Source of the DNA: Nitratiruptor sp. YY09-18
Lineage (GTDB): Bacteria > Campylobacterota > Campylobacteria > Campylobacterales > Nitratiruptoraceae
Length of the DNA stretch: 64,000 bases
Reading direction: 5' to 3'
Assembly: GCF_016593235.1 (NCBI RefSeq)
Contig: NZ_AP023065.1
Location: forward strand, 806,001 to 870,000
Of this stretch, positions 1 to 64,000 are shown piece by piece (positions within the stretch are counted from its first letter, which is position 1; each line of letters begins with the position of its first letter). Under the pieces are notes generated by a model, which made no database searches, was not told the origin of the DNA, and worked only from the letters and a program-made list of their open reading frames with translations. Made by a program: the position numbers and the translations under genes.

Positions 1-572
1 ATAAGATCCATAAGATCATTTTCACTTGCTTCTACACAAAGTGTTTTGCGCACTCTTCTTTCCAAAGACTCTGGATAGAACATTTCAAGAGCTTGTAATA
101 CCATAGGATGGGCCATTTGTGGAAAGCCAGGGACGAAAAAGAAGCGATCTTGGAGGTAAAATCCTGGTACATTATTGATAGGATTATCAAGAAGCTTTGC
201 TCCTTTTGGAAGCATAGCCATATTGATACGGTGTGGATATGCTGCTTCTGCGAACTGTTCAACAATACGCCTCTTTGCTTCTTCATGGAGTACTAGTTTA
301 CCATCGCCAAAGACTTGCGCAGCCACTTTACGTGTATAGTCATCTGGAGTGGCTCCAATGCCACCAAAACTAAACATCACACTGTGAGGATCATCTTTTA
401 TGAGGGTGAAAGTACGAACCATGAGCTCTGGATCATCTTCGATGATAAAAGAACCCTTGAGGCGAAAGCCTCGCTTAAGCAACTCGTCGCGCAAGAAAGC
501 AAAGTGCTTATCTTCGCGACGACCACCGAGAATCTCTGAGCCTATAATGACAGCATAGAAGTTAGGAAGCAT
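1..572 (-). CDS. MoaB/CinA-type molybdopterin-binding-domain protein, partial (C-terminus outside window)
   Basis: The reading frame opens at an ATG on the complement at 572 ([17 protein letters not shown]) and stays open to the window edge, giving about 190 residues. It carries the phosphate/pterin-binding signature of the MoaB/MogA fold, GGIGATPDD, near residues 70-78, and a family-like segment [15 protein letters not shown] later. This fits the N-terminal domain of competence/damage-inducible protein A (CinA). Whether the C-terminal deamidase half of CinA is present cannot be seen. The start overlaps the end of adk by 11 bases, so it is probably translated from the adk message. Exact function is unproven: proteins with this fold include pterin-metabolism enzymes and NMN-recycling CinA proteins. 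Confidence 0.8.
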
Positions 573-1143
573 TTGCTTTTTGCAATATATACTCTTCTAG
601 TTCAGCAACGATCTCTTCGATAGTGCGCTCTCCGTCAATCTTTTTCAAAAGCCCTTTTTGCTCATAAAACTTTTCAATTTCTGGAAGTGGTTCGAGATAG
701 ACTTTCATACGGTTGTTAAATACCTCTACATTGTCATCTGCACCGCGTGCTCTCCCAAGCACTCTCTCTCGTGCAGTCTCTTCACTCACAACAATCTCGA
801 TAACGCTTTCAAGTTTGATATCTTGAGAGTTTTGCAGCATCTCATCGAGAGCCTTCATCTGCTCTACGCTGCGAGGAAAACCATCGATGATGATGATATC
901 TTTGTCGCTATTTAAAATCGCATTCTTGATTGTATCCATGACGATCTCAAGTGGTACAAGTTTGCCATTGTCGATATAGCTTGCAATTGTGGCACCAAGT
1001 GGTGATCCACTTGCAACTTCGGCTCTTAAAAGTTCTCCAGTAGAGTAGTGGACAATCTTATCGCTATTACGTTTTGCTACAAGTTCCGCATCAGTAGTTT
1101 TCCCACTCCCTGGAGCTCCGATTATCAAAAACAGTTTTTTCAT
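562..1143 (-). CDS. adk: adenylate kinase
   Basis: Adenylate kinase converts ATP + AMP to 2 ADP in the cytosol. The Walker A motif GAPGSGKTT lies at residues 9-17, the AMP-binding DGFPRS motif at about 87-92 and the LID-type arginine segment [12 protein letters not shown] near 130-142. At 193 residues this is the short form lacking a zinc-binding LID insertion, usual for this phylum. A good Shine-Dalgarno (AAAGGAG) precedes the ATG. The start shares 4 bases (ATGA) with the upstream FeoA-domain gene and the end overlaps the CinA-like gene, so aspS, the FeoA gene, adk and cinA-like form one minus-strand operon. Confidence 0.97.
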
Positions 1144-1376
1144 CTATTCTCCTTTACTTCTTTCACTTCGATTTTTTTTGTCTGACCTCTACAAAGCCCA
1201 ATTCTAGCACCATTAACTTCTACTTGAATCGGACCAAAGAAGCCTTTTTGGAGTACTTTGACGATATCACCTCGTCTAAGCCCCATAGCCTCTAGTTTAC
1301 ATTTGTATTCATCGCATTCGCCCTCAATTGCAATTATCTTATACTCTTTGCCAGGTTGCGCCTCAGAGAGTTTCAT
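1140..1376 (-). CDS. stand-alone FeoA-domain (SH3-like) protein
   Basis: A 78-residue protein that is a single FeoA domain, recognisable by the central [20 protein letters not shown] segment (about residues 30-49) and a C-terminal strand pattern [11 protein letters not shown]. FeoA proteins are small cytosolic SH3-like partners of the ferrous iron transporter FeoB. Here the gene has no FeoB beside it: it overlaps aspS by 14 bases and adk by 4, and a second feoA sits with feoB at 33804-36118. In what I recall of Campylobacter, adk and aspS are direct neighbours, so this looks like an insertion into a conserved pair. Role unknown: an accessory FeoB partner or an unrelated adaptor are both possible. 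Confidence 0.85.
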
Positions 1377-3132
1377 GTTTTTTAGGCTCTCTTATCCTAA
1401 TATGGAGTTCTTTGAGCTGTTCTAGATCTACCGGACTTGGTGCATTTGTAAGCAGACACTGCGCCTTTTGCGTTTTTGGAAATGCTATAACATCACGAAT
1501 GTTGTCACGTTTTGTAAGAAGCATCACAAGTCTGTCAAACCCTATAGCAAAACCACCATGAGGTGGAGCTCCATACTGGAGTGCATCAAGCAAAAATCCA
1601 AACTTCTCGCGAGCCTCTTCATCACTGATGCCGAGGATTTCAAAGATCTTTTTCTGGATTTGTGGTTTATGGATCCTGATACTTCCTCCACCAAGCTCTA
1701 CACCATTGAGTACTATATCATACGCTTGGCTTGTCATCGCTTCGATATCTTCAGTATCTATATTTTTTGGCATGGTAAATGGGTGGTGGAGTGCTTTGAT
1801 TTTTACTTCTCCCTCTTCAATCTCAAACATTGGAAAATCAACTACCCAGACAAATTCAAACTTTTCAGGATCTATAAGACCTAGTTTTTTAGCTACTTTG
1901 TTGCGTAGTCTTCCCATATAGTCTAAAACTGTTTTCTTAGCCCCGGCACCAAAGAATATGAGATCGCCAGCTTTGACACCACATCTCTCAATAAGTGCGT
2001 TTTTTTCTTCATCACTCAAAAACTTCACGATAGGTCCTTGGAGCTCTCCATCCTCTTTGACTTTGACCCATGCAAGACCTTTGGCTCCAAACTTTGCCAC
2101 ATAGTCAGTAAGCTCGTCGATATCTTTGCGCGAGAGTGCATCTGCTCCATCTGGGACAGGAAGGGCTTTGATGCGGTTGAGTTTTTTAAACTGCGCGATA
2201 TCACGGAATACTTTGAGCTCAGTATTGTCAAATATATCGATCACATCTACGAGCTTGAGGTCGAAGCGAAGATCTGGCTTATCGCTGCCATAGTTCTCCA
2301 TCGCCTCTTTGTATGGCATACGGCGAAATGGAGTCTGTACTTCTATGCCACTTGCGCTAAATATCGCTTTGATGAGACCCTCAGCAATTGCTATCACCTC
2401 ATCTTCAGTACAAAAGCTCATCTCTACATCTATTTGGGTAAACTCTGGCTGTCTGTCAGCGCGCAAGTCCTCATCTCTAAAACACTTTGCTATCTGGAAA
2501 TAGCGATCAAAGCCAGCTACCATCAAGAGCTGCTTAAAAAGCTGCGGAGATTGTGGGAGTGCATAAAACTCTCCTGGATAGAGGCGGCTTGGCACAAGGT
2601 AGTCTCTTGCACCTTCAGGGGTAGATTTTGTAAGTATTGGAGTCTCAACTTCCAAAAATCCATGTGCATCTAGATAGTTGCGCGCTGCAATTGCTACTTT
2701 GCTTCTAAGCTGAAAAGTCTCAAATGCATCTTTTGTGCGAAGGTCAAGGTAGCGATATTTAAGGCGTATCTCTTCGTTGACGCTCGTATCACCTATCAAA
2801 AATGGAAGAGGAGCTGATTCATTTTCGATTGTCAGCTCATCGACAACTACTTCGATTTTGCCTGTTTTGAGTTTCGGGTTTTCTAATCCCTCCCCACGAA
2901 GGCGCACTTTTCCTTTTGCAACAAGAACATACTCATCTCTCACACGCGTTGCTATCTCGTGGGCCTCTTTTGAGTCAGCCGGATCACATACTAGCTGCAC
3001 AACGCCGCTTTTGTCACGTAGATCGATAAATATAACGCCACCATGGTCGCGATAGCTGTTTGCCCATCCACAAAGAACAACCTCTTTGCCTACATCTTTT
3101 TCACTTAAATTGGCACAGTAATCTGTTCGCAA
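1363..3132 (-). CDS. aspS: aspartyl-tRNA synthetase, probably non-discriminating (Asp/Asn)
   Basis: Class II bacterial AspRS of 589 residues. The N-terminal anticodon-binding OB fold includes [16 protein letters not shown] (about 28-43); motif 2 is [20 protein letters not shown] and motif 3 lies at [13 protein letters not shown] near the C-terminus, with the usual GAD insertion between. The histidine in RDHGG (residue 30) corresponds to the position that is His in the non-discriminating enzyme of Pseudomonas aeruginosa and Leu in the discriminating enzyme of Escherichia coli, so I infer that it also charges tRNA-Asn, to be amidated by GatCAB. The start is TTG at 3132, preceded by AAGGACAAGG; the only in-frame alternatives would cut into the conserved N-terminus. 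Confidence 0.96.
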
Positions 3133-3158
3133 ACCCTTGTCCTTTTATTTTTTGGCAA

Positions 3159-3164
3159 ATTATA
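3159..3164 (-). promoter_or_regulatory. -10 box of the aspS operon
   Basis: The minus strand reads TATAAT here, followed by TTGCCAAAAAATAAAAGG and, 26 bases after the box, the TTG start of aspS. It is divergent from the nadK promoter; the two -10 boxes are less than 30 bases apart. No clear -35 element is visible, as is usual for sigma70 promoters of this phylum. Confidence 0.6.
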
Positions 3165-3190
3165 CAAAAACAAAACTTTAGAGATTTTGA

Positions 3191-3196
3191 TAAAAT
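3191..3196 (+). promoter_or_regulatory. -10 box of the nadK-mrdA run
   Basis: TAAAAT lies 17 bases before the nadK ATG, followed by an A-rich stretch ending in AAAAAGG, which doubles as the Shine-Dalgarno. This implies a leader of only about ten bases. Confidence 0.5.
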
Positions 3197-3213
3197 ATTA
3201 AAAAAGGCAAAGG

Positions 3214-4062
3214 ATGGCATTGGATATCAAGTGTGCTGGAATAGTAATAAAACCTGGCGGCTCAAAACTCAAAGATGTTTACAAAAAGGTTAAAAAAGCA
3301 TTCGAAAAAGAGGGCATCAAGACTCTCATAGACCGCTCCAGTGCAGAGATTATCGGTGAAAAAGAGGGTGAGAGTTTTGATGAGATGTGCAAAAAGTGCG
3401 ATATATTAGTCTCTCTTGGAGGTGATGGAACACTAATTAGTGTCACACGCCGCAGTTATGAGTACCATAAGCCAGTGCTCGGAATCAATCTTGGGACTTT
3501 GGGATTTTTGACAGATATACAGCCAGATAGTATCGAGGAGTTTGTCAAAAAGCTCAAAAAAGGGGAATATCGTATCGACACGCGTATGATGATAGAGGTA
3601 TCGATCTTGGGGAAAAAAGAGAAGATTGTCTCCTTTAATGATGTGGTAATTACACGTCCAGCCGTATCTAAAATGATACATATCGATACTTTTATAGAAG
3701 ATAGTCTCCTCAATAGCTACTATGGTGATGGACTCATTATCTCAACACCAACAGGATCGACTGCGTATAACCTCTCTGCTGGAGGGCCTGTTGTCTATCC
3801 ATTTAGCGATGATTTTATACTCACACCTATCTGCCCCCACTCACTGACACAAAGGCCTCTTGTTTTACCCGCAGATTTTGATATCAAAGTCACTACAAAG
3901 AGTAAATCTGCCCTCATTATCATAGATGGACAGGATATGTATGAGTTTACGCCAAATGATATTGTCACAGTCAAAAAGGCTGCAGTAGGCGCAAAACTCA
4001 TACATCGCAAAGAGCGCAACTATTTTGATGTTTTACGCGAAAAACTCAATTGGGGTAAGTAG
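3214..4062 (+). CDS. nadK: NAD kinase
   Basis: Phosphorylates NAD to NADP using ATP or polyphosphate in the cytosol. The defining GGDGT motif is at residues 69-73, with Asp71 the catalytic base; the NAD-binding TPTGSTAYNLSAGG segment lies near residues 177-190. The length of 282 residues is normal for bacterial NadK. It is the first gene of a long plus-strand run; recN starts immediately after its stop codon, so translation of the two is likely coupled. Confidence 0.96.
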   Translation: MALDIKCAGIVIKPGGSKLKDVYKKVKKAFEKEGIKTLIDRSSAEIIGEKEGESFDEMCKKCDILVSLGGDGTLISVTRRSYEYHKPVLGINLGTLGFLTDIQPDSIEEFVKKLKKGEYRIDTRMMIEVSILGKKEKIVSFNDVVITRPAVSKMIHIDTFIEDSLLNSYYGDGLIISTPTGSTAYNLSAGGPVVYPFSDDFILTPICPHSLTQRPLVLPADFDIKVTTKSKSALIIIDGQDMYEFTPNDIVTVKKAAVGAKLIHRKERNYFDVLREKLNWGK

Positions 4063-5586
4063 TTGATAGAGCGGTTTTTCCTCAAAGAGCACTTCAATTT
4101 TGATAAGGTTGAGCTTGAATTTGAAAGAGGTCTTGTGGTCTTTACAGGACCAAGTGGGGCTGGGAAGTCTCTCCTTCTTAGCTCTATATTGGCTCTTTTT
4201 GGCTACAAAAATGTAGAAGCCAAAGTGAGCGAAGCTCTCATCAATATAGATATCCCTTTGGAAGAGTATGGACTCGAACCTGATGAGGATATAGTAATAA
4301 GAGCTCTCAAAAAGGAGAAGGTGCGCTACTTTATCAATGATCAGAGTATTTCAAAAAAGAGTATCCAAAAGATCTTCTCTTCCTATGTCCATTACCTTAG
4401 CCAAAAAGATACATCCTTTTTTGCAAGTGAAAATATCCTTGCAATGCTTGATGAAACAATAGATGCTGAGGAGTTTCATACTCTCAAGTCCTCTTATACG
4501 AGAGTCTACCAAGAGTTTGGACAAAAACAAAGAGAACTCCAAGCGTTACGGCAAAAGCAGAACAATATCGAGGAGCAAAAAGAGTTTTTGCGCTTTGAAA
4601 TTGAAAAGATAAGCAGTATCGATCCAAAACCAGGGGAGTATGAGGAGCTATTGCAGATAAAAAAGGATCTCTCAAAAAAAGAGAAGATTGCACAGCTTCT
4701 CCAGCAAGCAGAGCAGATATTTGAGCATGAAGGAAGTGTAGATGAACTATTGGGATTATTAGAAAAAGATAGCGGGTTTTTTACTGCAGCGATGGATGAG
4801 TTGCGCGATATTATTTATAGCGAGAGCGCAAGATTGCAAGAGCTTGAGGATATCGATATTGAGCAGACGCTCAATCGCATAGAGCAGCTGTCTGGACTTA
4901 TCCGTAAATACGGCTCTATTGAGGAAGCGCTACTTAAGTTGCAAGAGAAAAAAGATGAATTGGCTACAATAGAAAATATAGAGTATGAACTTTTGCATTT
5001 AGAAAAAGAGATAGAGCAGTTGCAAGAGAAAACTTTGCAATTAGCTAGAGAACTAAGCTCATGGCGCCAATGTGAGGCGCAAAAGGTTTTGCAAAAGATT
5101 AATGCTTATGCAAAATCACTCAAACTCCCACAAGTGCAGCTAGAGTTTGAAAGAGGTGCGCTAGGGAGTAGCGGCTTTGACAGAGCAGTCGTGCGTTTAG
5201 CTGGAGTAGAGTTCGATAAGATCAGCTCTGGAGAATATAATAGACTTCGCCTTGGATTTATGGCTGCAATGCAAAGCCATAAAGGATATAGGGGTGTCTT
5301 AATTCTTGATGAGATAGATGCCAATATAAGCGGTGAAGAGTCTATGGCAGTCGCTCGCATTCTCAAAGAGCTTGCCAAAGAGTTTCAGATATTTGCTATC
5401 AGTCACCAAGCACAGCTTGCAAGTGTGGCTGATCAGCACTTTTTGGTGCGCAAAGCTCCTGAGGCGAGTGTCATCCCGCTTGAGGGAGAAAAGCGTATCA
5501 AAGAGATAGCGCGTATTATAAGTGGCGAAAAGATTACAAACGAAGCGATAGAGTTTGCCAAAAAGATGCTAAAGGAGTCTGGTTGA
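4063..5586 (+). CDS. recN: DNA repair ATPase RecN
   Basis: SMC-like ATPase acting in recombinational repair of double-strand breaks. The Walker A motif GPSGAGKS is at residues 29-36, a long heptad-rich coiled coil covers roughly 145-345, and the C-terminal head has a signature-like SSGEYNRLRLG and the Walker B LILDEIDANISG, followed by the conserved ISHQAQLASVADQHF. At 507 residues it is shorter than the ~550 of E. coli because the coiled coil is trimmed, which is typical of this phylum. The start is a TTG directly after the nadK TAG. Its last codon overlaps the tatD start (TTGA). Confidence 0.93.
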   Translation: MIERFFLKEHFNFDKVELEFERGLVVFTGPSGAGKSLLLSSILALFGYKNVEAKVSEALINIDIPLEEYGLEPDEDIVIRALKKEKVRYFINDQSISKKSIQKIFSSYVHYLSQKDTSFFASENILAMLDETIDAEEFHTLKSSYTRVYQEFGQKQRELQALRQKQNNIEEQKEFLRFEIEKISSIDPKPGEYEELLQIKKDLSKKEKIAQLLQQAEQIFEHEGSVDELLGLLEKDSGFFTAAMDELRDIIYSESARLQELEDIDIEQTLNRIEQLSGLIRKYGSIEEALLKLQEKKDELATIENIEYELLHLEKEIEQLQEKTLQLARELSSWRQCEAQKVLQKINAYAKSLKLPQVQLEFERGALGSSGFDRAVVRLAGVEFDKISSGEYNRLRLGFMAAMQSHKGYRGVLILDEIDANISGEESMAVARILKELAKEFQIFAISHQAQLASVADQHFLVRKAPEASVIPLEGEKRIKEIARIISGEKITNEAIEFAKKMLKESG

Positions 5587-6353
5587 TTATAGATACACAT
5601 ACGCATCTTGATCATGCACAGTTTTATGATGATGTGGATGCAGTAATAGCAAAAGCCAAAGAAGCAGGAGTAGGATATTTTGTTATTCCCGGAGCCGATC
5701 CCAAAGATCTTGAGCGGGCAGTGGAGCTCAGCAAAAAGCATGATGGGGTCTACTTTGGTGTAGGAGTGCATCCATACGATATAGATAGCTACGATAGATC
5801 TTATCTTGAAAGATTTATCGAACATCCCAAATGCGTTGCAGTAGGTGAATGTGGACTTGACTACTATAGGCTTCCAGATGATGAGAATGAAAAGAGTGAA
5901 GTAAAGAAGAGACAAAAAGAGGTCTTTGTAGATCAGATTGAGCTTGCCAAAAAGTATGATAAACCTCTCATTGTGCATATTCGCGAGGCGAGTCAAGATG
6001 CCTATGAGATATTAGAAAAACATGCTAGCAAGAGGGGAGGAGTACTCCACTGTTACAATGCCAGTCCACTGCTTTTAAACTTACAGGATAGATTTTATTA
6101 TGGCATTGGAGGGGTGCTCACATTTAAAAATGCAAAAAAACTTAAAGAGATAGTGCCACAGATTCCATTGAATAGAATAGTACTTGAAACTGATGCTCCA
6201 TATCTTACTCCAGAGCCATATCGTGGGAAGCGCAATGAACCTGCTTATACGATCTATGTGGCAAAAAAGCTGGCACAGATTTTAGATATTGACGAAGAAA
6301 CCATAGAGAATCAAACTACTCAAAATGCTAAAGAACTTTTTAGCTTTGTTTAA
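5583..6353 (+). CDS. tatD: TatD family metal-dependent hydrolase/DNase
   Basis: A TIM-barrel metal hydrolase of 256 residues. Metal ligands are seen in DTHTHLDH (His6, His8), GECGLDYYR (Glu about 93), VHIRE, LHCYN and ETDAPYLTPEP, all in the order expected for TatD/YcfH proteins. Family members act as 3'-5' exonucleases in DNA repair or nucleic acid turnover; the precise substrate here is not known. The start is TTG overlapping the recN stop by 4 bases, so it is translationally coupled to a repair gene. Confidence 0.93.
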   Translation: MIIDTHTHLDHAQFYDDVDAVIAKAKEAGVGYFVIPGADPKDLERAVELSKKHDGVYFGVGVHPYDIDSYDRSYLERFIEHPKCVAVGECGLDYYRLPDDENEKSEVKKRQKEVFVDQIELAKKYDKPLIVHIREASQDAYEILEKHASKRGGVLHCYNASPLLLNLQDRFYYGIGGVLTFKNAKKLKEIVPQIPLNRIVLETDAPYLTPEPYRGKRNEPAYTIYVAKKLAQILDIDEETIENQTTQNAKELFSFV

Positions 6354-6355
6354 GG

Positions 6356-6361
6356 TAGAAT
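6356..6361 (+). promoter_or_regulatory. possible -10 box before mltD
   Basis: TAGAAT begins inside the stop region of tatD, 26 bases ahead of the mltD ATG. The leader contains a strong Shine-Dalgarno, AGAAGGAG. This may provide extra transcription to the envelope part of the run. Confidence 0.4.
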
Positions 6362-6387
6362 AAGATCAAATTAAGAGAAGGAGTTGA

Positions 6388-7605
6388 ATGAGACCGTTTT
6401 TACTCATAACGATTGTTCTGAGTACTATGCTATTTGCAGCATTTAATACCAAAAACCATTATGCTATTCAAAAACATATTGCCAAAAGTCTAGATATTCC
6501 ACAAAAATTTTTTCACACAAAAAAGTATTACAATTACAAAAAGAAGTTTTCTGTTTATAAAAGACTCCATGTTTTTGACCCAAAAGCTGTAGAGACATAT
6601 TTTATACCAAGCCTTGTGAAGATCATCAACGCATACAATGTGCCTGATGTCTTTTTGTATATGGCGATGGCAGAATCTCGTTTTGCAATTCATGCTAAGT
6701 CAAATAAAAGAGCAGTTGGTATCTGGCAGTTTATGGAACCAACTGCAAAAAAGTATGGCCTGCGTGTCGATAGATATGTGGATGAGAGGAAAGATCCATT
6801 TAAAGCCACCCGCGCAGCAATCCGCTACCTCAAAGATCTCCATAAGCAGTTTGGAAAGTGGTATCTTGCAGCACTCGCATACAATGCAGGTGATGGAGCT
6901 GTAAGACGCGCTATTAGAAAAGCTGGAACTACAGATCTCTTGACTCTCATTGATGAGAAGAAGAAGTATTTGCCAAAAGAGAGTCGTGAATATATCTATC
7001 GCATTGTGATGTATGCAATGATGGCAAATGATAAAGAGTATAGGCTCAATCAAGATCTTGCCTATATAATGACCAGAGGTGAAGACTATGACATTATGCC
7101 TGTAAAGGTGAGCGGAGGAGAGCCTCTGCGCCGTATCGCACAAGCAATAAAGCTGCGACCTACATATCTACGCAGCCTCAATCCTCATATAAAACGAGGT
7201 ATTACTCCGCCAGATACAAATAGATATAGTATCTATATCCCAATTGTGAAGTATAAAGAGTTCCAAAAGTACTATAAACCGCAACACATCTACAATGGTA
7301 TAGTAGCCTATAGAGTACAAAAAGGTGATACGCTCTATACAATAGCTAGAAAATATGGTGTGAGTCTTCAGACTCTCAAAAGCTATAACCATCTCTCCAG
7401 CTCTCTTTTGCACCCAGGACAAAGACTTTATATTCCACTCAAGAAACTAACGAAGATGAAGAGAAGGGTATATAGAGTGCAAAAAGGTGATACGCTCAGT
7501 ATGATTGCGAAAAAATTTGGCGTTGATCCTAAAAAACTTAAAGCTTGGAACGATAAAAAGAGTAGTAATTTAAAAATTGGAGAGAAGCTTGTGGTCATGC
7601 AATAA
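6388..7605 (+). CDS. mltD: membrane-bound lytic murein transglycosylase with two LysM domains (MltD type)
   Basis: Cleaves peptidoglycan between MurNAc and GlcNAc to leave 1,6-anhydroMurNAc ends. An N-terminal signal segment (about 1-18) leads into a goose-lysozyme-like SLT domain at about 80-210, with catalytic Glu96 in MAESRF, then GIWQFMEPTAKKYGL and the conserved AALAYNAGDGAV. Two C-terminal LysM repeats start at YRVQKGDTLYTIARKYGV (about 310) and YRVQKGDTLSMIAKKFGV (about 363) and bind glycan strands. No lipobox cysteine is present, so it is either secreted or anchored by an uncleaved signal. It is followed by rlpA, another glycan-strand enzyme family. Confidence 0.94.
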   Translation: MRPFLLITIVLSTMLFAAFNTKNHYAIQKHIAKSLDIPQKFFHTKKYYNYKKKFSVYKRLHVFDPKAVETYFIPSLVKIINAYNVPDVFLYMAMAESRFAIHAKSNKRAVGIWQFMEPTAKKYGLRVDRYVDERKDPFKATRAAIRYLKDLHKQFGKWYLAALAYNAGDGAVRRAIRKAGTTDLLTLIDEKKKYLPKESREYIYRIVMYAMMANDKEYRLNQDLAYIMTRGEDYDIMPVKVSGGEPLRRIAQAIKLRPTYLRSLNPHIKRGITPPDTNRYSIYIPIVKYKEFQKYYKPQHIYNGIVAYRVQKGDTLYTIARKYGVSLQTLKSYNHLSSSLLHPGQRLYIPLKKLTKMKRRVYRVQKGDTLSMIAKKFGVDPKKLKAWNDKKSSNLKIGEKLVVMQ

Positions 7606-8377
7606 AATAGCACTCTATCTCGTAATCGCATCTCTTTTTTGGGGCTGTTCAAGCAGACAGGAAGCCCCTTTCACCCCGCCTTCAGGCACTCCAAACTATG
7701 GAGAGGCAAAAAGTTCACCATCAATTCATCGCGCTACTATGCGCCCATACACAGTCAATGGAGTAGTCTACCATCCAACTGTTGTTGCAGTTGGTTCAAA
7801 GCAGCGTGGCATTGCTAGCTGGTATGGTCCAAATTTTCATGGTAAGAAAACGAGCAACGGTGAGATTTATGATATGTACAAACATACTGCTGCGCATAAG
7901 ACACTACCGATGAATACAATGGTAAAAGTGACAAATCTTCGCAATGGCAAGTCAACAATTGTACGTATCAATGATAGGGGACCGTTTGTAGCTAATCGTA
8001 TCATAGATCTTAGCTATAGTGCAGCAAAAGAACTAGGTGTAGTTGGAGCAGGTACCGCGCCTGTTGAATTGGAAGTTCTCGGATTTGATAAACATATAAA
8101 ACAGAAGGAAACAGTTGCAACAACTCCATCGACACAGTCTGTGGTTCTTAGCGATTTTGCAGTGCAGATAGGGTCATTTAGACGCTACCAGGGAGCGCAG
8201 ATTACAAAAAGGCGCAATGCTGTTGTAGATAATCGATACAGAGCCGTAATAAAGAAATTTATTGTTGATGGAGAGCCCCTTTATAGAGTCTGGCTTACAG
8301 GTTTTAGAAGTGAAGATGAAGCAAGAGACTTTATCGTTCAGGGACGCTATCCTGGTGCATTTATTGTAAGGAACTAA
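7589..8377 (+). CDS. rlpA: septal-ring/rare lipoprotein A, DPBB plus SPOR domains
   Basis: The protein opens with a lipoprotein signal ending in the lipobox LFWGC. It has a double-psi beta-barrel domain (GIASWYGPNFHGKKTSNGE through VRINDRGPFVANRIIDLSY) and a C-terminal SPOR domain (FAVQIGSFRRYQGA onward). In Pseudomonas RlpA is a lytic transglycosylase that acts on denuded glycan strands. I prefer the TTG at 7589, which has GGAGAG four bases upstream; an in-frame TTG at 7577 is possible but lacks a ribosome site. The gene overlaps the end of mltD by 17 bases, so the two murein enzymes are coupled. Confidence 0.92.
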   Translation: MWSCNKIALYLVIASLFWGCSSRQEAPFTPPSGTPNYGEAKSSPSIHRATMRPYTVNGVVYHPTVVAVGSKQRGIASWYGPNFHGKKTSNGEIYDMYKHTAAHKTLPMNTMVKVTNLRNGKSTIVRINDRGPFVANRIIDLSYSAAKELGVVGAGTAPVELEVLGFDKHIKQKETVATTPSTQSVVLSDFAVQIGSFRRYQGAQITKRRNAVVDNRYRAVIKKFIVDGEPLYRVWLTGFRSEDEARDFIVQGRYPGAFIVRN

Positions 8378-8378
8378 T

Positions 8379-8951
8379 ATGGTGCAGTTAGAGAGAAAGA
8401 CCAAAGAGACAGAGATTTATGTAGCTCTCGATATCCATGGCAATGGAAATTACAAGATCGATACAGGTATAGGATTTTTTGATCATATGCTTGAAGCTCT
8501 CACAAAACATGCGCGATTTGATGCAGAGATCGTGTGCAAGGGTGATCTGCATGTAGATTTTCACCACAGTGTTGAGGATGTGGGAATTGTACTCGGTGAA
8601 GCATTTGCAAAAGAGGTTTATCCTGTTAAGAATATGGAGCGTTTTGGAGAGAGTGTAGTAGTGATGGATGAGGCTGCTGTAAGTTGTGCACTCGATCTAT
8701 CTAATCGTCCCTACTTAGTGTATGAAATAGGGCTTGATGGAAAAATTGGGGAGTTTGATTGTGAGCTTTTTGAAGAGTTTTTCAAAGCCTTTGTCTTCAA
8801 TGCAAGAGTTACTTGTCACATCAATAGACTTCGTGGACACAACCGACACCACATTGCCGAAGCCTCTTTCAAAGCGCTTGCAGTCGCACTGCGTCGTGCA
8901 ATTGCCTACAACGATAGAGCCGGTTTACCAAGTACTAAAGGTGTTTTGTGA
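8379..8951 (+). CDS. hisB: imidazoleglycerol-phosphate dehydratase
   Basis: Catalyses the sixth step of histidine synthesis. Manganese-binding signatures are seen as GFFDHMLEALTKHA (about 32-45), DFHHSVEDVGI (about 63-73) and the C-terminal RHHIAEASFKALAVALRRA. The 190-residue length shows a monofunctional dehydratase without the phosphatase domain fused in enterobacteria. A Shine-Dalgarno (AAGGA) lies in the last codons of rlpA. It is the only histidine gene in the window, embedded among envelope genes; its stop overlaps the kdsC start. Confidence 0.96.
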   Translation: MVQLERKTKETEIYVALDIHGNGNYKIDTGIGFFDHMLEALTKHARFDAEIVCKGDLHVDFHHSVEDVGIVLGEAFAKEVYPVKNMERFGESVVVMDEAAVSCALDLSNRPYLVYEIGLDGKIGEFDCELFEEFFKAFVFNARVTCHINRLRGHNRHHIAEASFKALAVALRRAIAYNDRAGLPSTKGVL

Positions 8952-9445
8952 TTGAGCTGCTTGTCCTTGATGTGGATGGATGCATGAGTGATGGTTCTAT
9001 TATCTACACTGACCAAGGGCATGAGCTTAAAGCCTTCAATGTCAAGGACGGCTTTGCTATAGTGCAATGGCACAGACTTGGGAAAAGAAGTGCAATTATT
9101 ACAGGGAGAAAATCTCCCATAGTTGCACAAAGAGCAAAAGAGCTTGGTATTGATTATCTACGACAGAATGTTAAGAGAAAAGATGAAGCCCTTCAAGAGA
9201 TACTAAATGAACTTAGCTTAACTTGGAAAAATGTCGCTGCTATAGGGGACGATCTCAATGATTATCGACTCTTACAAAAAGTTGGTCTCTCTTTTGCGCC
9301 ACTTGATGCAATCGATATAATAAAGCAAAATGTTGATGTAATCCTCACCAAAAGTGGTGGGAGAGGTGCTGTGAGAGAGATGATTGAGATAATATTGCAA
9401 AGAGAAGATCTGCTTGATAAGTATCTCGATTTTTGGATGAAGTAA
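8948..9445 (+). CDS. kdsC: 3-deoxy-D-manno-octulosonate-8-phosphate phosphatase
   Basis: HAD-superfamily C0 phosphatase that dephosphorylates Kdo-8-phosphate in lipid A-core synthesis. The HAD motif I is LDVDGCMSDG with Asp8 and Asp10; motif II/III elements are ITGRKSPIV and the acidic AIGDDLNDYRLL. The 165-residue length without a cap domain matches KdsC tetramers. The start is GTG at 8948, overlapping the hisB stop. It is followed directly by lptC and lptA, which matches the kdsC-lptC-lptA order of many Gram-negatives. Confidence 0.93.
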   Translation: MIELLVLDVDGCMSDGSIIYTDQGHELKAFNVKDGFAIVQWHRLGKRSAIITGRKSPIVAQRAKELGIDYLRQNVKRKDEALQEILNELSLTWKNVAAIGDDLNDYRLLQKVGLSFAPLDAIDIIKQNVDVILTKSGGRGAVREMIEIILQREDLLDKYLDFWMK

Positions 9446-9446
9446 A

Positions 9447-9941
9447 TTGAAGATTGTTACCATTCTCGGATTGCTCCTTCTCTTCATTGCTTTATGGTTT
9501 GCTTTTTTTCACCCTTTTAATGTAACATTTTCCAAAAAAGATCTTCCCGAAATCGAGTTTCATGGATTTAAATACCAAGAGATTACTCCTCAAGGGATTC
9601 AAAATCTCCTCCAAGGCCAAGATGCTACAAAAGAAGAGAAGAGATTGGAAATAGAGCGTTTTACGTTTATAGATAAGAATGAGTCATTGAAGGCTGATAA
9701 GGGAATCTATACAAACGATCTCATAGATCTATTTAAAAATATCCGCTACAGTAAAGATACATATACGATCTCGACGCAAAGAGCACAATACGATCTTAAT
9801 AACCAGATCATTAAAGTACTCGATCCATTTATACTTACATCACCAAAAATGGAAGTACATGGAGCCAAAATGACAATATGGCGAAAATTGGGTAAAATAG
9901 AGGCACAAAAAATCAAAGCAAAAATAGAGAGTAGTTTATGA
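9447..9941 (+). CDS. lptC: LPS export protein LptC
   Basis: Bitopic inner-membrane protein that passes lipopolysaccharide from LptBFG to LptA. One N-terminal transmembrane helix covers about residues 3-21, followed by a periplasmic beta-jellyroll with the characteristic rungs KADKGIYTNDLIDLFKNIRY and TSPKMEVHGAKM. The start is TTG, one base after the kdsC stop. Sequence identity in this family is low, so the assignment leans on topology, length (164 residues) and position between kdsC and lptA. Confidence 0.85.
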   Translation: MKIVTILGLLLLFIALWFAFFHPFNVTFSKKDLPEIEFHGFKYQEITPQGIQNLLQGQDATKEEKRLEIERFTFIDKNESLKADKGIYTNDLIDLFKNIRYSKDTYTISTQRAQYDLNNQIIKVLDPFILTSPKMEVHGAKMTIWRKLGKIEAQKIKAKIESSL

Positions 9942-10393
9942 GAATTGTAGTAGCGATTTTGTTGCTTTTGTCATTTATCTTTGCTGAACAGATTGAAATA
10001 ACTTCACAAAAATTTGAAGGTGATCAAAAGAGACTTCTCTCAATCTTTACCGGCAATGTTTTTATGAAAAAAGGTAAAGATATCATCAAAGCGCAAAAAG
10101 TTACTATTTATTTTGATAAAAAGAGAAAACCTCAAAAAATCATAGCTATTGGAAAAGTAAATTTCACACTCTATGATAAAAATGGAAAATACTATAAAGG
10201 AAACTGCGATAAAGCGATATACTATCCAAAGAAAAAAGAGTATCACCTCTTTGGAAATGTTGCAGTAATGCAGTTGCCAGACAATAAAAAGCTCTATTCG
10301 CAAAAACTTGTCCTCAATCTCCTCACAAGCCATGTGGTGGTAGAGGGTAAAGGGAAAAAACCTGTGAAAATGATTTTTGAGATAAAAGAATGA
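9938..10393 (+). CDS. lptA: LPS transport periplasmic protein LptA
   Basis: A signal peptide (about 1-16, cleavage near FAEQ) precedes an OstA-like beta-jellyroll: ITSQKFEGDQKRLLSIFTGN, followed by repeats of strands such as ATYY-type NCDKAIYYPKKKEYHLFGNV. LptA bridges the periplasm by head-to-tail jellyroll stacking to deliver LPS to LptDE. The start overlaps lptC by 4 bases and the stop overlaps engB by 4 bases, consistent with one coupled message. Confidence 0.9.
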   Translation: MRIVVAILLLLSFIFAEQIEITSQKFEGDQKRLLSIFTGNVFMKKGKDIIKAQKVTIYFDKKRKPQKIIAIGKVNFTLYDKNGKYYKGNCDKAIYYPKKKEYHLFGNVAVMQLPDNKKLYSQKLVLNLLTSHVVVEGKGKKPVKMIFEIKE

Positions 10394-11010
10394 TAGTACC
10401 AATAAAAGCAGACTTTGTTACTTCTGCTCCCTCAATCAAGCAAGCCCCTCCTGCGAGCCTTAGTGAAGTGGCTTTTGTTGGGAGAAGTAATGTAGGAAAA
10501 AGCTCTTTGCTTAATGCTCTAACAAATAGGAAAAATCTTGCAAAAAGCTCAGCAACTCCGGGTAAAACAAAACTGATAAATTTTTTCGATGTGGAGTACA
10601 AAGTAGGAGAGAATCGCTACCCCCTGCGTTTTGTAGATTTGCCAGGGTATGGGTATGCAAAAGCAAGTAAGAGTTTAAAAAATGAGTGGCAAAGACACCT
10701 CACTGATTTTATTAAAAAGCGAGATTCTATAAGAGTCTTTATCCACCTCATAGATGCACGCCATCCTGATCTTGCAATCGATAAAGAGACAGAAGAGTTT
10801 TTGCACTCCATAGCAAAAGGTGACCAAAAAATATTGCATGTCTATACAAAAGCAGATAAACTCAAGCAAAAAGATATAGCAAAAATCAAAAAAATCGATC
10901 CTGAGGCTCTTTTGGTATCGAGCGTGACAAAAAGAGGAATAGAGGATCTCAAACAACAGATTTTGGAGCATGTATTTGGCGATATCCTATCACAAACCAA
11001 AACTCACTGA
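10390..11010 (+). CDS. engB: ribosome biogenesis GTP-binding protein EngB (YsxC/YihA)
   Basis: A small GTPase of 206 residues used in 50S subunit assembly. G1 is GRSNVGKSS (31-39), G2 region SSATPGKT, G3 DLPGYGYAKA and G4 YTKADK, with the G5-like VSSVTKRG near the end, all in the order of the TrmE-Era-EngA-YihA-Septin class. The C-terminus overlaps the following acetyltransferase gene by 41 bases. Confidence 0.95.
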   Translation: MIVPIKADFVTSAPSIKQAPPASLSEVAFVGRSNVGKSSLLNALTNRKNLAKSSATPGKTKLINFFDVEYKVGENRYPLRFVDLPGYGYAKASKSLKNEWQRHLTDFIKKRDSIRVFIHLIDARHPDLAIDKETEEFLHSIAKGDQKILHVYTKADKLKQKDIAKIKKIDPEALLVSSVTKRGIEDLKQQILEHVFGDILSQTKTH

Positions 11011-11440
11011 TATTCCAGCTATGCAGGCACTTGTGAAAGAGGCAGTGCAAGAGGGGATTATACTTCCTCGCAGTGATGATGAGATAGCTACAAATATTCG
11101 CTCATATATAGTTGCAAAAGATGGTAGAAAAATAGTAGGATATGTGGCTTTGCATATACACTCAATGCGACTAGGTGAAATTCGCAGCCTTATAGTAGAT
11201 GAAGAATATAGAGGAAGAAGAATAGGCCAAGAACTGGTTAAAAGAGCAGTGCAAGAGGGAAAAGATCTGGCACTCCAAGAGGTTCTCTCACTCACATATA
11301 ACAAACCATTTTTTGAGAAGTTAGGATTTTATGAAATTGAAAAAGAGAAGATTCCAGAACAAAAAATTTGGCAAGATTGTATAAAATGCAAGCACTTTCC
11401 AGTATGCAACGAAGTGGCAATGATGAAAAAAATCTCCTAG
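10970..11440 (+). CDS. GNAT acetyltransferase, probable stand-alone N-acetylglutamate synthase
   Basis: A single GNAT domain of 156 residues. The acetyl-CoA-binding motif A is IRSLIVDEEYRGRRIGQELV (about 73-92) and the fold ends with PFFEKLGFYEIEKEKIP. The C-terminal Cys-rich tail (IWQDCIKCKHFPVCNEVAM) resembles short ArgA-type N-acetylglutamate synthases that lack the kinase-like domain, which suggests the first step of arginine synthesis. The specificity is inference. The start at 10970 lies inside engB; an in-frame TTG at 10976 is an equally good start because MAISYHKPKL would keep the whole domain. Confidence 0.8.
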   Translation: MYLAISYHKPKLTDIPAMQALVKEAVQEGIILPRSDDEIATNIRSYIVAKDGRKIVGYVALHIHSMRLGEIRSLIVDEEYRGRRIGQELVKRAVQEGKDLALQEVLSLTYNKPFFEKLGFYEIEKEKIPEQKIWQDCIKCKHFPVCNEVAMMKKIS

Positions 11441-11850
11441 CAATATTTCTTACTATTGCAGCTATCTTATTCTATGAGCCACTTACAACTATATATCCTT
11501 TTTTGCCACCACTTTTTGGATTGGCAGTGTGGAAAGTATACTCATCCAAAAACATTTTCATAAAAGTATTATGGATTTTTTATCTCTATCTCTATGAAGT
11601 AGATCACAATATTGTTGGATTTGCACTATTAATAACTCTCTTTCTTAGCTACTCTGTATCACATAAGATAGCTCAGCTTTTCTATTGCAAAACATGCCTT
11701 AAAGTGGTGCTTGTGTTGCTTTTTTATGCTATTTTTGTTTTGTTATTAAATTTTTTATCCTATATTTTCAATAGCAATTATAATTTTAATTGGATCGATA
11801 TTTTGTACTATCTTATCATCGATATTATCATAGTGGCCTATGCGGTATAA
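11386..11850 (+). CDS. small polytopic membrane protein, possibly MreD-like
   Basis: About 155 residues with four to five hydrophobic helices (roughly 17-33, 45-58, 64-82, 92-115 and 126-150) and little else. It overlaps the acetyltransferase end and its own end overlaps mrdA by 11 bases. A hydrophobic protein of this size directly before PBP2 occupies the position of MreD in elongation-complex gene clusters, which is the only basis for the MreD suggestion; I see no decisive sequence motif. Starts at 11386 or 11404 (MQRSGNDEKN) are both plausible, and neither has a clear ribosome site. Confidence 0.6.
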   Translation: MQALSSMQRSGNDEKNLLAIFLTIAAILFYEPLTTIYPFLPPLFGLAVWKVYSSKNIFIKVLWIFYLYLYEVDHNIVGFALLITLFLSYSVSHKIAQLFYCKTCLKVVLVLLFYAIFVLLLNFLSYIFNSNYNFNWIDILYYLIIDIIIVAYAV

Positions 11851-13633
11851 AATAGCTCTTACATTCTTTGCACTGGTATGGATTGTCCTTCTTAGTCGTG
11901 TTTACTACCTCGCTATCAAATCTAATAGCTACTATGAGACACTTGCAAAGCAAAATATGATAAAAAAAGAGTGGATTATACCTGTGAGGGGAGAGATATT
12001 TGATCGCAATAAAATCCCCCTCGCAGTCAACAAAATCGGCTTCAAAATCACACTCCAGCCTCATATGCACTCATCCGAACTTAATCAAACAATACTTACT
12101 CTTCAAGAATTTTTTCACGATCTTAATGCTACAAAAATAGTTAGACGTTATAATAGAGACAACTCTCCTTATAATCACGATTTTATTGAAGTCGTACCGT
12201 TTATTGATTATTATGAGCTCTTACCATATTTTACAAAGCTGCAGCTCAATCCTCATATAGCAATAGAGCCAACTTTCAAGCGTTACTATCCACAAGGCAA
12301 GATTGCCTCTCATATCTTAGGCTATGTTGGCAAGACCAACCGCAAAGAGGCAAAGAGTGATAAAGTAGCAAAAATTACAGGTATAATAGGCAAAAACGGA
12401 TTGGAAAAGTTTTATAACAGCTATCTTGAAGGGCAGCTTGGATATAAGCTTGTGAAGGTGAGTGCCTTTAACGAAGAGCTAGAGACTCTCAAAAGAGTCG
12501 ATCCAGTCCAAAATAATCACCTCTATACCACAATAGATCTGCGACTTCAAAAGTATATCCAGTCGCTCTTTGAAGGAAAAATGGGTGTAGCGATTGTGAT
12601 GAAAACAGATGGTGAAATTTTAGCAGCAGTAAGTTATCCAGAGTATGATCTGAATATGTTTGTATCAGGGATTTCGCGAAAAGATTGGCAAAGACTCATA
12701 ACAGATCTTTCGCATCCGTTTACCAATAAACTCATTCATGGCCTCTATCCTCCAGGATCAACTATAAAAATGGGAGTGGGACTCTCTTTTATAGATTCAA
12801 GAAAAATATCAGCATATACTCCTTTTTATTGCAAAGGGTATATTGAGCTTGGTAAGAGGAAATTTCGCTGCTGGAAGACATGGGGACATGGAGAGGTGCG
12901 CCTTGTAAAAGCAATTAGAGAGAGTTGTGATGTATATTTTTATGAGGGGAGTTTACGGGTAGGGATCAATAAAATTGCCCATGATTTACGAAAAATGGGG
13001 CTTGGTGTAAGGAGTGGTGTTGATTTGCCAAATGAATTTATAGGTGTTATACCAGATAAAGCGTGGAAGATGCGCCACTACAAGATGCCTTGGTATAAAG
13101 GTGAAACAGTTGTGAGTGCTATTGGACAAGGATATGATCTTGTCACTCCTATGCAGATAGCTCGTTACACTGCTCTCATAGCCAGTGGTAAGCTTCCAAC
13201 TCCCCATTTTGCTAAAAGTTTTAAAGATAAACCCTATAAAAAGAAAATTCAAGATATTCTCTCACCTCTTCAAAAGCGCAATCTCAACTTCATCCAGCGA
13301 GGTATGTATGAAGTTTGTAACCATGAAAAGGGAACTGCTTATAAATATCTCAACACCCCAATAATCATAGCTGGAAAGACGGGAACTGCACAGATTGTAG
13401 GAATTCCACAAGATGAAAAAGAGAGAATGAAAGAGGAGGATATGGCTTACTATACTCGCTCCCATGCATGGCTTACCACATATGCTCCCTATCACAATCC
13501 AAAATATGTAGTCACCATATTAGTGGAGCATGGTGGCCATGGAGGCTCGGCTGCTGGGCCGATAGTATCGAAGATCTATTGGAAAATGATGGAACTTGGC
13601 TATTTTAAGGCAAATGATTTAAAGCAAAAATAG
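11840..13633 (+). CDS. mrdA: penicillin-binding protein 2 (cell elongation transpeptidase)
   Basis: Class B PBP of 597 residues that cross-links peptidoglycan during cell elongation. One transmembrane helix at about 5-25 is followed by the PBP dimerisation domain (VRGEIFDRNKIPLA near 50) and the transpeptidase domain. The acylation motif is GSTIK with Ser307 and Lys310, the second motif is SCD (in RESCDVYFYEG), and the third is KTG at 513-515. The closing HGGHGGSAAGPI segment is typical of PBP2. It terminates a long plus-strand run and its 3' end overlaps the convergent exchanger gene by 29 bases. Confidence 0.95.
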   Translation: MRYKIALTFFALVWIVLLSRVYYLAIKSNSYYETLAKQNMIKKEWIIPVRGEIFDRNKIPLAVNKIGFKITLQPHMHSSELNQTILTLQEFFHDLNATKIVRRYNRDNSPYNHDFIEVVPFIDYYELLPYFTKLQLNPHIAIEPTFKRYYPQGKIASHILGYVGKTNRKEAKSDKVAKITGIIGKNGLEKFYNSYLEGQLGYKLVKVSAFNEELETLKRVDPVQNNHLYTTIDLRLQKYIQSLFEGKMGVAIVMKTDGEILAAVSYPEYDLNMFVSGISRKDWQRLITDLSHPFTNKLIHGLYPPGSTIKMGVGLSFIDSRKISAYTPFYCKGYIELGKRKFRCWKTWGHGEVRLVKAIRESCDVYFYEGSLRVGINKIAHDLRKMGLGVRSGVDLPNEFIGVIPDKAWKMRHYKMPWYKGETVVSAIGQGYDLVTPMQIARYTALIASGKLPTPHFAKSFKDKPYKKKIQDILSPLQKRNLNFIQRGMYEVCNHEKGTAYKYLNTPIIIAGKTGTAQIVGIPQDEKERMKEEDMAYYTRSHAWLTTYAPYHNPKYVVTILVEHGGHGGSAAGPIVSKIYWKMMELGYFKANDLKQK

Positions 13634-14537
13634 CAAAAGTTGCTAAGAGTACAATACCAGCAGATTTGTTATAGAGCTTGTTGGCGCTAATGAAGATAAG
13701 CATCAAAGATGCAAAGAGGGCTGTGAGAATATCAAAACCATAAGTTTGCAGATCGACTTTGAGAGGATTGACAATTGCAGCTGATCCTAGCACTACGCTA
13801 AAATTTGCAACATTTGATCCAATGATATTGCCTATACTCATATCTGCTTTTTTATTGATTGCGGCGACAATACTGACAACAAGTTCTGGAAGACTTGTAC
13901 CAAAAGCTACCAAAAAGAGCCCTATGATCCATTCACTTACCCCAAGGCTCCTCGCTATATTGCTAGCACTCTGCACAGTGTAGTCAGCTCCATAGACAAC
14001 CATTAAAAATCCAACAATCAAAAAGAGTATTGTTACAGGCCACTTAAATGCTTCACGCGCAAGCTCCTCTTCTACTTCTCCAGCTACAAGGGTTGGCTCT
14101 TGGGATAAAAAGAGCAGATAAGCACCCATTATGAGCAAAAAGACCACTCCTTCTCCTACAGATATGGTTCCATCATAGGCTACAAGCAAAAAGATCAAAA
14201 CGGGAAAAAGCGACCATGCACTATCTTTTCCAAAGATATCGCGTCTAGGGTGTATATGCTTTGCTATGAGAAAGACAAGACCTAGCACTACAGTGATATT
14301 GATGGTAACACTGCCTATTACATTGGAGACTGCTAAATCGCTTTTGCCATGCCAGCTTGCTGCAATACTCGCAGCCATTTCGGGAAGACTTGTGCCCAAA
14401 GCAATGAGTGTCGCACCAATGACAAATTCACTGATTCCAAAGTGCAGAGCAATCTTTTCAGACTCTTTGATAATAAAGTCTGCTCCTTTGATCAAAGCTG
14501 CCATGGCAAGAAGAAAGATTATATAATCACTCATCAT
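13605..14537 (-). CDS. CaCA-family Na+/Ca2+ exchanger (YrbG type)
   Basis: An integral membrane antiporter of 310 residues with two inverted halves. The two alpha-repeat signatures are clear: EFVIGATLIALGTSLPEMAAS (about 36-56) and SEWIIGLFLVAFGTSLPELV (about 195-215), each followed by a glycine-rich N-V-I-G-S motif (SNVIGSVTINI and GNIIGSNVANF). The acidic Glu in each repeat coordinates Ca2+. Physiological cations are not defined by sequence. The start overlaps ybeY by 11 bases; two adjacent ATG codons make the exact start uncertain by one residue. Confidence 0.92.
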   Translation of the reverse strand: MMSDYIIFLLAMAALIKGADFIIKESEKIALHFGISEFVIGATLIALGTSLPEMAASIAASWHGKSDLAVSNVIGSVTINITVVLGLVFLIAKHIHPRRDIFGKDSAWSLFPVLIFLLVAYDGTISVGEGVVFLLIMGAYLLFLSQEPTLVAGEVEEELAREAFKWPVTILFLIVGFLMVVYGADYTVQSASNIARSLGVSEWIIGLFLVAFGTSLPELVVSIVAAINKKADMSIGNIIGSNVANFSVVLGSAAIVNPLKVDLQTYGFDILTALFASLMLIFISANKLYNKSAGIVLLATFAIFALNHLP

Positions 14538-14949
14538 CTGTCCTTACGATAAGGCTTGTGGGTAAATTGAACTTTTCAATAATCTCTTGCTCCTTTTGGC
14601 GCATCTGGCCTTGGTCTATTTCGTGATCGAATCCAAGGAGATGTAAAAGCCCATGCAAAAAGAGAAGTGCAATCTCTTCTTGGAGGGTATGGCCATATCT
14701 TTTAGCAACTGACTCTGCGACATCAGCACAAATTACGATACTTCCGAGCATTGATCCGGGAGTCTGTGCAAGTGGAAAACTCAAAACATCAGTAGGAGCA
14801 TTTTTATTGCGATAAGTAGCGTTGAGCTGTTGGATTGTATTTTTATCGACTATGAGAAGTTCTATATCTTTATCTGTTAAAGAGTTTGCGATTTTTTCGA
14901 TAATGTTACTATCAATAGCAGTTTTTGTTCTATTATCAATCTCAATCAT
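14527..14949 (-). CDS. ybeY: endoribonuclease YbeY (rRNA maturation)
   Basis: Single-strand-specific, zinc-dependent endoribonuclease involved in 16S rRNA 3' maturation and ribosome quality control. The zinc site [14 protein letters not shown] lies at about residues 104-117, with the conserved TDVLSFPLA segment near 77-85. Length of 140 residues is normal. It is divergent from the chemoreceptor gene with a 45-base gap and overlaps the exchanger gene downstream. Confidence 0.95.
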
Positions 14950-14969
14950 TGCAGCCCATTTTTTTGCTG

Positions 14970-14975
14970 TATTTT
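14970..14975 (+). promoter_or_regulatory. possible -10 box of the chemoreceptor operon
   Basis: TATTTT followed by ACCAAAAAAGG and the ATG 19 bases after the box. It is a weak match, but the arrangement repeats that of other promoters in this window. Confidence 0.35.
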
Positions 14976-14994
14976 ACCAAAAAAGGATAGATGG

Positions 14995-16974
14995 ATGTTT
15001 AAAACTATCAAAGCAAAAATGATTCTCCTTGTGATTATTTTTATCACTTATGCAGGAATAATGGGGGTCAGAGATATAGCAAGAGATTATAAAGAGTTCC
15101 AAAACGCCCAAAATATCAAGTATGATGTACTCTTGAGCATAAAAATTTCAAATCTTGTGCATGAGCTGCAAAAAGAGAGAGGTAGAAGTGCAGGTTATCT
15201 TGGCAGTAGAGGTAAAAAGTTTGCTTATGAGATAAAATTGCAATATCAACTCACAGATAACCGCTTGCGAGAGCTCAAAGAGTATGTAGCCAAAAATCAA
15301 AATAGCAAAGGAAGTTTGCAGCAAAAAATTTTAAATATTCTCCAATCACTCCAAAAACTTGACAAAATCAGAAAAGATGTCCTAGCACTCCGTATTGAGA
15401 CCAAAAAAGCAATTGGATTTTATACACGCATAAATGGAGAGTTTTTACAAACAATTGGACTCATAGCAAAACAGTGTGACAATGCTCTCATAGCTAAAGA
15501 GCTGTTGGCATATGACTATTTTCTCCAAGCAAAAGAGCGTGCAGGGATCGAGAGAGCTGTTCTTTCGGCTACCTTTGCAAAAGATGGTTTTATGCAAGGA
15601 TTCTTTGTAAAATATATAAAGCTTATGACTGAGCAAAAAGCCTTTATCGATGCATTTGCAACTGCAGCACCTCAAAAGCTTCTCCAAATATATAAGAGCA
15701 ATTACAAAGGAAAAGCTATCGAAGAGGTTGCACGTATGGAAAGGGTTGCCATAGATCTTCATAAAAGTGGCGGATTTGGCATAGACCCTGCATACTGGTT
15801 TGATACTATTACAAAGAAGATAAATCTTTTAAAGGATATTGAGGATAAAATCGCTCATATCATTATCGAAGACAATCAGCATATTATTCAAGAGAACAAG
15901 CAAGATCTCCTTGTGACACTTTTCATTACTGCTCTAGGTCTTCTTCTCGTTCTAGTTATAAGCTATCTCATAATTGAGCGCTCAATCAATACCTATATCC
16001 AAACCATTAATACAAACCTTGAAGAGATTACCAAAACCAAAGATTTTTCAAGAGAGATACCTCTGAATTCGCAAGATGAGTTGAGCAAAATTGTCAAAAA
16101 TATCAATACGCTCATAACTTTTGCAAAAGAGATCATTGCACATGCAAAAGAGGGAGTAGAGAAAGATTCAAAAGTTGCCCAAGAGCTCTCACAAGCTGCC
16201 ATAGAGATAGGGAACAATATGGAGCAAGAAGCCTATTTCGTTTCTCAAAGTGCCAATAACGCACAAAAGGTCAAAGAGCCACTCCTTAACTCTGTAGCTA
16301 AACTAGATCATGCACAAACAGATATGCAGCAAGCAAACAATCTTTTGCAAATTTCAAAAAAAAGTATTTTAGAGCTTGTAAGAGAAGTTAAACGCAGTGC
16401 AAACAAAGAGGAGCATGTTGCAAAAGAGCTTAGCAGATTGGTCGAGCTTACTGATGAGACATCCAATGTATTGATACTCATTGAGGAGATAGCCAACCAG
16501 ACAAATCTTTTAGCACTCAATGCTGCTATTGAAGCAGCCCGTGCTGGAGAGCATGGCAAAGGTTTTGCGGTTGTGGCTGATGAAGTAAGAGGGCTTGCTG
16601 AAAAATCGAGAAACCATGTTGAAAAGATCAGTGGTACGATCACACAGCTACTCATGCAGATAGAAAGTATTAGTACAGAAATTGCAAACAATGCAAAAAA
16701 CATTATAAATCTTTCAAACAGAGTCAACAACATTGAAGCTGATGTTGACTCTGTATCGAGTGTCATGGATGAGACTGTCAAAAGTTCTTTAAGCGCATCA
16801 CAGCAGATCAAAAATATTCTTAAAAATATTGAAGATATAATTGTTGATATGGATAAAATCAATGAAATCTCTTCACTCAATGCAAGAAATGTGGAAGAGA
16901 TCGCAACCTCTACAGAGTATCTATACAAACAGATCGATATTTTACGTAGCAAACTGCAAGCATATAAGACATGA
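14995..16974 (+). CDS. methyl-accepting chemotaxis protein with NIT sensor domain
   Basis: A chemoreceptor of 659 residues. One transmembrane helix (about 8-25) starts the protein, the periplasmic part is all-helical with the NIT-domain hallmark [19 protein letters not shown] (about 54-72), a second helix lies at about 305-325, then a HAMP domain and a cytoplasmic signalling domain whose tip reads [23 protein letters not shown] domains are associated with sensing nitrate and nitrite, so nitrate taxis is a reasonable inference for an organism likely to respire nitrate; the ligand is not proven. No NWETF-type tether is present at the C-terminus (ends LQAYKT). It overlaps cheB by 4 bases. Confidence 0.93.
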
Positions 16975-17543
16975 GACTTGTATTTATAGGAGCCTCGGCT
17001 GGAAGTATTTGTAGTCTTGAAAAGATTATAAAAGCTCTAACAAAACTTGAAGGAGCTGTGATTATGGCAGTACATCTCCATGAGAGTTATATTGATGGAT
17101 TTGTTGAGATACTACAACAAAATGCATCAATTCCTGTACAAAAGGTAACACCACAAACTATCATCCAAAAGAATCACATATATATCTGCAACAGTAAAAA
17201 TAGCACAGTCTACAAAAGCATCGATGGAAATGAGGTACTTTGCAATGAATCTTACCAAGAGTCAATCTACACTCCTGATATCGATCGACTCTTTCTTTCC
17301 ATTGCTAGCAATAAAAAAGATCTGCACGATGTGATGGCGATTTTACTCTCAGGCATCGGTGATAATGGTATTGTTGGCCTCAAATCTCTCAAAAAAGGCG
17401 GCGCTACAACAATTGTAGCAGCAAAGGAGAGTGCAGCAGTCTATGGTATGCCCAAAAGAGCTGTAGAGGAAAAGGCTTGCGAGCAGGTTCTCAATCTCCA
17501 TCAAATAATTGTAACGATAGAGAAGTTTTTGGATCATGCATAA
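16971..17543 (+). CDS. cheB: CheB-type protein-glutamate methylesterase domain, no receiver domain
   Basis: A 190-residue protein consisting only of the methylesterase domain. The nucleophile elbow is GASAGS (Ser9) and the catalytic His is probably His35 in AVHLHES. The third triad segment, usually TGMGxDG, reads SGIGDNG (about 127-133), so Asn stands where the catalytic Asp is expected and an Asp lies one position earlier; activity should not be assumed. Receiver-less CheB is known in Campylobacter. The gene is coupled to the receptor upstream and overlaps cheR by 8 bases. Confidence 0.88.
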
Positions 17544-18309
17544 CTGCCTCAAAAGAATTGAGAGACTCTTTTACGAAAAGACCGGTATCACATTCAAAAA
17601 TAAAGAGTCACTTTTATATATGAAGATTGCGCAACTTATGCAAAAAAGTTCTATTTACTCTTGTGAAGAGTTTTGGAGGCATTTACTCAATAATGAAGCA
17701 CTCTTTGGCTCCTTGATTGAGGAGTTGACCATATCACAAAGTTATTTTTTCCGTGAAAGGGTACAGTTTGATATGCTTATAGATCTCATACACAATGACT
17801 ATATAGCAGCTCCTTCAATTCTCTCGCTCCCCTGTGCACGTGGCGAAGAGCCTTATAGCATTGCAATAACGCTCCTGCAAAATGGCATAAAAAGTTTTTT
17901 CATTGATGCAATAGATATCAGTATGCAAGCAATTGCTATTGCCAAAGATGGTAAATATGAAAAGAGAGAGTGCAAAAATATAGATGAAAATACAATAAAG
18001 AAATTTTTTGATAATAATGATAACTACTATATCATCAAAGATCTTGTCAAAGAGAGAATCAATTTTTATGTTATGAATCTCTTTGATAAAAATCTCTTGC
18101 ATTTTGGTAAGTACGATTTTATATTTTGTCGCAATCTCTTTATTTATCTTGATGATCAAAAGAAGCAAGAAGCTCTGCAAATCTTCCATACGCTTCTTAA
18201 AGAGGGCGGATATCTCTTTTTGAGTTTTTCAGACTACTTTAAAACACATCCAGGTTTTGTTAAAATTGCAATCGATAATAAGATCTATTACAAAAAGTCA
18301 GTTATATGA
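17536..18309 (+). CDS. cheR: CheR-type chemoreceptor methyltransferase
   Basis: S-adenosylmethionine-dependent methyltransferase that methylates receptor glutamates. The N-terminal helical domain holds the substrate-contact ISQSYFFRE segment (about 66-74); the SAM-binding domain has ARGEEPYSIAITLLQ (about 101-115), the acidic IDAIDIS loop and IFCRNLFIYL (about 196-205), which aligns with the IFCRNVMIYF of enterobacterial CheR. 257 residues is close to family length. It overlaps cheB and queC by a few bases, so receptor, CheB and CheR form a self-contained adaptation unit. Confidence 0.93.
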   Translation: MHNCLKRIERLFYEKTGITFKNKESLLYMKIAQLMQKSSIYSCEEFWRHLLNNEALFGSLIEELTISQSYFFRERVQFDMLIDLIHNDYIAAPSILSLPCARGEEPYSIAITLLQNGIKSFFIDAIDISMQAIAIAKDGKYEKRECKNIDENTIKKFFDNNDNYYIIKDLVKERINFYVMNLFDKNLLHFGKYDFIFCRNLFIYLDDQKKQEALQIFHTLLKEGGYLFLSFSDYFKTHPGFVKIAIDNKIYYKKSVI

Positions 18310-18980
18310 AAAAAGCAGTCTGTATTCTTAGTGGTGGAATGGATAGCAGTGTTGCAAGCTTTATAGCAAAAAAAGAGGGTTATGAAATTGTAGCACTCCA
18401 CTTTAATTATTCTCAACGTACCCAAAATCGTGAACTCCAAGCTTTTCGCGATATTGCTCGAGTATTAGAGGCTAAAACATATGAGATAGATCTTCCTTTT
18501 TTCAAGCAGATTGGTGCTTCAGCTTTGGTGGATGAAAACCTTGAAGTTCCTACTGAAGGTATTAAACCAGGGGTTCCAATCACATATGTACCTTTTCGCA
18601 ATGGCATATTTTTGAGTATTGCAGCTGCCATAGCAGAAAAGGAGCAGGCTGAAGCGATCTATATCGGTGTTGTAGAAGAGGATAGTAGTGGCTATCCAGA
18701 TTGCACAGAGTCTTTTATCCAAGCGATGCAAAAAGCTATCAATCTTGGCACAAAAGATGAGACCCGCATACGTATCAAAACACCACTTATCCATCTCAAA
18801 AAAGAGGATATCGTGTCACTTGGAGCAGAGCTTGGTGTGCCTTTGGAACTTACTTGGAGCTGTTATAAAAATGAAGAGAAGGCATGTGGAGTGTGCGATA
18901 GCTGCAGATTACGTCTCAAAGGTTTTGCAAAAGCTGGACTGGAGGATAAGATCCCCTATGAGACTAAAGAAGTCTCATAG
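18306..18980 (+). CDS. queC: 7-cyano-7-deazaguanine synthase
   Basis: Converts 7-carboxy-7-deazaguanine to preQ0 in queuosine biosynthesis with ATP and ammonia. The PP-loop SGGMDSS is at residues 9-15, the substrate segment VPFRNGIFLSIAAA at about 93-106, and the C-terminal zinc ligands are four cysteines in WSCYKNEEKACGVCDSCR. The start overlaps the cheR stop. The 3' end overlaps the convergent APC permease gene by 17 bases. Confidence 0.95.
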   Translation: MKKAVCILSGGMDSSVASFIAKKEGYEIVALHFNYSQRTQNRELQAFRDIARVLEAKTYEIDLPFFKQIGASALVDENLEVPTEGIKPGVPITYVPFRNGIFLSIAAAIAEKEQAEAIYIGVVEEDSSGYPDCTESFIQAMQKAINLGTKDETRIRIKTPLIHLKKEDIVSLGAELGVPLELTWSCYKNEEKACGVCDSCRLRLKGFAKAGLEDKIPYETKEVS

Positions 18981-20535
18981 CTTGACTTCCTATATCCTCT
19001 TTATCGCTAGAAAAGTGTAAAGTAAGAAGCTTCTCACTCTTTTGTTTTAGCTCTTTATTGAGATGATCAAAAAACTCTTTTTTGATTTTTTTATGATCAG
19101 CACTACTTACCACTGCAATATTTATATTTCCTTTGCTACTTGGTAATTCATAAAACTCTATATCTTTGAAGCGGTTTTTAAGTAATTTCATCACAGGGAG
19201 GAGATACTGTTTGTAGTTTTGCAAAAACTTCTCTTTTTTTGCTAGCCTAGGATCAATAAACGCTGCAAGACGCACAGAGGAGAGGGAGCGATAGACTATT
19301 TCGAAGATAAATGTCGCAGCTAATACTATAAAACTAGATTTGAGATTTTGCGGATGGTGCTCATAGTTATACCCAACCAAGACAACAATTGAAATAACAC
19401 AAAAGATAAAAGCTATAAAACTGATCCATCGATTTGAAGATGTCTCTTTGTAGAGCTTAAAATTGACATAATTGACGCTAGCAAAAATTATGAGAAATCC
19501 TAGACTTCCAGCTATGGAGATATTTTCTAAATTGAAAAATATTGCAAAGAAGGCTGAGAGGATGGCTAGTATCAACAGTCCTTCTGTTCCATGTTTCCAC
19601 ACTCTTTTGGTAAAATCTTGCGGAAGGCCCCCCGTTTTTGCTACTAGATAACTCACGCGAGCTCCACCATAGAGAGTAGCATTGATGGCACTTGAAGTTG
19701 AGAGCAGGGCTGCGATCCCAATTAAAATAAATCCAAAATCTCCCAAGAAGGGCTTTGCAGCAATCGCGAGAGCATAATCGCTATACTTTTGCACCTGCTC
19801 ATATGTGAGATTTGCGACAGCCACTGCTGCTACAAGGACATAGATGATAATTGTAGTGATCACAGCAGCATAGTAGGCTCGTGGTAAATTCTTGGCTGGG
19901 TCTTTAATATCGGCTGCAGTATTGGCAATGAGTTCAAACCCCTCATATGCTAGAAAAATAATAAGTCCACCTGTCATAATTTTGATGACACTCTCATAGT
20001 ACTTGGGTGAGAGCTTGTGAAAATCCCCTGTAAAAAAACCAAGTGCTACAAAAAGGAGCAAAATAGCGACTTTCAAAAAGACCATAATATCTTCACTCTT
20101 ACCACTTACATAGGCTCCAAGAAAGTTGATGAGTGTAAAAATAGCTATCACTGCTACAATAAAAAGCTTTTTATACAGTTCAATCTCTTGGCCAAAGAAG
20201 AGTGCACTGGCATAACTCCCAAATGCGTAGGAATAAAGAGCTAACATGATGATATAACTGGCAAGAAGGAGGGTATTGAGATATCCGCTCACAAGATTGT
20301 TGCCAAATCCTTGGACCAAGAACTCAACAGTTCCCCCTTCACTTGGATAGCGGACAGAGAGTTTTGCGTAGGAGTAGGCAGTCAGAAGAGCAATGAGACC
20401 GGCAAATAAGAATGCGATAGGCGCAGCACCACGGGCAAGAAGGATTGTAAGGCCAAGGACTGCAAAAATACCTCCACCAATCATTCCTCCTACGCCGATA
20501 GCATAAGCTTCCCAAAAACCGATTTTTTTATCCAT
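18964..20535 (-). CDS. APC-superfamily amino acid/polyamine-type permease with C-terminal cytoplasmic domain
   Basis: A permease of 523 residues with about 12 hydrophobic segments, starting with the APC motif GVGGMIGGGIFAVLGL (about 12-27); ANTAADIKDPAKNLPRA is the conserved loop after TM6. After the last helix a soluble tail of about 110 residues remains. Substrate cannot be told from sequence. I place the start at the ATG at 20535 (MDKKIGFWEAY); a 40-residue upstream extension in the same frame has no hydrophobic or conserved content and lies inside the TRAP gene. Start and TRAP stop overlap by 8 bases, so the two are coupled. Confidence 0.9.
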   Translation of the reverse strand: MDKKIGFWEAYAIGVGGMIGGGIFAVLGLTILLARGAAPIAFLFAGLIALLTAYSYAKLSVRYPSEGGTVEFLVQGFGNNLVSGYLNTLLLASYIIMLALYSYAFGSYASALFFGQEIELYKKLFIVAVIAIFTLINFLGAYVSGKSEDIMVFLKVAILLLFVALGFFTGDFHKLSPKYYESVIKIMTGGLIIFLAYEGFELIANTAADIKDPAKNLPRAYYAAVITTIIIYVLVAAVAVANLTYEQVQKYSDYALAIAAKPFLGDFGFILIGIAALLSTSSAINATLYGGARVSYLVAKTGGLPQDFTKRVWKHGTEGLLILAILSAFFAIFFNLENISIAGSLGFLIIFASVNYVNFKLYKETSSNRWISFIAFIFCVISIVVLVGYNYEHHPQNLKSSFIVLAATFIFEIVYRSLSSVRLAAFIDPRLAKKEKFLQNYKQYLLPVMKLLKNRFKDIEFYELPSSKGNINIAVVSSADHKKIKKEFFDHLNKELKQKSEKLLTLHFSSDKEDIGSQAMRLL

Positions 20536-21616
20536 CTCGCATCTCGAGGTAGTTTTTAAGACCAAGGCTAGTCCATGCACGATTGTGTATCCAGTATGGC
20601 TCAATTTGCTGCCATACGCGCTTGAAATCAGCCGATTTTTTGCTCTGCTCAGCAATTACTTGCATCAAAGCCTTTTTCGCTGCTATTACAATCTCTTGCG
20701 GCCACTGCTCTAAATGAACACCTAGACTTTTGAGCTTTTGGAGGGCTCTTGCATTTTTATCTTGAAAGTTATATACCATTGTAGCGTTGAGCTCATTTGC
20801 AGCAGTTGCAATAAGTCCTTGTAAATCGTGAGGCAGTGAATCCCAAAACTTCTTATTGAAAGTGAGCTCTAATACACTTCCTGGCTCATGAAAACCGCTG
20901 TAGTAGTACTTGGCAACTTTATAAAATCCCATTTTGATATCAAGGGCCGGTCCCACCCACTCAGTCGCATCAATTGTGCCTCTATCGAGAGCCGTATAGA
21001 TCTCACCAGCAGGTAACAGCACAGGATTGACACCAAGTTTTGCCATCACTTCGCCACCAAGACCAGGAATACGCATCTTAAGACCCTGAAGATCCTTAAG
21101 TGAGGTGATTTTTTTACGAAACCAACCACCCATCTGTACATCAGTATTGCCACCCAGAAGCGGATAGAGATTGTATTTGGCATAGAGCTCTCGCCATAGA
21201 TCCAATCCACCTCCAAATAGCATCCATGCATTCATCTCATTGGAAGTAAAACCAAAGGGAAATCCACCAAAGAGACTAAAAGCTGCGTTTTTGCCTTTCC
21301 AGTAGTAGGGGCCTGAGTGGAAGGCTTCAATCTGTCCAGCACTACATGCATCAAAAACGCCAAGAGCAGGTACTAAGAGATTTTTTCCAAAAACTTTGAT
21401 AACCACTTCACCATCGCTTGCCTCTTTGACCCTCTTGGCAAACTCTTCAACACCTTCTCCCATGATCGGAAATCCAGCTGGCCAACTTGTAGCAAGGCGT
21501 ATAGTAATTTTGCGTTTTTTGGAGATATTGAAATTTTTGACCTCTTCTCTTTTACATCCAGCAAGCATCGCAGCTCCTGCCAAGGCAGAAGTCGCAATAA
21601 ATCTTCTTCTTTGCAT
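20528..21616 (-). CDS. TRAP-type periplasmic binding protein (DctP/TakP-like), Tat lipoprotein
   Basis: A substrate-binding protein of 362 residues. The N-terminus combines a twin-arginine motif (RRRFIATSAL) and a lipobox (MLAGC), so it is probably exported folded and then lipid-anchored. The DctP-family carboxylate site is visible as KMRIPGLGGEVMAKLGVNPV (about 183-202) and GEIYTALDRGTIDATEWVGP; the latter closely follows the 2-oxoacid-binding TakP group. No DctQ or DctM membrane subunit is nearby. Instead it is coupled to an APC permease downstream and lies 9 bases after a Ca2+/H+ antiporter. A strong Shine-Dalgarno (AGGAG) precedes the ATG. Confidence 0.92.
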   Translation of the reverse strand: MQRRRFIATSALAGAAMLAGCKREEVKNFNISKKRKITIRLATSWPAGFPIMGEGVEEFAKRVKEASDGEVVIKVFGKNLLVPALGVFDACSAGQIEAFHSGPYYWKGKNAAFSLFGGFPFGFTSNEMNAWMLFGGGLDLWRELYAKYNLYPLLGGNTDVQMGGWFRKKITSLKDLQGLKMRIPGLGGEVMAKLGVNPVLLPAGEIYTALDRGTIDATEWVGPALDIKMGFYKVAKYYYSGFHEPGSVLELTFNKKFWDSLPHDLQGLIATAANELNATMVYNFQDKNARALQKLKSLGVHLEQWPQEIVIAAKKALMQVIAEQSKKSADFKRVWQQIEPYWIHNRAWTSLGLKNYLEMRDG

Positions 21617-21624
21617 ATCTACTC

Positions 21625-22779
21625 CTAATACAGAGCTGCAATAACAGCGAAACAGGTAAAAAACATGAGGTGTGAAACTCCCTCAATATAATTTGTCTCT
21701 CCATTATCCGTCGTTTTCCAAGCCAAAATGACTGTAAGCAAGAGTGCACCGATCTGTAAAGCGTTAAAATCGAGTGTAAAGGGGATGTGGTTGAAGTATG
21801 CAAGTCCCATAAGCACAGGCACTGTCACAAGGATCGATACAGTACTTGCTCCCATTGCAATATTGACAACGCGTTGGATCTGATCGTTTTTGGCAGCTTT
21901 GATGGCAGTAATGAGCTCAGGCGAGACGCTAATAATAGCGATGATGAGACCTGCAAGGCCTGCATTGATACCAAAAGCTTCGAAAACATGCTGCGAATCG
22001 TGTGCGAAAATCTCAGCCATTACACCTACTAAAAAAATCAATCCGAATACCACCAAAAGATTTGCCCAGTTTGGGAATTTTTCAAATATATAATCATCCT
22101 CATGCTCTTCATCCTCTTGGAGCTGCTTTTTCTTTTTGAGGCGTAGAATTCTGCTTCTTGCAGTTGACTTGAAAAAGTGAGAGTGGGTTTTAGTCTGAAA
22201 AACGTAGATAATGAGATAGTAGGTAAAAAGCATGATCGAGATAATGATACTAGCTCGCAGCAGTTTATCGCTTCCATCTGGTGTATAGATCAAAAGACTT
22301 GGTACAAGTAGGGCGATAGAGGAGACAAAGAGAATAGTAGTATATGTACTGGATGTATCCTCATTGTGCTCTTGCTCAGCAAATGTAAGCCCACCTATAA
22401 AGACAGCAAGTCCCAAAAGTACGTTCATATCCACAATAACTGCAGAGATAATACCACTTTTTACTGTATCTAAAGTATTAGCAGATACCTCTGTACCACC
22501 TGCTGTAAGGATCATATAGAGCAATATGATCTCCACTGCAACTGCACTAAAGGTAAGCACAAAACTTCCATATGGTTCACCGAGTCGCTCAGCTAAAATC
22601 TCAGCAACTTCACTGACTGTAACAGAAAAAGCCACTATCGAAATAGCAGCGAAGAGAGTGGTAAGGTAAATATGGTGTGTAGCATGTGCATAGTAAGCTA
22701 AGAGTGCACAAAGAAATCCTAAACCTATATCCCAATAGTCATCAAAATAGTCGCGTAACGAAGATGAATCACTTTGCAA
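21625..22779 (-). CDS. Ca2+/H+ antiporter (CaCA family, ChaA/CAX type)
   Basis: A membrane exchanger of 384 residues with about 11 helices. The two alpha repeats are SVTVSEVAEILAERLGEPYG (about 51-70) and IAIISVSPELITAIKAAKND (about 272-291), each with the conserved Glu. Between the halves is a charged loop with an acidic run (DEEHEDD) typical of CAX proteins. The start is TTG with an AAGGAG site seven bases away. It sits between the Mur-like gene (gap 10 bases) and the TRAP binding protein (gap 8 bases). Confidence 0.9.
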   Translation of the reverse strand: MQSDSSSLRDYFDDYWDIGLGFLCALLAYYAHATHHIYLTTLFAAISIVAFSVTVSEVAEILAERLGEPYGSFVLTFSAVAVEIILLYMILTAGGTEVSANTLDTVKSGIISAVIVDMNVLLGLAVFIGGLTFAEQEHNEDTSSTYTTILFVSSIALLVPSLLIYTPDGSDKLLRASIIISIMLFTYYLIIYVFQTKTHSHFFKSTARSRILRLKKKKQLQEDEEHEDDYIFEKFPNWANLLVVFGLIFLVGVMAEIFAHDSQHVFEAFGINAGLAGLIIAIISVSPELITAIKAAKNDQIQRVVNIAMGASTVSILVTVPVLMGLAYFNHIPFTLDFNALQIGALLLTVILAWKTTDNGETNYIEGVSHLMFFTCFAVIAALY

Positions 22780-22789
22780 TGAGTTCTCC

Positions 22790-23740
22790 TTAAAAAAGTC
22801 TTTTTTGTTCTTGTGTTTTGGCTAATTTTTCTATATCAAAATGCTCGCACAGAGCGTAATTAAACGTTGCATTATACAAAATTTCTCTCAACCTTTTCAA
22901 ATTGTACTGTGCAAATCCATCTTGGATACAGCTATGGGTAAAGAAAAGCTTGTGTGCCCAAGGAGCATGTTTTTGAAGATATTGATGCTCACGCTCTAAA
23001 AGAGTACAATCACTCTCCAAAATTACTACTCTCTCGCTCTTTCCAAATTCACACACTCTAAAGTTGTTATCTAAAAAGTAGGGTCTAAAGTGTGGCCACT
23101 CTTCGACTTTTTGGAAAGAGTAGTGAAGTAGATAGTTGTGTGCTATATCTAAGAGTCTGTGAAGTTTATCGATAAAAAGAGGTGATATTCTCATGCGTTG
23201 ATAGTAGACATCATCGTATACAAAGCTAGTCTCAAAGAGGTAGTGCTGAACAATATTGAGAGGTTTACTTGGAATTTGTACGCTATCGAGTGCCAAAGAT
23301 TTTAGGAGATGCTCAGGAGCCAATATGAGAGAAAGAGGTTGGGAGTAGAGAGCCTCGAGCATAGATGATCTATCTCGATAGATATGCACTCGGTTTGATT
23401 GAAAAAGGAGCGCCGCAAGTTCCAAAGTAGGTAAATCAATAGCGATCACATCGATGTTTTTAGAAATTATAAAAAAGCGAATAAGCTGATCGAGAGTTTT
23501 ATGAATATCGCGTACTTTTATCCAAGCAATTTCGCTATCACTGATCTGTGTCCATCCTGTAAAAACGACTCCATATGCTCCAGCTCTTATGGCATCTACA
23601 ATCTGTGTTTTATCTAGAGCGATAAAGAGATCGCCACGTTTGATATGACCAATATTTGTAGTAATAGAAGCAAAAGAGGAGATCTTTGGCGAGCTTACTA
23701 GCTCACCATCTATTAAGCTCAAGACGCTTGAGAGATTCAT
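22790..23740 (-). CDS. Mur-ligase N-terminal-domain-like protein lacking the ATP-binding core
   Basis: A 316-residue protein whose first ~65 residues resemble the UDP-substrate-binding domain of MurE/MurF: ITTNIGHIKRGDLFIALD (about 27-44) followed by AIRAGAYGVVFTG. The rest has no GKT/S ATP loop, no recognisable ligase centre and no membrane segment; it is rich in His, Tyr and Leu. It therefore cannot be an active Mur ligase of the usual type. A protein at this place beside metG is, to my recollection, conserved in Campylobacter. Its stop lies 10 bases before the antiporter start and its start overlaps metG by 4 bases. Role unknown; a UDP-muramoyl-precursor binding or regulatory role is one possibility. 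Confidence 0.7.
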   Translation of the reverse strand: MNLSSVLSLIDGELVSSPKISSFASITTNIGHIKRGDLFIALDKTQIVDAIRAGAYGVVFTGWTQISDSEIAWIKVRDIHKTLDQLIRFFIISKNIDVIAIDLPTLELAALLFQSNRVHIYRDRSSMLEALYSQPLSLILAPEHLLKSLALDSVQIPSKPLNIVQHYLFETSFVYDDVYYQRMRISPLFIDKLHRLLDIAHNYLLHYSFQKVEEWPHFRPYFLDNNFRVCEFGKSERVVILESDCTLLEREHQYLQKHAPWAHKLFFTHSCIQDGFAQYNLKRLREILYNATFNYALCEHFDIEKLAKTQEQKRLF

Positions 23741-25632
23741 CTCACAGGGGTACCATTAACCTTTTTGGCTTCTGGAGTGACAAGTGAGAGACCGTCTTCA
23801 TCCTTGGCTGCAAGGATCATACCCTCACTCACATATCCCATCAGTTTTGCAGGCTTGAGATTTGCTACGACGCACACCTGTTTGCCGATGAGATCTTCTG
23901 GAGCGTAGAACTCTTTGATTCCAGCAACGATTTGACGAGGCTTCTCTTCACCAAGATCGACTTGCAAAAGGAGCAGTTTTTTACTCTTTTTTACCTCTTG
24001 GGCTTCGATGATTGTGCCTACTTTGATAGAGGTTTTAAAAAAATCATCAATGCTTATGAGGTCCTCTTTTTTCTCTTCTTTTTTCTCCTGCTTCTTCTCA
24101 ACCATCAAAGGCTCTTCAATTTTTGGAAAAAGAGGAGGAATTTTTTGGATAGTAAATGCTTCAAGCAACTCTTTTTGCTCAATGAGTCTTTGCATAGCAT
24201 TTCTATCGATAGTAAATCCTAATGCTTGGGCAATGGTTTGTGTCGTTTTTGGCATCACAGGATGGAGCATTACCGCTACTTTTGCCAAGATATTGGCTAC
24301 AAGTGCAACAAGTGCCATTGCTTCATCCTCTTTTCCCTCTTTCATTTTCGTCCATGGAGTATATGTATCGATAGCTTTATTGGCTATTGTGAGGATTTTC
24401 CAAAGCTCTTCGAGGTATCTGTTCCACTTCATATCTTCTACTAGTCCATCCAAACTATCAAGGATCTGTTGCATAGCATCTAGCTCATTTTGGTGATATT
24501 TTGCTACATCTTTGCTATCGATCTCAAAATCGAAATACTTTCCACTCATTCCGATAATGCGGTTGAGGAGATTTCCAAGATCATTTCCAAGGTCATTATT
24601 GATACGATCTATGAGCGCTTTTTGGCTAAAGTCTCCATCTTGGCCAAAAGGGACTTCGCGAAGAAGAAAATAGCGAAAATTTTCTAGACCATATGCATCT
24701 GCCACAGCCTTTGGATCGACTACATTGCCTTTTGATTTACTCATCTTTTCACCATTTCTTGTCCACCAGCCGTGAGTTGCAATATGTTTCGGGGTATCAA
24801 GCTCTAGACTCATCAAAAATGCTGGCCAATAGACTGCATGAAAACGCAAAATATCTTTACCAACAAGGTGATAGTCAGCTGGCCAGTAGTGCATGAGTGA
24901 CTCATCTGTGCCGTAACCTAGAGCAGTAATATAGTTAAGAAGTGCATCAAGCCATACATACATCACATGTTTTGGATCATTGATTGATGGTGGAAGAGGT
25001 ATACCCCAGCTAAAGCTTGTGCGCGTAATAGAGAGATCTTGCAATCCGCTCTCAACAAAGCGGATTACCTCATTTTTTTTCGATTTTGGAAGAACAAACT
25101 TCTCTTCATTGCGATAGAGTTCCAAAAGTCTCTCTTGATATTTTGAGAGTTTGAAAAAGTAGCTCTCCTCTTTGACTATAGAGGTCTCTTTCCCGCAATC
25201 TGGACAAAATTCGTTATCGATGAGTTGCGATTCAGGGAAGAATGATTCGCAACTGATACAGTAGTGTCCCTCATAGGTTCCTTTATAAATGTCGCCCTTG
25301 TTGTACATGATTTCAAAGGCTTTTTGTACGCCTTTGATATGCTCTGGATCAGTAGTGCGGATAAACTTATCATAACTTATCTCAAACTCATCCCACAAAG
25401 AGCGAAATTTTGCACTTATCTCATCAGCATACTCTTTGGGTGATTTACCGCGCTTTTTAGCAGCTTCTTCTATCTTTTGACCATGCTCATCAGTCCCCGT
25501 AAGGAAAAATGTATCATATCCTTTGAGGCGAAAATATCTTGCAGCACTATCAGCTATAATGGTTGTATATGCATGACCAATATGAGGTACATCATTGACG
25601 TAGTAAATTGGTGTAGTTATATAGCGTTTCAT
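23737..25632 (-). CDS. metG: methionyl-tRNA synthetase with C-terminal tRNA-binding domain
   Basis: Class I synthetase of 631 residues. The HIGH-type motif is HIGHAY near residue 16, a zinc knuckle is formed by CISCESFFPE and CPDCGKE (about 127-150), and the KMSKSKG loop is at about 295. The last ~105 residues are a Trbp111-like OB fold (VGTIIEAQEVKKSKKLLLLQ onward) that aids tRNA binding and dimerisation. I start it at the ATG at 25632 (MKRYITTPIYY), which has AAGGAG six bases upstream; a longer frame to 25662 lies inside the preceding gene. Confidence 0.97.
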   Translation of the reverse strand: MKRYITTPIYYVNDVPHIGHAYTTIIADSAARYFRLKGYDTFFLTGTDEHGQKIEEAAKKRGKSPKEYADEISAKFRSLWDEFEISYDKFIRTTDPEHIKGVQKAFEIMYNKGDIYKGTYEGHYCISCESFFPESQLIDNEFCPDCGKETSIVKEESYFFKLSKYQERLLELYRNEEKFVLPKSKKNEVIRFVESGLQDLSITRTSFSWGIPLPPSINDPKHVMYVWLDALLNYITALGYGTDESLMHYWPADYHLVGKDILRFHAVYWPAFLMSLELDTPKHIATHGWWTRNGEKMSKSKGNVVDPKAVADAYGLENFRYFLLREVPFGQDGDFSQKALIDRINNDLGNDLGNLLNRIIGMSGKYFDFEIDSKDVAKYHQNELDAMQQILDSLDGLVEDMKWNRYLEELWKILTIANKAIDTYTPWTKMKEGKEDEAMALVALVANILAKVAVMLHPVMPKTTQTIAQALGFTIDRNAMQRLIEQKELLEAFTIQKIPPLFPKIEEPLMVEKKQEKKEEKKEDLISIDDFFKTSIKVGTIIEAQEVKKSKKLLLLQVDLGEEKPRQIVAGIKEFYAPEDLIGKQVCVVANLKPAKLMGYVSEGMILAAKDEDGLSLVTPEAKKVNGTPVR

Positions 25633-25642
25633 TATCTTCTCC

Positions 25643-25843
25643 TTAGAATTCAAATCCTCCACCTTTGCCTCTATTCATACTCTTGTAGACCGCATCTACA
25701 TACTCATTGCGTAATCTACATCCAATAATCAGCTCACATTGCAAGCATGAAGAGATCTTTTTGTTTTCTTGGCACTCTTTGAGCTCTTTTGTCTTTTGGA
25801 TCAGTGCTTCTTCATACTTATCAAGCTGTTTTTGATTTGGCAT
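25643..25843 (-). CDS. small conserved cysteine-containing protein of unknown function
   Basis: A 66-residue soluble protein with a predicted helical first half ([19 protein letters not shown]) and the pattern [22 protein letters not shown], then a glycine-rich end KGGGFEF. The CxxC...C arrangement could bind metal but no family function is known to me. It overlaps the end of fbp by 23 bases and ends 10 bases before metG. I recall a similar small gene between metG and fbp in Campylobacter jejuni, which supports it being real. Confidence 0.75.
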
Positions 25844-26672
25844 AGTACTCTCTTACCTTTTTTATTTCGTAGTGTGATCCAAAGAAGCATGGTGTTGTCT
25901 CATGCAGCTCAGAGCATGAAAGATCCAAAAGACGCTCTCCTGCATCATTAATCGCTCGGCCACCTGCTTTTTCATAGATATTTGCAAAGGGAAAAACTTC
26001 AAAGAGTTTGCGAAGCTTTCCTCGCGGCTTATCCTTCGTACCTGGATAGCTAAAAAGCCCTCCACCTTTGACCAAAATCTGATGCAGATCTGGCACCATC
26101 CCCCCTGAATAGCGCAAGCGATAACCTTCGGCAAAGAGTGATTCTACAAGAGCTTTATGATGGGGGTACCAATACTTTTGCGTAGCCCCTGGGGCATTGA
26201 GTTTCCCTTTTTGCAAAAGTTGGAGCTCTTGTAAAAATTCAAATTTTCCATTGCGCAAAATAAATCGCTCTGCCTTAATTGTTGCTACTACAAGCTCTAC
26301 GCGAGGTCCATATACTACATACGCAGAGGCCACGAGATTTTTCCCACTCCAGCCATTTTCGTAGATACCAAATATAGATCCGACACTTAAGTTTACATCT
26401 ACGAGGCTGCTTCCATCCAGCGGGTCATACGCTACAAGGTATTTACCATTTTCATGGATGAGAGTCTCTTCACTCTTCTCTTCACTAGCAATTGCTTTGA
26501 CTGAAGAAGCAGTGCTTAGCTCTTCTTCAATGATTTTGTCACTGAGTACATCGAGTTTGAGCTGCTCTTCGCCTGAGCTATTTACGCTTCCTTCATATCC
26601 AAACTCTTCATCTACGATTGCTTTGCTAATTTTAATGGCACTTCTTTTAATAGCTTCAATAATCTCTGTCAT
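25821..26672 (-). CDS. fbp: fructose-1,6-bisphosphatase class I
   Basis: Gluconeogenic phosphatase converting fructose-1,6-bisphosphate to fructose-6-phosphate. The metal site is [13 protein letters not shown] (about 79-91) with the partner SEEK upstream, and the sugar-phosphate site shows [14 protein letters not shown] and the [11 protein letters not shown] segment. 283 residues is short against the ~330 of E. coli; shortened versions are common in this phylum. It starts 1 base after mobB stops and is followed by the small Cys protein and metG. Confidence 0.94.
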
Positions 26673-26673
26673 C

Positions 26674-27159
26674 TCATACCTTTTGCGCGTTTTTGTCTAT
26701 CCATGCTATTATCATGTGAGGGTCATTGAGATCAAGTATTTCGATGTTTTGGGGAATAGTAGATTTATCGATACTCTCATCAATAGCAACTGCTTGGATA
26801 TAGGGCAAGTAGCTCTCATCAAAGGAGTTGCGAAAGACTCCTATGCGAGGGAGGGGGAGATATTTGAGCCCCTCTACAAGCAGGTAGTCAAAATCTTTCA
26901 CCATTGCAATGATATCATCGATCTCTCTTTTTCTATGGGAGAAGTAGGTGGTTCTAGTGGGTGAAGTGACCACGACTTCTGCACCTGTTTGGAAGAATTT
27001 GTAGCTATCTTTCCCCTCTATATCAAATTGTGCTTTGTCTTTTGGATCATTCTTGACAATGGCTACTTGAAAATTTGGTACCAAGATTTTGGCAATCTTT
27101 TCGATGATAGTCGTTTTGCCACTGTTTGATGGTCCTGTAAAAGCTACAGCCTTGCGCAA
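26674..27159 (-). CDS. mobB: molybdopterin-guanine dinucleotide biosynthesis adaptor MobB
   Basis: P-loop GTP-binding protein that assists MobA in making the Mo-bis-MGD cofactor of nitrate reductase and related enzymes. Walker A is [11 protein letters not shown] (about 8-18) and the [16 protein letters not shown] segment (about 95-110) is typical of MobB. The start is TTG at 27159, with AAGGGA upstream. It heads a minus-strand run and is divergent from a lipoprotein gene. Confidence 0.92.
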
Positions 27160-27180
27160 TGTATCCCTTTTTTTAGATGT

Positions 27181-27186
27181 ATTTTA
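27181..27186 (-). promoter_or_regulatory. -10 box of mobB
   Basis: The minus strand reads TAAAAT, then ACATCTAAAAAAAGGGA and the TTG start 21 bases after the box. It faces the lipoprotein promoter within a 77-base gap. Confidence 0.5.
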
Positions 27187-27209
27187 TCCAATAAAAAGTT
27201 AAGCCAAGA

Positions 27210-27215
27210 TATAAT
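27210..27215 (+). promoter_or_regulatory. -10 box of the lipoprotein gene
   Basis: TATAAT followed by TATCTAAAAAGAGG and the ATG 21 bases after the box. Confidence 0.55.
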
Positions 27216-27236
27216 TATCTAAAAAGAGGTTACAAA

Positions 27237-27725
27237 ATGAAAAGAGTTATTGCAGCCATTGCGTGTATAGGAGTGCTTGGAGGTTGTAGCGTCAAACACC
27301 CAACACTTCTCTCTCCTGACAAACCATACGCTGAAGCGTTACGCTATACGCAAAAGGGTGAGATAGATATCTCTTTAGAAAATAAAGCTCTCATCATTGC
27401 TACCTATCTCAATCCTATCGAAAAATCAAAAGGGCAAGAGAAGTTTTTTGTGCGTGTCTATATCGATAACGATTTTGAGGATGAGAAAAAAGCTGGACTC
27501 TTTCATCCAGGATATGAGCTACGACTCAACGGACAAAAGCCTCTAAAGATTAAACAGATTGATACTGATAGCGAGCTAGCAAAACAGATGCCTGCTATCG
27601 AGCCATGGTATAGGCTCTATGTAGTAACATTCAAACACACAGAGTCCCCAAGACTCGATCTGTCGTTCAAAAACCCTGCATATGGTGGTGTTGATCTAAT
27701 TTTTCCAAACTATCTGTTAGATTAA
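27237..27725 (+). CDS. conserved lipoprotein of unknown function
   Basis: A 162-residue protein with a clean lipoprotein signal (MKRVIAAIACIGVLGGCS, lipobox LGGC). The mature part is predicted to be mostly beta strand, with no known motif. It sits alone on the plus strand between mobB and slt. The last 59 bases are antisense to the end of slt, an unusually long coding overlap for this window. I recall a lipoprotein at the same place in Campylobacter jejuni. Confidence 0.85.
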   Translation: MKRVIAAIACIGVLGGCSVKHPTLLSPDKPYAEALRYTQKGEIDISLENKALIIATYLNPIEKSKGQEKFFVRVYIDNDFEDEKKAGLFHPGYELRLNGQKPLKIKQIDTDSELAKQMPAIEPWYRLYVVTFKHTESPRLDLSFKNPAYGGVDLIFPNYLLD

Positions 27726-29247
27726 ACTCATATCCAAATATCTTGCTATAAACCCAGAAATTCTCCATCACCTTCTTCCCATAATGGCGGTTTTGGGAAG
27801 AGGGGTTAAGCTCCATTACTAAAAGTGGTTCATACATTTGTAATTGAGGTAGAATGTTGCGTGCAGTAAATCCAATTCCAGCATTGTAAGCATAAGCGAT
27901 GAGAAGTGGGTGGTGCAAATGGGCTTCTAGATAGTTAAGATGGTCATTTGCAAAAGTTATAGCTATCTTTTCATCAAACATATCCATAAGGCGGAAATTT
28001 TTAATACCAAGTCTTTTTGCAGTATGCTTCGCTAAAAAGGGCATAAACTGCAATGGTCCTAGGGCAAAAGATGAAGATATCGATCCGGGAATAAAGAGGC
28101 TCTCTTGCCGCGCAAGGGAGTAGAGGAGTATTTTTCTTGTAACGTTTTGCTCTTTGAAATACTCTTCATATGGTGTGACAAAATATTCATCTTTGAAGCG
28201 CGATTTCTTAGTCTGTATTATTGCATAGACTCCAGCACATTCTCTATTTTTGCTCCGCTTTGCTAAAAAGTCAAGATCTTTCCCATTTTTGATCTTTGTA
28301 TAGACTTGCAAGGCTACAAATGGGTCTTTGATAGCAAGAGAACATTTTCCATGTAGTTGGATATATTTGTAGAGATTGGAGGGGAGCGAGAGCTTTTCAT
28401 GGGCGAGAATATTATAGATATCCAACTGCTTTTGATTCACTATCATATGCAGATAGTTTTTGTTGTGTGTGAGTTTGTAGAGCCAGTAGGCCGCTTTGTC
28501 TTTGTCTCTTCTACTTTTATAGTTTTCTAGAGCCTCATCAAAAAATCCCTTAGCTCTTTGCGTGAAGTTGTATTTATATGCATAGAGCCCTAGCAAGAAG
28601 TTTTGCTCAGCAGTGAGATCTTTTGGCAAAAGCTGCAAAAGATCAAGACCAATGTTGTTGAGATCTTCAGTTACTACCTTGCGTATGAAATTTGTAAAAC
28701 TCCAATATTTTTTCAAATTTTCAAGCTGTTTGTGTGAGAGTTCATAATTAAAATATTTCTGGCGATTTTTTGTACCTACTTTGTTAAAAAAGTAGAGAAA
28801 CTCTTTGGGGTTATCTTGCAAAGCAATAAATGGGCTTTTGGTTGCTAGGGGAGCAAGCTTTTTGCTCAGAGGATAACGAGATATTTTTTTTAAAACATTT
28901 TGTCGCATTGTGCGATCGAGGGAGAGAAATCCTGCTGGAGTGAGACGAATGACGAGGCAGTTGGCATCTTCACCTAAAGCTTTGCCAAATGGTATCTTCG
29001 AGCACTCTGCAATACGTATGATCTTTGGATTTTGTATCTTGAGTGCATAGCGATAGAATATTTTACGATTGACATTTTTTACTAGCTCCAAAGCCTCTTG
29101 CGCTTGAATAGGTGTGATATTTTGATCAAGGTATTGCCAAATAAAGAAGTCTCTTTCTATACTGCGGGGTTTTGATTTGAGATATGAAAGCGAAAGAGGC
29201 TGCCCAAAGAGCAGCCAGGGGAGCAAAAGCCCCAAAAAATATCTCAT
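27667..29247 (-). CDS. slt: soluble lytic murein transglycosylase
   Basis: A 526-residue enzyme with a signal peptide (about 1-16), an alpha-solenoid U/L-type region over most of its length and a C-terminal SLT domain. The catalytic Glu is in SLARQESLF near residue 380, followed by SSSFALGPLQFMPFLAKHTA and the conserved LIAYAYNAGIGFTARNIL. It cleaves glycan strands to 1,6-anhydro products. It is the second transglycosylase here besides MltD. The start overlaps yggT by 4 bases; the 3' end overlaps the convergent lipoprotein gene. Confidence 0.93.
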   Translation of the reverse strand: MRYFLGLLLPWLLFGQPLSLSYLKSKPRSIERDFFIWQYLDQNITPIQAQEALELVKNVNRKIFYRYALKIQNPKIIRIAECSKIPFGKALGEDANCLVIRLTPAGFLSLDRTMRQNVLKKISRYPLSKKLAPLATKSPFIALQDNPKEFLYFFNKVGTKNRQKYFNYELSHKQLENLKKYWSFTNFIRKVVTEDLNNIGLDLLQLLPKDLTAEQNFLLGLYAYKYNFTQRAKGFFDEALENYKSRRDKDKAAYWLYKLTHNKNYLHMIVNQKQLDIYNILAHEKLSLPSNLYKYIQLHGKCSLAIKDPFVALQVYTKIKNGKDLDFLAKRSKNRECAGVYAIIQTKKSRFKDEYFVTPYEEYFKEQNVTRKILLYSLARQESLFIPGSISSSFALGPLQFMPFLAKHTAKRLGIKNFRLMDMFDEKIAITFANDHLNYLEAHLHHPLLIAYAYNAGIGFTARNILPQLQMYEPLLVMELNPSSQNRHYGKKVMENFWVYSKIFGYEFNLTDSLEKLDQHHHMQGF

Positions 29248-29546
29248 GCTCCTAGCCTGTAGGCCAAATGCATGAGAATGCGCACTAAAAACATATCAAG
29301 AAATTGCAATGCTATGATAATAATAAGGGGTGCTAGATCGATACCACCAATAACTGTAGGAATATAGCGGCGCACAAATGTATAGACGGGCTCAGTGAGA
29401 CGATAGAGTGTCTGTACTATCGGATTGTATGGATCAGGTCGCACCCAACTAATAAGTGCTGCAATGATTACTACCCAGATATAGATATTGATAATCATAT
29501 GAAGAATCTGTGCTAAAGCTTGCAAAAATGTAGCTATGACGAACAT
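29244..29546 (-). CDS. YggT family membrane protein
   Basis: A 100-residue protein with two hydrophobic blocks (about 5-32 and 63-95) and the YggT signature ISWVRPDPYNPIVQTLYRLTEPVY (about 32-55). YggT proteins are small, widespread inner-membrane proteins linked to envelope or division functions in some bacteria, with no defined biochemistry. It overlaps gltX by 13 bases and slt by 4. Confidence 0.9.
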   Translation of the reverse strand: MFVIATFLQALAQILHMIINIYIWVVIIAALISWVRPDPYNPIVQTLYRLTEPVYTFVRRYIPTVIGGIDLAPLIIIIALQFLDMFLVRILMHLAYRLGA

Positions 29547-30838
29547 GAGACAACCTCTTTGATAGAATTTTTCATTGCATTATATATATCTTGCATCTCT
29601 GGGCCACTTGGGGCACCTGTAAGAAGCAGTCGTAAAGGCTTGAAGAACTTCTTTCCTTTGAGGCCACTGCGCTCCATAAGGATCTTTTTGAATGCATCAA
29701 AATCCTCAGGAATATCAATATCTAAGATGATATTTTTTAATATAAAAGCCTCTTCTTCAAACTCTCCAAAATCTCTGTCACATTGTAAAACTCTATCAAT
29801 TTTTTCTTTAAGCTCTTTGAGAGTGCTTGCCTCTTCTAAGTAGAGTTTTGCTAAATCTGCATACTTCTCATCAACATTTAGTAACTTTGCAAGCTCTTCT
29901 TTCGGTAGAGCCTTGAGATGCGCTCTATTGATGAAGCGCAGTTTCTCTATATCAAATTTGGCAGGAGATTTGGATATATCTGCTAAATCGAACCACTCAA
30001 TTGCTTCATCAAGCGTAAAGACCTCTTTTGGGGTTTTATTGCCTAAAAGTATGAGATAGTTTGCAATGGCCTGGGGTAAAAACCCCTCATCCAAAAGCCA
30101 CTTCACACTAGAGGCTTTTTCTCGCTTGCTCATTTTCTTGCCAGCTTCATTGAGAATGATAGGTAGATGCGCATACGCTATCTCCTTATCATATCCAAGA
30201 AGTTTACGCACATGGATCTGCTTAGGAGTATTGGAGAGGTGATCTTCACCGCGAATGACAAGAGTAATATCATAGAGCATATCATCAATAGCGCATGCGA
30301 AGTTATAGGTTGCTCTTCCATCTGCTCGCAAAATCACAAAGCTATCTACTTCAAATGGATCAAAGCACAAATCTCCTTTGATTTTGTCTTCAAAGCAGAG
30401 CCTCTCATCTGGCTTTTTGATTCTCACAACAAAAGGCTCACCTCTTTGGCTCGCCTCTTGTAAAGTAATATTTTCACATTTGCCACTATAGCGGTAAGGG
30501 CGTTTTTCTTCTTTGGCCTTTTGTCGCTCCTGCTCAAGCTCCTCAGCAGTGCAAAAACATGCAAAAGCCTTCCCTTCGTCGAGGAGTTTGTAGGCAAAGT
30601 TTTGATGGAATGAGAGGTTTTTGCTCTGATAGACTACATCATCATATGTAATACCAAAACGATCTAAGATCGCTAAAATCTCTTTGTCTTTTCCCTCAAT
30701 ATTTCTCTCTCTATCTGTGTCTTCTATGCGAATAATGAATCGCTCATTTCTTTGTTTTGCTACAATAAAGTTCAAAATAGCTACCCGTAGGTTGCCAATA
30801 TGCATATCGCCTGTGGGACTTGGTGCAAATCGTAGCAT
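29534..30838 (-). CDS. gltX: glutamyl-tRNA synthetase, GltX2-like (probably charges tRNA-Gln)
   Basis: Class I synthetase of 434 residues. The HIGH-type motif is FAPSPTGDMHIGNLR at the extreme N-terminus, RIEDTDRERN follows, and the KMSKS loop is KKMSKREK near residue 238. The N-terminus LRFAPSPTGDMHIGNLR resembles, from memory, the second GluRS (GltX2) of Helicobacter pylori, which charges tRNA-Gln with Glu for GatCAB amidation, rather than GltX1, which begins VTRFAPSPTGYLHIGGLR. A second gltX is expected outside the window. It is divergent from psd. Confidence 0.92.
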   Translation of the reverse strand: MLRFAPSPTGDMHIGNLRVAILNFIVAKQRNERFIIRIEDTDRERNIEGKDKEILAILDRFGITYDDVVYQSKNLSFHQNFAYKLLDEGKAFACFCTAEELEQERQKAKEEKRPYRYSGKCENITLQEASQRGEPFVVRIKKPDERLCFEDKIKGDLCFDPFEVDSFVILRADGRATYNFACAIDDMLYDITLVIRGEDHLSNTPKQIHVRKLLGYDKEIAYAHLPIILNEAGKKMSKREKASSVKWLLDEGFLPQAIANYLILLGNKTPKEVFTLDEAIEWFDLADISKSPAKFDIEKLRFINRAHLKALPKEELAKLLNVDEKYADLAKLYLEEASTLKELKEKIDRVLQCDRDFGEFEEEAFILKNIILDIDIPEDFDAFKKILMERSGLKGKKFFKPLRLLLTGAPSGPEMQDIYNAMKNSIKEVVSCSS

Positions 30839-30862
30839 TGCTTTCCTTTTTTTATTTGTGCT

Positions 30863-30868
30863 ATTGTA
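30863..30868 (-). promoter_or_regulatory. -10 box of gltX
   Basis: The minus strand reads TACAAT, then AGCACAAATAAAAAAAGGA and the ATG 24 bases after the box. The psd promoter must lie in the same 53-base gap, but I cannot place it firmly. Confidence 0.5.
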
Positions 30869-30891
30869 GTAAAAATTTGTATAAAGGCAAA

Positions 30892-31704
30892 ATGTTGAAA
30901 AAGAGAGTCTTGAGTAACATCATCTCGCGAAGTTTTGGGAAGTTTGCATCACACAGATTCCACCCTATGCTGCAAAAGTTTATCAACCATTCATATGTAC
31001 GCCTTTTAGGTCTAGATATGAGTGAGTTTAAAAAAGCGAGTGACTACAAAAGCCTCAATGAGCTCTTTACAAGATCACTTCTTAATCAGCGCAACATCGA
31101 AGTGGGAATCGTCTCTCCTACCGACTCACTTATTACTGCATGTGGTAAAATCCAAAAAGACAAAGCTTTGCAGATTAAAGGGATGGAGTATAGCATCAAG
31201 GATCTGCTCCAAGAGTGTGATGCAAGCACTATTTTTGATGGAGAATATGTCAATCTCTATCTCTCCCCAAGAGATTATCATCGCTATCATATGCCCTATA
31301 CTCTCAAAATCGAACGAGTCATCCATATACCTGGCAAACTCTATCCTGTCAATCTTCGTTTCTTGCGCAAAAAGCTCAATCTCTTTATTGAAAATGAGAG
31401 AGTAATTTTGGAGTGTAGTACCAAAGACGGAAATAGAGTCTATATCGTCCTTGTTGGAGCTCTCAATGTTGGCAAGATGACACTAGTGTTTGAGAGCAGA
31501 ATTGAAACAAACCGCTCGCGAGAAATTGCAATATATGAGTATAGTGATTTGTGGCTGCAAAAGGGTGAACTTCTAGGATTTTTCAAAATGGGCTCAACAG
31601 TCTTGCTCTTTTTTCAAAAAGATTTTTGTAAACTAACAGTAGAGTCAGATAAATATGTAAAATATGGACAACAGATAGGAGAAGTAATAGATGCAAGAGA
31701 ATGA
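30892..31704 (+). CDS. psd: phosphatidylserine decarboxylase proenzyme
   Basis: Makes phosphatidylethanolamine from phosphatidylserine at the inner membrane. The pyruvoyl-forming site appears as FKMGSTVLLFF (LGST in most relatives; here MGST), where the peptide is cleaved before Ser. Upstream are the conserved YVNLYLSPRDYHRYHMP and PGKLYPVN segments. I start at the ATG at 30892 (MLKKRVLSN), with AAAGG five bases before; an in-frame extension to 30820 would run through the gltX promoter. 270 residues matches the family in this phylum. It overlaps the next gene by 14 bases. Confidence 0.93.
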   Translation: MLKKRVLSNIISRSFGKFASHRFHPMLQKFINHSYVRLLGLDMSEFKKASDYKSLNELFTRSLLNQRNIEVGIVSPTDSLITACGKIQKDKALQIKGMEYSIKDLLQECDASTIFDGEYVNLYLSPRDYHRYHMPYTLKIERVIHIPGKLYPVNLRFLRKKLNLFIENERVILECSTKDGNRVYIVLVGALNVGKMTLVFESRIETNRSREIAIYEYSDLWLQKGELLGFFKMGSTVLLFFQKDFCKLTVESDKYVKYGQQIGEVIDARE

Positions 31705-31981
31705 GATTCCTCAAGAGGATATATTGATTGTAGAAGCTGAGATTGTTCCTGATGGATTAGGCGGTTGGATGATTCGCTGTCTCAATACAGAGACCAATGA
31801 AGAGCGGTATTGTAAAACAATTGAGGAGTATAGCGCTTTTTTGAATGAAGCCGTCTATACTACGCAAAAGGATCATTTCAAAGCGGTATGGCTAGAATCG
31901 CCCAAGGCAACTCCAAAGATGATTGGTGAAGTAAGAGCAAAACTGATGGAGTATTACAATCAGATAGAGGGGCAGAGCTAA
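31691..31981 (+). CDS. small acidic protein of unknown function
   Basis: A 96-residue soluble acidic protein starting inside psd (overlap 14 bases). It has a short beta-rich part (GGWMIRCLNTETNEERYC) and a predicted helical end (TPKMIGEVRAKLMEYYNQI). No transmembrane segment, no motif I recognise. The coupling to psd suggests a lipid- or envelope-related house role, but that is only positional. Its stop codon abuts the convergent rhodanese gene. Confidence 0.7.
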   Translation: MQENEIPQEDILIVEAEIVPDGLGGWMIRCLNTETNEERYCKTIEEYSAFLNEAVYTTQKDHFKAVWLESPKATPKMIGEVRAKLMEYYNQIEGQS

Positions 31982-32481
31982 CTACTCGCCTCCGTAAGGA
32001 AGCTTAGCTCTCTTCCACTCCAAAAATCCGCCATCTACGTTGTAGACTTCACGCATACCGTTTTTGGCTAGGAGATTTGCTGCATATTTACTTCTGCCAC
32101 CTATGCGGCAGATGACAAGAATCGGTTTGTTTCCAAGTTTGTGGCGAATCTTTTTGACATCTTCTAAGAAGTTTTTATTTTCAATTGGCGTAATTTCATA
32201 TACTTTGTGGGCATCAAGTGCTCTATTTTGCTCTTTTTTAGCAAAATTGATACGCAGTTTTATATCTTTTGGCTTATATGCATAAGAAAAAATTGGAACA
32301 GAAATGGCTTCAAGAGGATGTCCAGCATAGATATACTCGCCAGCTGTACGCACATCAATAACAATGGCACCTTTTTTTGCATATTATATGCTTCATTCAC
32401 ATCAACATCATCTTCATAGTAGGTCTGCTTTTGTGCAAAAATTGTCACAAGTATCAAAAGAAGGGCAAGCAACTTTTTCAA
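31982..32481 (-). pseudogene. periplasmic rhodanese-like gene split by a -1 frame change
   Basis: The first part (TTG at 32481) encodes a signal peptide MKKLLALLLILVTIFAQKQ and about 37 residues up to NMQKK. The reading frame then shifts by -1 and continues as GAIVIDVRTAGEYIYAG, SVPIF, and the rhodanese active-site loop VICRIGGRSKYAANLL (Cys as sulfur acceptor) to the stop at 31982. Joined, they give about 166 residues, the size of a single-domain exported rhodanese. Without the shift, translation continues about 37 codons in the wrong frame and stops at 32260. The junction falls exactly on A AAA AAG (32371-32377). It may be a real broken gene, programmed frameshifting, or a homopolymer sequence error. 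Confidence 0.8.
32371..32377 (-). other. slippery heptamer A AAA AAG at the rhodanese frame junction
   Basis: On the minus strand the zero frame reads ATG CAA AAA AAG GTG. The heptamer A AAA AAG is in the exact phase used by dnaX-type -1 frameshifting, and a -1 slip there yields AAA AAA GGT GCC, which restores the rhodanese frame. I see no strong internal Shine-Dalgarno upstream, so support is the heptamer and phase only. Confidence 0.6.
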
Positions 32482-32580
32482 TGTTACTTCTTGATGAATT
32501 TTTGAAAGGGTAGCTAAGTGATACTTAATTGTAGCTACATAATTGTAAATTGTTATAAATAAGTTACTCATTTCTAATGA

Positions 32581-32595
32581 TGATAATGATTATCA
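32581..32595. promoter_or_regulatory. Fur box
   Basis: TGATAATGATTATCA is a perfect 7-1-7 inverted repeat and identical to the published minimal Fur consensus TGATAATnATTATCA. It is 31 to 45 bases upstream of the -10 box of the porin gene, so bound Fur would cover the -35 region. This predicts repression of porin-feoA-feoB when iron is plentiful. Confidence 0.85.
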
Positions 32596-32625
32596 AGATT
32601 AATATTATTCTAAGAATAAATCGCT

Positions 32626-32631
32626 TATACT
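32626..32631 (+). promoter_or_regulatory. -10 box of the porin-feoA-feoB operon
   Basis: TATACT, 33 bases before the porin ATG and downstream of the Fur box. The rest of the 183-base gap from 32482 to 32664 is AT-rich and holds nothing else I recognise. Confidence 0.5.
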
Positions 32632-32664
32632 TTCAGCATAAAAATTTTTGAAAGGTAAAAAAAG

Positions 32665-33795
32665 ATGAAAAAGAGTCTCATAGTTGCTGGATTGCTACTT
32701 ACAATAGATACATTTTCATACGCACAGAGTTTGCGGTATAAACTTACGCAATTAGATCTTATAGATCATGCAAACTTTGAAACACGTCTTGGATACATTG
32801 CGCATAATTATTCTCAAGATCCTGATACCAAAGCTTTTGGCACTGCAGGCCATTTTCATTTGACTACAGTACAATGGAATGGATTGCAAGCAGATTTGGG
32901 TATATATGGTGCTACGAAATTAGGTAAAAATGAAGATCCAGACTTTTTTGGTAATAAGAGCAGTTTTGTATTTTTTAGTGAAGCAACTTTAGGCTATCGC
33001 TATCAAGATTTTTCAATTGAAGGTGGTCGATTTATTTTCGATTCTCCACATGCTGATAGTGATGATATACGTATGGTTCCAAACTTCTTCCAAGGTGTTA
33101 AAGCAGCATATTCCCAAAATGATACTACTTTGCAAGTTGGTTACCTTACAAAAATGGCTGGCTGGGAGAGTGGAGGTCGTATAGACAAATTCAAAAAATT
33201 TCATAGAGTCGCTCAGAGCGATAAGAGTATAGATGGAGTCTTTTTTGCTGGTTTTGACTTTGACTCACTCTCTTTGTGGCTCTATCATATAGATAACAGT
33301 GCAAATGTGATGTATATAGAAAAATATTTCTCTGTTGTTGGACTTGATTTAAGGTTGCAAGGAGATTTTGCAAAAGATTGTGAAGAGGCAGCTTTAGGCG
33401 AAATCGATGCAAAAACTTTGGGAATCTTGGTAGAAAAGAGTTATGAAAATCTCAACTTTTCATTTGCTTACAATAAAAACTATGGCAATAGTGGCGCTAT
33501 GATGAGTTTTGGTGGTGGACCATTTTTTACCTCTATGGAGGATCTCACGATCGATGCACTAAATGGCAGTGACCAAGAAGCATACACTTATGGTATAAGT
33601 TATGGAAAAGATAATTTTAGTCTTGGTATTATGCAAGGAAGATTTTATGGAGAAAATTTCCATAGTGATGAGATAGATCTCTATGCTGCTTACAGCTATA
33701 AAGATATATCATTTGAAGCGGTCTATGCTTCTATTGATGATCACTATAATCAAGACTACTCAATTGTTCGATTTTTTGCAAAATATGAGTTTTAG
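32665..33795 (+). CDS. outer-membrane beta-barrel porin, OprD-like
   Basis: A 376-residue protein with a signal peptide (MKKSLIVAGLLLTIDTFSYA, cleavage after Ala20 likely) and alternating amphipathic strands ending in a C-terminal Phe (FFAKYEF), the usual barrel-assembly signal. The segment GGRFIFDSPHADSDDIRMVPNFFQG (about 122-146) resembles the loop region of OprD-family porins common in this phylum. It is the first gene after a Fur box and lies 8 bases before feoA, so I infer a role in iron-limited growth, perhaps letting Fe2+ or a small chelate through the outer membrane. Substrate is unproven. Confidence 0.85.
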   Translation: MKKSLIVAGLLLTIDTFSYAQSLRYKLTQLDLIDHANFETRLGYIAHNYSQDPDTKAFGTAGHFHLTTVQWNGLQADLGIYGATKLGKNEDPDFFGNKSSFVFFSEATLGYRYQDFSIEGGRFIFDSPHADSDDIRMVPNFFQGVKAAYSQNDTTLQVGYLTKMAGWESGGRIDKFKKFHRVAQSDKSIDGVFFAGFDFDSLSLWLYHIDNSANVMYIEKYFSVVGLDLRLQGDFAKDCEEAALGEIDAKTLGILVEKSYENLNFSFAYNKNYGNSGAMMSFGGGPFFTSMEDLTIDALNGSDQEAYTYGISYGKDNFSLGIMQGRFYGENFHSDEIDLYAAYSYKDISFEAVYASIDDHYNQDYSIVRFFAKYEF

Positions 33796-33803
33796 GAGGA
33801 TGT

Positions 33804-34025
33804 ATGAAACTTACAGAGATGAAAATAGGTGATGAGGGAGTGATTGAGCGCATCAGTGCACCTGAGCCAATTAAGGGGAGACTTTTGGCTATGGGAATAG
33901 CTAAAAACAATAAGATCAAGCTTCTAGATCACACGCTCAAAAAGCAGACCTGGGAAGTGGATGTAGAGGGTACGAGAGTAGCTTTGAGAGATGAAGAAGC
34001 AAGAGGAATAGAGGTGAAAGTATGA
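33804..34025 (+). CDS. feoA: ferrous iron transport protein A
   Basis: A 73-residue SH3-like FeoA with the core GRLLAMGIAKNNKIKLLDHT (about 25-44) and VDVEGTRVALRDEEARGI. It is expected to bind or modulate FeoB at the membrane. An AGGAGG site lies before the ATG, and the stop overlaps the feoB start by 4 bases (ATGA). Confidence 0.95.
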   Translation: MKLTEMKIGDEGVIERISAPEPIKGRLLAMGIAKNNKIKLLDHTLKKQTWEVDVEGTRVALRDEEARGIEVKV

Positions 34026-36118
34026 AAAAGATCAAAGCTGTAATGGTCGGGCAGCCAAATGTTGGGAAATCATCCATTATCAATGCAATAAGTGGTGCAA
34101 GGCTGCATGTTGGGAACTTTGCAGGTGTTACGGTAGAGAAAAAAGAGGTAGATTTTACCTATCAAGATTATGCTATCAATATCGTGGATTTACCAGGGAT
34201 CTACTCTCTCAATGCCTATACTCCAGAAGAGCATGTTGCAAAGCGCTACCTTATCAATGAAGAGTATGATCTCATTGTCAATGTTGTTGATGCAAATGTT
34301 TTGCAAAGAAACCTCATCTTAACACTGCAACTACTTGATATGAATCCCAAGATGGTGCTAGCAATCAACATGATAGATGAGGTTGAAGAGAAGGGGGGAT
34401 CTATTGATGCAGTAAAGCTGAGTGAACTCATAGGTCGTCCTGTTGTCTTGGTAAGCGCAAAAGAGAAAAGAGGTATCGATGATTTGGTGAAAATGATTAT
34501 CGATGAATACAATACTCCTCACGAAAAGCGCAAAATCTACTATAATGAGCGTATCGAAGAGGAGATCGAAAAACTCTCAAAAATCTTGCTCAAATCTTCT
34601 CACTTCAACGATCCAGACCTTGCGAGATTTTATGTCATACGTCTTTTTGAAAATGATGAGGATATATACAAAATTATCCATGATCTTCCAATATTTTTGG
34701 AATTTCATGAAGCAATGGGCGAAAGCATGCGACGTCTGCAGCTTGAATTTGATGAAGAGAGTGTGGCTGATATCTTAGCAAATGAGCGCAACTCTATAGC
34801 CAAATCGCTTGTGATGCAGGTTGTAAAATCCCCAAGAAAAGAGTCTTTGACTGATAAGATAGACAAAATTCTTATCCACCCCATTTTTGGACTTCCCATT
34901 TTTCTCTTTTTCATGTGGTTGCTCTTTCAGCTCACATTTGAGATAGGTTCACTTCCTGTAGACTATCTTGATGCAACTTTTAGCAATTTTGCTCTGTGGG
35001 TAAAAGGTATCTTGCCACCTGGTGATATAAATGCAGTAATAACTGATGGAATTATTCCAGCTGTTGGATCAGTCATTATGTTTTTGCCAAATATCTTAAT
35101 CCTCTTTTTGGGGATTAATCTCTTGGAACAGACCGGCTATATGGCGCGTGCTGCATTTTTGCTCGATGGGTTTTTGAAAAAGTTTGGACTGCAAGGTAAA
35201 GCGTTTATTCCACTTGTGAGTGGCTTTGGATGTACCGTGCCAGCTTATATGGCTGCACGCACACTCAAAAACCCAAAAGATCGCATTATCACGATGCTTG
35301 TGCTTGGATTTATGAGCTGTAGTGCAAGACTTCCCGTCTATGTGTTGTTGATCTCGGCATTTTTCCCAACGCACAATGCTGGAAATATTCTCTTTATCAT
35401 CTATATTTCAGGCGCAATTTTGGGTCTTATTGTCGCAAAGATTTTGCGTATGGTACTTTTCAAAGGTGAGCCAGAGCCATTTGTCATGGAGATGCCGCCT
35501 TACAGATTCCCTTCACTCAAAGCCTTGGGGATGGAGCTATGGATCAAAGCAAAACTCTTTTTGAAAAAGGCTGGTACGTTCATCGCAGGAACTGCTATGA
35601 TTATATGGTTTTTAAGCAGCTATCCTGTGCACAATAAGCTTGTGCAAAGCTATGAACAGAAGATAGAATTGGCAAAAAGTGATGAGCAAAAGATCCAACT
35701 CCAAAATGAGTTAGCTGCTAAAAATCTCGAATATAGTTATCTTGGACAATTCGGCAAAGCAATCGAACCAATATTCGCACCACTCGGATTTGATTGGCGG
35801 ATGAGTGTAGCGACAATTAGTGGACTGGCAGCCAAAGAGGTGGTGGTATCTACTCTTGCTACTTTGTATGCAGTGGGTGAGGCGGATGAGAAGAGTTCGA
35901 CGCTTATCCAGCGCCTCAGAGAAAATGTGGATTTCAAAGCAGCGATTGCTCTCATTGTCATTATCATGATCTATAGTCCATGTGTAGCAGCAATGAGTAC
36001 TTTTTGGGCAGAAGTACCACAATGGGCATGGAGAACATTTTACCTCATATATCCAAATGTTTTGGCCTGGATTGCAGCCTTTAGTGTCTATAATATTCTT
36101 GCTTTTATGGGATACTAA
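34022..36118 (+). CDS. feoB: ferrous iron transport protein B
   Basis: GTPase-driven Fe2+ uptake protein of the inner membrane, 698 residues. The N-terminal G domain has G1 GQPNVGKS (10-17), G3 DLPG (about 58-61) and G4 NMID, followed by the GDI helical domain. The membrane part holds two Gate regions, with the conserved cysteine segments PLVSGFGCTVPAYMAARTL and IYSPCVAAMSTF. The C-terminal Cys extension of E. coli FeoB is absent. It is in one operon with feoA and the porin under a Fur box. Confidence 0.97.
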   Translation: MKKIKAVMVGQPNVGKSSIINAISGARLHVGNFAGVTVEKKEVDFTYQDYAINIVDLPGIYSLNAYTPEEHVAKRYLINEEYDLIVNVVDANVLQRNLILTLQLLDMNPKMVLAINMIDEVEEKGGSIDAVKLSELIGRPVVLVSAKEKRGIDDLVKMIIDEYNTPHEKRKIYYNERIEEEIEKLSKILLKSSHFNDPDLARFYVIRLFENDEDIYKIIHDLPIFLEFHEAMGESMRRLQLEFDEESVADILANERNSIAKSLVMQVVKSPRKESLTDKIDKILIHPIFGLPIFLFFMWLLFQLTFEIGSLPVDYLDATFSNFALWVKGILPPGDINAVITDGIIPAVGSVIMFLPNILILFLGINLLEQTGYMARAAFLLDGFLKKFGLQGKAFIPLVSGFGCTVPAYMAARTLKNPKDRIITMLVLGFMSCSARLPVYVLLISAFFPTHNAGNILFIIYISGAILGLIVAKILRMVLFKGEPEPFVMEMPPYRFPSLKALGMELWIKAKLFLKKAGTFIAGTAMIIWFLSSYPVHNKLVQSYEQKIELAKSDEQKIQLQNELAAKNLEYSYLGQFGKAIEPIFAPLGFDWRMSVATISGLAAKEVVVSTLATLYAVGEADEKSSTLIQRLRENVDFKAAIALIVIIMIYSPCVAAMSTFWAEVPQWAWRTFYLIYPNVLAWIAAFSVYNILAFMGY

Positions 36119-36125
36119 ATTAGGT

Positions 36126-36131
36126 TATAAT
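36126..36131 (+). promoter_or_regulatory. -10 box of the M48 protease gene
   Basis: TATAAT followed by TGAGCAAAAACTCAAAGG and the ATG 24 bases after the box. The bases TTGAG and CTCAA form a short inverted repeat across the likely transcription start. Confidence 0.5.
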
Positions 36132-36155
36132 TGAGCAAAAACTCAAAGGATTTTT

Positions 36156-36929
36156 ATGAAAAAGATTCTCTTTGCTTTAGTTTTTGCTCTCTTTTTTGCA
36201 GCTTGTAGTAAAAACCCCTATACACACCGCCAACAGCTCATTCTCATCTCTCCGCAACAAGAGGTGAGAATGGGACTCCAAGCTGAACAGCAGATTTTGC
36301 GAAAATCTCGTATCTCCCGTAACCCCTCCTATAACGCAATGGTACGAAGAGTGGGAAAACGAATAGCTCAAGTGGCCGAAGTAGAGTTTCACCCAAACTA
36401 TAGATGGGAGTTTCATGTCATAGAGTCACCACAAATCAATGCTTTTTGTCTTCCTGGTGGCAAGATTTTTGTCTATACAGGCCTTTTAAAACTTGTAGAA
36501 AATGATGATCAACTTGCAGCAGTTATAGGACATGAAGTAGCCCATGCGATCTTGCGACACGGAAGCGAGAGAGTCTCTATAGCAATGGTAAGCAATCTTG
36601 GTAAGCAACTCATTGCACAAGGTTTGCAGATCTCTGGGAGAAGATGGGGTCCTCTCTATGATTTGGCCTATGGTGTCACAACGCAGTATGGCATACTCTT
36701 TCCCTATAGCAGAAAGTTTGAGTATGAAGCAGATCAGTTGGGTCTTTATCTCATGTACAAAGCTTGCTACAAGCCAGAGGAAGCTATACGCTTTTGGTAT
36801 AAGATGATGCAAGCTTCAAGGAAGAAAATCCCAGAGTTTCTCTCTACTCACCCATCAGATGAGCATAGGATTGCAATGCTGCAGCGTTATATCAAAAGAC
36901 TGCGTAAAATACAGCGCAATTGTCCTTAA
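36156..36929 (+). CDS. M48-family zinc metalloprotease lipoprotein
   Basis: A 257-residue lipoprotein (signal to FFAACS, Cys17 lipid site) with the zinc motif HEVAH in AVIGHEVAHAILRHG (about 123-137) and the third ligand in FEYEADQLGLYLM. The PGGKIFVYTGLL segment upstream is typical of the Oma1/LoiP/BepA group, periplasmic proteases of outer-membrane protein quality control. It lies after feoB with its own promoter. STHPSDEHRIAML near the C-terminus is also family-typical. Confidence 0.93.
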   Translation: MKKILFALVFALFFAACSKNPYTHRQQLILISPQQEVRMGLQAEQQILRKSRISRNPSYNAMVRRVGKRIAQVAEVEFHPNYRWEFHVIESPQINAFCLPGGKIFVYTGLLKLVENDDQLAAVIGHEVAHAILRHGSERVSIAMVSNLGKQLIAQGLQISGRRWGPLYDLAYGVTTQYGILFPYSRKFEYEADQLGLYLMYKACYKPEEAIRFWYKMMQASRKKIPEFLSTHPSDEHRIAMLQRYIKRLRKIQRNCP

Positions 36930-36941
36930 GAGAATTTTTGC

Positions 36942-36947
36942 TACAAT
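36942..36947 (+). promoter_or_regulatory. -10 box of the CoA-binding protein/ilvA unit
   Basis: TACAAT followed by TTCGCTAAAAAAAGG and the ATG 23 bases after the box. Confidence 0.5.
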
Positions 36948-36970
36948 TTCGCTAAAAAAAGGCGTAAGTG

Positions 36971-37402
36971 ATGGAGTGTGAATTTCCAAAAATCAATGAA
37001 GATTTAGATACTATTAAAGAGATTTTCCAAGAGACAAAAACTATCGCAATCGTAGGCCTCTCTCCAAACCCTGCTAAAGATAGCAACCGTGTTGCAGCAT
37101 ATTTGCAAAGTGTCGGCTATAAGATAGTACCAATCTATCCAAAAGAGGATGAGATTTTGGGCGAGAAGGTCTATAGAAGTTTAGAAGAGGTACCTTTCCA
37201 AATAGATATGATCGATATCTTTCGTAAACCAGCCGCAGTTGGACCAATTGTAGAAGCTGCAATCAAAAGAGGAGACGTGAAAGTTGTATGGATGCAAAAG
37301 GGTATCGTCAATAATGAAGCGGCACAGAGGGCAAAAGAAGCAGGTATGAGAGTGGTGCAAAACCGCTGCACCATGGTAGATCACAAAATGATTTTTGGAT
37401 AA
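36971..37402 (+). CDS. CoA-binding-domain protein (YccU type)
   Basis: A single Rossmann-type CoA-binding domain of 143 residues: AIVGLSPNPAKDSNRVAAYL (about 26-45), then GYKIVPIYPKEDEILGEKVY and KVVWMQKGIVNNEAA. The tail ends NRCTMVDHKMIFG, matching YccU-like proteins. No catalytic activity is known for the stand-alone family. A GTG three bases upstream of the chosen ATG is an alternative start. ilvA follows after 3 bases. Confidence 0.9.
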   Translation: MECEFPKINEDLDTIKEIFQETKTIAIVGLSPNPAKDSNRVAAYLQSVGYKIVPIYPKEDEILGEKVYRSLEEVPFQIDMIDIFRKPAAVGPIVEAAIKRGDVKVVWMQKGIVNNEAAQRAKEAGMRVVQNRCTMVDHKMIFG

Positions 37403-37405
37403 TAT

Positions 37406-38617
37406 ATGATACCTCTAGAAAAGATCAAAGAGGCGCAAGAAAGGGTTGCTCGTGTTGCCCATACTACACCTTTTGCATATGCGCCACTTCTGAGTAAAAA
37501 AATAGGTACTAATATATTTTTAAAAAAAGAGAATCTCCAAACTACTGGTGCTTTTAAGATTAGAGGGGCTTTCAATAAAATTGCAACACTTAATGAAAAT
37601 GAACGTCAAAAGGGTGTTGTTGCTGCAAGTGCTGGCAACCATGCGCAAGGCGTGGCTTTTTCTTCTCACTATTTCAAAATCCCTGCAACTATTGTGATGC
37701 CGGAGAGCACTCCGCTGACCAAGATTAATGGTGTAAAATCATACGGCGCTGAAGTAATTTTGCATGGAAAAAACTATGATGAAGCGTATGAGTATGCTAT
37801 CGAGTATGCAAAAGAGCACGACAAGACATTTGTCCACCCTTTTGCTGATGAAGAGGTGATGGCCGGGCAAGGCACAATTGCTCTTGAGATTGTAGAGCAG
37901 GCCAAAGATATAGATATTATACTCGTACCCATTGGCGGAGGAGGGCTTATTGCTGGCATTGCTAGTGCAATCAAGCAGATAGATCCATCTATCCAGGTTA
38001 TCGGAGTTACTGCTGCAGGTGCACCTGCAATGAAACGCTCCTATGAAGCTGGTAGACCAATAGATACGATAGATGTACGTACAATTGCAGATGGTATAGC
38101 AGTCCGTGACACTTCACCTATGACACTTGATATTATTCTAAAGACAGTAGATGATATTGTCGAAGTGGATGATGAAGAGATAGCAGATGCGATACTCTTC
38201 TTACTTGAAAATCAAAAACTTGTGGTGGAGGGGGCAGGTGCAGTAGGTGTTGCAGCATTACTCTATGAAAAAATAGAAAATATAGTAGGCAAAAATGTTG
38301 CTGTTGTTCTTAGCGGTGGAAATATCGATGTAACGATGCTCAGCGTCATTATCGAAAAAGGTCTTATTAAATCATATCGCAAGATGAAACTCATCGTTAC
38401 ACTTGTAGATAAGCCCGGATCACTTTTGAAACTTACTGAAATATTCGCGCAAGTTGGTGCAAATATTGTGCAGATCGGGTATGACAGAACTTCAGCTTCC
38501 CTTGCATTTGGAGATGCAAATGTCTCTATCGCACTTGAGACAAAAGGCAAAGAACACCAAGAGGAGATACGCTATCTTATGCGCAAACATGGCTATCGTT
38601 TCCATGAGGAGAAGTGA
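37406..38617 (+). CDS. ilvA: threonine dehydratase (threonine ammonia-lyase)
   Basis: PLP enzyme that makes 2-oxobutyrate, the committed step to isoleucine. The PLP lysine is in TTGAFKIRGAFNK (about 47-59); the phosphate-binding loop is IGGGGLIAGIASA (about 175-187). An ACT domain occupies the last ~75 residues (IVTLVDKPGSLLKLTEIFAQ onward), giving 403 residues and the possibility of allosteric control. It may serve isoleucine synthesis together with ilvB/ilvH downstream. The stop overlaps ppx by 1 base from the preferred ATG. Confidence 0.94.
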   Translation: MIPLEKIKEAQERVARVAHTTPFAYAPLLSKKIGTNIFLKKENLQTTGAFKIRGAFNKIATLNENERQKGVVAASAGNHAQGVAFSSHYFKIPATIVMPESTPLTKINGVKSYGAEVILHGKNYDEAYEYAIEYAKEHDKTFVHPFADEEVMAGQGTIALEIVEQAKDIDIILVPIGGGGLIAGIASAIKQIDPSIQVIGVTAAGAPAMKRSYEAGRPIDTIDVRTIADGIAVRDTSPMTLDIILKTVDDIVEVDDEEIADAILFLLENQKLVVEGAGAVGVAALLYEKIENIVGKNVAVVLSGGNIDVTMLSVIIEKGLIKSYRKMKLIVTLVDKPGSLLKLTEIFAQVGANIVQIGYDRTSASLAFGDANVSIALETKGKEHQEEIRYLMRKHGYRFHEEK

Positions 38618-39516
38618 TGGCAATAGGTATTGATATCGGTTCCAACTCTTTGCGCGTTGTCAAGATTGATTGCAAGGAAATGAAAAAGATCGCAGAATTT
38701 GAGAGAGTTGTGCGCACAGCCCAAGATATCGAAATAACTAGTCTTATCTCGCAAGCTGCACTTGAACGCATTGTAGAAGCTTTGCAAGAAGCAAAAGAGA
38801 TAATCGGCTTTGATGAACCCTATAAAGCAGTAGCTACTGCAGCATTTCGCAAAGCCAAAAATGCAAGAGAAGCTATAGCTTTTATCTATAAAAAAACAGG
38901 GATAGAAGTAGAGGTAATAGATCCTGAACAAGAGAGTCTCTATAGCGTTGCAGGTGTTATTTTTGGCCTTAGAAGCAAGGGGCTTCCTGATAAGAAGTTT
39001 TTGATGGTAGATATTGGAGGAGGCTCAACAGAGCTTGTTCTCAAGCACCGCAACGATATTATATTTCGCTCATTCAATTTTGGAATTCTTACAGTTATTC
39101 AAAATTTCAAAACCAAAGAAGAGATAATCTTTGGTATAAGACGGTATATGAGCGATATCAAGGAGTTTTTACAAGACGCCTTTGAACTTTTTGGAAAACC
39201 AAAAATCTTTGTTGGCACTGGTGGTACTCCTGCAACAGTCGCGGCCTTGAAACTTGGACTCAATTATGAAAATTATGATGCAAGCAAGGTCAGTGGGACT
39301 ACAATTACTCTTGATGATATAGAAAATGCATATAAAAAACTTATACTTATGCCTCTCCAGCAGAGAGCAAAATTAGTAGGAATTGGCCGTGAAGATGCAA
39401 TTATTGCAGGACTTGTGATTTTAGAAGAGATTATGAAAAAAGCAGCTTTTAAAGAGATGGTTGTCAGTGATGAAGGAGTGCGGGAAGGTGTCGCTCTAGA
39501 GCTTTGCAAGCAGTAG
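38617..39516 (+). CDS. ppx: Ppx/GppA family phosphatase
   Basis: ASKHA-fold exopolyphosphatase/guanosine pentaphosphate phosphatase domain of 299 residues. Motifs are IDIGSNSLRVV near the N-terminus, EQESLYSVAGV, the phosphate-binding VDIGGGSTELVL (about 129-140) and GTGGTPATVAALKL. It lacks the C-terminal HD-like domain of E. coli Ppx, so it is the short two-domain form. It may degrade polyphosphate or pppGpp; sequence does not decide. The ATG at 38617 overlaps the ilvA stop; a GTG one codon earlier is also possible. Confidence 0.9.
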   Translation: MAIGIDIGSNSLRVVKIDCKEMKKIAEFERVVRTAQDIEITSLISQAALERIVEALQEAKEIIGFDEPYKAVATAAFRKAKNAREAIAFIYKKTGIEVEVIDPEQESLYSVAGVIFGLRSKGLPDKKFLMVDIGGGSTELVLKHRNDIIFRSFNFGILTVIQNFKTKEEIIFGIRRYMSDIKEFLQDAFELFGKPKIFVGTGGTPATVAALKLGLNYENYDASKVSGTTITLDDIENAYKKLILMPLQQRAKLVGIGREDAIIAGLVILEEIMKKAAFKEMVVSDEGVREGVALELCKQ

Positions 39517-39525
39517 ATTTTTCGG

Positions 39526-39531
39526 TACAAT
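39526..39531 (+). promoter_or_regulatory. -10 box of ilvB
   Basis: TACAAT followed by TGAGCAATTTAG, 29 bases before the ilvB ATG. The box lies 9 bases after the ppx stop codon. No leader peptide or attenuator is visible. Confidence 0.45.
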
Positions 39532-39560
39532 TGAGCAATTTAGTCGAGGTAGGAGAAGAT

Positions 39561-41255
39561 ATGGCAAAAATGACCGGCGCTAGAATGGTTGTTGAAGCGA
39601 TGAGAGAAGAGGGCGTTGAGGTAGTTTTCGGCTACCCTGGCGGCGCCATAATGAATGTATATGATGAAATTTATAAACATAGATATTTTCAGCATATTCT
39701 CACACGCCATGAACAAGCAGCGGTCCATGCAGCTGATGGCTATGCCAGAGCAACAGGCAAAGTGGGAGTAGCATTTGTAACGAGTGGACCGGGATTTACC
39801 AATGCAGTAACAGGACTTGCTACTGCATATATGGACTCTATTCCACTAGTTGTTGTCAGTGGACAGGTACCACTCTCTATGATAGGAACTGATGCATTTC
39901 AAGAGATAGATGCGGTGGGAATTAGCCGTCCATGTACAAAACACAACTTCTTAGTCAAAAGTGCAGATGAGCTTCCGCAAATTTTAGCAGAAGCTTTCTA
40001 TATTGCACGAACCGGAAGACCAGGTCCGGTGCATGTAGATATCCCAAAAGATGTAACTGCACAATTAGGGGAATTTAGCTATCCAAAAGATGTAAAGATT
40101 GAGACTTATAAGCCTACTATCAAAGGGAACGCAAGACAGATAAAAAAAGCAGTCGAAGCTATTGCTGAGGCTAAAAAGCCAGTCTTTTATCTTGGTGGTG
40201 GTATTATAAATTCAAATAGTGCAGATTTAGTGCGAGAGCTTGTAGCTGCTACGCAGATTCCAGCAGTTGAGACTCTCATGGCAAGAGGCACACTTCGCTA
40301 TGATGATCCTATGCTTCTTGGCATGGTAGGGATGCATGGGACATATGCAGCAAATATGGCTATGAGTGAGGCAGATCTCCTCATAGCTCTTGGGCCACGC
40401 TTTGATGATAGGGTTACAGGAAAGTTATCTGAGTTTGCAAAATACGCAAAGATTATCCATGTGGATATCGATCCAAGTAGTATCGGAAAGCTTGTCCATG
40501 TAGACTATCCTATAGTTGGTGATCTCAAAGCTATTTTGCAAGAGTTGGTGCCAAAAGCAAAAGAGAAGGTAAATCCTCAAAGATATGAATCGTGGCGAGA
40601 GATTTTGCAACGCTATCAAGAACTCCATCCACTTACCTATGAAGATAGCGATAAAGTAATTAAGCCTGAGTGGGTTATACAGCGTGTAGGTGAAAAGCTC
40701 AAAGGAAAAGCAAGAATCTCCACCGATGTTGGACAGCACCAGATGTGGGCGGCGCAGTACTATCCATTTACAAGACCGCGTGAATTTATAACAAGTGGCG
40801 GACTTGGAACGATGGGTTTTGGTTTTCCAGCAGCAATGGGCGTAAAGCGTGGAGTACCTGATGAAATTAGTATCAATATTAGTGGTGATGGCTCGATTTT
40901 GATGAATATTCAAGAGCTCATGACTGCTGTAGAGTATCGGTTTCCTGTTATAAATATCATTTTAAATAACAACTATCTCGGTATGGTTCGTCAGTGGCAG
41001 ACATTTTTCTATGATAAGCGCTATGCTGAAACTGATCTTTCTATGCAACCAGATTTTGTAAAACTGGCTGAGAGTTTTGGTGGAGTCGGCTACAGAGCTA
41101 AAACCAAAGAGGAGTTTGACGAAGCCCTTGATGATGCTATTAGTAAAGGTGTAGTTGCACTCATTGATGTTGTTGTAGATAGATATGAGAATGTTTTGCC
41201 AATGGTTCCAGCTGGTGGAAGCCTCTATAATATGCTTTTAGAGTATAAGGACTGA
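39561..41255 (+). CDS. ilvB: acetolactate synthase large subunit
   Basis: ThDP-dependent acetohydroxyacid synthase catalytic subunit for valine, leucine and isoleucine. The ThDP activation glutamate is in LTRHEQAAVHAADGYAR (about 44-60), the FAD-domain segment lies near 200-340, and the ThDP/Mg motif is SGDGSILMNIQEL to LNNNYLGMVRQWQ (about 440-480). I start at the ATG at 39561 (MAKMTGARMV) with AGGAG six bases upstream; a frame open to 39504 would overlap ppx without a ribosome site. 564 residues is normal. Confidence 0.96.
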   Translation: MAKMTGARMVVEAMREEGVEVVFGYPGGAIMNVYDEIYKHRYFQHILTRHEQAAVHAADGYARATGKVGVAFVTSGPGFTNAVTGLATAYMDSIPLVVVSGQVPLSMIGTDAFQEIDAVGISRPCTKHNFLVKSADELPQILAEAFYIARTGRPGPVHVDIPKDVTAQLGEFSYPKDVKIETYKPTIKGNARQIKKAVEAIAEAKKPVFYLGGGIINSNSADLVRELVAATQIPAVETLMARGTLRYDDPMLLGMVGMHGTYAANMAMSEADLLIALGPRFDDRVTGKLSEFAKYAKIIHVDIDPSSIGKLVHVDYPIVGDLKAILQELVPKAKEKVNPQRYESWREILQRYQELHPLTYEDSDKVIKPEWVIQRVGEKLKGKARISTDVGQHQMWAAQYYPFTRPREFITSGGLGTMGFGFPAAMGVKRGVPDEISINISGDGSILMNIQELMTAVEYRFPVINIILNNNYLGMVRQWQTFFYDKRYAETDLSMQPDFVKLAESFGGVGYRAKTKEEFDEALDDAISKGVVALIDVVVDRYENVLPMVPAGGSLYNMLLEYKD

Positions 41256-41257
41256 AG

Positions 41258-41728
41258 ATGATAGAACAAAGAAGAGTAATATCAGTCATAGTATTGAATG
41301 AGCATGGTGTGCTCTCACGTATCACAGGCCTCTTTGCAGCACGTGGCTACAATATCGAAAGTCTCACAGTTGCTCCAATTCCTGGGAGTAAATACTCAAG
41401 ACTTACAATTGTCACAAGTGGGAGTCCGCGTGTTATTGAGCAAATAATCAAGCAGCTTCACAAGCTCATTCCGGTCTATAAAGTTATAGAGCATTCTGAA
41501 ATTGTAGAAAAAGAGATGGTGCTCGCAAAAATTCCTCTTGAAGAGAGTCTTGCTGATGTGGAAGCACTCTGCCGCGCTTACAATGGGAATATAGTCAACA
41601 TTGGCCAAGAGAGCGTTATCATAATGGCAGCAGATGAACCACTACGCATAGAGCACTTTATCAAAGCAATAGAACGATTCAACCCCAAAGAGATAGTACG
41701 CGGCGGTGTCGTAGCAGTAGAGAGATAG
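41258..41728 (+). CDS. ilvH: acetolactate synthase small (regulatory) subunit
   Basis: A 156-residue regulatory subunit with an N-terminal ACT domain (VISVIVLNEHGVLSRITGLF, about 7-26) and RGYNIESLTVAP, which forms the valine-binding interface, then a C-terminal domain. It confers feedback inhibition on IlvB. It begins 2 bases after the ilvB stop; lpxD begins 1 base after its stop. Confidence 0.96.
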   Translation: MIEQRRVISVIVLNEHGVLSRITGLFAARGYNIESLTVAPIPGSKYSRLTIVTSGSPRVIEQIIKQLHKLIPVYKVIEHSEIVEKEMVLAKIPLEESLADVEALCRAYNGNIVNIGQESVIIMAADEPLRIEHFIKAIERFNPKEIVRGGVVAVER

Positions 41729-41729
41729 T

Positions 41730-42686
41730 ATGCTTTTGAGTAAACTAGCAAAAGAGTTTAATCTTGAACTCATAGGTGACGATAAAGAGATTGAAGGGCT
41801 AGAAGCCCTTCATAAAGCAACTCCAAAGCATCTCTCATTTTTAGAAAATAGTAAATACCTCAAAGCTCTTCCTTCCACCAAAGCAGCTGCTGTGATAATG
41901 AAGAGAGAGTATCTAGATTATCTCCCTCAAGGTGTTAGTGCTCTCATAAGCAATGAGCCATACCTTACTCTTGCTTATATTTCCAAGGTTTTCGCAAAAG
42001 AGCCTCTCCAAAAAGAAGGTAAAAAACCAAAAATTGGAAAAAACACCACTATCGCCCAAAATGTTTATATCGGCTATGATACGCACATTGGTGACAATGT
42101 TACAATTATGCCTGGCTGCTTCATTGGCGATAATGTGACTATAGGTAACAATACCCTCATCTATCCAAATGTGACAATATACCGTGACTGCAAAATCGGC
42201 AAAAACTGCATTATACATGCTGGCACTGTTATTGGAAGCGATGGCTATGGCTTTGCACATACTAAAGATGGCCGTCATATTAAAATATATCAAAATGGTA
42301 ATGTTGTTATTGAAGATGATGTTGAGATTGGTGCAAACTGTACAGTAGACAGGGGAGTTTTTGGGTCAACTGTCATCAAAAAAGGAACAAAACTTGATAA
42401 TCTCATCCAGATAGGCCACAACAGCGAAATAGGTGAAAATGTCCTTATGGCAAGTCAAGTAGGGATTTCTGGCTCGAGCAAACTTGGCAGAAATGTTGTC
42501 ATGGGTGGGCAGAGTGCCACAGCAGGACATTTGAGTATCGGTAATTTTGCAGTAATTGCAGCAAGAGGGGGAGTGACTAAATCGATCGAGGGCGGCAAAA
42601 CATATGCTGGATTTCCACTCCGCCTCCATAAAGATTGGCTCAAACTCCAAGGGATACTCTCACGGCTTCTCAAAAAGAGTACATAG
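41730..42686 (+). CDS. lpxD: UDP-3-O-(3-hydroxyacyl)glucosamine N-acyltransferase
   Basis: Third enzyme of lipid A synthesis, a left-handed beta-helix trimer. An N-terminal uridine-binding domain (about 1-100, with LSFLENSKYLKAL) precedes hexapeptide repeats (IGKNTTIAQNVYIGYDTHIG onward), and the catalytic His is in the QIGHNSEIGENV segment near 232. The C-terminal helix ends RLLKKST. 318 residues is slightly short of the usual ~340. It is the last gene of the ilv operon here, a regulatory link between branched-chain amino acid and lipid A genes only by position. Confidence 0.95.
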   Translation: MLLSKLAKEFNLELIGDDKEIEGLEALHKATPKHLSFLENSKYLKALPSTKAAAVIMKREYLDYLPQGVSALISNEPYLTLAYISKVFAKEPLQKEGKKPKIGKNTTIAQNVYIGYDTHIGDNVTIMPGCFIGDNVTIGNNTLIYPNVTIYRDCKIGKNCIIHAGTVIGSDGYGFAHTKDGRHIKIYQNGNVVIEDDVEIGANCTVDRGVFGSTVIKKGTKLDNLIQIGHNSEIGENVLMASQVGISGSSKLGRNVVMGGQSATAGHLSIGNFAVIAARGGVTKSIEGGKTYAGFPLRLHKDWLKLQGILSRLLKKST

Positions 42687-42701
42687 CCCTAGCTACTTAA
42701 G

Positions 42702-42728
42702 TTGCATAAAATATAATCCAGTTATACT
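42702..42728 (+). promoter_or_regulatory. possible promoter of the 98-residue unknown gene
   Basis: A TTGCAT-like -35 at 42702-42707 and a TATACT -10 at 42723-42728 (15-base spacing), with another TATAAT at 42712. Multiple AT-rich boxes make the exact choice uncertain. Confidence 0.35.
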
Positions 42729-42763
42729 AATATTATATAAACACTTCAATGAAGGAGCTAGTC

Positions 42764-43060
42764 ATGGCAAAAACACATAGTGAGATAAAAATCTTTCATC
42801 TTTATGGCACAAAAGATGGAATTGTAAGTGTTGCTCATATCACTGAGCCGTATGGGGAGGGAAGTGAACCAGTAGTGAGCATCGGTATTTCACTCAAAGG
42901 AAATGCCCTTAATCCTGAGTGGAAAGTCCATATCCCATATGAAAATATCGATGATCTCATCGAGGCGTTGGAACTAGCAAAAAAAGAGTTTGGCAAAGAT
43001 TATATACCAGGCGAGAATGCAAAACCACTCGATATGGATGAGACAATAGGTGGCGACTAA
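42764..43060 (+). CDS. conserved-looking small protein of unknown function
   Basis: A 98-residue soluble acidic protein beginning [15 protein letters not shown]. It has alternating beta segments ([26 protein letters not shown]) then a helical stretch ([16 protein letters not shown]), and ends in an acidic tail. The ATG at 42764 is preceded by AAGGAG six bases away, which decides against an in-frame ATG at 42749. I know no family for it. It stands alone with its own promoter region and its stop overlaps the convergent nrdJ gene by 4 bases. Confidence 0.7.
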
Positions 43061-45003
43061 GAGATATGGCAGCTCTTGCTGCCACACTCTTGTGTGATAG
43101 CATGGTGGCCTCTCAATTTTTTCCAATCAATCTTTATATCTTGGCTTAATGTTTTATACTCCTCTTTGCTAATCTTCTCGAATGGCATTTGTGGATAAAC
43201 TTCTGTATCTTTTGGTAGAAGTGTTGTTGATTTTAGCATAGGTAGATACTCTTTGAGCATACGCGCTAGTAGCGTAGCATCATATTTTTGTGGATCGAAC
43301 ATGATTGTATTTGAGACCATATTATCTGCCCACTCTCGCTGTAGCATGGCCAATATATTCATCTGCTCCCATACACTTACATCATCGATCTCTTTTGGAT
43401 TATTGTAGTGCATAGCAAAGGAGAAGACAAAAGTGCTCGGATCGTAGATATCTGGTTCGCTTGGCACACCAGAGTCTATGAGAAGCTGGGCAAGGGGTGA
43501 ATCTTTGGCAATGCGTATGCGCCGCAATGCGTAGCGATAGAGAGGATAGTGCATCCCCGGACTGGTTCCAGCCAGCAGACTTATAGTCCCAGAAGGTTTG
43601 ACAGCTGTAACTTTGAGTGAAATAGGAATGCCACCAGCTACAGCTAAATCTTTGTTAATTTGGCGCACCTTTTTATAACCAGAGCGTAGCCACTTTATAA
43701 TAGTTTCTATACCATGCATCTCAATCGCATCTGCTACGCCAGAGACACTTACTCCTGTGCGTCTATTGCGAGCCACAACTGCGTTAGTCTCAGGCCTGTG
43801 TGTGGGCAATAGATTGACTGTAGAAGCATAAAAAGTTGCATATTCTATCATTTGCAAAAATTCATTATAATCTTTACAGCGAGGTAAGAATATTTCACTT
43901 AGGTTACACAATTCATACGATTCTAAAGCTATCTCACCACAAGGGTTACTCAGCCACGCTCTATCAGTAATCTCTTCGCCAAATCTTCCATATTTTTGCA
44001 TATTCTCTAGATGCAAAAACCCGGGCTCTCCAGATTTAGCCACAAGTGGTGTAATAGCATCAATAGAGTGAAAATCATCAATGTTCTTAAGTAATACTGA
44101 ATTGTTTGAGACCCAACCATAAGACTGCCTCTCGGGAAAGCGTGAAAAGTCTTTGAGATGCAAAAAGGTCTCATCATCAGGATCTCCTATAGCAATTTGA
44201 GCTGAGCGCCTAATGTTACCCGATACTACACACACTCCTATATGATTAAAAATATCGACTATGCATCTGGTTCTATCGATTTTTCCATCTATAAAATCTT
44301 CTAAAGTCTTTTCAAGATCTTTATGCAATTTTTTCAAAGGCTCTGGTCCAGAGGCTATTCCGCCAAAGGTTTGCAGAGGTGTTCCTGCTGGGCGTATTTG
44401 AGAGTAGTCAAACTGATAGTATGGACCATTTTCAATATAGCTTTGCAAGAGCAATCTCACAGATTTGACCCAACCCTCTTTGCTATCTTCTATTGTATAA
44501 ATTTTTGGCTCTTTTTTATTCGGTTTTTTTGCACTCCCTCTCCAAGCTGTATTGAATCCTACTCCAGCTCCAACCATAAGCATATCCATTGCCCAATCAG
44601 CTGCTTGTACAAGATCGGTAGTATCAACTGCTGCGCAATTGTAAAGAGCTGCACTCCCTCTTTCATACATATACTCTGTACCCATTATCCAAAGTCCGCG
44701 TCCTGGAGGAAGCCATTTGAGCTGGTGCATAGCAAGAGCGAAATTTTTGGCAAACTCCTGCCAATACTCCTCATCCCAAGAAAGATGCATATTTTTGTAG
44801 TGGTTTTTGCGAATACTCATGATACCTTCTGTAACGCGTATGACCACATCACTCCAACTCTCATTAAATCCATCATCTTTGATGCGGCTATAACTGCGAT
44901 AAAAGACAACTTGGCTAAAGAGTCCAAAACCAAAAGAAGAGGGGAGGCTTTTTATGAATTCTTTAGTTTTCGCTGATAAAATAAACCTATGTTTTACAAA
45001 CAT
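43057..45003 (-). CDS. nrdJ: adenosylcobalamin-dependent ribonucleoside-triphosphate reductase (class II)
   Basis: Reduces ribonucleotides to deoxyribonucleotides with a radical generated from B12, with or without oxygen. The enzyme is of the monomeric Lactobacillus type: Cys123 in ALYNCAAVD and the pair in [18 protein letters not shown], 11 residues apart, match the radical and disulfide cysteines (408/419 there), and the C-terminal [10 protein letters not shown] supplies the shuttling CxxxxC pair. Start at 45003 (MFVKHRF) has AAAGGAG upstream; a longer frame to 45030 lies in the promoter. 648 residues is a little short of ~735, so some allosteric insertions are reduced. This class is unusual for the phylum as far as I know. 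Confidence 0.88.
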
Positions 45004-45019
45004 AAATCTCCTTTTAAAG

Positions 45020-45027
45020 ATTATATT
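45020..45027. promoter_or_regulatory. overlapping divergent -10 boxes of nrdJ and pglB
   Basis: The minus strand reads TATAAT at 45020-45025 (nrdJ) and the plus strand TATATT at 45022-45027 (pglB). The whole intergenic gap is only 40 bases. RNA polymerase could not occupy both at once, so the two promoters are probably mutually exclusive. Confidence 0.5.
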
Positions 45028-45043
45028 CAAAATAGGAACAAAA

Positions 45044-47092
45044 ATGAATAAAAAGTGGCTAAGCTATATTTTATTAGCTTATTGTATCTCTTTTCTTTTT
45101 CGCCTTTTTTTGGCATTTTTGGCAAAGCATCATCCAGAGTTTCTTTATAATGGCCATATAATAGCTCTATGGACAGCAGATGCAGGTCTGTATGCAAGTT
45201 ATGCAAAGAAACTTCTTGCAGGATCCCATCTCCCACTCACTAGCGATACATTTATGGGATATGTGCTCTATTGGATTGCAAAATATCTCCATTTGCCTCT
45301 TGATATTGTTATTTTTTATATTCCAGCTTTTTTTGCTTCTTTGATAGTAGTTCCACTCTTTTTACTTTTTGCATTTTTTAAATTGGAAAAACTTGGCTTT
45401 TGGAGCGCAGTGATTTCATCAATTGCCATGAACTACTATTTTCGTACCCATTTGGGATATACAGATACAGATATTTTAAACTTTTTCTTCTTCTTTATGA
45501 TTCTTGCCTCCTTTGTAGGTGTTGTTCAAACAAAAAACAGCTTTTGGTCAATTCCAGGTGCATTGAGTATACTACTCTTTCTTTTTTGGTATCACTCTGC
45601 AAAGCCACTCATATTTGCTCTGCTTGGCTTTTATGCCTTCTATCTTCTCATTTTTAGTCGCAAAGATAAGAGTGCTTATATCGCTTTTTTTATATACATT
45701 GCAGCTATCATTCCGCTTCCAGTATGGTTGAGGGTAGCGCTCATCTTTATTTTACCACCACTTTTTTCTTATCTATTTACAAAAAAAGAGATCTCCTATA
45801 AACCTTTTTTCATTCTTTTTTTGTTAGCAGCACTTGGTGCAGGTTATATGGCAATTAAATATAAAGTCTATAAAAGAGGATTAGATTATCTGCAAAAAAA
45901 AGAGGAGTATGTTCTAAAAGAGAAGAGCGGGAGAAAGGTTGAGCTTGAAGCCACTCTCAAAACTATAGCAGAATCGAGCAAAATCACTCCACAGCAACTT
46001 TTTACTTACAGTAGCGGATCATCTGTTATATTTGGTATTGGTTCGTTAGGTTTATTGCTATTAATTTTGCGCTATAGACCTCTGCTTTTCTTATTGCTCC
46101 CTTACCTATTGGCAATTGTGTCACTAAAAGCAGGAGTGCGCTTTACTACATTTGGTGTTCCTGTAATAGTCATGGGATATCTCTATCTCTTCTATTTTCT
46201 GTGGCAAAGATGGAAAGAAAAAAGATTTTCTAAATTAATCTACTATGCTCCAGCAACATTTCTCTTTATCTACTATCTCACTATTATGAATCAGTACAAC
46301 CATATGCTATCGCCATTTTTCAAAAGAGGAGAGCTCCACGCTATTGATCAGCATCTCAATAACAATGAGAGAGGTTATATACTTACATGGTGGGATTATG
46401 GATGGCCTTTATGGTACTATACAAATAAAAGAACCCTCATTGATAATGGGAAACACCATTATGACAATTTTATTGTGGCAAAAACGCTCTTTAGCAGTGA
46501 TCAAAATTTCATTGCTAATATGAATCGCTACTTTATTGAACAGTATGATAAAATTTATCCTTGGGCAATACTTCCATACACTATTCATAGAATTCCTCTA
46601 GAAGAGCTTCTAGAAAAATTACAAAATAATCAAATGACACTACCACCAAAAAAGAACGAGATCTATTACTATTTTGATGATAGAATCCTCACAAAACTCC
46701 CAGTAATAAAAGAGTTTTCACATCTTAAAGGTGAAAGCACAGATGGCTTTGTTTGGGTGACAAATTTTCGTGTTTATTACCCTTCTAAAAAGGTTATCAT
46801 AGGAGACAATCTCAAAATTGATCTTGAAAATGGCTATATCTATGTTCCAGGTGGAAAAGACAGATTTGGGACACTCTATATAAGCGATGGTGAGAAAATC
46901 ACAAACACATTCCAATATAGAGATGATGATTTTTCTATCATTGTATATAAAAATCGATATATTATTGGAACCTATAAATATATCAACTCTTTCTTTTTCC
47001 GTGCATTTTTCTTCAACGATTTAGATAAATCACTCTTTAAGACACTCAATTTTGATAAAAATGCAAAAATATTTCAATTGATTGGAAGGTGA
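45044..47092 (+). CDS. pglB: oligosaccharyltransferase PglB (STT3 family)
   Basis: Transfers a lipid-linked glycan to Asn in D/E-x-N-x-S/T sequons of periplasmic proteins. About 13 N-terminal helices (to ~430) and a periplasmic C-terminal domain. The metal site in the first loop is [14 protein letters not shown] (Asp46); a second acidic motif is [10 protein letters not shown]; the sequon-binding WWDYG is at residues 449-453. Start at the ATG 45044 ([10 protein letters not shown]) with a TAGGA site; an upstream frame extension to 44954 lies within nrdJ. 682 residues is typical. No other glycan-assembly (pgl) gene is in the window. Confidence 0.93.
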
Positions 47093-47095
47093 AAA

Positions 47096-47389
47096 ATGAA
47101 AGAGATATTATTTGGCACTCTTTTTATCATAGCTGCAGTTTTAGCTCTTTTGATGGAGAATTTTTCTACAATTATGTGGATTGCGGGAGCTCTCTTCTTG
47201 GCAATTTTATTTAGTTTGGAATTTAGGCCATCAAAATCAAAGATACAAAAAGAGCAAGAAGAGGTTGAAGAATTAGTGAATGATAGTGAGGAAGAGAAGT
47301 TTGAGGAGAGCGGGCAAAGCGAAAAAAAAATTGAAAAAAAAGTCGAAGAGAACGTACAAAGTGGCTGGACTACAGGGCTCTTTACCTAA
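47096..47389 (+). CDS. small membrane-anchored protein with acidic/charged tail
   Basis: A 97-residue protein with one or two hydrophobic helices (about 5-20 and 25-42) and a highly charged, Glu/Lys-rich cytoplasmic or periplasmic tail (QKEQEEVEELVNDSEEEKF). It begins 3 bases after pglB, with GAAGG before the ATG, so it is in the pglB operon. No known family. Its stop overlaps the convergent aspC gene by 4 bases. A role as accessory to the oligosaccharyltransferase is only positional inference. Confidence 0.65.
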   Translation: MKEILFGTLFIIAAVLALLMENFSTIMWIAGALFLAILFSLEFRPSKSKIQKEQEEVEELVNDSEEEKFEESGQSEKKIEKKVEENVQSGWTTGLFT

Positions 47390-48558
47390 GTCCTGTAGTT
47401 TTGAGCAAAGCGGCTGATTCGCTTGATTCCCTCTTTGATAGTATTAAGATCCGTTGCAAAGCTGAAGCGAAAATATCCCTCGCTTCCAAATCCAATGCCT
47501 GGCACTACTGCTACGCCTTCCTCTTCTAAAAGTTTTTGGGCAAATATGAGACTATCTTTTTCTAGCTCGCTGTGATTGACAAAGAGATAGAATGCTCCTT
47601 GGGGTTTGAGCACAGAAAGACTATCTATTGCATTGAGGAGTTCTACTGCGGTATCTCTTCTCTCTTCAAAAGCCTGACGCATTCTTTCTATATCCTCTTC
47701 GATAGTTCCATCAAGTCCAGGAATTGCTGCTTTTTGTGTAATTGAGCAGATATTCGAGGTGCTTTGGCTTTGCAGCTTTTTCATCGCTTTGACAAGCTCT
47801 TTATCAAATGCTGCCAAATATCCGAATCTCCAGCCAGTCATCGCTGCAGACTTGCTCAGACCATTTATTGTGATTGTACGCTTGAACATATCTTCACTGA
47901 TACTTGCAGCACTCGTAAAGGATATACCATCATAGACAAGTTTTTCATACATCTCATCACTTGCAACAAGTACATTTGTACCTTCTAAAACAGCAGCCAA
48001 AGCTTCTAGCTCCTCTTTGCTATATACTGCTCCAGTAGGATTTGATGGAGTTGTTAGGATGAGGAGTTTTGTCTTTGGTGTGATAGCATTTTGAAGCTGT
48101 TCGGCAGTGATTTTGAAACCGGTACTCTCATCTGTCTCTACTATAACAGGCTTTCCGCCAGAATATTTTACTAATTCTGGATAGGTTACCCAAAATGGGG
48201 AAGGAATGATAACCTCATCACCTTCATCTATAAGTACTTGCATAAGATTAAAAAGGCTCTGTTTGGCACCATTGCTGACAATGATTTGATCAGGGGTGTA
48301 TGTAATATCGTTGTCTCTTTGGAGTTTATCTGCTATTGCAGCTTTGAGTTCTGGTATCCCATCGACTGCTGTATATTTGGTAAAACCTTCATTGATTGCT
48401 TTTATTGCTGCATCTTTAATAGCTCGTGGAGTATCAAAATCTGGCTCACCTGCAGAAAAACTCAAAACATCTTTTCCACTCTCTTTGAGTTCTCTCGCTT
48501 TTGAAGTGATCGCCATTGTGAGAGATTCAGAAAGTCTATTGATGCGTTGTGAGAACAT
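47386..48558 (-). CDS. aspC: aspartate aminotransferase (class I, type Ib-like)
   Basis: PLP transaminase of 390 residues. The N-terminal SAGEPDFDTP segment and the PLP lysine in NGLSKSAAMTGWRFGY (about 228-243) place it among gamma-subgroup aspartate/prephenate aminotransferases; the substrate-binding Arg is in YFRFSFA near the C-terminus. It interconverts aspartate and oxaloacetate with 2-oxoglutarate. It follows cysE by 1 base. Confidence 0.93.
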   Translation of the reverse strand: MFSQRINRLSESLTMAITSKARELKESGKDVLSFSAGEPDFDTPRAIKDAAIKAINEGFTKYTAVDGIPELKAAIADKLQRDNDITYTPDQIIVSNGAKQSLFNLMQVLIDEGDEVIIPSPFWVTYPELVKYSGGKPVIVETDESTGFKITAEQLQNAITPKTKLLILTTPSNPTGAVYSKEELEALAAVLEGTNVLVASDEMYEKLVYDGISFTSAASISEDMFKRTITINGLSKSAAMTGWRFGYLAAFDKELVKAMKKLQSQSTSNICSITQKAAIPGLDGTIEEDIERMRQAFEERRDTAVELLNAIDSLSVLKPQGAFYLFVNHSELEKDSLIFAQKLLEEEGVAVVPGIGFGSEGYFRFSFATDLNTIKEGIKRISRFAQNYRT

Positions 48559-48559
48559 T

Positions 48560-49276
48560 TCAATCCTTTAATTTCATTGATTTGAGGAATTCTTGGTATA
48601 TTTTATCCAATTCCTCCTCTTTTTTGAGCAAATCTTTGTCACCAGACATATAGGCATGTTCCAAAATTGCAAAGCGTTTAAGGAGATATTCAAAAAGCTC
48701 CTTGTCAATATCCGGAAGTTTGTTGTGAGCCAGTCTACTCTTATCTAACCCTTTTCTCACAACTCTTGCAGGAATTCCTACAGCTGTACACTCATCTGGA
48801 ACATCTTTGACTACTACAGAATTTGCACCGATTTTTGCATTTTTACCTATAGTTATATTGCCAAGTACCTTTGCTCCTGCACCTATAACTGCGCCACTTT
48901 TGATAGTTGGGTGTCTTTTGCCATGCTGCAAGCTCACACCACCAAGAGTAACTTGCTGATAGATTGTTACATCATCCTCAACAATCGCAGTTTCGCCTAT
49001 GACTACTCCTATACCATGATCGATAAAGACACGTCTACCAATTGTAGCTGCAGGATGGATATCGATACCTGTAAAAATCTGATTGATTCCCATAATCACG
49101 CGTGCAAAAAGCTTAAAACCTCTTTTGTAAAGTCTATGAGCTATGCGGTACCAAAAGATACTCCATACACCTGGATAATTTGTGAGAAGCTCAAATTTAG
49201 AGTGAATTGCTGGATCTCGCTCCCAGACAATAGAAAAGTCCTCTTTAATAATCTCCCAAAATGATAACTGCTTCAT
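48560..49276 (-). CDS. cysE: serine O-acetyltransferase
   Basis: Makes O-acetylserine for cysteine synthesis. An N-terminal helical domain is followed by a hexapeptide-repeat acyltransferase: IHPAATIGRRVFIDHGIGVVIG (about 75-97) with the catalytic His, and VIGAGAKVLGNITIGKNAKIG (about 130-150). The C-terminal extension of about 50 residues is helical rather than the usual short inhibitory tail, so feedback control by cysteine is not certain. It overlaps the speA end by 4 bases. Confidence 0.95.
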   Translation of the reverse strand: MKQLSFWEIIKEDFSIVWERDPAIHSKFELLTNYPGVWSIFWYRIAHRLYKRGFKLFARVIMGINQIFTGIDIHPAATIGRRVFIDHGIGVVIGETAIVEDDVTIYQQVTLGGVSLQHGKRHPTIKSGAVIGAGAKVLGNITIGKNAKIGANSVVVKDVPDECTAVGIPARVVRKGLDKSRLAHNKLPDIDKELFEYLLKRFAILEHAYMSGDKDLLKKEEELDKIYQEFLKSMKLKD

Positions 49277-51108
49277 ATTTTTCTCTCTTTTGGAGAAATT
49301 TTAAGGTAGTTGTTTTCATGCAGGAGTATACTGAGTTGATCCAAAATTTTTTCTTTTTCTTTACATTCGCTTTGTGCAATCAACTGCTTGAGCCTACTTT
49401 GCATTTCATTAATGTCATAATCAAGATCATAGAGAATATCGAGAATACTTTGCGATTCAACAATATTTTCAAGCTCAAAACCCTTCTCATCTATCTTTAC
49501 AGTCACTTCTGTAGGGTGTGTGAAAAGATTGTGTTTCATACCAAGAATCTCTTGATATGCCCCTACAAGGAAAAAGGCTAGAAAATACTCCTCTTTTGAT
49601 AAATCAACATCGTGCAAAAAGAGGGGATAGTCCACATTAAAATCTATCTCTCCATCACTATCGCATGTAATATCCCAAAGAGATGCACTGCGTGTAGGCT
49701 TTTGATCGAGTTTATTGAGAGGCATAACAGGAAAACGCTGTTTGAGTCCCCAAAAATCTGGAAGGCTTTGAAAAAGGGAGAAGTTGAGCAAATAGCGTTC
49801 TTGTACTCTATCTTGGATACGTTTAAGCTCATAGCGATCTTTATCTTGGGTGAGTTCTATAGCCTTTTTAATGATAAGGTGGACGAGGATTTCGGTATTG
49901 CTTCGATCTTGCAAGTCAATATAGCCTAGATCAAAGAGGGTGAGGAGCGATTCCATATGATCGAGGCTGTCGTGAAAATACTCTATAGCATTGGATGGAT
50001 TGATCGATTTATACAGATCATAGAGCTCTTCAATGAGAGGAGGGTTGTTCTCTTTGAGCTTGAGTCCTTGTTCAGTATATTCTTGGCTAAAGAGCTCTAG
50101 AACTGGTGCTATAAGCACTGCATGGCTCGCAGCTATGTATCTTCCAGATTCAGTAAAGATATGCGGCTCTTGCACTCCTTTTTGCATTGCAATCTCTTTG
50201 AGTAAAAAAACCACATCATTTGTAAACTCAGTGATTGTGTAGTTGCGGTTATGGATATTTTCATGCTGCGAATACTCTACCGCAAGCCCACCTCCAAGAT
50301 TGATATTATTGAGATTCTTAGCTCCCATCTTTTTAAGCTCTGCGTATATATTACCAGCTTCACGCAATGCCTTTTTGACTGGATTGATTTCTCCAATCTG
50401 GCTACCAATATGAAAATGGATCATAGTAAAATGATCAAGAAGATCGTTTTTTTTGAGTAGCTCTACAGCCTCAAGCAGTTCTGTAGAAGTGAGGCCAAAT
50501 TTTGAATTGATCCCACCACTTTTTGCCCAGATACCGATCCCTGAACTGTGAAGACGAATGCGCAGGCCAATATTGGGAATTGGATCTTTATAGATTTTTG
50601 CTGCCTCAATGATATTCTCAAGTTCATTGAGCCCCTCGATTGTTAGCGTGGTATCATAGCCCATCTTTGCAGCAATAAATCCTAAAGTTATCATATTTTT
50701 ATCTTTAAAACCGTTGACAGTAATAGGGGCATTTTTGTTGTTATACGCCATTGCGATAATGAGTTCAGCTTTGCTACCAGCCTCAAGACCATAGTTATAT
50801 TTTTCGCCAATATTTACAAGATGCGAGACAAAGTTGGGAAATTGATTAACTTTGAGTGGGAAAACTGCGTGAAATTTTCCTTTGTATTGAAAGCTTTCAA
50901 TAGCTCTATTGAACTCTTTATAGAGCGTATCGATCTGCTTGTGGATAAGATGTGGAAAGCGCAAAAGAATAGGTCCGCGTACACCTGTATCACGTATTTG
51001 CTGCGTTATTTCATACAGTGACGGCCTACTTTTATAATTAACCTTTACATACCCATTTTCGATACAAAAGTCATTATTGGACCAAAGTTTTATTCCATAA
51101 TCTTGCAT
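49273..51108 (-). CDS. speA: biosynthetic arginine decarboxylase
   Basis: PLP enzyme converting arginine to agmatine for polyamine synthesis, fold type III. The PLP lysine is in FHAVFPLKVNQFP (about 83-95), the sugar-phosphate-like motif MIHFHIGSQIG near 220, the GGG loop in NINLGGGLAVEY and the catalytic Cys segment SLWDITCDSDGEID near 493-507. 611 residues is close to family length. The ATG at 51108 (MQDYGIKL) has GGAGAG four bases upstream, within the last codons of hisS; a frame extension of 22 residues lies inside hisS. Confidence 0.94.
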   Translation of the reverse strand: MQDYGIKLWSNNDFCIENGYVKVNYKSRPSLYEITQQIRDTGVRGPILLRFPHLIHKQIDTLYKEFNRAIESFQYKGKFHAVFPLKVNQFPNFVSHLVNIGEKYNYGLEAGSKAELIIAMAYNNKNAPITVNGFKDKNMITLGFIAAKMGYDTTLTIEGLNELENIIEAAKIYKDPIPNIGLRIRLHSSGIGIWAKSGGINSKFGLTSTELLEAVELLKKNDLLDHFTMIHFHIGSQIGEINPVKKALREAGNIYAELKKMGAKNLNNINLGGGLAVEYSQHENIHNRNYTITEFTNDVVFLLKEIAMQKGVQEPHIFTESGRYIAASHAVLIAPVLELFSQEYTEQGLKLKENNPPLIEELYDLYKSINPSNAIEYFHDSLDHMESLLTLFDLGYIDLQDRSNTEILVHLIIKKAIELTQDKDRYELKRIQDRVQERYLLNFSLFQSLPDFWGLKQRFPVMPLNKLDQKPTRSASLWDITCDSDGEIDFNVDYPLFLHDVDLSKEEYFLAFFLVGAYQEILGMKHNLFTHPTEVTVKIDEKGFELENIVESQSILDILYDLDYDINEMQSRLKQLIAQSECKEKEKILDQLSILLHENNYLKISPKERKI

Positions 51109-52328
51109 GGACTCTCCACAATCTTTGCAAGAGGAATGATCTGCTCTGCTCTGTTTTCTAGATCTTTGACCCATATTGCATTTTGAGACAGTTCATCTTC
51201 ACCAATGATTGCTGCATAGCGAGCTTTCATTTTATCAGCAGCTTTGAGATGTGCTTTAAGGCTCTTTGGTTTATACTCCAAGAGGGCTTTGCATCTTTTT
51301 CGAAACTGCATTGTAGCATCAAAAGCTTGGGGCAGTGCATCTTCTACCATCACACCAACATAGTAGCCATCTCTTTGATCTTCGTCATATTCAATGAGAT
51401 CAAGAATTCTCTCTATACCTATAGCAAAACCTACAGCAGGAGTCGGCTTGCCTCCAAGAAACTCTACGAGATTATCGTAACGACCGCCACCAGCCACTGC
51501 ATTTTGTGCACCAAGTGCATCACTGACAAACTCAAATGCAGTTTTCGTATAGTAATCTAGACCTCTCACAAGATTTGAATCAATTTCAAATTCAACATTT
51601 TCTCGCATTAATATCTCTTGCAACGTCGCAAAGTCTTGCTGACAATTATCGCATAGGTTTAAAAGAAGCTTCGGAGCATCATTGTAAATCTCTTGACACT
51701 TCTCATTTTTACAATCTAGTACACGGATGGGATTGAGTTTGCGCCTTCTTTTGCAATCATCACAAATATCATCGTGGTTTTGTAAAAAAGATACAAGATT
51801 TTCTCTGTATGATGGAAGGCAAGCTGGGCATCCAAGAGAGTTGATTTTGAGCTTATAGGGGATATTGAAATGGTCTAATATCTCTTTTGCCAAAAGAATA
51901 ATAGTGGCATCTTCATAGACACTCGCTTCACCAAAACTCTCTATGCCAAATTGATGGAACTCTCGCAATCTCCCTTTTTGTGGACGCTCATAGCGAAACA
52001 TCGGTCCATAATAGAAAAATCTATGTACACCACCTTGACGATCAAGTTTGTGCTCTATGAAGCTACGCACAATTCCGGCAGTTCCTTCTGGGCGCAGGCA
52101 CACATCATTGCCGCCTTTATCGATGAATTGATACATCTCTTTACCCACGATATCGCTACTTTCGCCAACACTTCTTTTAAATAGTGCTGTCTCTTCCAAA
52201 AGGGGAGTCTCAATATAATCGAAGCCAAAATGTTGTGCAATCTTGCTTGCTGTTTGAATAAATTTAATATATTTTTTGCTTTGCGGAGGCAAGAGATCTT
52301 TCATTCCCCTAAGTGCTTTAATTGCCAT
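51090..52328 (-). CDS. hisS: histidyl-tRNA synthetase
   Basis: Class II synthetase of 412 residues. It begins with the typical LRGMKDLLPPQSKKY, motif 2 FRYERPQKGRLREFHQFGIE lies at about 113-132, and the His-specific motifs LVRGLDYYTKTAFEF (about 255-269) and GGGRYDNLVEFLGG. A C-terminal anticodon-binding domain follows. It overlaps tmk by 11 bases and speA by 19. Confidence 0.96.
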   Translation of the reverse strand: MAIKALRGMKDLLPPQSKKYIKFIQTASKIAQHFGFDYIETPLLEETALFKRSVGESSDIVGKEMYQFIDKGGNDVCLRPEGTAGIVRSFIEHKLDRQGGVHRFFYYGPMFRYERPQKGRLREFHQFGIESFGEASVYEDATIILLAKEILDHFNIPYKLKINSLGCPACLPSYRENLVSFLQNHDDICDDCKRRRKLNPIRVLDCKNEKCQEIYNDAPKLLLNLCDNCQQDFATLQEILMRENVEFEIDSNLVRGLDYYTKTAFEFVSDALGAQNAVAGGGRYDNLVEFLGGKPTPAVGFAIGIERILDLIEYDEDQRDGYYVGVMVEDALPQAFDATMQFRKRCKALLEYKPKSLKAHLKAADKMKARYAAIIGEDELSQNAIWVKDLENRAEQIIPLAKIVESPCKIME

Positions 52329-52905
52329 TGCTATCCTTTATAAAAGAGACAATTGTTTTGGTTATTATATCCATCTCATCGCTTGCATTAATGAGCAGAT
52401 ATGGAATTTTACTAGAAATTACCAATTTTTTCATAATTTTTTGCACTTGAAGCAGGTAGGCTACTCCTCTTTGCTCTATATTATCTTTTGTAAATCTATC
52501 GATGCGTCTGAGAAGTTCCTCTTCACTAATTTCAAATAAAATTATTTTATCTGGATATTCCCCTTGCATGGCAATGTGATTGAGTTCAAAGAGTTTTTTT
52601 TCATCCAATATATTTTTACTTAGTGCATATGCCATGCCAGATATATAGCCTCTGTCACTGAGTATTAATTTGTTCCGATTTGGAATGATAACTTTTGCAA
52701 AATGTTCAGCACGATCAGCCAAAAACAAAAAAAGTTCAGCCAAAGAGGAGGGAGGATTTTCATGGAGAATGAGCGAGCGGATTTGCTGGCCAAGTTTCGT
52801 GCCTCCAGGCTCTTTTGTTACTATAACTTCATCAAAAAAGGTGCTTACTCTCTCAATTTGCGTACTTTTCCCAACTCTATCAATTCCCTCGAAAAGAATG
52901 TACAT
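52318..52905 (-). CDS. tmk: thymidylate kinase
   Basis: Phosphorylates dTMP to dTDP. Walker A is EGIDRVGKSTQ (about 6-16), the DRX motif is SDRGYISGMAY (about 83-93) and TKEPGG (about 30-35) contacts dTMP. Length 195 is normal. The start abuts coaD at a single shared base and the end overlaps hisS. Confidence 0.95.
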   Translation of the reverse strand: MYILFEGIDRVGKSTQIERVSTFFDEVIVTKEPGGTKLGQQIRSLILHENPPSSLAELFLFLADRAEHFAKVIIPNRNKLILSDRGYISGMAYALSKNILDEKKLFELNHIAMQGEYPDKIILFEISEEELLRRIDRFTKDNIEQRGVAYLLQVQKIMKKLVISSKIPYLLINASDEMDIITKTIVSFIKDSNGN

Positions 52906-53378
52906 TAAATACTCTCTAATAGAGGAATAATCTCTTGCGGAACAAGATGGGAAACATCACCTTTAAATTTCAAAATGGCGCGTACAACTGAAGAGCTGAT
53001 AAAAGCATTTTGCAAACTTGGCATGAGATAGAGTGTCTCTATCTCCTTATCAAGGGACTGATTTGCATACCCAATCTGCAACTCATATTCAAAATCACTC
53101 ACAGCACGAAGTCCCCGAATGATTATCTTGGCATTCTCTTGCTTGCAAAAATTCACAAGAAGGGTATCAAAACTTTTAATCTGCACATTGGGAATATTTT
53201 TTGTAGCAATTTGCGCCATTTTCACACGAGTCTGAATATCAAACATCGGTTTTTTTTCTTGTGAGAGGGCAACTGCTACAATAACTTCATCAAAAATTCT
53301 TGCAGCACGTTTTATAATATCAAAATGCCCATTGGTAATTGGATCAAAAGTCCCAGGATATATAACTTTTTTCAACAT
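52905..53378 (-). CDS. coaD: phosphopantetheine adenylyltransferase
   Basis: Nucleotidyltransferase of the penultimate coenzyme A step. The HIGH-like motif is [13 protein letters not shown] (about 9-21), [16 protein letters not shown] (about 83-98) and the ISSSVVR motif (about 125-131). I prefer the ATG at 53378 (MLKKVIYPG), which leaves a suitable distance to the AAGAG site; the ATG two codons earlier (53384) sits directly on it. The gene overlaps the ubiX stop. Confidence 0.95.
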
Positions 53379-53893
53379 TTCCATCTCTTAAATAGATCGT
53401 GGTCGATTCCTAGGAGATCAAACCACTTTCCGATAATAAAATTTTCCATCTCATCGATATCGCGTGGTTCGCTATAGTAACCAACTATTGGAGGCGCTAT
53501 TATAACATTTAGCGTAGAGAGTTTATGCATATTTTCCAGTGCAATCGGACTTAGAGGTATCTCACGAGGTGCTAAGAGGAGCTTTTTTTGCTCTTTGATA
53601 ATTACGCTGGCAGCTCTGGTTGTAAGGTTATCAGCAATTCCTACTGCAATTTTTGCTAACGTATTCATAGAACATGGTACTACCATCAATGCATCGAGCC
53701 CAAAGCTTCCACTAGCAGGCCCTTGCCAAATCTCTTCATTATAAAAAATTTTACCCTCATCTTCAAAAATTGCAACTGTTTTGGCGTTTTGATTGATTAT
53801 GAGATATTTTTCAATATCGGAAGGGAGAAGTTTGTAAGTTTTAAGTCCTAGGTGTATTCCACTTGCTCCGGAGATCGCGACAGCTATTTTCAA
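53372..53893 (-). CDS. ubiX: flavin prenyltransferase UbiX
   Basis: Makes prenylated FMN used by UbiD-type decarboxylases in quinone synthesis. The FMN-binding GASG lies at 9-12, [20 protein letters not shown] (about 73-92) and [11 protein letters not shown] (about 105-115) are family hallmarks. 173 residues is slightly short. It lies between tRNA-Gly and coaD; no ubiD is visible nearby. Confidence 0.92.
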
Positions 53894-53913
53894 AAGTAGG
53901 CCTTATAGACATA

Positions 53914-53989
53914 TGGAGCGGGAGACGGGATTCGAACCCGCGACCCCCACCTTGGCAAGGTGGTGCTCTAGCCCCTGAGCTACTCCCGC
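53914..53989 (-). tRNA. tRNA-Gly (GCC anticodon)
   Basis: The minus strand folds into a 76-base cloverleaf starting GCGGGAGTAGCTC and ending in an encoded CCA. The acceptor pairs GCGGGAG with CTCCCGC, the anticodon stem is CCACC/GGTGG with the loop TTGCCAA (anticodon GCC), and the T arm contains GGTTCGAATCC. It lies five bases after tRNA-Leu and 20 bases before ubiX. Confidence 0.96.
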
Positions 53990-53994
53990 AAGAA

Positions 53995-54081
53995 TGGTAC
54001 CGGGGGAGGGACTCGAACCCTCACGGGCAAATGCCCACGAGATTTTGAGTCTCGCGTGTCTACCAGTTTCACCACCCCGGC
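53995..54081 (-). tRNA. tRNA-Leu (CAA anticodon)
   Basis: An 87-base class II tRNA on the minus strand, starting GCCGGGGTGGTGAAAC and ending in an encoded ACCA. The anticodon stem CGAGA/TCTCG encloses CTCAAAA (anticodon CAA); a long variable arm (GGGCATTTGCCC) and a T arm GGGTTCGAGTCCC follow. It is probably co-transcribed with tRNA-Gly. Confidence 0.96.
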
Positions 54082-54095
54082 TAAATTTGGATGAA

Positions 54096-54101
54096 ATCTT
54101 A
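54096..54101 (-). promoter_or_regulatory. possible -10 box of the tRNA pair
   Basis: The minus strand reads TAAGAT 14 bases before the tRNA-Leu 5' end, in an AT-rich upstream region. No clear -35 is seen. Confidence 0.35.
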
Positions 54102-54131
54102 CCAAAGAAAACTTAAAAAACGTTGAATCAC

Positions 54132-54148
54132 AGGGGCTTTGTGCCCCT
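54132..54148 (-). terminator. hairpin just after hup
   Basis: The minus strand reads AGGGGC ACAAA GCCCCT, a 6-bp GC-rich stem with a 5-base loop, four bases after the hup stop codon. A run of U after the stem is lacking, so it may stabilise the hup mRNA 3' end or act as a weak terminator before the tRNA genes. Confidence 0.5.
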
Positions 54149-54152
54149 ATAA

Positions 54153-54434
54153 TTACTTAGCTTTAGCTACTTCTTCTTTAAGTTTTTTACCTACCTTAAA
54201 TTTTACAACTCTTTGTGCAGGAACTTTTACAACTTTGTTTGTTCCAGGCACTTTTGCTTCTCTAGCAGCTCTCATAGAAGTAGTAAAAGTACCAAATCCT
54301 ATAAATGCTACATCATCACCTTTTTTCAAAGCTTCAGTGATGACCTCTAATGCTGCATCAATGACTGCTTGTGTATCTTTCTTAGAAAGACCAGCTTTTT
54401 GTGCAACTGCTTGAATAAATTCACTCTTCTTCAT
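54153..54434 (-). CDS. hup: DNA-binding protein HU
   Basis: Histone-like nucleoid protein of 93 residues. The dimer helices (KKSEFIQAVAQKAGLSKKDT) are followed by the GFGTFTTSMRAAREAKVPGT beta arm segment with the Pro-containing tip that kinks DNA. It has a strong AAAGGATGGGG ribosome region and a leader of about 25-30 bases after a TAGAAT box at 54469-54474. Located between ftsK (divergent) and tRNA genes. Confidence 0.96.
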   Translation of the reverse strand: MKKSEFIQAVAQKAGLSKKDTQAVIDAALEVITEALKKGDDVAFIGFGTFTTSMRAAREAKVPGTNKVVKVPAQRVVKFKVGKKLKEEVAKAK

Positions 54435-54468
54435 GCCCCATCCTTTAATAAAATTTGATTACGCATTA

Positions 54469-54474
54469 ATTCTA
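54469..54474 (-). promoter_or_regulatory. -10 box of hup
   Basis: The minus strand reads TAGAAT 34 bases before the hup ATG. Upstream is a very A/T-rich stretch (54475-54500) that could serve as an UP element. Confidence 0.4.
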
Positions 54475-54569
54475 CAAATTTTTTTTAAAAATTTCAAGAA
54501 AAAAGGGAAAAATTTTGCCTATAAAGCTACTTTTTACCGAATTCTTCTCTTTTAAGGAATAATTTTTTG

Positions 54570-54575
54570 TATAAT
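54570..54575 (+). promoter_or_regulatory. -10 box of ftsK
   Basis: TATAAT followed by TGAGCTAAAAAAAGGAAG and the TTG start 22 bases after the box. Confidence 0.55.
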
Positions 54576-54597
54576 TGAGCTAAAAAAAGGAAGCTCT

Positions 54598-56856
54598 TTG
54601 CGTACTCTCATATACTTCATAGTAGCTACCATTTTTCTCTATATGGGTGTATCAACAATATTTATGGATTTTCACTTTGTAGGGAAATTGGGCACATCTT
54701 TTGGTAAATTTAATAGAGAAACTTTTGGTGCTCTTGCTTTCATCTATCCCTTTTTATTTCTCTATCCACTTTTTATTACTTATAAAAAAAAGCTAAATGC
54801 AAAAGAGATGCTCTCTTTTAGTGTGATGCTATTGCTCACATTTTTTACTCTATTACTCATACAAGCACTTCTACTACCAAAAGGGTATGATGGAAAGATT
54901 GGTGCTGTAGTTATTGCATTTTTTACACCATTTATTGGAACTATTGGTGTATGGTTTCTTGTAATGCTTCTTGTTGGACTTCTCTATTTCCTTTTTCAAC
55001 AAGAGATAAAACTTTTGATTCATAAAAAATACACAAAGGAGCGACTCATTATAGATGAAAAAGTTTCGATAAAAAAGGAGAAAATAGAGCCTTTAGAAAA
55101 TGATCAAAAAGAGCAAGAGAAGAGAGTAGTTCATGAAATACAAAATCAATTGCGAGAGAAAAAGCCATCGATTAAACTTGTCAAAAATCCTTTTGCTTCA
55201 CAAGAGTCTCAAGAAAATACAGAAATAAAGAAGGTTAAGAAGCAAGTAAAATTAGTAAATGAAAAGGAAAAACTGCAAAAAGCAAGCGGCCTAACGAGCT
55301 CATCTGCAACTTCAGTAAAACCAGCCACCAAAGAGATGCAAGAAGCACAAGAGTCATTCAATAAGCGACCTACGCAGGTAAAAATAGTTAGTGAACTAGA
55401 AGAAAATAGGAAATTTTTAGAAAGTATTGAGAAAGGGAGTTTTGAAAAACCGCAAGATTTTCTCTTGCCAAAAATTGAGTTTTTACAGCCCCCACCAAAA
55501 AAACGTAGCGAAATAAATGAAACTGTTATCGACAAAAAAGTACAAGAGCTCATTGAAAAACTCAAGCAGTTTAAAATTGAGGGGGATGTAGTTAGAACAT
55601 ATTCTGGGCCACTCGTTACAACTTTTGAGTTCAAACCTGCTCCCCATATCAAAGTCTCCAAAATACTCAATCTTGCTGATGATCTTGCTATGGCTTTGCG
55701 TGCCCAAACTATTCGGATTCAAGCTCCAATACCTGGTAAAGATGTTGTGGGAATTGAGATTCCAAATGATGAGTTTGAGACGATCTATCTGCGTGAAATT
55801 ATTGAGAGCGATATTTTTAAAAAGGCGGCTTCTCCCCTCACACTTGCACTTGGTAAAGATATCGTAGGCAAACCTTTTGTGACAGATCTCAAAAAACTCC
55901 CACATCTCCTCATTGCAGGAACCACAGGAAGCGGGAAGAGTGTAGGGATAAATGCTATGCTTGTAAGCCTATTGTATCGCAACTCCCCAGACCGCCTCAA
56001 ACTTATGATGATAGACCCGAAAATGCTTGAGTTTAGTATCTATAATGATATTCCACATCTCCTTACACCTGTCATTACTAATTCAAAACAAGCAATAGTG
56101 GCTCTGTCAAATATGGTAGCTGAAATGGAGCGACGCTACAGACTCATGAGCCAATACAAAACTAAAAATATAGAAGGATTTAATAAAAAAGCGAAGAAGG
56201 AGGGACTAGAAGAGCTCCCATATATTGTCGTCATTATAGATGAGTTAGCAGATCTTATGATGACGAGTGGAAAAGATGTCGAGTACTCTATTGCTCGTCT
56301 TGCACAGATGGCACGTGCAGCAGGTATTCATCTCATAGTGGCAACACAGCGTCCAAGTGTAGATGTGGTAACAGGGCTAATTAAAGCAAATCTACCTTCA
56401 CGCATCAGTTTTCGTGTGGGACAAAAGATCGATAGTAAAGTTATTCTTGATAGCATTGGCGCAGAATCTTTGTTAGGTCGCGGTGATATGCTCTTTACAC
56501 CTCCTGGATCGACTGGACTCATAAGACTCCATGCACCATGGATCAGTGAAGAGGAGATCGAAAAAATCGTCGAATTCCTCAAAGCCCAAAGAGAACCACA
56601 ATATGATGAGAAGTTTTTGGCTGAATCTTTGGAATCTGGCAGCAGCAACGGGGGAAGAGCAGACAATGATGAACTCGATGAACTCTATGAGGAGGCCAAA
56701 AAGATAGTTTTGAGTGAGAGAAAGACATCTATAAGCTATTTGCAAAGACGATTGCAAATAGGCTATAACAGAGCTGCAAGGATTGTAGAACAGCTGGAAA
56801 ATATGGGAGTCCTCTCTGCTCCTAACGCAAAGGGAAACAGAGAGATTCTCCTATGA
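54598..56856 (+). CDS. ftsK: DNA translocase FtsK
   Basis: Hexameric translocase that couples chromosome segregation to division. Four N-terminal helices (about 1-140) are followed by a charged linker of ~150 residues and the RecA-like motor: AGTTGSGKS Walker A near residue 440, Walker B VVIIDELADLMM near 544 and LIVATQRPSVDVVTGLIKAN. The C-terminal winged-helix gamma domain (TSISYLQRRLQIGYNRAARI) reads the orienting KOPS sequences. 752 residues is the short form. Its start is TTG, with AAAGGAAG upstream. Divergent from hup. Confidence 0.95.
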   Translation: MRTLIYFIVATIFLYMGVSTIFMDFHFVGKLGTSFGKFNRETFGALAFIYPFLFLYPLFITYKKKLNAKEMLSFSVMLLLTFFTLLLIQALLLPKGYDGKIGAVVIAFFTPFIGTIGVWFLVMLLVGLLYFLFQQEIKLLIHKKYTKERLIIDEKVSIKKEKIEPLENDQKEQEKRVVHEIQNQLREKKPSIKLVKNPFASQESQENTEIKKVKKQVKLVNEKEKLQKASGLTSSSATSVKPATKEMQEAQESFNKRPTQVKIVSELEENRKFLESIEKGSFEKPQDFLLPKIEFLQPPPKKRSEINETVIDKKVQELIEKLKQFKIEGDVVRTYSGPLVTTFEFKPAPHIKVSKILNLADDLAMALRAQTIRIQAPIPGKDVVGIEIPNDEFETIYLREIIESDIFKKAASPLTLALGKDIVGKPFVTDLKKLPHLLIAGTTGSGKSVGINAMLVSLLYRNSPDRLKLMMIDPKMLEFSIYNDIPHLLTPVITNSKQAIVALSNMVAEMERRYRLMSQYKTKNIEGFNKKAKKEGLEELPYIVVIIDELADLMMTSGKDVEYSIARLAQMARAAGIHLIVATQRPSVDVVTGLIKANLPSRISFRVGQKIDSKVILDSIGAESLLGRGDMLFTPPGSTGLIRLHAPWISEEEIEKIVEFLKAQREPQYDEKFLAESLESGSSNGGRADNDELDELYEEAKKIVLSERKTSISYLQRRLQIGYNRAARIVEQLENMGVLSAPNAKGNREILL

Positions 56857-56934
56857 ATGTTACGTAACTATACAATCACTAAAATTGAGTGTTTCTAATA
56901 GTAACATAAGCAAAAAGTATTGCTATTATTGAGT

Positions 56935-56940
56935 TAGAAT
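56935..56940 (+). promoter_or_regulatory. possible -10 box of the coiled-coil/acnB unit
   Basis: TAGAAT, followed by an A-rich leader ending in AAAAGG, 27 bases before the ATG. The 78 bases before it, after ftsK, are AT-rich with a 10-base palindrome GTTACGTAAC at 56859-56868. Confidence 0.4.
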
Positions 56941-56967
56941 ATCAAAAACAAATCGAAAAGGATGTGT

Positions 56968-57474
56968 ATGAAAGATTTCGTCAAGAAGTTAGAAGAGAAG
57001 CTGTCTCATCTAGAAAAAGTGCTAGCAAAAGAGAAGAGTAAAATCGCAGAAGTCGAACAAGCACTCAAAGCAAAAAAAGAGGAGATTGCAAAAATCGAAG
57101 AAGAGATTATTGTAGTCTCCAAAGAAATAAAAGAGCACGAACACAGAATCCATGAGATTCTTGGAAAGCTCAAAAGAATCCAAAAAGCAACACTACAAGC
57201 ACAAAATGAGCGTGAAATAGAGATGCTTGAGCGCGATAGAGCAATGCTTATACGCGAACTCCATGAACACGATGAGAAGCTAGCAAAACTCAAGGAGAAA
57301 TACGAAGAGCTTACAAACAAAGAGATGAAACTTCTTGATGAAGAGATGCAATTAGAAGAGGAGCATAGCAAGCTCTTGCATGAAAAAGAGATGCTTGCAA
57401 AAAGAGTCGAGCACATTCTTAATCAAATGCAAAAACAGATCGATCAATTTCGTAAAACAATCAATCTTAAGTAA
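56968..57474 (+). CDS. coiled-coil protein of unknown function
   Basis: A 168-residue protein that is nearly all heptad coiled coil, extremely rich in Glu, Lys and Leu (KLEEKLSHLEKVLAKEKS to HILNQMQKQIDQF). No zinc ribbon and no membrane segment. The ATG at 56968 is preferred over an ATG two codons upstream because AAAAGG lies at 56956-56961. It sits 9 bases before acnB and probably shares its message. Function unknown; a structural or scaffold role is conceivable. Confidence 0.75.
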   Translation: MKDFVKKLEEKLSHLEKVLAKEKSKIAEVEQALKAKKEEIAKIEEEIIVVSKEIKEHEHRIHEILGKLKRIQKATLQAQNEREIEMLERDRAMLIRELHEHDEKLAKLKEKYEELTNKEMKLLDEEMQLEEEHSKLLHEKEMLAKRVEHILNQMQKQIDQFRKTINLK

Positions 57475-57483
57475 GGAGAGATT

Positions 57484-60063
57484 ATGGGATTTATAGAAGA
57501 GTATAAAAAAGCAGCAGCTGAACGTGAAGCTATGGGTATTCCTCCAAAGCCACTTACAGCTGAACAGGTCAACGAAGTTATAAAACTTCTCAAACAAGTT
57601 CCTATTGTAGAAGAAGAGTTTTTGATGGATCTTCTTCTTAATCGCGTTCCACCTGGTGTAGATGATGCTGCGTATGTCAAAGCAGCTTTTTTAAGAGATA
57701 TCGTACAAGGCCATGCGAAAACTGCAGCGATCAGCCCAAAACATGCAGTAGAGATCCTTGGTACGATGCTTGGAGGATACAACGTAGGACCACTAGTAGA
57801 AGCATTGGACCATGAAGATCCCGAAGTAGCACAGGCTGCTGCAAATGCACTCAAAAAAACACTGCTTGTATACGATGCATTCAATGATGTGGTAGAAAAA
57901 TCAAAAACAAACAAATATGCAAAAGAGGTGCTAGAGTCTTGGGCAAACGCTGAATGGTTCTTCTCTCGTCCAGAACTTCCAGAATCGATCAAAGCTGTCG
58001 TATTTAAAGTTCCTGGCGAGACAAATACAGATGACCTCTCGCCTGCAAGTGAAGCATGGAGTCGCAGTGATATTCCTTTGCATGCTCTTTCAATGCTCAA
58101 AGCTAAAATGCCAGATGCACAAGAGACTATCAAAAAACTCAAAGAAAAGGGACTTCCTGTTGCATTCGTAGGTGATGTTGTAGGAACAGGATCGAGTCGT
58201 AAATCTGGTATCAACTCTGTGCAATGGTGGATCGGCGAAGATATCCCACACGTTCCAAACAAAAGAACTGGTGGTATCATTATAGGTGGTATAATTGCAC
58301 CTATTTTTTTCAACACTGCTGAAGACTCAGGTGCACTTCCAATTGAAGCTCCAGTAGATAAACTCGAAACTGGTGATGAGATTGAGATTCGTCCATATGA
58401 AGGAAAAATCCTCAAAAACGGTGAAGTGGTCAGCGAATTCAAGCTCAAACCAAATACGCTTCCTGATGAGTATCGCGCAGGTGGGCGAATTCCGATGATT
58501 ATAGGTCGGGGTTTGACTCGAAAGGCACGAGCAGCTCTTGGAATGCCAGAAGAAAATTTCTTCACAAGACCTGAACAGCCAGAAGGAAAAGAGGGTATTG
58601 GCTACACTCTTGCTCAAAAAATGGTCGGTAAAGCATGTGGAATGGAGGGTGTGCGTCCAGGTATGTATGTAGAGCCTGAAACCCTTACTGTTGGTAGCCA
58701 AGATACTACTGGCGCGATGACAAGAGATGAGATCAAGGAGCTTGCAGCACTGAGCTTTGGTGCAGATTTTGTATTACAAAGCTTCTGCCATACTGCTGCA
58801 TATCCAAAACCAGCTGATATTGAGTTGCAACATACTCTCCCTGAGTTTATCACAAGCCGTGGTGGTGTGAGCCTCAAGCCAGGTGACGGTGTTATCCACT
58901 CTTGGCTTAACCGTATGGTACTTCCTGATACTGTAGGTACTGGTGGTGACTCACACACAAGATTCCCGATTGGTATTAGTTTCCCAGCAGGTTCTGGCCT
59001 TGTTGCATTCGCAGCAGTTACAGGAACTATGCCTCTGAATATGCCTGAGTCTGTGCTTGTACGTTTTAGCGGTGAATTGCAGCCAGGAATCACACTCCGT
59101 GATCTTGTCAATGCTATTCCATACTTTGCAATCAAACAAGGTCTTTTGACAGTTGAGAAAAAGGGTAAGAAAAACATCTTTGCTGGGCGTATCTTAGAGA
59201 TCCAAGGTTTGCCTTTTCTCAAAGCTGAACAAGCTTTCGAGCTGAGTGATGCGAGTGCTGAGAGAAGTGCAGCTGCATGTACTGTAGAGCTTGATGAAGA
59301 GCCAGTTATCGAATATATCCAATCCAATATTAAACTCATCGAAAAGATGATCGATGCAGGATATCAAGATGCTCGCACTCTAGAGCGCCGTAAGAAAAAG
59401 ATGGAAGAGTGGCTCAAAAACCCAACACTCATGAAAGCTGACAAAAATGCTGAGTATGCAGCAGTGATCGAAATTGATCTCAATGAGATCACTGAACCAA
59501 TCGTTGCTTGTCCAAACGATCCAGATGATGTTGCGACACTAAGTGAAGTACTTGCTGACCCCAATAGACCACACAAAATCGATGAAGTGTTTGTTGGGAG
59601 TTGTATGACAAACATTGGTCATTATAGAGCTCTAGGTGAAGTGCTCAAAGGTGAGGGACAGGTGCCTGTGAGACTCTGGATAGCACCTCCTACAAAAATG
59701 GATGAAGAGGAGCTTATCGAAGAGGGTTATTACTCAATTTTTGCAGCTGCAGGTGCTAGAACAGAGCTTCCTGGATGTAGCTTATGTATGGGTAACCAAG
59801 CGCGTGTTCGCGATGGTGCGACAGTTTTCTCTACTTCTACGAGAAACTTTGACAACCGCATGGGTAAAGATGCAAAAGTCTACCTTGGAAGTGCTGAGTT
59901 AGCTGCTGTGACAGCAATACTAGGAAGAATTCCTACCAAAGAGGAGTATCTTGAGATTGTACCGAAAAAACTAGCGGGCAAAGAGGATAAAGTCTACACG
60001 TACCTCAATTTCGATCAGATCGATGAGAAACTCCTCGATGAGATGATCCATAAATATATCTAA
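57484..60063 (+). CDS. acnB: aconitate hydratase B (bifunctional 2-methylisocitrate dehydratase)
   Basis: TCA-cycle (or reductive TCA) aconitase of 859 residues. An N-terminal HEAT-like domain ([20 protein letters not shown] and the repeated NALKK segments) marks the AcnB type. [4Fe-4S] ligands are Cys707 in [11 protein letters not shown] and Cys765/Cys768 in [10 protein letters not shown]. The substrate segment [18 protein letters not shown] lies near 434-451. It is followed by a strong hairpin and the convergent lolA gene. Confidence 0.97.
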
Positions 60064-60088
60064 TGAGTTGCGCCTCTTGGCGCACTCA
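60064..60088. terminator. bidirectional terminator-like hairpin between acnB and lolA
   Basis: TGAGTtGCGCC TCTT GGCGCACTCA: ten base pairs with one bulged T and a four-base loop, starting right after the acnB stop and touching the lolA stop. It is symmetric enough to act for both convergent genes, but no long U run follows on the plus strand. Confidence 0.6.
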
Positions 60089-60604
60089 CTCCTCTATCAC
60101 ATCCCAGTCGCTTTTGATCTCTATCGTAAAATTGCTATCATCTAATGGAATATTTTGTTGCGGATGAGTAAAAAGTATACTGTTTTTGTTTTCTAATTTG
60201 TCTGTATAAGTCACTTTTGAAATTTTCCCATTTTTAAGATCGATAAAAATATCATGACCATCATAAAATGCTTTATATTGTTTTCCCTTTACTAATACTG
60301 CACTATCCAAAATTGTAAAAAAATTATCCTTTTTTTGCACTCTTTTGACAACTACTTGCTCAAGATCAGGCTCAATAATATAGACTTTTTGATTATTAAT
60401 GTATATCTCTTTGTAGTTTGGCTTTTTATAGATCCATTTGATACGGAGAGGCTCTTTTGTAAACCACACTTCACCCTCATAGCGAAGAGTTCTGTTTTGG
60501 TCATTGATGACAGTTTGAATAAATGGACTGTGAAATGATGCAATATTGATTTTTGCATAGAGATTTGCTATAACTATTGCAAAAAATATGGCAATAAATC
60601 TCAT
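60086..60604 (-). CDS. lolA: outer-membrane lipoprotein carrier LolA
   Basis: Periplasmic chaperone moving lipoproteins from LolCDE to the outer membrane. A signal peptide (about 1-17, ending LYA) precedes a half-barrel of 155 residues with FHSPFIQTVINDQNRTLRYEG, VWFTKEPLRIKWIYKKP and NNQKVYIIEPDLEQVVV, characteristic of LolA. It faces secA divergently. Confidence 0.9.
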   Translation of the reverse strand: MRFIAIFFAIVIANLYAKINIASFHSPFIQTVINDQNRTLRYEGEVWFTKEPLRIKWIYKKPNYKEIYINNQKVYIIEPDLEQVVVKRVQKKDNFFTILDSAVLVKGKQYKAFYDGHDIFIDLKNGKISKVTYTDKLENKNSILFTHPQQNIPLDDSNFTIEIKSDWDVIEE

Positions 60605-60632
60605 AATAACTCCTTCATCTGTTACCGAGATT

Positions 60633-60650
60633 GTGTTAAAATGCTAACAC
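60633..60650 (+). promoter_or_regulatory. secA promoter region with an inverted repeat over the -10 box
   Basis: GTGTTA AAATGC TAACAC is a 6-6-6 inverted repeat that includes a TAAAAT -10 box (60637-60642), 29 bases before the secA ATG. It may be a repressor operator, or a coincidence of the AT-rich promoter. Confidence 0.4.
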
Positions 60651-60671
60651 GAATACAAAAGGATTCACTGT

Positions 60672-63266
60672 ATGATTAAAACTGTAGCACAAAAAGTTTT
60701 CGGAACAAAAAATGACCGTGAGCTCAAACGCTATCAAAAACGTGTCAAAAGAATAAATGCATTAGAATCAAAATATGAGAAACTCAGCGACGAAGAACTC
60801 CAAAAAGCTTTCAATGATCTGCGCGAACAGATAAAAAGTGGTAAAGCCACTATGGATGAAGTCCTCGAAGACTCCTTTGCAATTACAAGAGAAGCGAGCA
60901 AACGCGTACTTGGTATGCGACATTTTGACGTGCAGCTCATAGGTGGTATGGTACTGCACGAAGGGCGCATTGCAGAGATGAAGACAGGTGAGGGTAAAAC
61001 CCTCGTAGCAACGTTGGCAGTAGCTCTCAATGCAATGACAGGCGAAGGTGTCCATGTAGTTACAGTCAATGATTATCTTGCTAAACGTGATGCTACGGAG
61101 ATGGGTAAACTTTATGAATTTTTGGGGTATTCCACAGGTTGTCTTACAAGCGATTTGCAAGATGATTTTGAGAGAAAAAAGCAGTATGAGTGCGATATCA
61201 CTTATGGGACAAACAATGAGTTTGGTTTTGATTATCTACGTGATAACATGAAATACTCCATCGAAGAGATGGTACAGCGTGGGCATAACTATGCAATCGT
61301 CGATGAAGTGGACTCCATCTTGATAGATGAAGCAAGAACTCCGCTTATTATTTCAGGTCCCACAAATAGAAAACTTGATAATTATGTAAAAGCTGACCAA
61401 ATAGCTAAGCAGCTGCAAAAAGATGTCGATTTTACTGTCGATGAAAAAGATCGCGTTATTCTTCTTACGCAAGAGGGAATTGCAAAAGCAGAAAAACTCT
61501 TTGGGGTAGATAATCTCTATAGCCTCGAAAATGCGATTTTGGCACACCATCTTGACCAAGCCCTCAAAGCTAACTACCTCTTCCAAAGAGATGTAGATTA
61601 TGTAGTCAAAGATGGTGAAGTTGTCATTGTAGATGAATTTACAGGACGGCTTAGTGAGGGGCGACGTTTTAGTGAAGGACTGCACCAGGCATTAGAAGCC
61701 AAAGAGGGTGTTCAGATACAAGAGGAGAGCCAAACTCTTGCAGAAATTACATTCCAAAACTACTTTCGGCTTTATAAAAAGCTTGCAGGTATGACAGGAA
61801 CTGCACAGACTGAAGCGACTGAATTTGCTGAAATTTATGGTCTAGAAGTAATCTCCATTCCAACAAACAGACCAATCATTCGTAAAGACCTTGATGATCT
61901 CATCTTCAAAACAGAGCGTGAAAAGTTTGAAGCGGTAGTCAAGAAGATAAAAGAACTCCATAAAAAAGGGCAGCCTGTTTTGGTGGGTACTACGTCGATT
62001 GAAAAAAATGAGCTCTTGCACAAAATGCTCAAAAAAGAGAAGATCCCCCATGCAGTTCTCAATGCAAAGCACCATGAACAAGAAGCACAAATCATCGCAC
62101 AAGCTGGTAAAAAAGGTGCTGTGACAGTTGCAACTAACATGGCTGGACGTGGAGTTGATATTAAAATAGATGATGAAGTAAGAGAGCTTGGAGGCCTCTA
62201 TATTCTTGGGACTGAACGTCATGAGAGCAGACGGATTGATAATCAGCTAAGAGGTCGTGCAGGGCGTCAGGGAGATCCTGGTGTTAGCCAGTTTTATTTA
62301 AGTCTCGAAGACAATCTGTTGCGGATTTTTGGCGGTGATCGCATCAAGAGTATTATGAATCGCCTCGGAATCGAAGAGGGCGAGCATATCGAATCCAAGA
62401 TGGTCACCCGTGCAGTAGAAAAGGCACAGAAAAAGGTAGAAAACCTCCATTTTGAATCACGTAAACATATCTTAGAGTATGATGACGTGGCAAATGAGCA
62501 GAGAAAAACTATCTACAACTTCAGACGCCAACTCCTCGATCCAAATTTCAATATAGATGAAAAAATAAAACAAAATAGAGAAGAGGTAGTCGAAGCAGTA
62601 CTCCACGATGCACAAATTTTTGCAGAGATGCCAAAAGAGGATTTTGATGTTGAGAAACTTGCAAAAGTTCTCACTGAAGAGTTCCATACTCCGTTTAGTA
62701 TAGATGAGCTCAAAGATAAAGAGTATGATGAGCTAAAAAGGTATATTATTGAAAAACTCGAAAAGAGTTACGAAGAGAAGATGAGTGCATTGGTACCAGA
62801 GCAAAAAAGAGAGATAGAAAGAATTTTGTATCTGCAAGTTCTTGATAATGCTTGGAGAGAGCATCTTTATCAGATGGATATACTCAAAACTGGTATAGGC
62901 CTTCGCGGCTACAATCAAAAAGATCCTTTGGTAGAGTATAAAAAAGAGTCATACAATCTCTTCTTAGAACTTATTGATCGTATAAAAAAAGAGGCTATAA
63001 AAACACTCCATCTTGTGCAGCTAAGAGATGAAGAGCAAGAGGAGGAGATCAGAAGACTAGAAGCTGAACTTGCCAAAATGGATGAGGAGATCAAACAGAG
63101 TGCGCAACTTTCTCATCCATCAGCAACAGAGGGTGAGAAAGTCAAACCACAAAAAAAACCAGCGCGCAATGAGCCATGTCCTTGTGGAAGTGGCAAAAAG
63201 TATAAACACTGCTGTGGCAAAAGTGGTCCAAAAAAAGGAGTCTTGGCTAATAGTGCCACTGCATGA
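60672..63266 (+). CDS. secA: preprotein translocase ATPase SecA
   Basis: Motor of the Sec pathway, 864 residues. DEAD-motor Walker A is [15 protein letters not shown] (about 101-115), [16 protein letters not shown] (about 208-223) is Walker B, and the second motor domain holds [10 protein letters not shown] and the arginine-finger [10 protein letters not shown] segment. The HWD/IRA1 region precedes a C-terminal zinc knuckle [16 protein letters not shown] that binds SecB or ribosomes. The stop overlaps the LolC/E-like gene by 4 bases. Confidence 0.97.
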
Positions 63267-64000
63267 TGGATAGAAAATTTGTCAACTATATAGTTCGCCG
63301 CTACTTACGATTTGACAAAGAGCAGCCCTTTATTTTTCTTTCTGCTCTTTTAGCATTTTTAGGTATTTGCATAGGAGTTATGGTACTTATCATCGCTATG
63401 GCAATTATGAATGGCTTTGACAAAGAGTTTGAAAAGAAACTCTTTACAATGAATTATCCTCTCACCATCTATCCTCGCTACGCTCTCACACTCGATGCTT
63501 CTTTGCTTGATAAACTCGAACGCAAATTTCCTCAGCTAAAATTTAGTCCGTATATATCTAGCAATGTTATCTATAGAAAGGGTGAAAAGCTTGAAGGTGG
63601 TGTCGTATTTGGCGTTGATTTTACAAGAGAGCTACAGATCAATGAGGTACTACGCAAAAGCGTTGAAAAACCGGTCAAAAAATTTGAGATAGTTGTGGGC
63701 AAAGGGCTCTTTGATGAGTTCTACCTCGTTCCTGGTGAGAAGATTTTTTTGATTTTTACAAAAACCGAGCCGCTAGGACTGCAAATCTCACCGCTTTTTA
63801 AGAGATTTAAAGTAGCAGGCTCTTTCCGATCAGGCCTTATAGCATACGACAAAGCATACTCATACACGACACTAGCATCACTGCAAAAAGTACTCCAGCT
63901 TCCACCCCACAAACTTAGCGGTATACATGTCTATGCGAAAGATCCCCAAAAAGAGATACAAAATATTCAAAAAGAGCTCCCCAACAATGTAGCTATTATT
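63263..64000 (+). CDS. LolC/LolE-like lipoprotein-release permease, partial (C-terminus outside window)
   Basis: The frame opens with [32 protein letters not shown] and stays open to the window edge (about 245 residues). It has an N-terminal transmembrane helix (about 26-48, ending [20 protein letters not shown]) followed by a periplasmic MacB-PCD-like domain with [19 protein letters not shown]. This matches LolC/LolE, permeases that release lipoproteins to LolA. C-terminal helices are not visible. The start ATG overlaps the secA TGA. Confidence 0.85.

Follow-up and report, generated by a model that had tools for sequence, protein, structure and literature searches.

Ferrous iron is usually assumed to cross the outer membrane through any porin. 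In the genome of Nitratiruptor sp. YY09-18, a 64,000-nucleotide stretch of DNA (hereafter the window) contains genes for an OprD-family porin, FeoA and FeoB behind an exact Fur box. The retention of such porin genes next to feoAB and behind a Fur box in Nitratiruptor-related vent bacteria suggests an outer-membrane channel made specifically for iron instead of the generic pores usually assumed. We assign a probability of roughly 0.74 to the reading that the porin is a Fur-repressed, dedicated outer-membrane channel for Fe2+ entry paired with FeoAB. This reading builds on the gene order, the Fur box, the fold, the conservation and the clade-specific residues, all of which are established at the level of sequence.

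The features of the operon are listed in Table 1. In the window ORFs, porin and feoA are separated by 8 bases and feoA and feoB overlap by 4 bases (ATGA), confirming the tight junctions described in an earlier note on this DNA. The gene identities proposed there were borne out as well: the porin matched the Pfam family OprD (PF03573) with E=2.2e-9 and 37.3 bits against a cut-off of 25, over residues 110-305 only, while FeoA (E=3.5e-18) and FeoB_N (E=1.1e-60) were recognised by Pfam and FeoB by the NCBIfam model TIGR00437 (E=1e-184). By these assignments both Feo components, the SH3-like protein FeoA and the GTPase-permease FeoB, are encoded. OprD was the sole Pfam family found for the window porin, with no OprB (PF04966) match at E<=1, and a search of NCBIfam with the same protein gave no match.

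Table 1. Features of the porin-feoAB operon, in window positions
Feature	Position	Strand	Details
Fur box TGATAATGATTATCA / TGATAATnATTATCA	32581-32595	.	exact 7-1-7 palindrome, 84 bp 5' of the porin start codon
Possible sigma-70-like promoter (ATGATA, 17 nt, TATTAT)	32580-32608	+	shares bases with the Fur box; a weak match, no better than chance
Porin, OprD-family 18-strand outer-membrane channel	32665-33795	+	376 aa including signal peptide
feoA	33804-34025	+	73 aa
feoB	34022-36118	+	698 aa

A divergent rhodanese-like gene (31982-32475, minus strand) is interrupted by a shift of frame close to an A7/T7 run (about 32365-32375). Its counterpart at the same locus of another genome of the genus, G013 (L096:5252-5791), forms a single unbroken frame. 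Sequencing error, decay and phase variation are alternative explanations for the split.

The exact 7-1-7 Fur box named in the earlier note was found upstream of the porin, and its pattern, TGATAATNATTATCA, has exactly two occurrences across the 1.76 Mb of the genome. The -10 box named with it fared less well: the promoter-like match is plausible, but such matches are no commoner than in shuffled sequences. The promoter region carries a Fur box and the genome encodes three Fur-family proteins, and with these both features of Fur regulon membership are present. Fur would accordingly be predicted to bind the box, and the three genes would share an iron-dependent transcript.

In order to judge how specific this box is, we counted Fur boxes with <=2 mismatches within 150 bp 5' of the start codon and derived the expectation from dinucleotide shuffles. 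Among porins linked to feoAB, 33/37 carried a box against 0.2 expected in shuffles, and 27/37 still did so with <=1 mismatch. By the same count, boxes were found at 20/32 porins of the clade that are unlinked to feoAB, and porins of this kind include some beside CbiM; certain other porins of the clade lack both feoAB and a Fur box. None of the 22 other OprD genes of the same genomes, which are mainly MOMP-like, carried one (<=2 mismatches, 150 bp), which means that OprD genes do not bear the box in general. The 7-1-7 box was also absent within 150 bp of all nine gammaproteobacterial homologues. On a maximum-likelihood porin tree, the porins with Fur boxes are clustered, their label requiring 8 changes compared to 22 in shuffles, and the MOMP-like paralogues group together on the opposite side of the tree.

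We scored linkage in 60 relatives by matching porin and FeoB positions and requiring the porin directly 5' of feoB, on the same strand and within about 1 kb. The porin lies directly 5' of feoAB in 28/60 relatives from at least nine families, so the gene order that the earlier note had proposed to look for in other Campylobacterota does recur. Within the window's own family, 18/21 relatives are linked, which speaks against the earlier note's refuting case of a porin found mostly without feoAB. Contig ends cut the locus in two of the three other relatives (G010 and G021), and in the third, G013, feoAB occupies the corresponding locus next to the rhodanese gene with the porin absent there; this genome has a porin, preceded by a Fur box of its own, on a different contig.

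Further cases of a porin before feoAB were found in Sulfurovum-like genomes, and about 20 Sulfurovum-type loci show the reversed order feoB-feoA-porin. In the reversed loci, a Fur box precedes feoB in 16 of the 17 that could be tested. That the partners were retained through such rearrangement is strong evidence of a functional link. Because linkage and Fur box are both seen again in nine families or more and the partners stay together despite the altered order, an iron role of the porin is well supported by comparison. The clade is not universal in the phylum: in a sample of 160 genomes it was missing from most and occurred mainly in Nitratiruptor-like, Hydrogenimonas-like and Sulfurovum-like families.

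Single loci depart from the common arrangement. In G024 (L100:2700-4300), about 1.5 kb separates two near-consensus Fur boxes from the porin-feoAB operon, and this DNA looks like a transposase insertion. The feoAB-linked porin is seemingly broken into shorter frames in L151 (G027) and L164 (G038).

The second exact Fur box of the genome, at C1:1525430, lies about 66 bp 5' of a DUF2325 gene and heads an operon of DUF2325, a second porin, ferritin, imelysin, cytochrome b, a multiheme cytochrome and FTR1. The second porin is 31% identical to the window porin and has an additional 2-mismatch Fur box directly 5' of it. Each of the genome's two perfect Fur boxes therefore heads an operon in which an OprD channel is combined with an iron permease of the inner membrane. 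An operon of the composition DUF2325-OprD-ferritin-imelysin-cytochrome-FTR1 is also present on the 27 kb plasmid pNitYY0814_PLS of Nitratiruptor sp. YY08-14 (NZ_AP023062.1, L252), with ferritin, imelysin and cytochrome 95-98% and the porin 86% identical to the chromosomal copy in the window's genome; it is apparently a mobile iron-uptake cassette.

The surrounding iron island (C1:1510000-1529500, L081) holds a second feoAB, flavodoxin, FTR1, the multiheme cytochrome, imelysin, ferritin, the second OprD porin, DUF2325, ExbB/ExbD/TonB, a Fur-family gene and a TonB-dependent receptor, together with several Fur-like boxes. Two DUF2325 genes are found in it (L081:1274-1555 and 15060-15365), one of them directly 3' of the only exact Fur box in the genome besides that of the window.

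An AlphaFold2 model of the window porin shows 18 strands with a mean pLDDT of 89.1. Its best PDB matches are all Occ/OprD proteins (OccAB4, OpdK and C. jejuni MOMP; TM 0.7-0.8) at identities of 11-17%, and a family profile searched against the PDB likewise found Occ/OprD channels, with OpdP and OpdK best. On this model, the porin is a distant 18-strand barrel of the OprD/Occ family.

Two acidic and methionine-bearing motifs are conserved, SPHADSDDIRMVPN at residues 127-140 and FGGGPFFTSMEDLTID at residues 282-297. In the feoAB-linked channels they read TPHADSDDIRM and GGGPFFTSMEDxTID and are not found in the MOMP-like paralogues; these loop motifs are richer in Asp, Glu and Met than the MOMP-type relatives. 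The first motif presumably belongs to loop L3, the loop that constricts the pore, and we take the second to lie in another large loop. Relative to the MOMP-like paralogues, the clade has specific acidic positions at 131, 168, 219, 292, 293 and 338 and methionines at 164 and 291. Median net charge is -27 in the feoAB-linked channels compared to -10 in the MOMP-like paralogues. The acidic motifs are common to the whole clade, gammaproteobacterial members included, with the proviso that the unlinked and gammaproteobacterial sets were partly gathered by motif, which inflates the conservation. These residues may line a cation-selective constriction; the porin would then be cation-selective, and the gene context makes Fe2+ its probable substrate.

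The neighbours of the clade include several kinds of metal permease. CbiM is found near the porin in six loci from two phyla (L159, L242, L244, L229, L230, L232): three in Campylobacterota, adjoining or near, and three in Thiodiazotropha-type symbionts, about 1.8-2.4 kb upstream. One gammaproteobacterial homologue (L221) lies directly 3' of a P19-type Fe2+ transport gene (PF10634), before which a weak Fur-like 19-mer match (15/19) was found. The CbiM neighbours argue against strict Fe2+ specificity and, together with the clade-wide acidic lumen motifs, favour a broad channel for divalent metals or cations that would serve Fe2+, Co2+ or Mn2+ according to the paired permease, Fe2+ merely being the commonest use. 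Against this, neighbours and upstream boxes are overwhelmingly of iron type, and no RNA element of the cobalamin riboswitch kind was found at the CbiM-linked or island loci. We regard such a broad channel as a serious but less probable possibility; it overlaps with the dedicated Fe2+ channel and does not exclude it. Similarly tentative is a wider proposal, that an OprD sub-clade of Campylobacterota and some Gammaproteobacteria may comprise dedicated channels for naked transition-metal ions, paired in modular fashion with FeoAB, FTR1/imelysin, P19 and CbiM and owing their selectivity to a conserved Asp/Glu/Met constriction.

The known relatives of the fold point elsewhere: every homologue with a solved structure is an Occ channel, and these channels are described as carrying small organic acids and related small organic solutes. 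The porin could accordingly admit iron-citrate, another Fe chelate or an organic acid, and be co-regulated with feoAB since the ligand delivers iron. Of the basic ladder and eyelet that would serve carboxylates, R136, which aligns with the eyelet arginine of OpdK, is kept in 91% of members, in line with this idea, but it is replaced by methionine in one sub-clade. The extra conserved acidic positions and the strongly negative net charge would be unfavourable to anions, and no organic-acid permease was seen among the neighbourhoods examined. We consider an organic ligand unlikely.

Slightly less likely still is an ordinary general-diffusion porin placed under Fur, by which low iron would merely increase overall permeability. 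E. coli OmpC/OmpF do suffice as a route for Fe2+ (PMC7315122). However, the same genomes hold other, MOMP-like OprD porins without Fur boxes, the link persists across nine or more families and despite a change of gene order, and the clade-specific loop motifs are conserved. Other OprD porins of Sulfurovum have been suggested to take up sulfur (PMC10045233); since iron genes are the neighbours in the present case, we weighted this option low.

For the dedicated Fe2+ channel, the following sequence of events can be proposed. At low iron, Fur would leave the box, and porin, FeoA and FeoB would be made together; Fe2+, perhaps along with other divalent metals of its kind, would reach the periplasm by diffusion through the porin, from where FeoB would move Fe2+ into the cytoplasm. 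The dedicated outer-membrane route suggested in the earlier note thus gains support from linkage and Fur box, with Fe2+ as the likely substrate. Counting against it are the feoAB of G013 without an adjacent porin, the clade members that lack both feoAB and a Fur box, and the retention of the eyelet arginine in most members. The clade kept with FeoAB provides defined candidates for outer-membrane Fe2+ entry, and the paralogues without the motifs can serve as controls. If true, the reading would bear on how iron is supplied in vent and sulfidic ecosystems, whose iron is mainly Fe2+, and would widen the role of OprD channels beyond mainly organic solutes.

The concept of a Fur-controlled porin-feoAB operon is not new, as such operons with OprB-type porins were predicted for Geobacter in 2004 (Rodionov; PMC545781) and, as feoPABC, for Acidithiobacillus in 2008 (PMC2631029). 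Our literature search found no paper joining the OprD family, feoB, ferrous iron and the outer membrane. In Acidithiobacillus, a Fur box, the dedicated porin gene feoP and feoABC follow one another, and an outer-membrane Fe2+ route was predicted (PMC2631029). FeoP is an OprB-family protein of acidophiles, whereas the window porin is an OprD-family protein of vent Campylobacterota; we propose that it works like FeoP without being a member of that group, given the missing OprB match. Geobacter sulfurreducens similarly has a Fur box and a porin before feoAB (porin-feoA-feoA-feoB2 and the psp porins) with a predicted Fe2+ role (PMC545781), but its porins are OprB (PF04966) and PF07396-like, occur in a single species and follow a different Fur box.

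Occ/OprD channels (OpdK, OccAB4, OprD) and C. jejuni MOMP share the 18-strand OprD fold and the L3 motif D-x-R-x-x-P with the window porin; they are not linked to Fur boxes, and the MOMP-like paralogues lack the acidic/Met motifs. Francisella FupA is likewise an outer-membrane protein and is needed for Fe2+ uptake, but it belongs to the unrelated FslE/FupA family, its expression is unchanged on iron limitation, and it is not in a feoAB operon as described (PMC4981453). In E. coli, a porin and FeoB act in one pathway, as shown for OmpC (PMC7315122) and as appears probable here, although OmpC/OmpF are general porins not encoded with feoAB. What is new in the present case is the unrelated OprD family, how deeply it occurs in Campylobacterota and its repeated association with several types of metal permease; the OprD version is apparently a convergent variant, conserved much more widely than the published cases.
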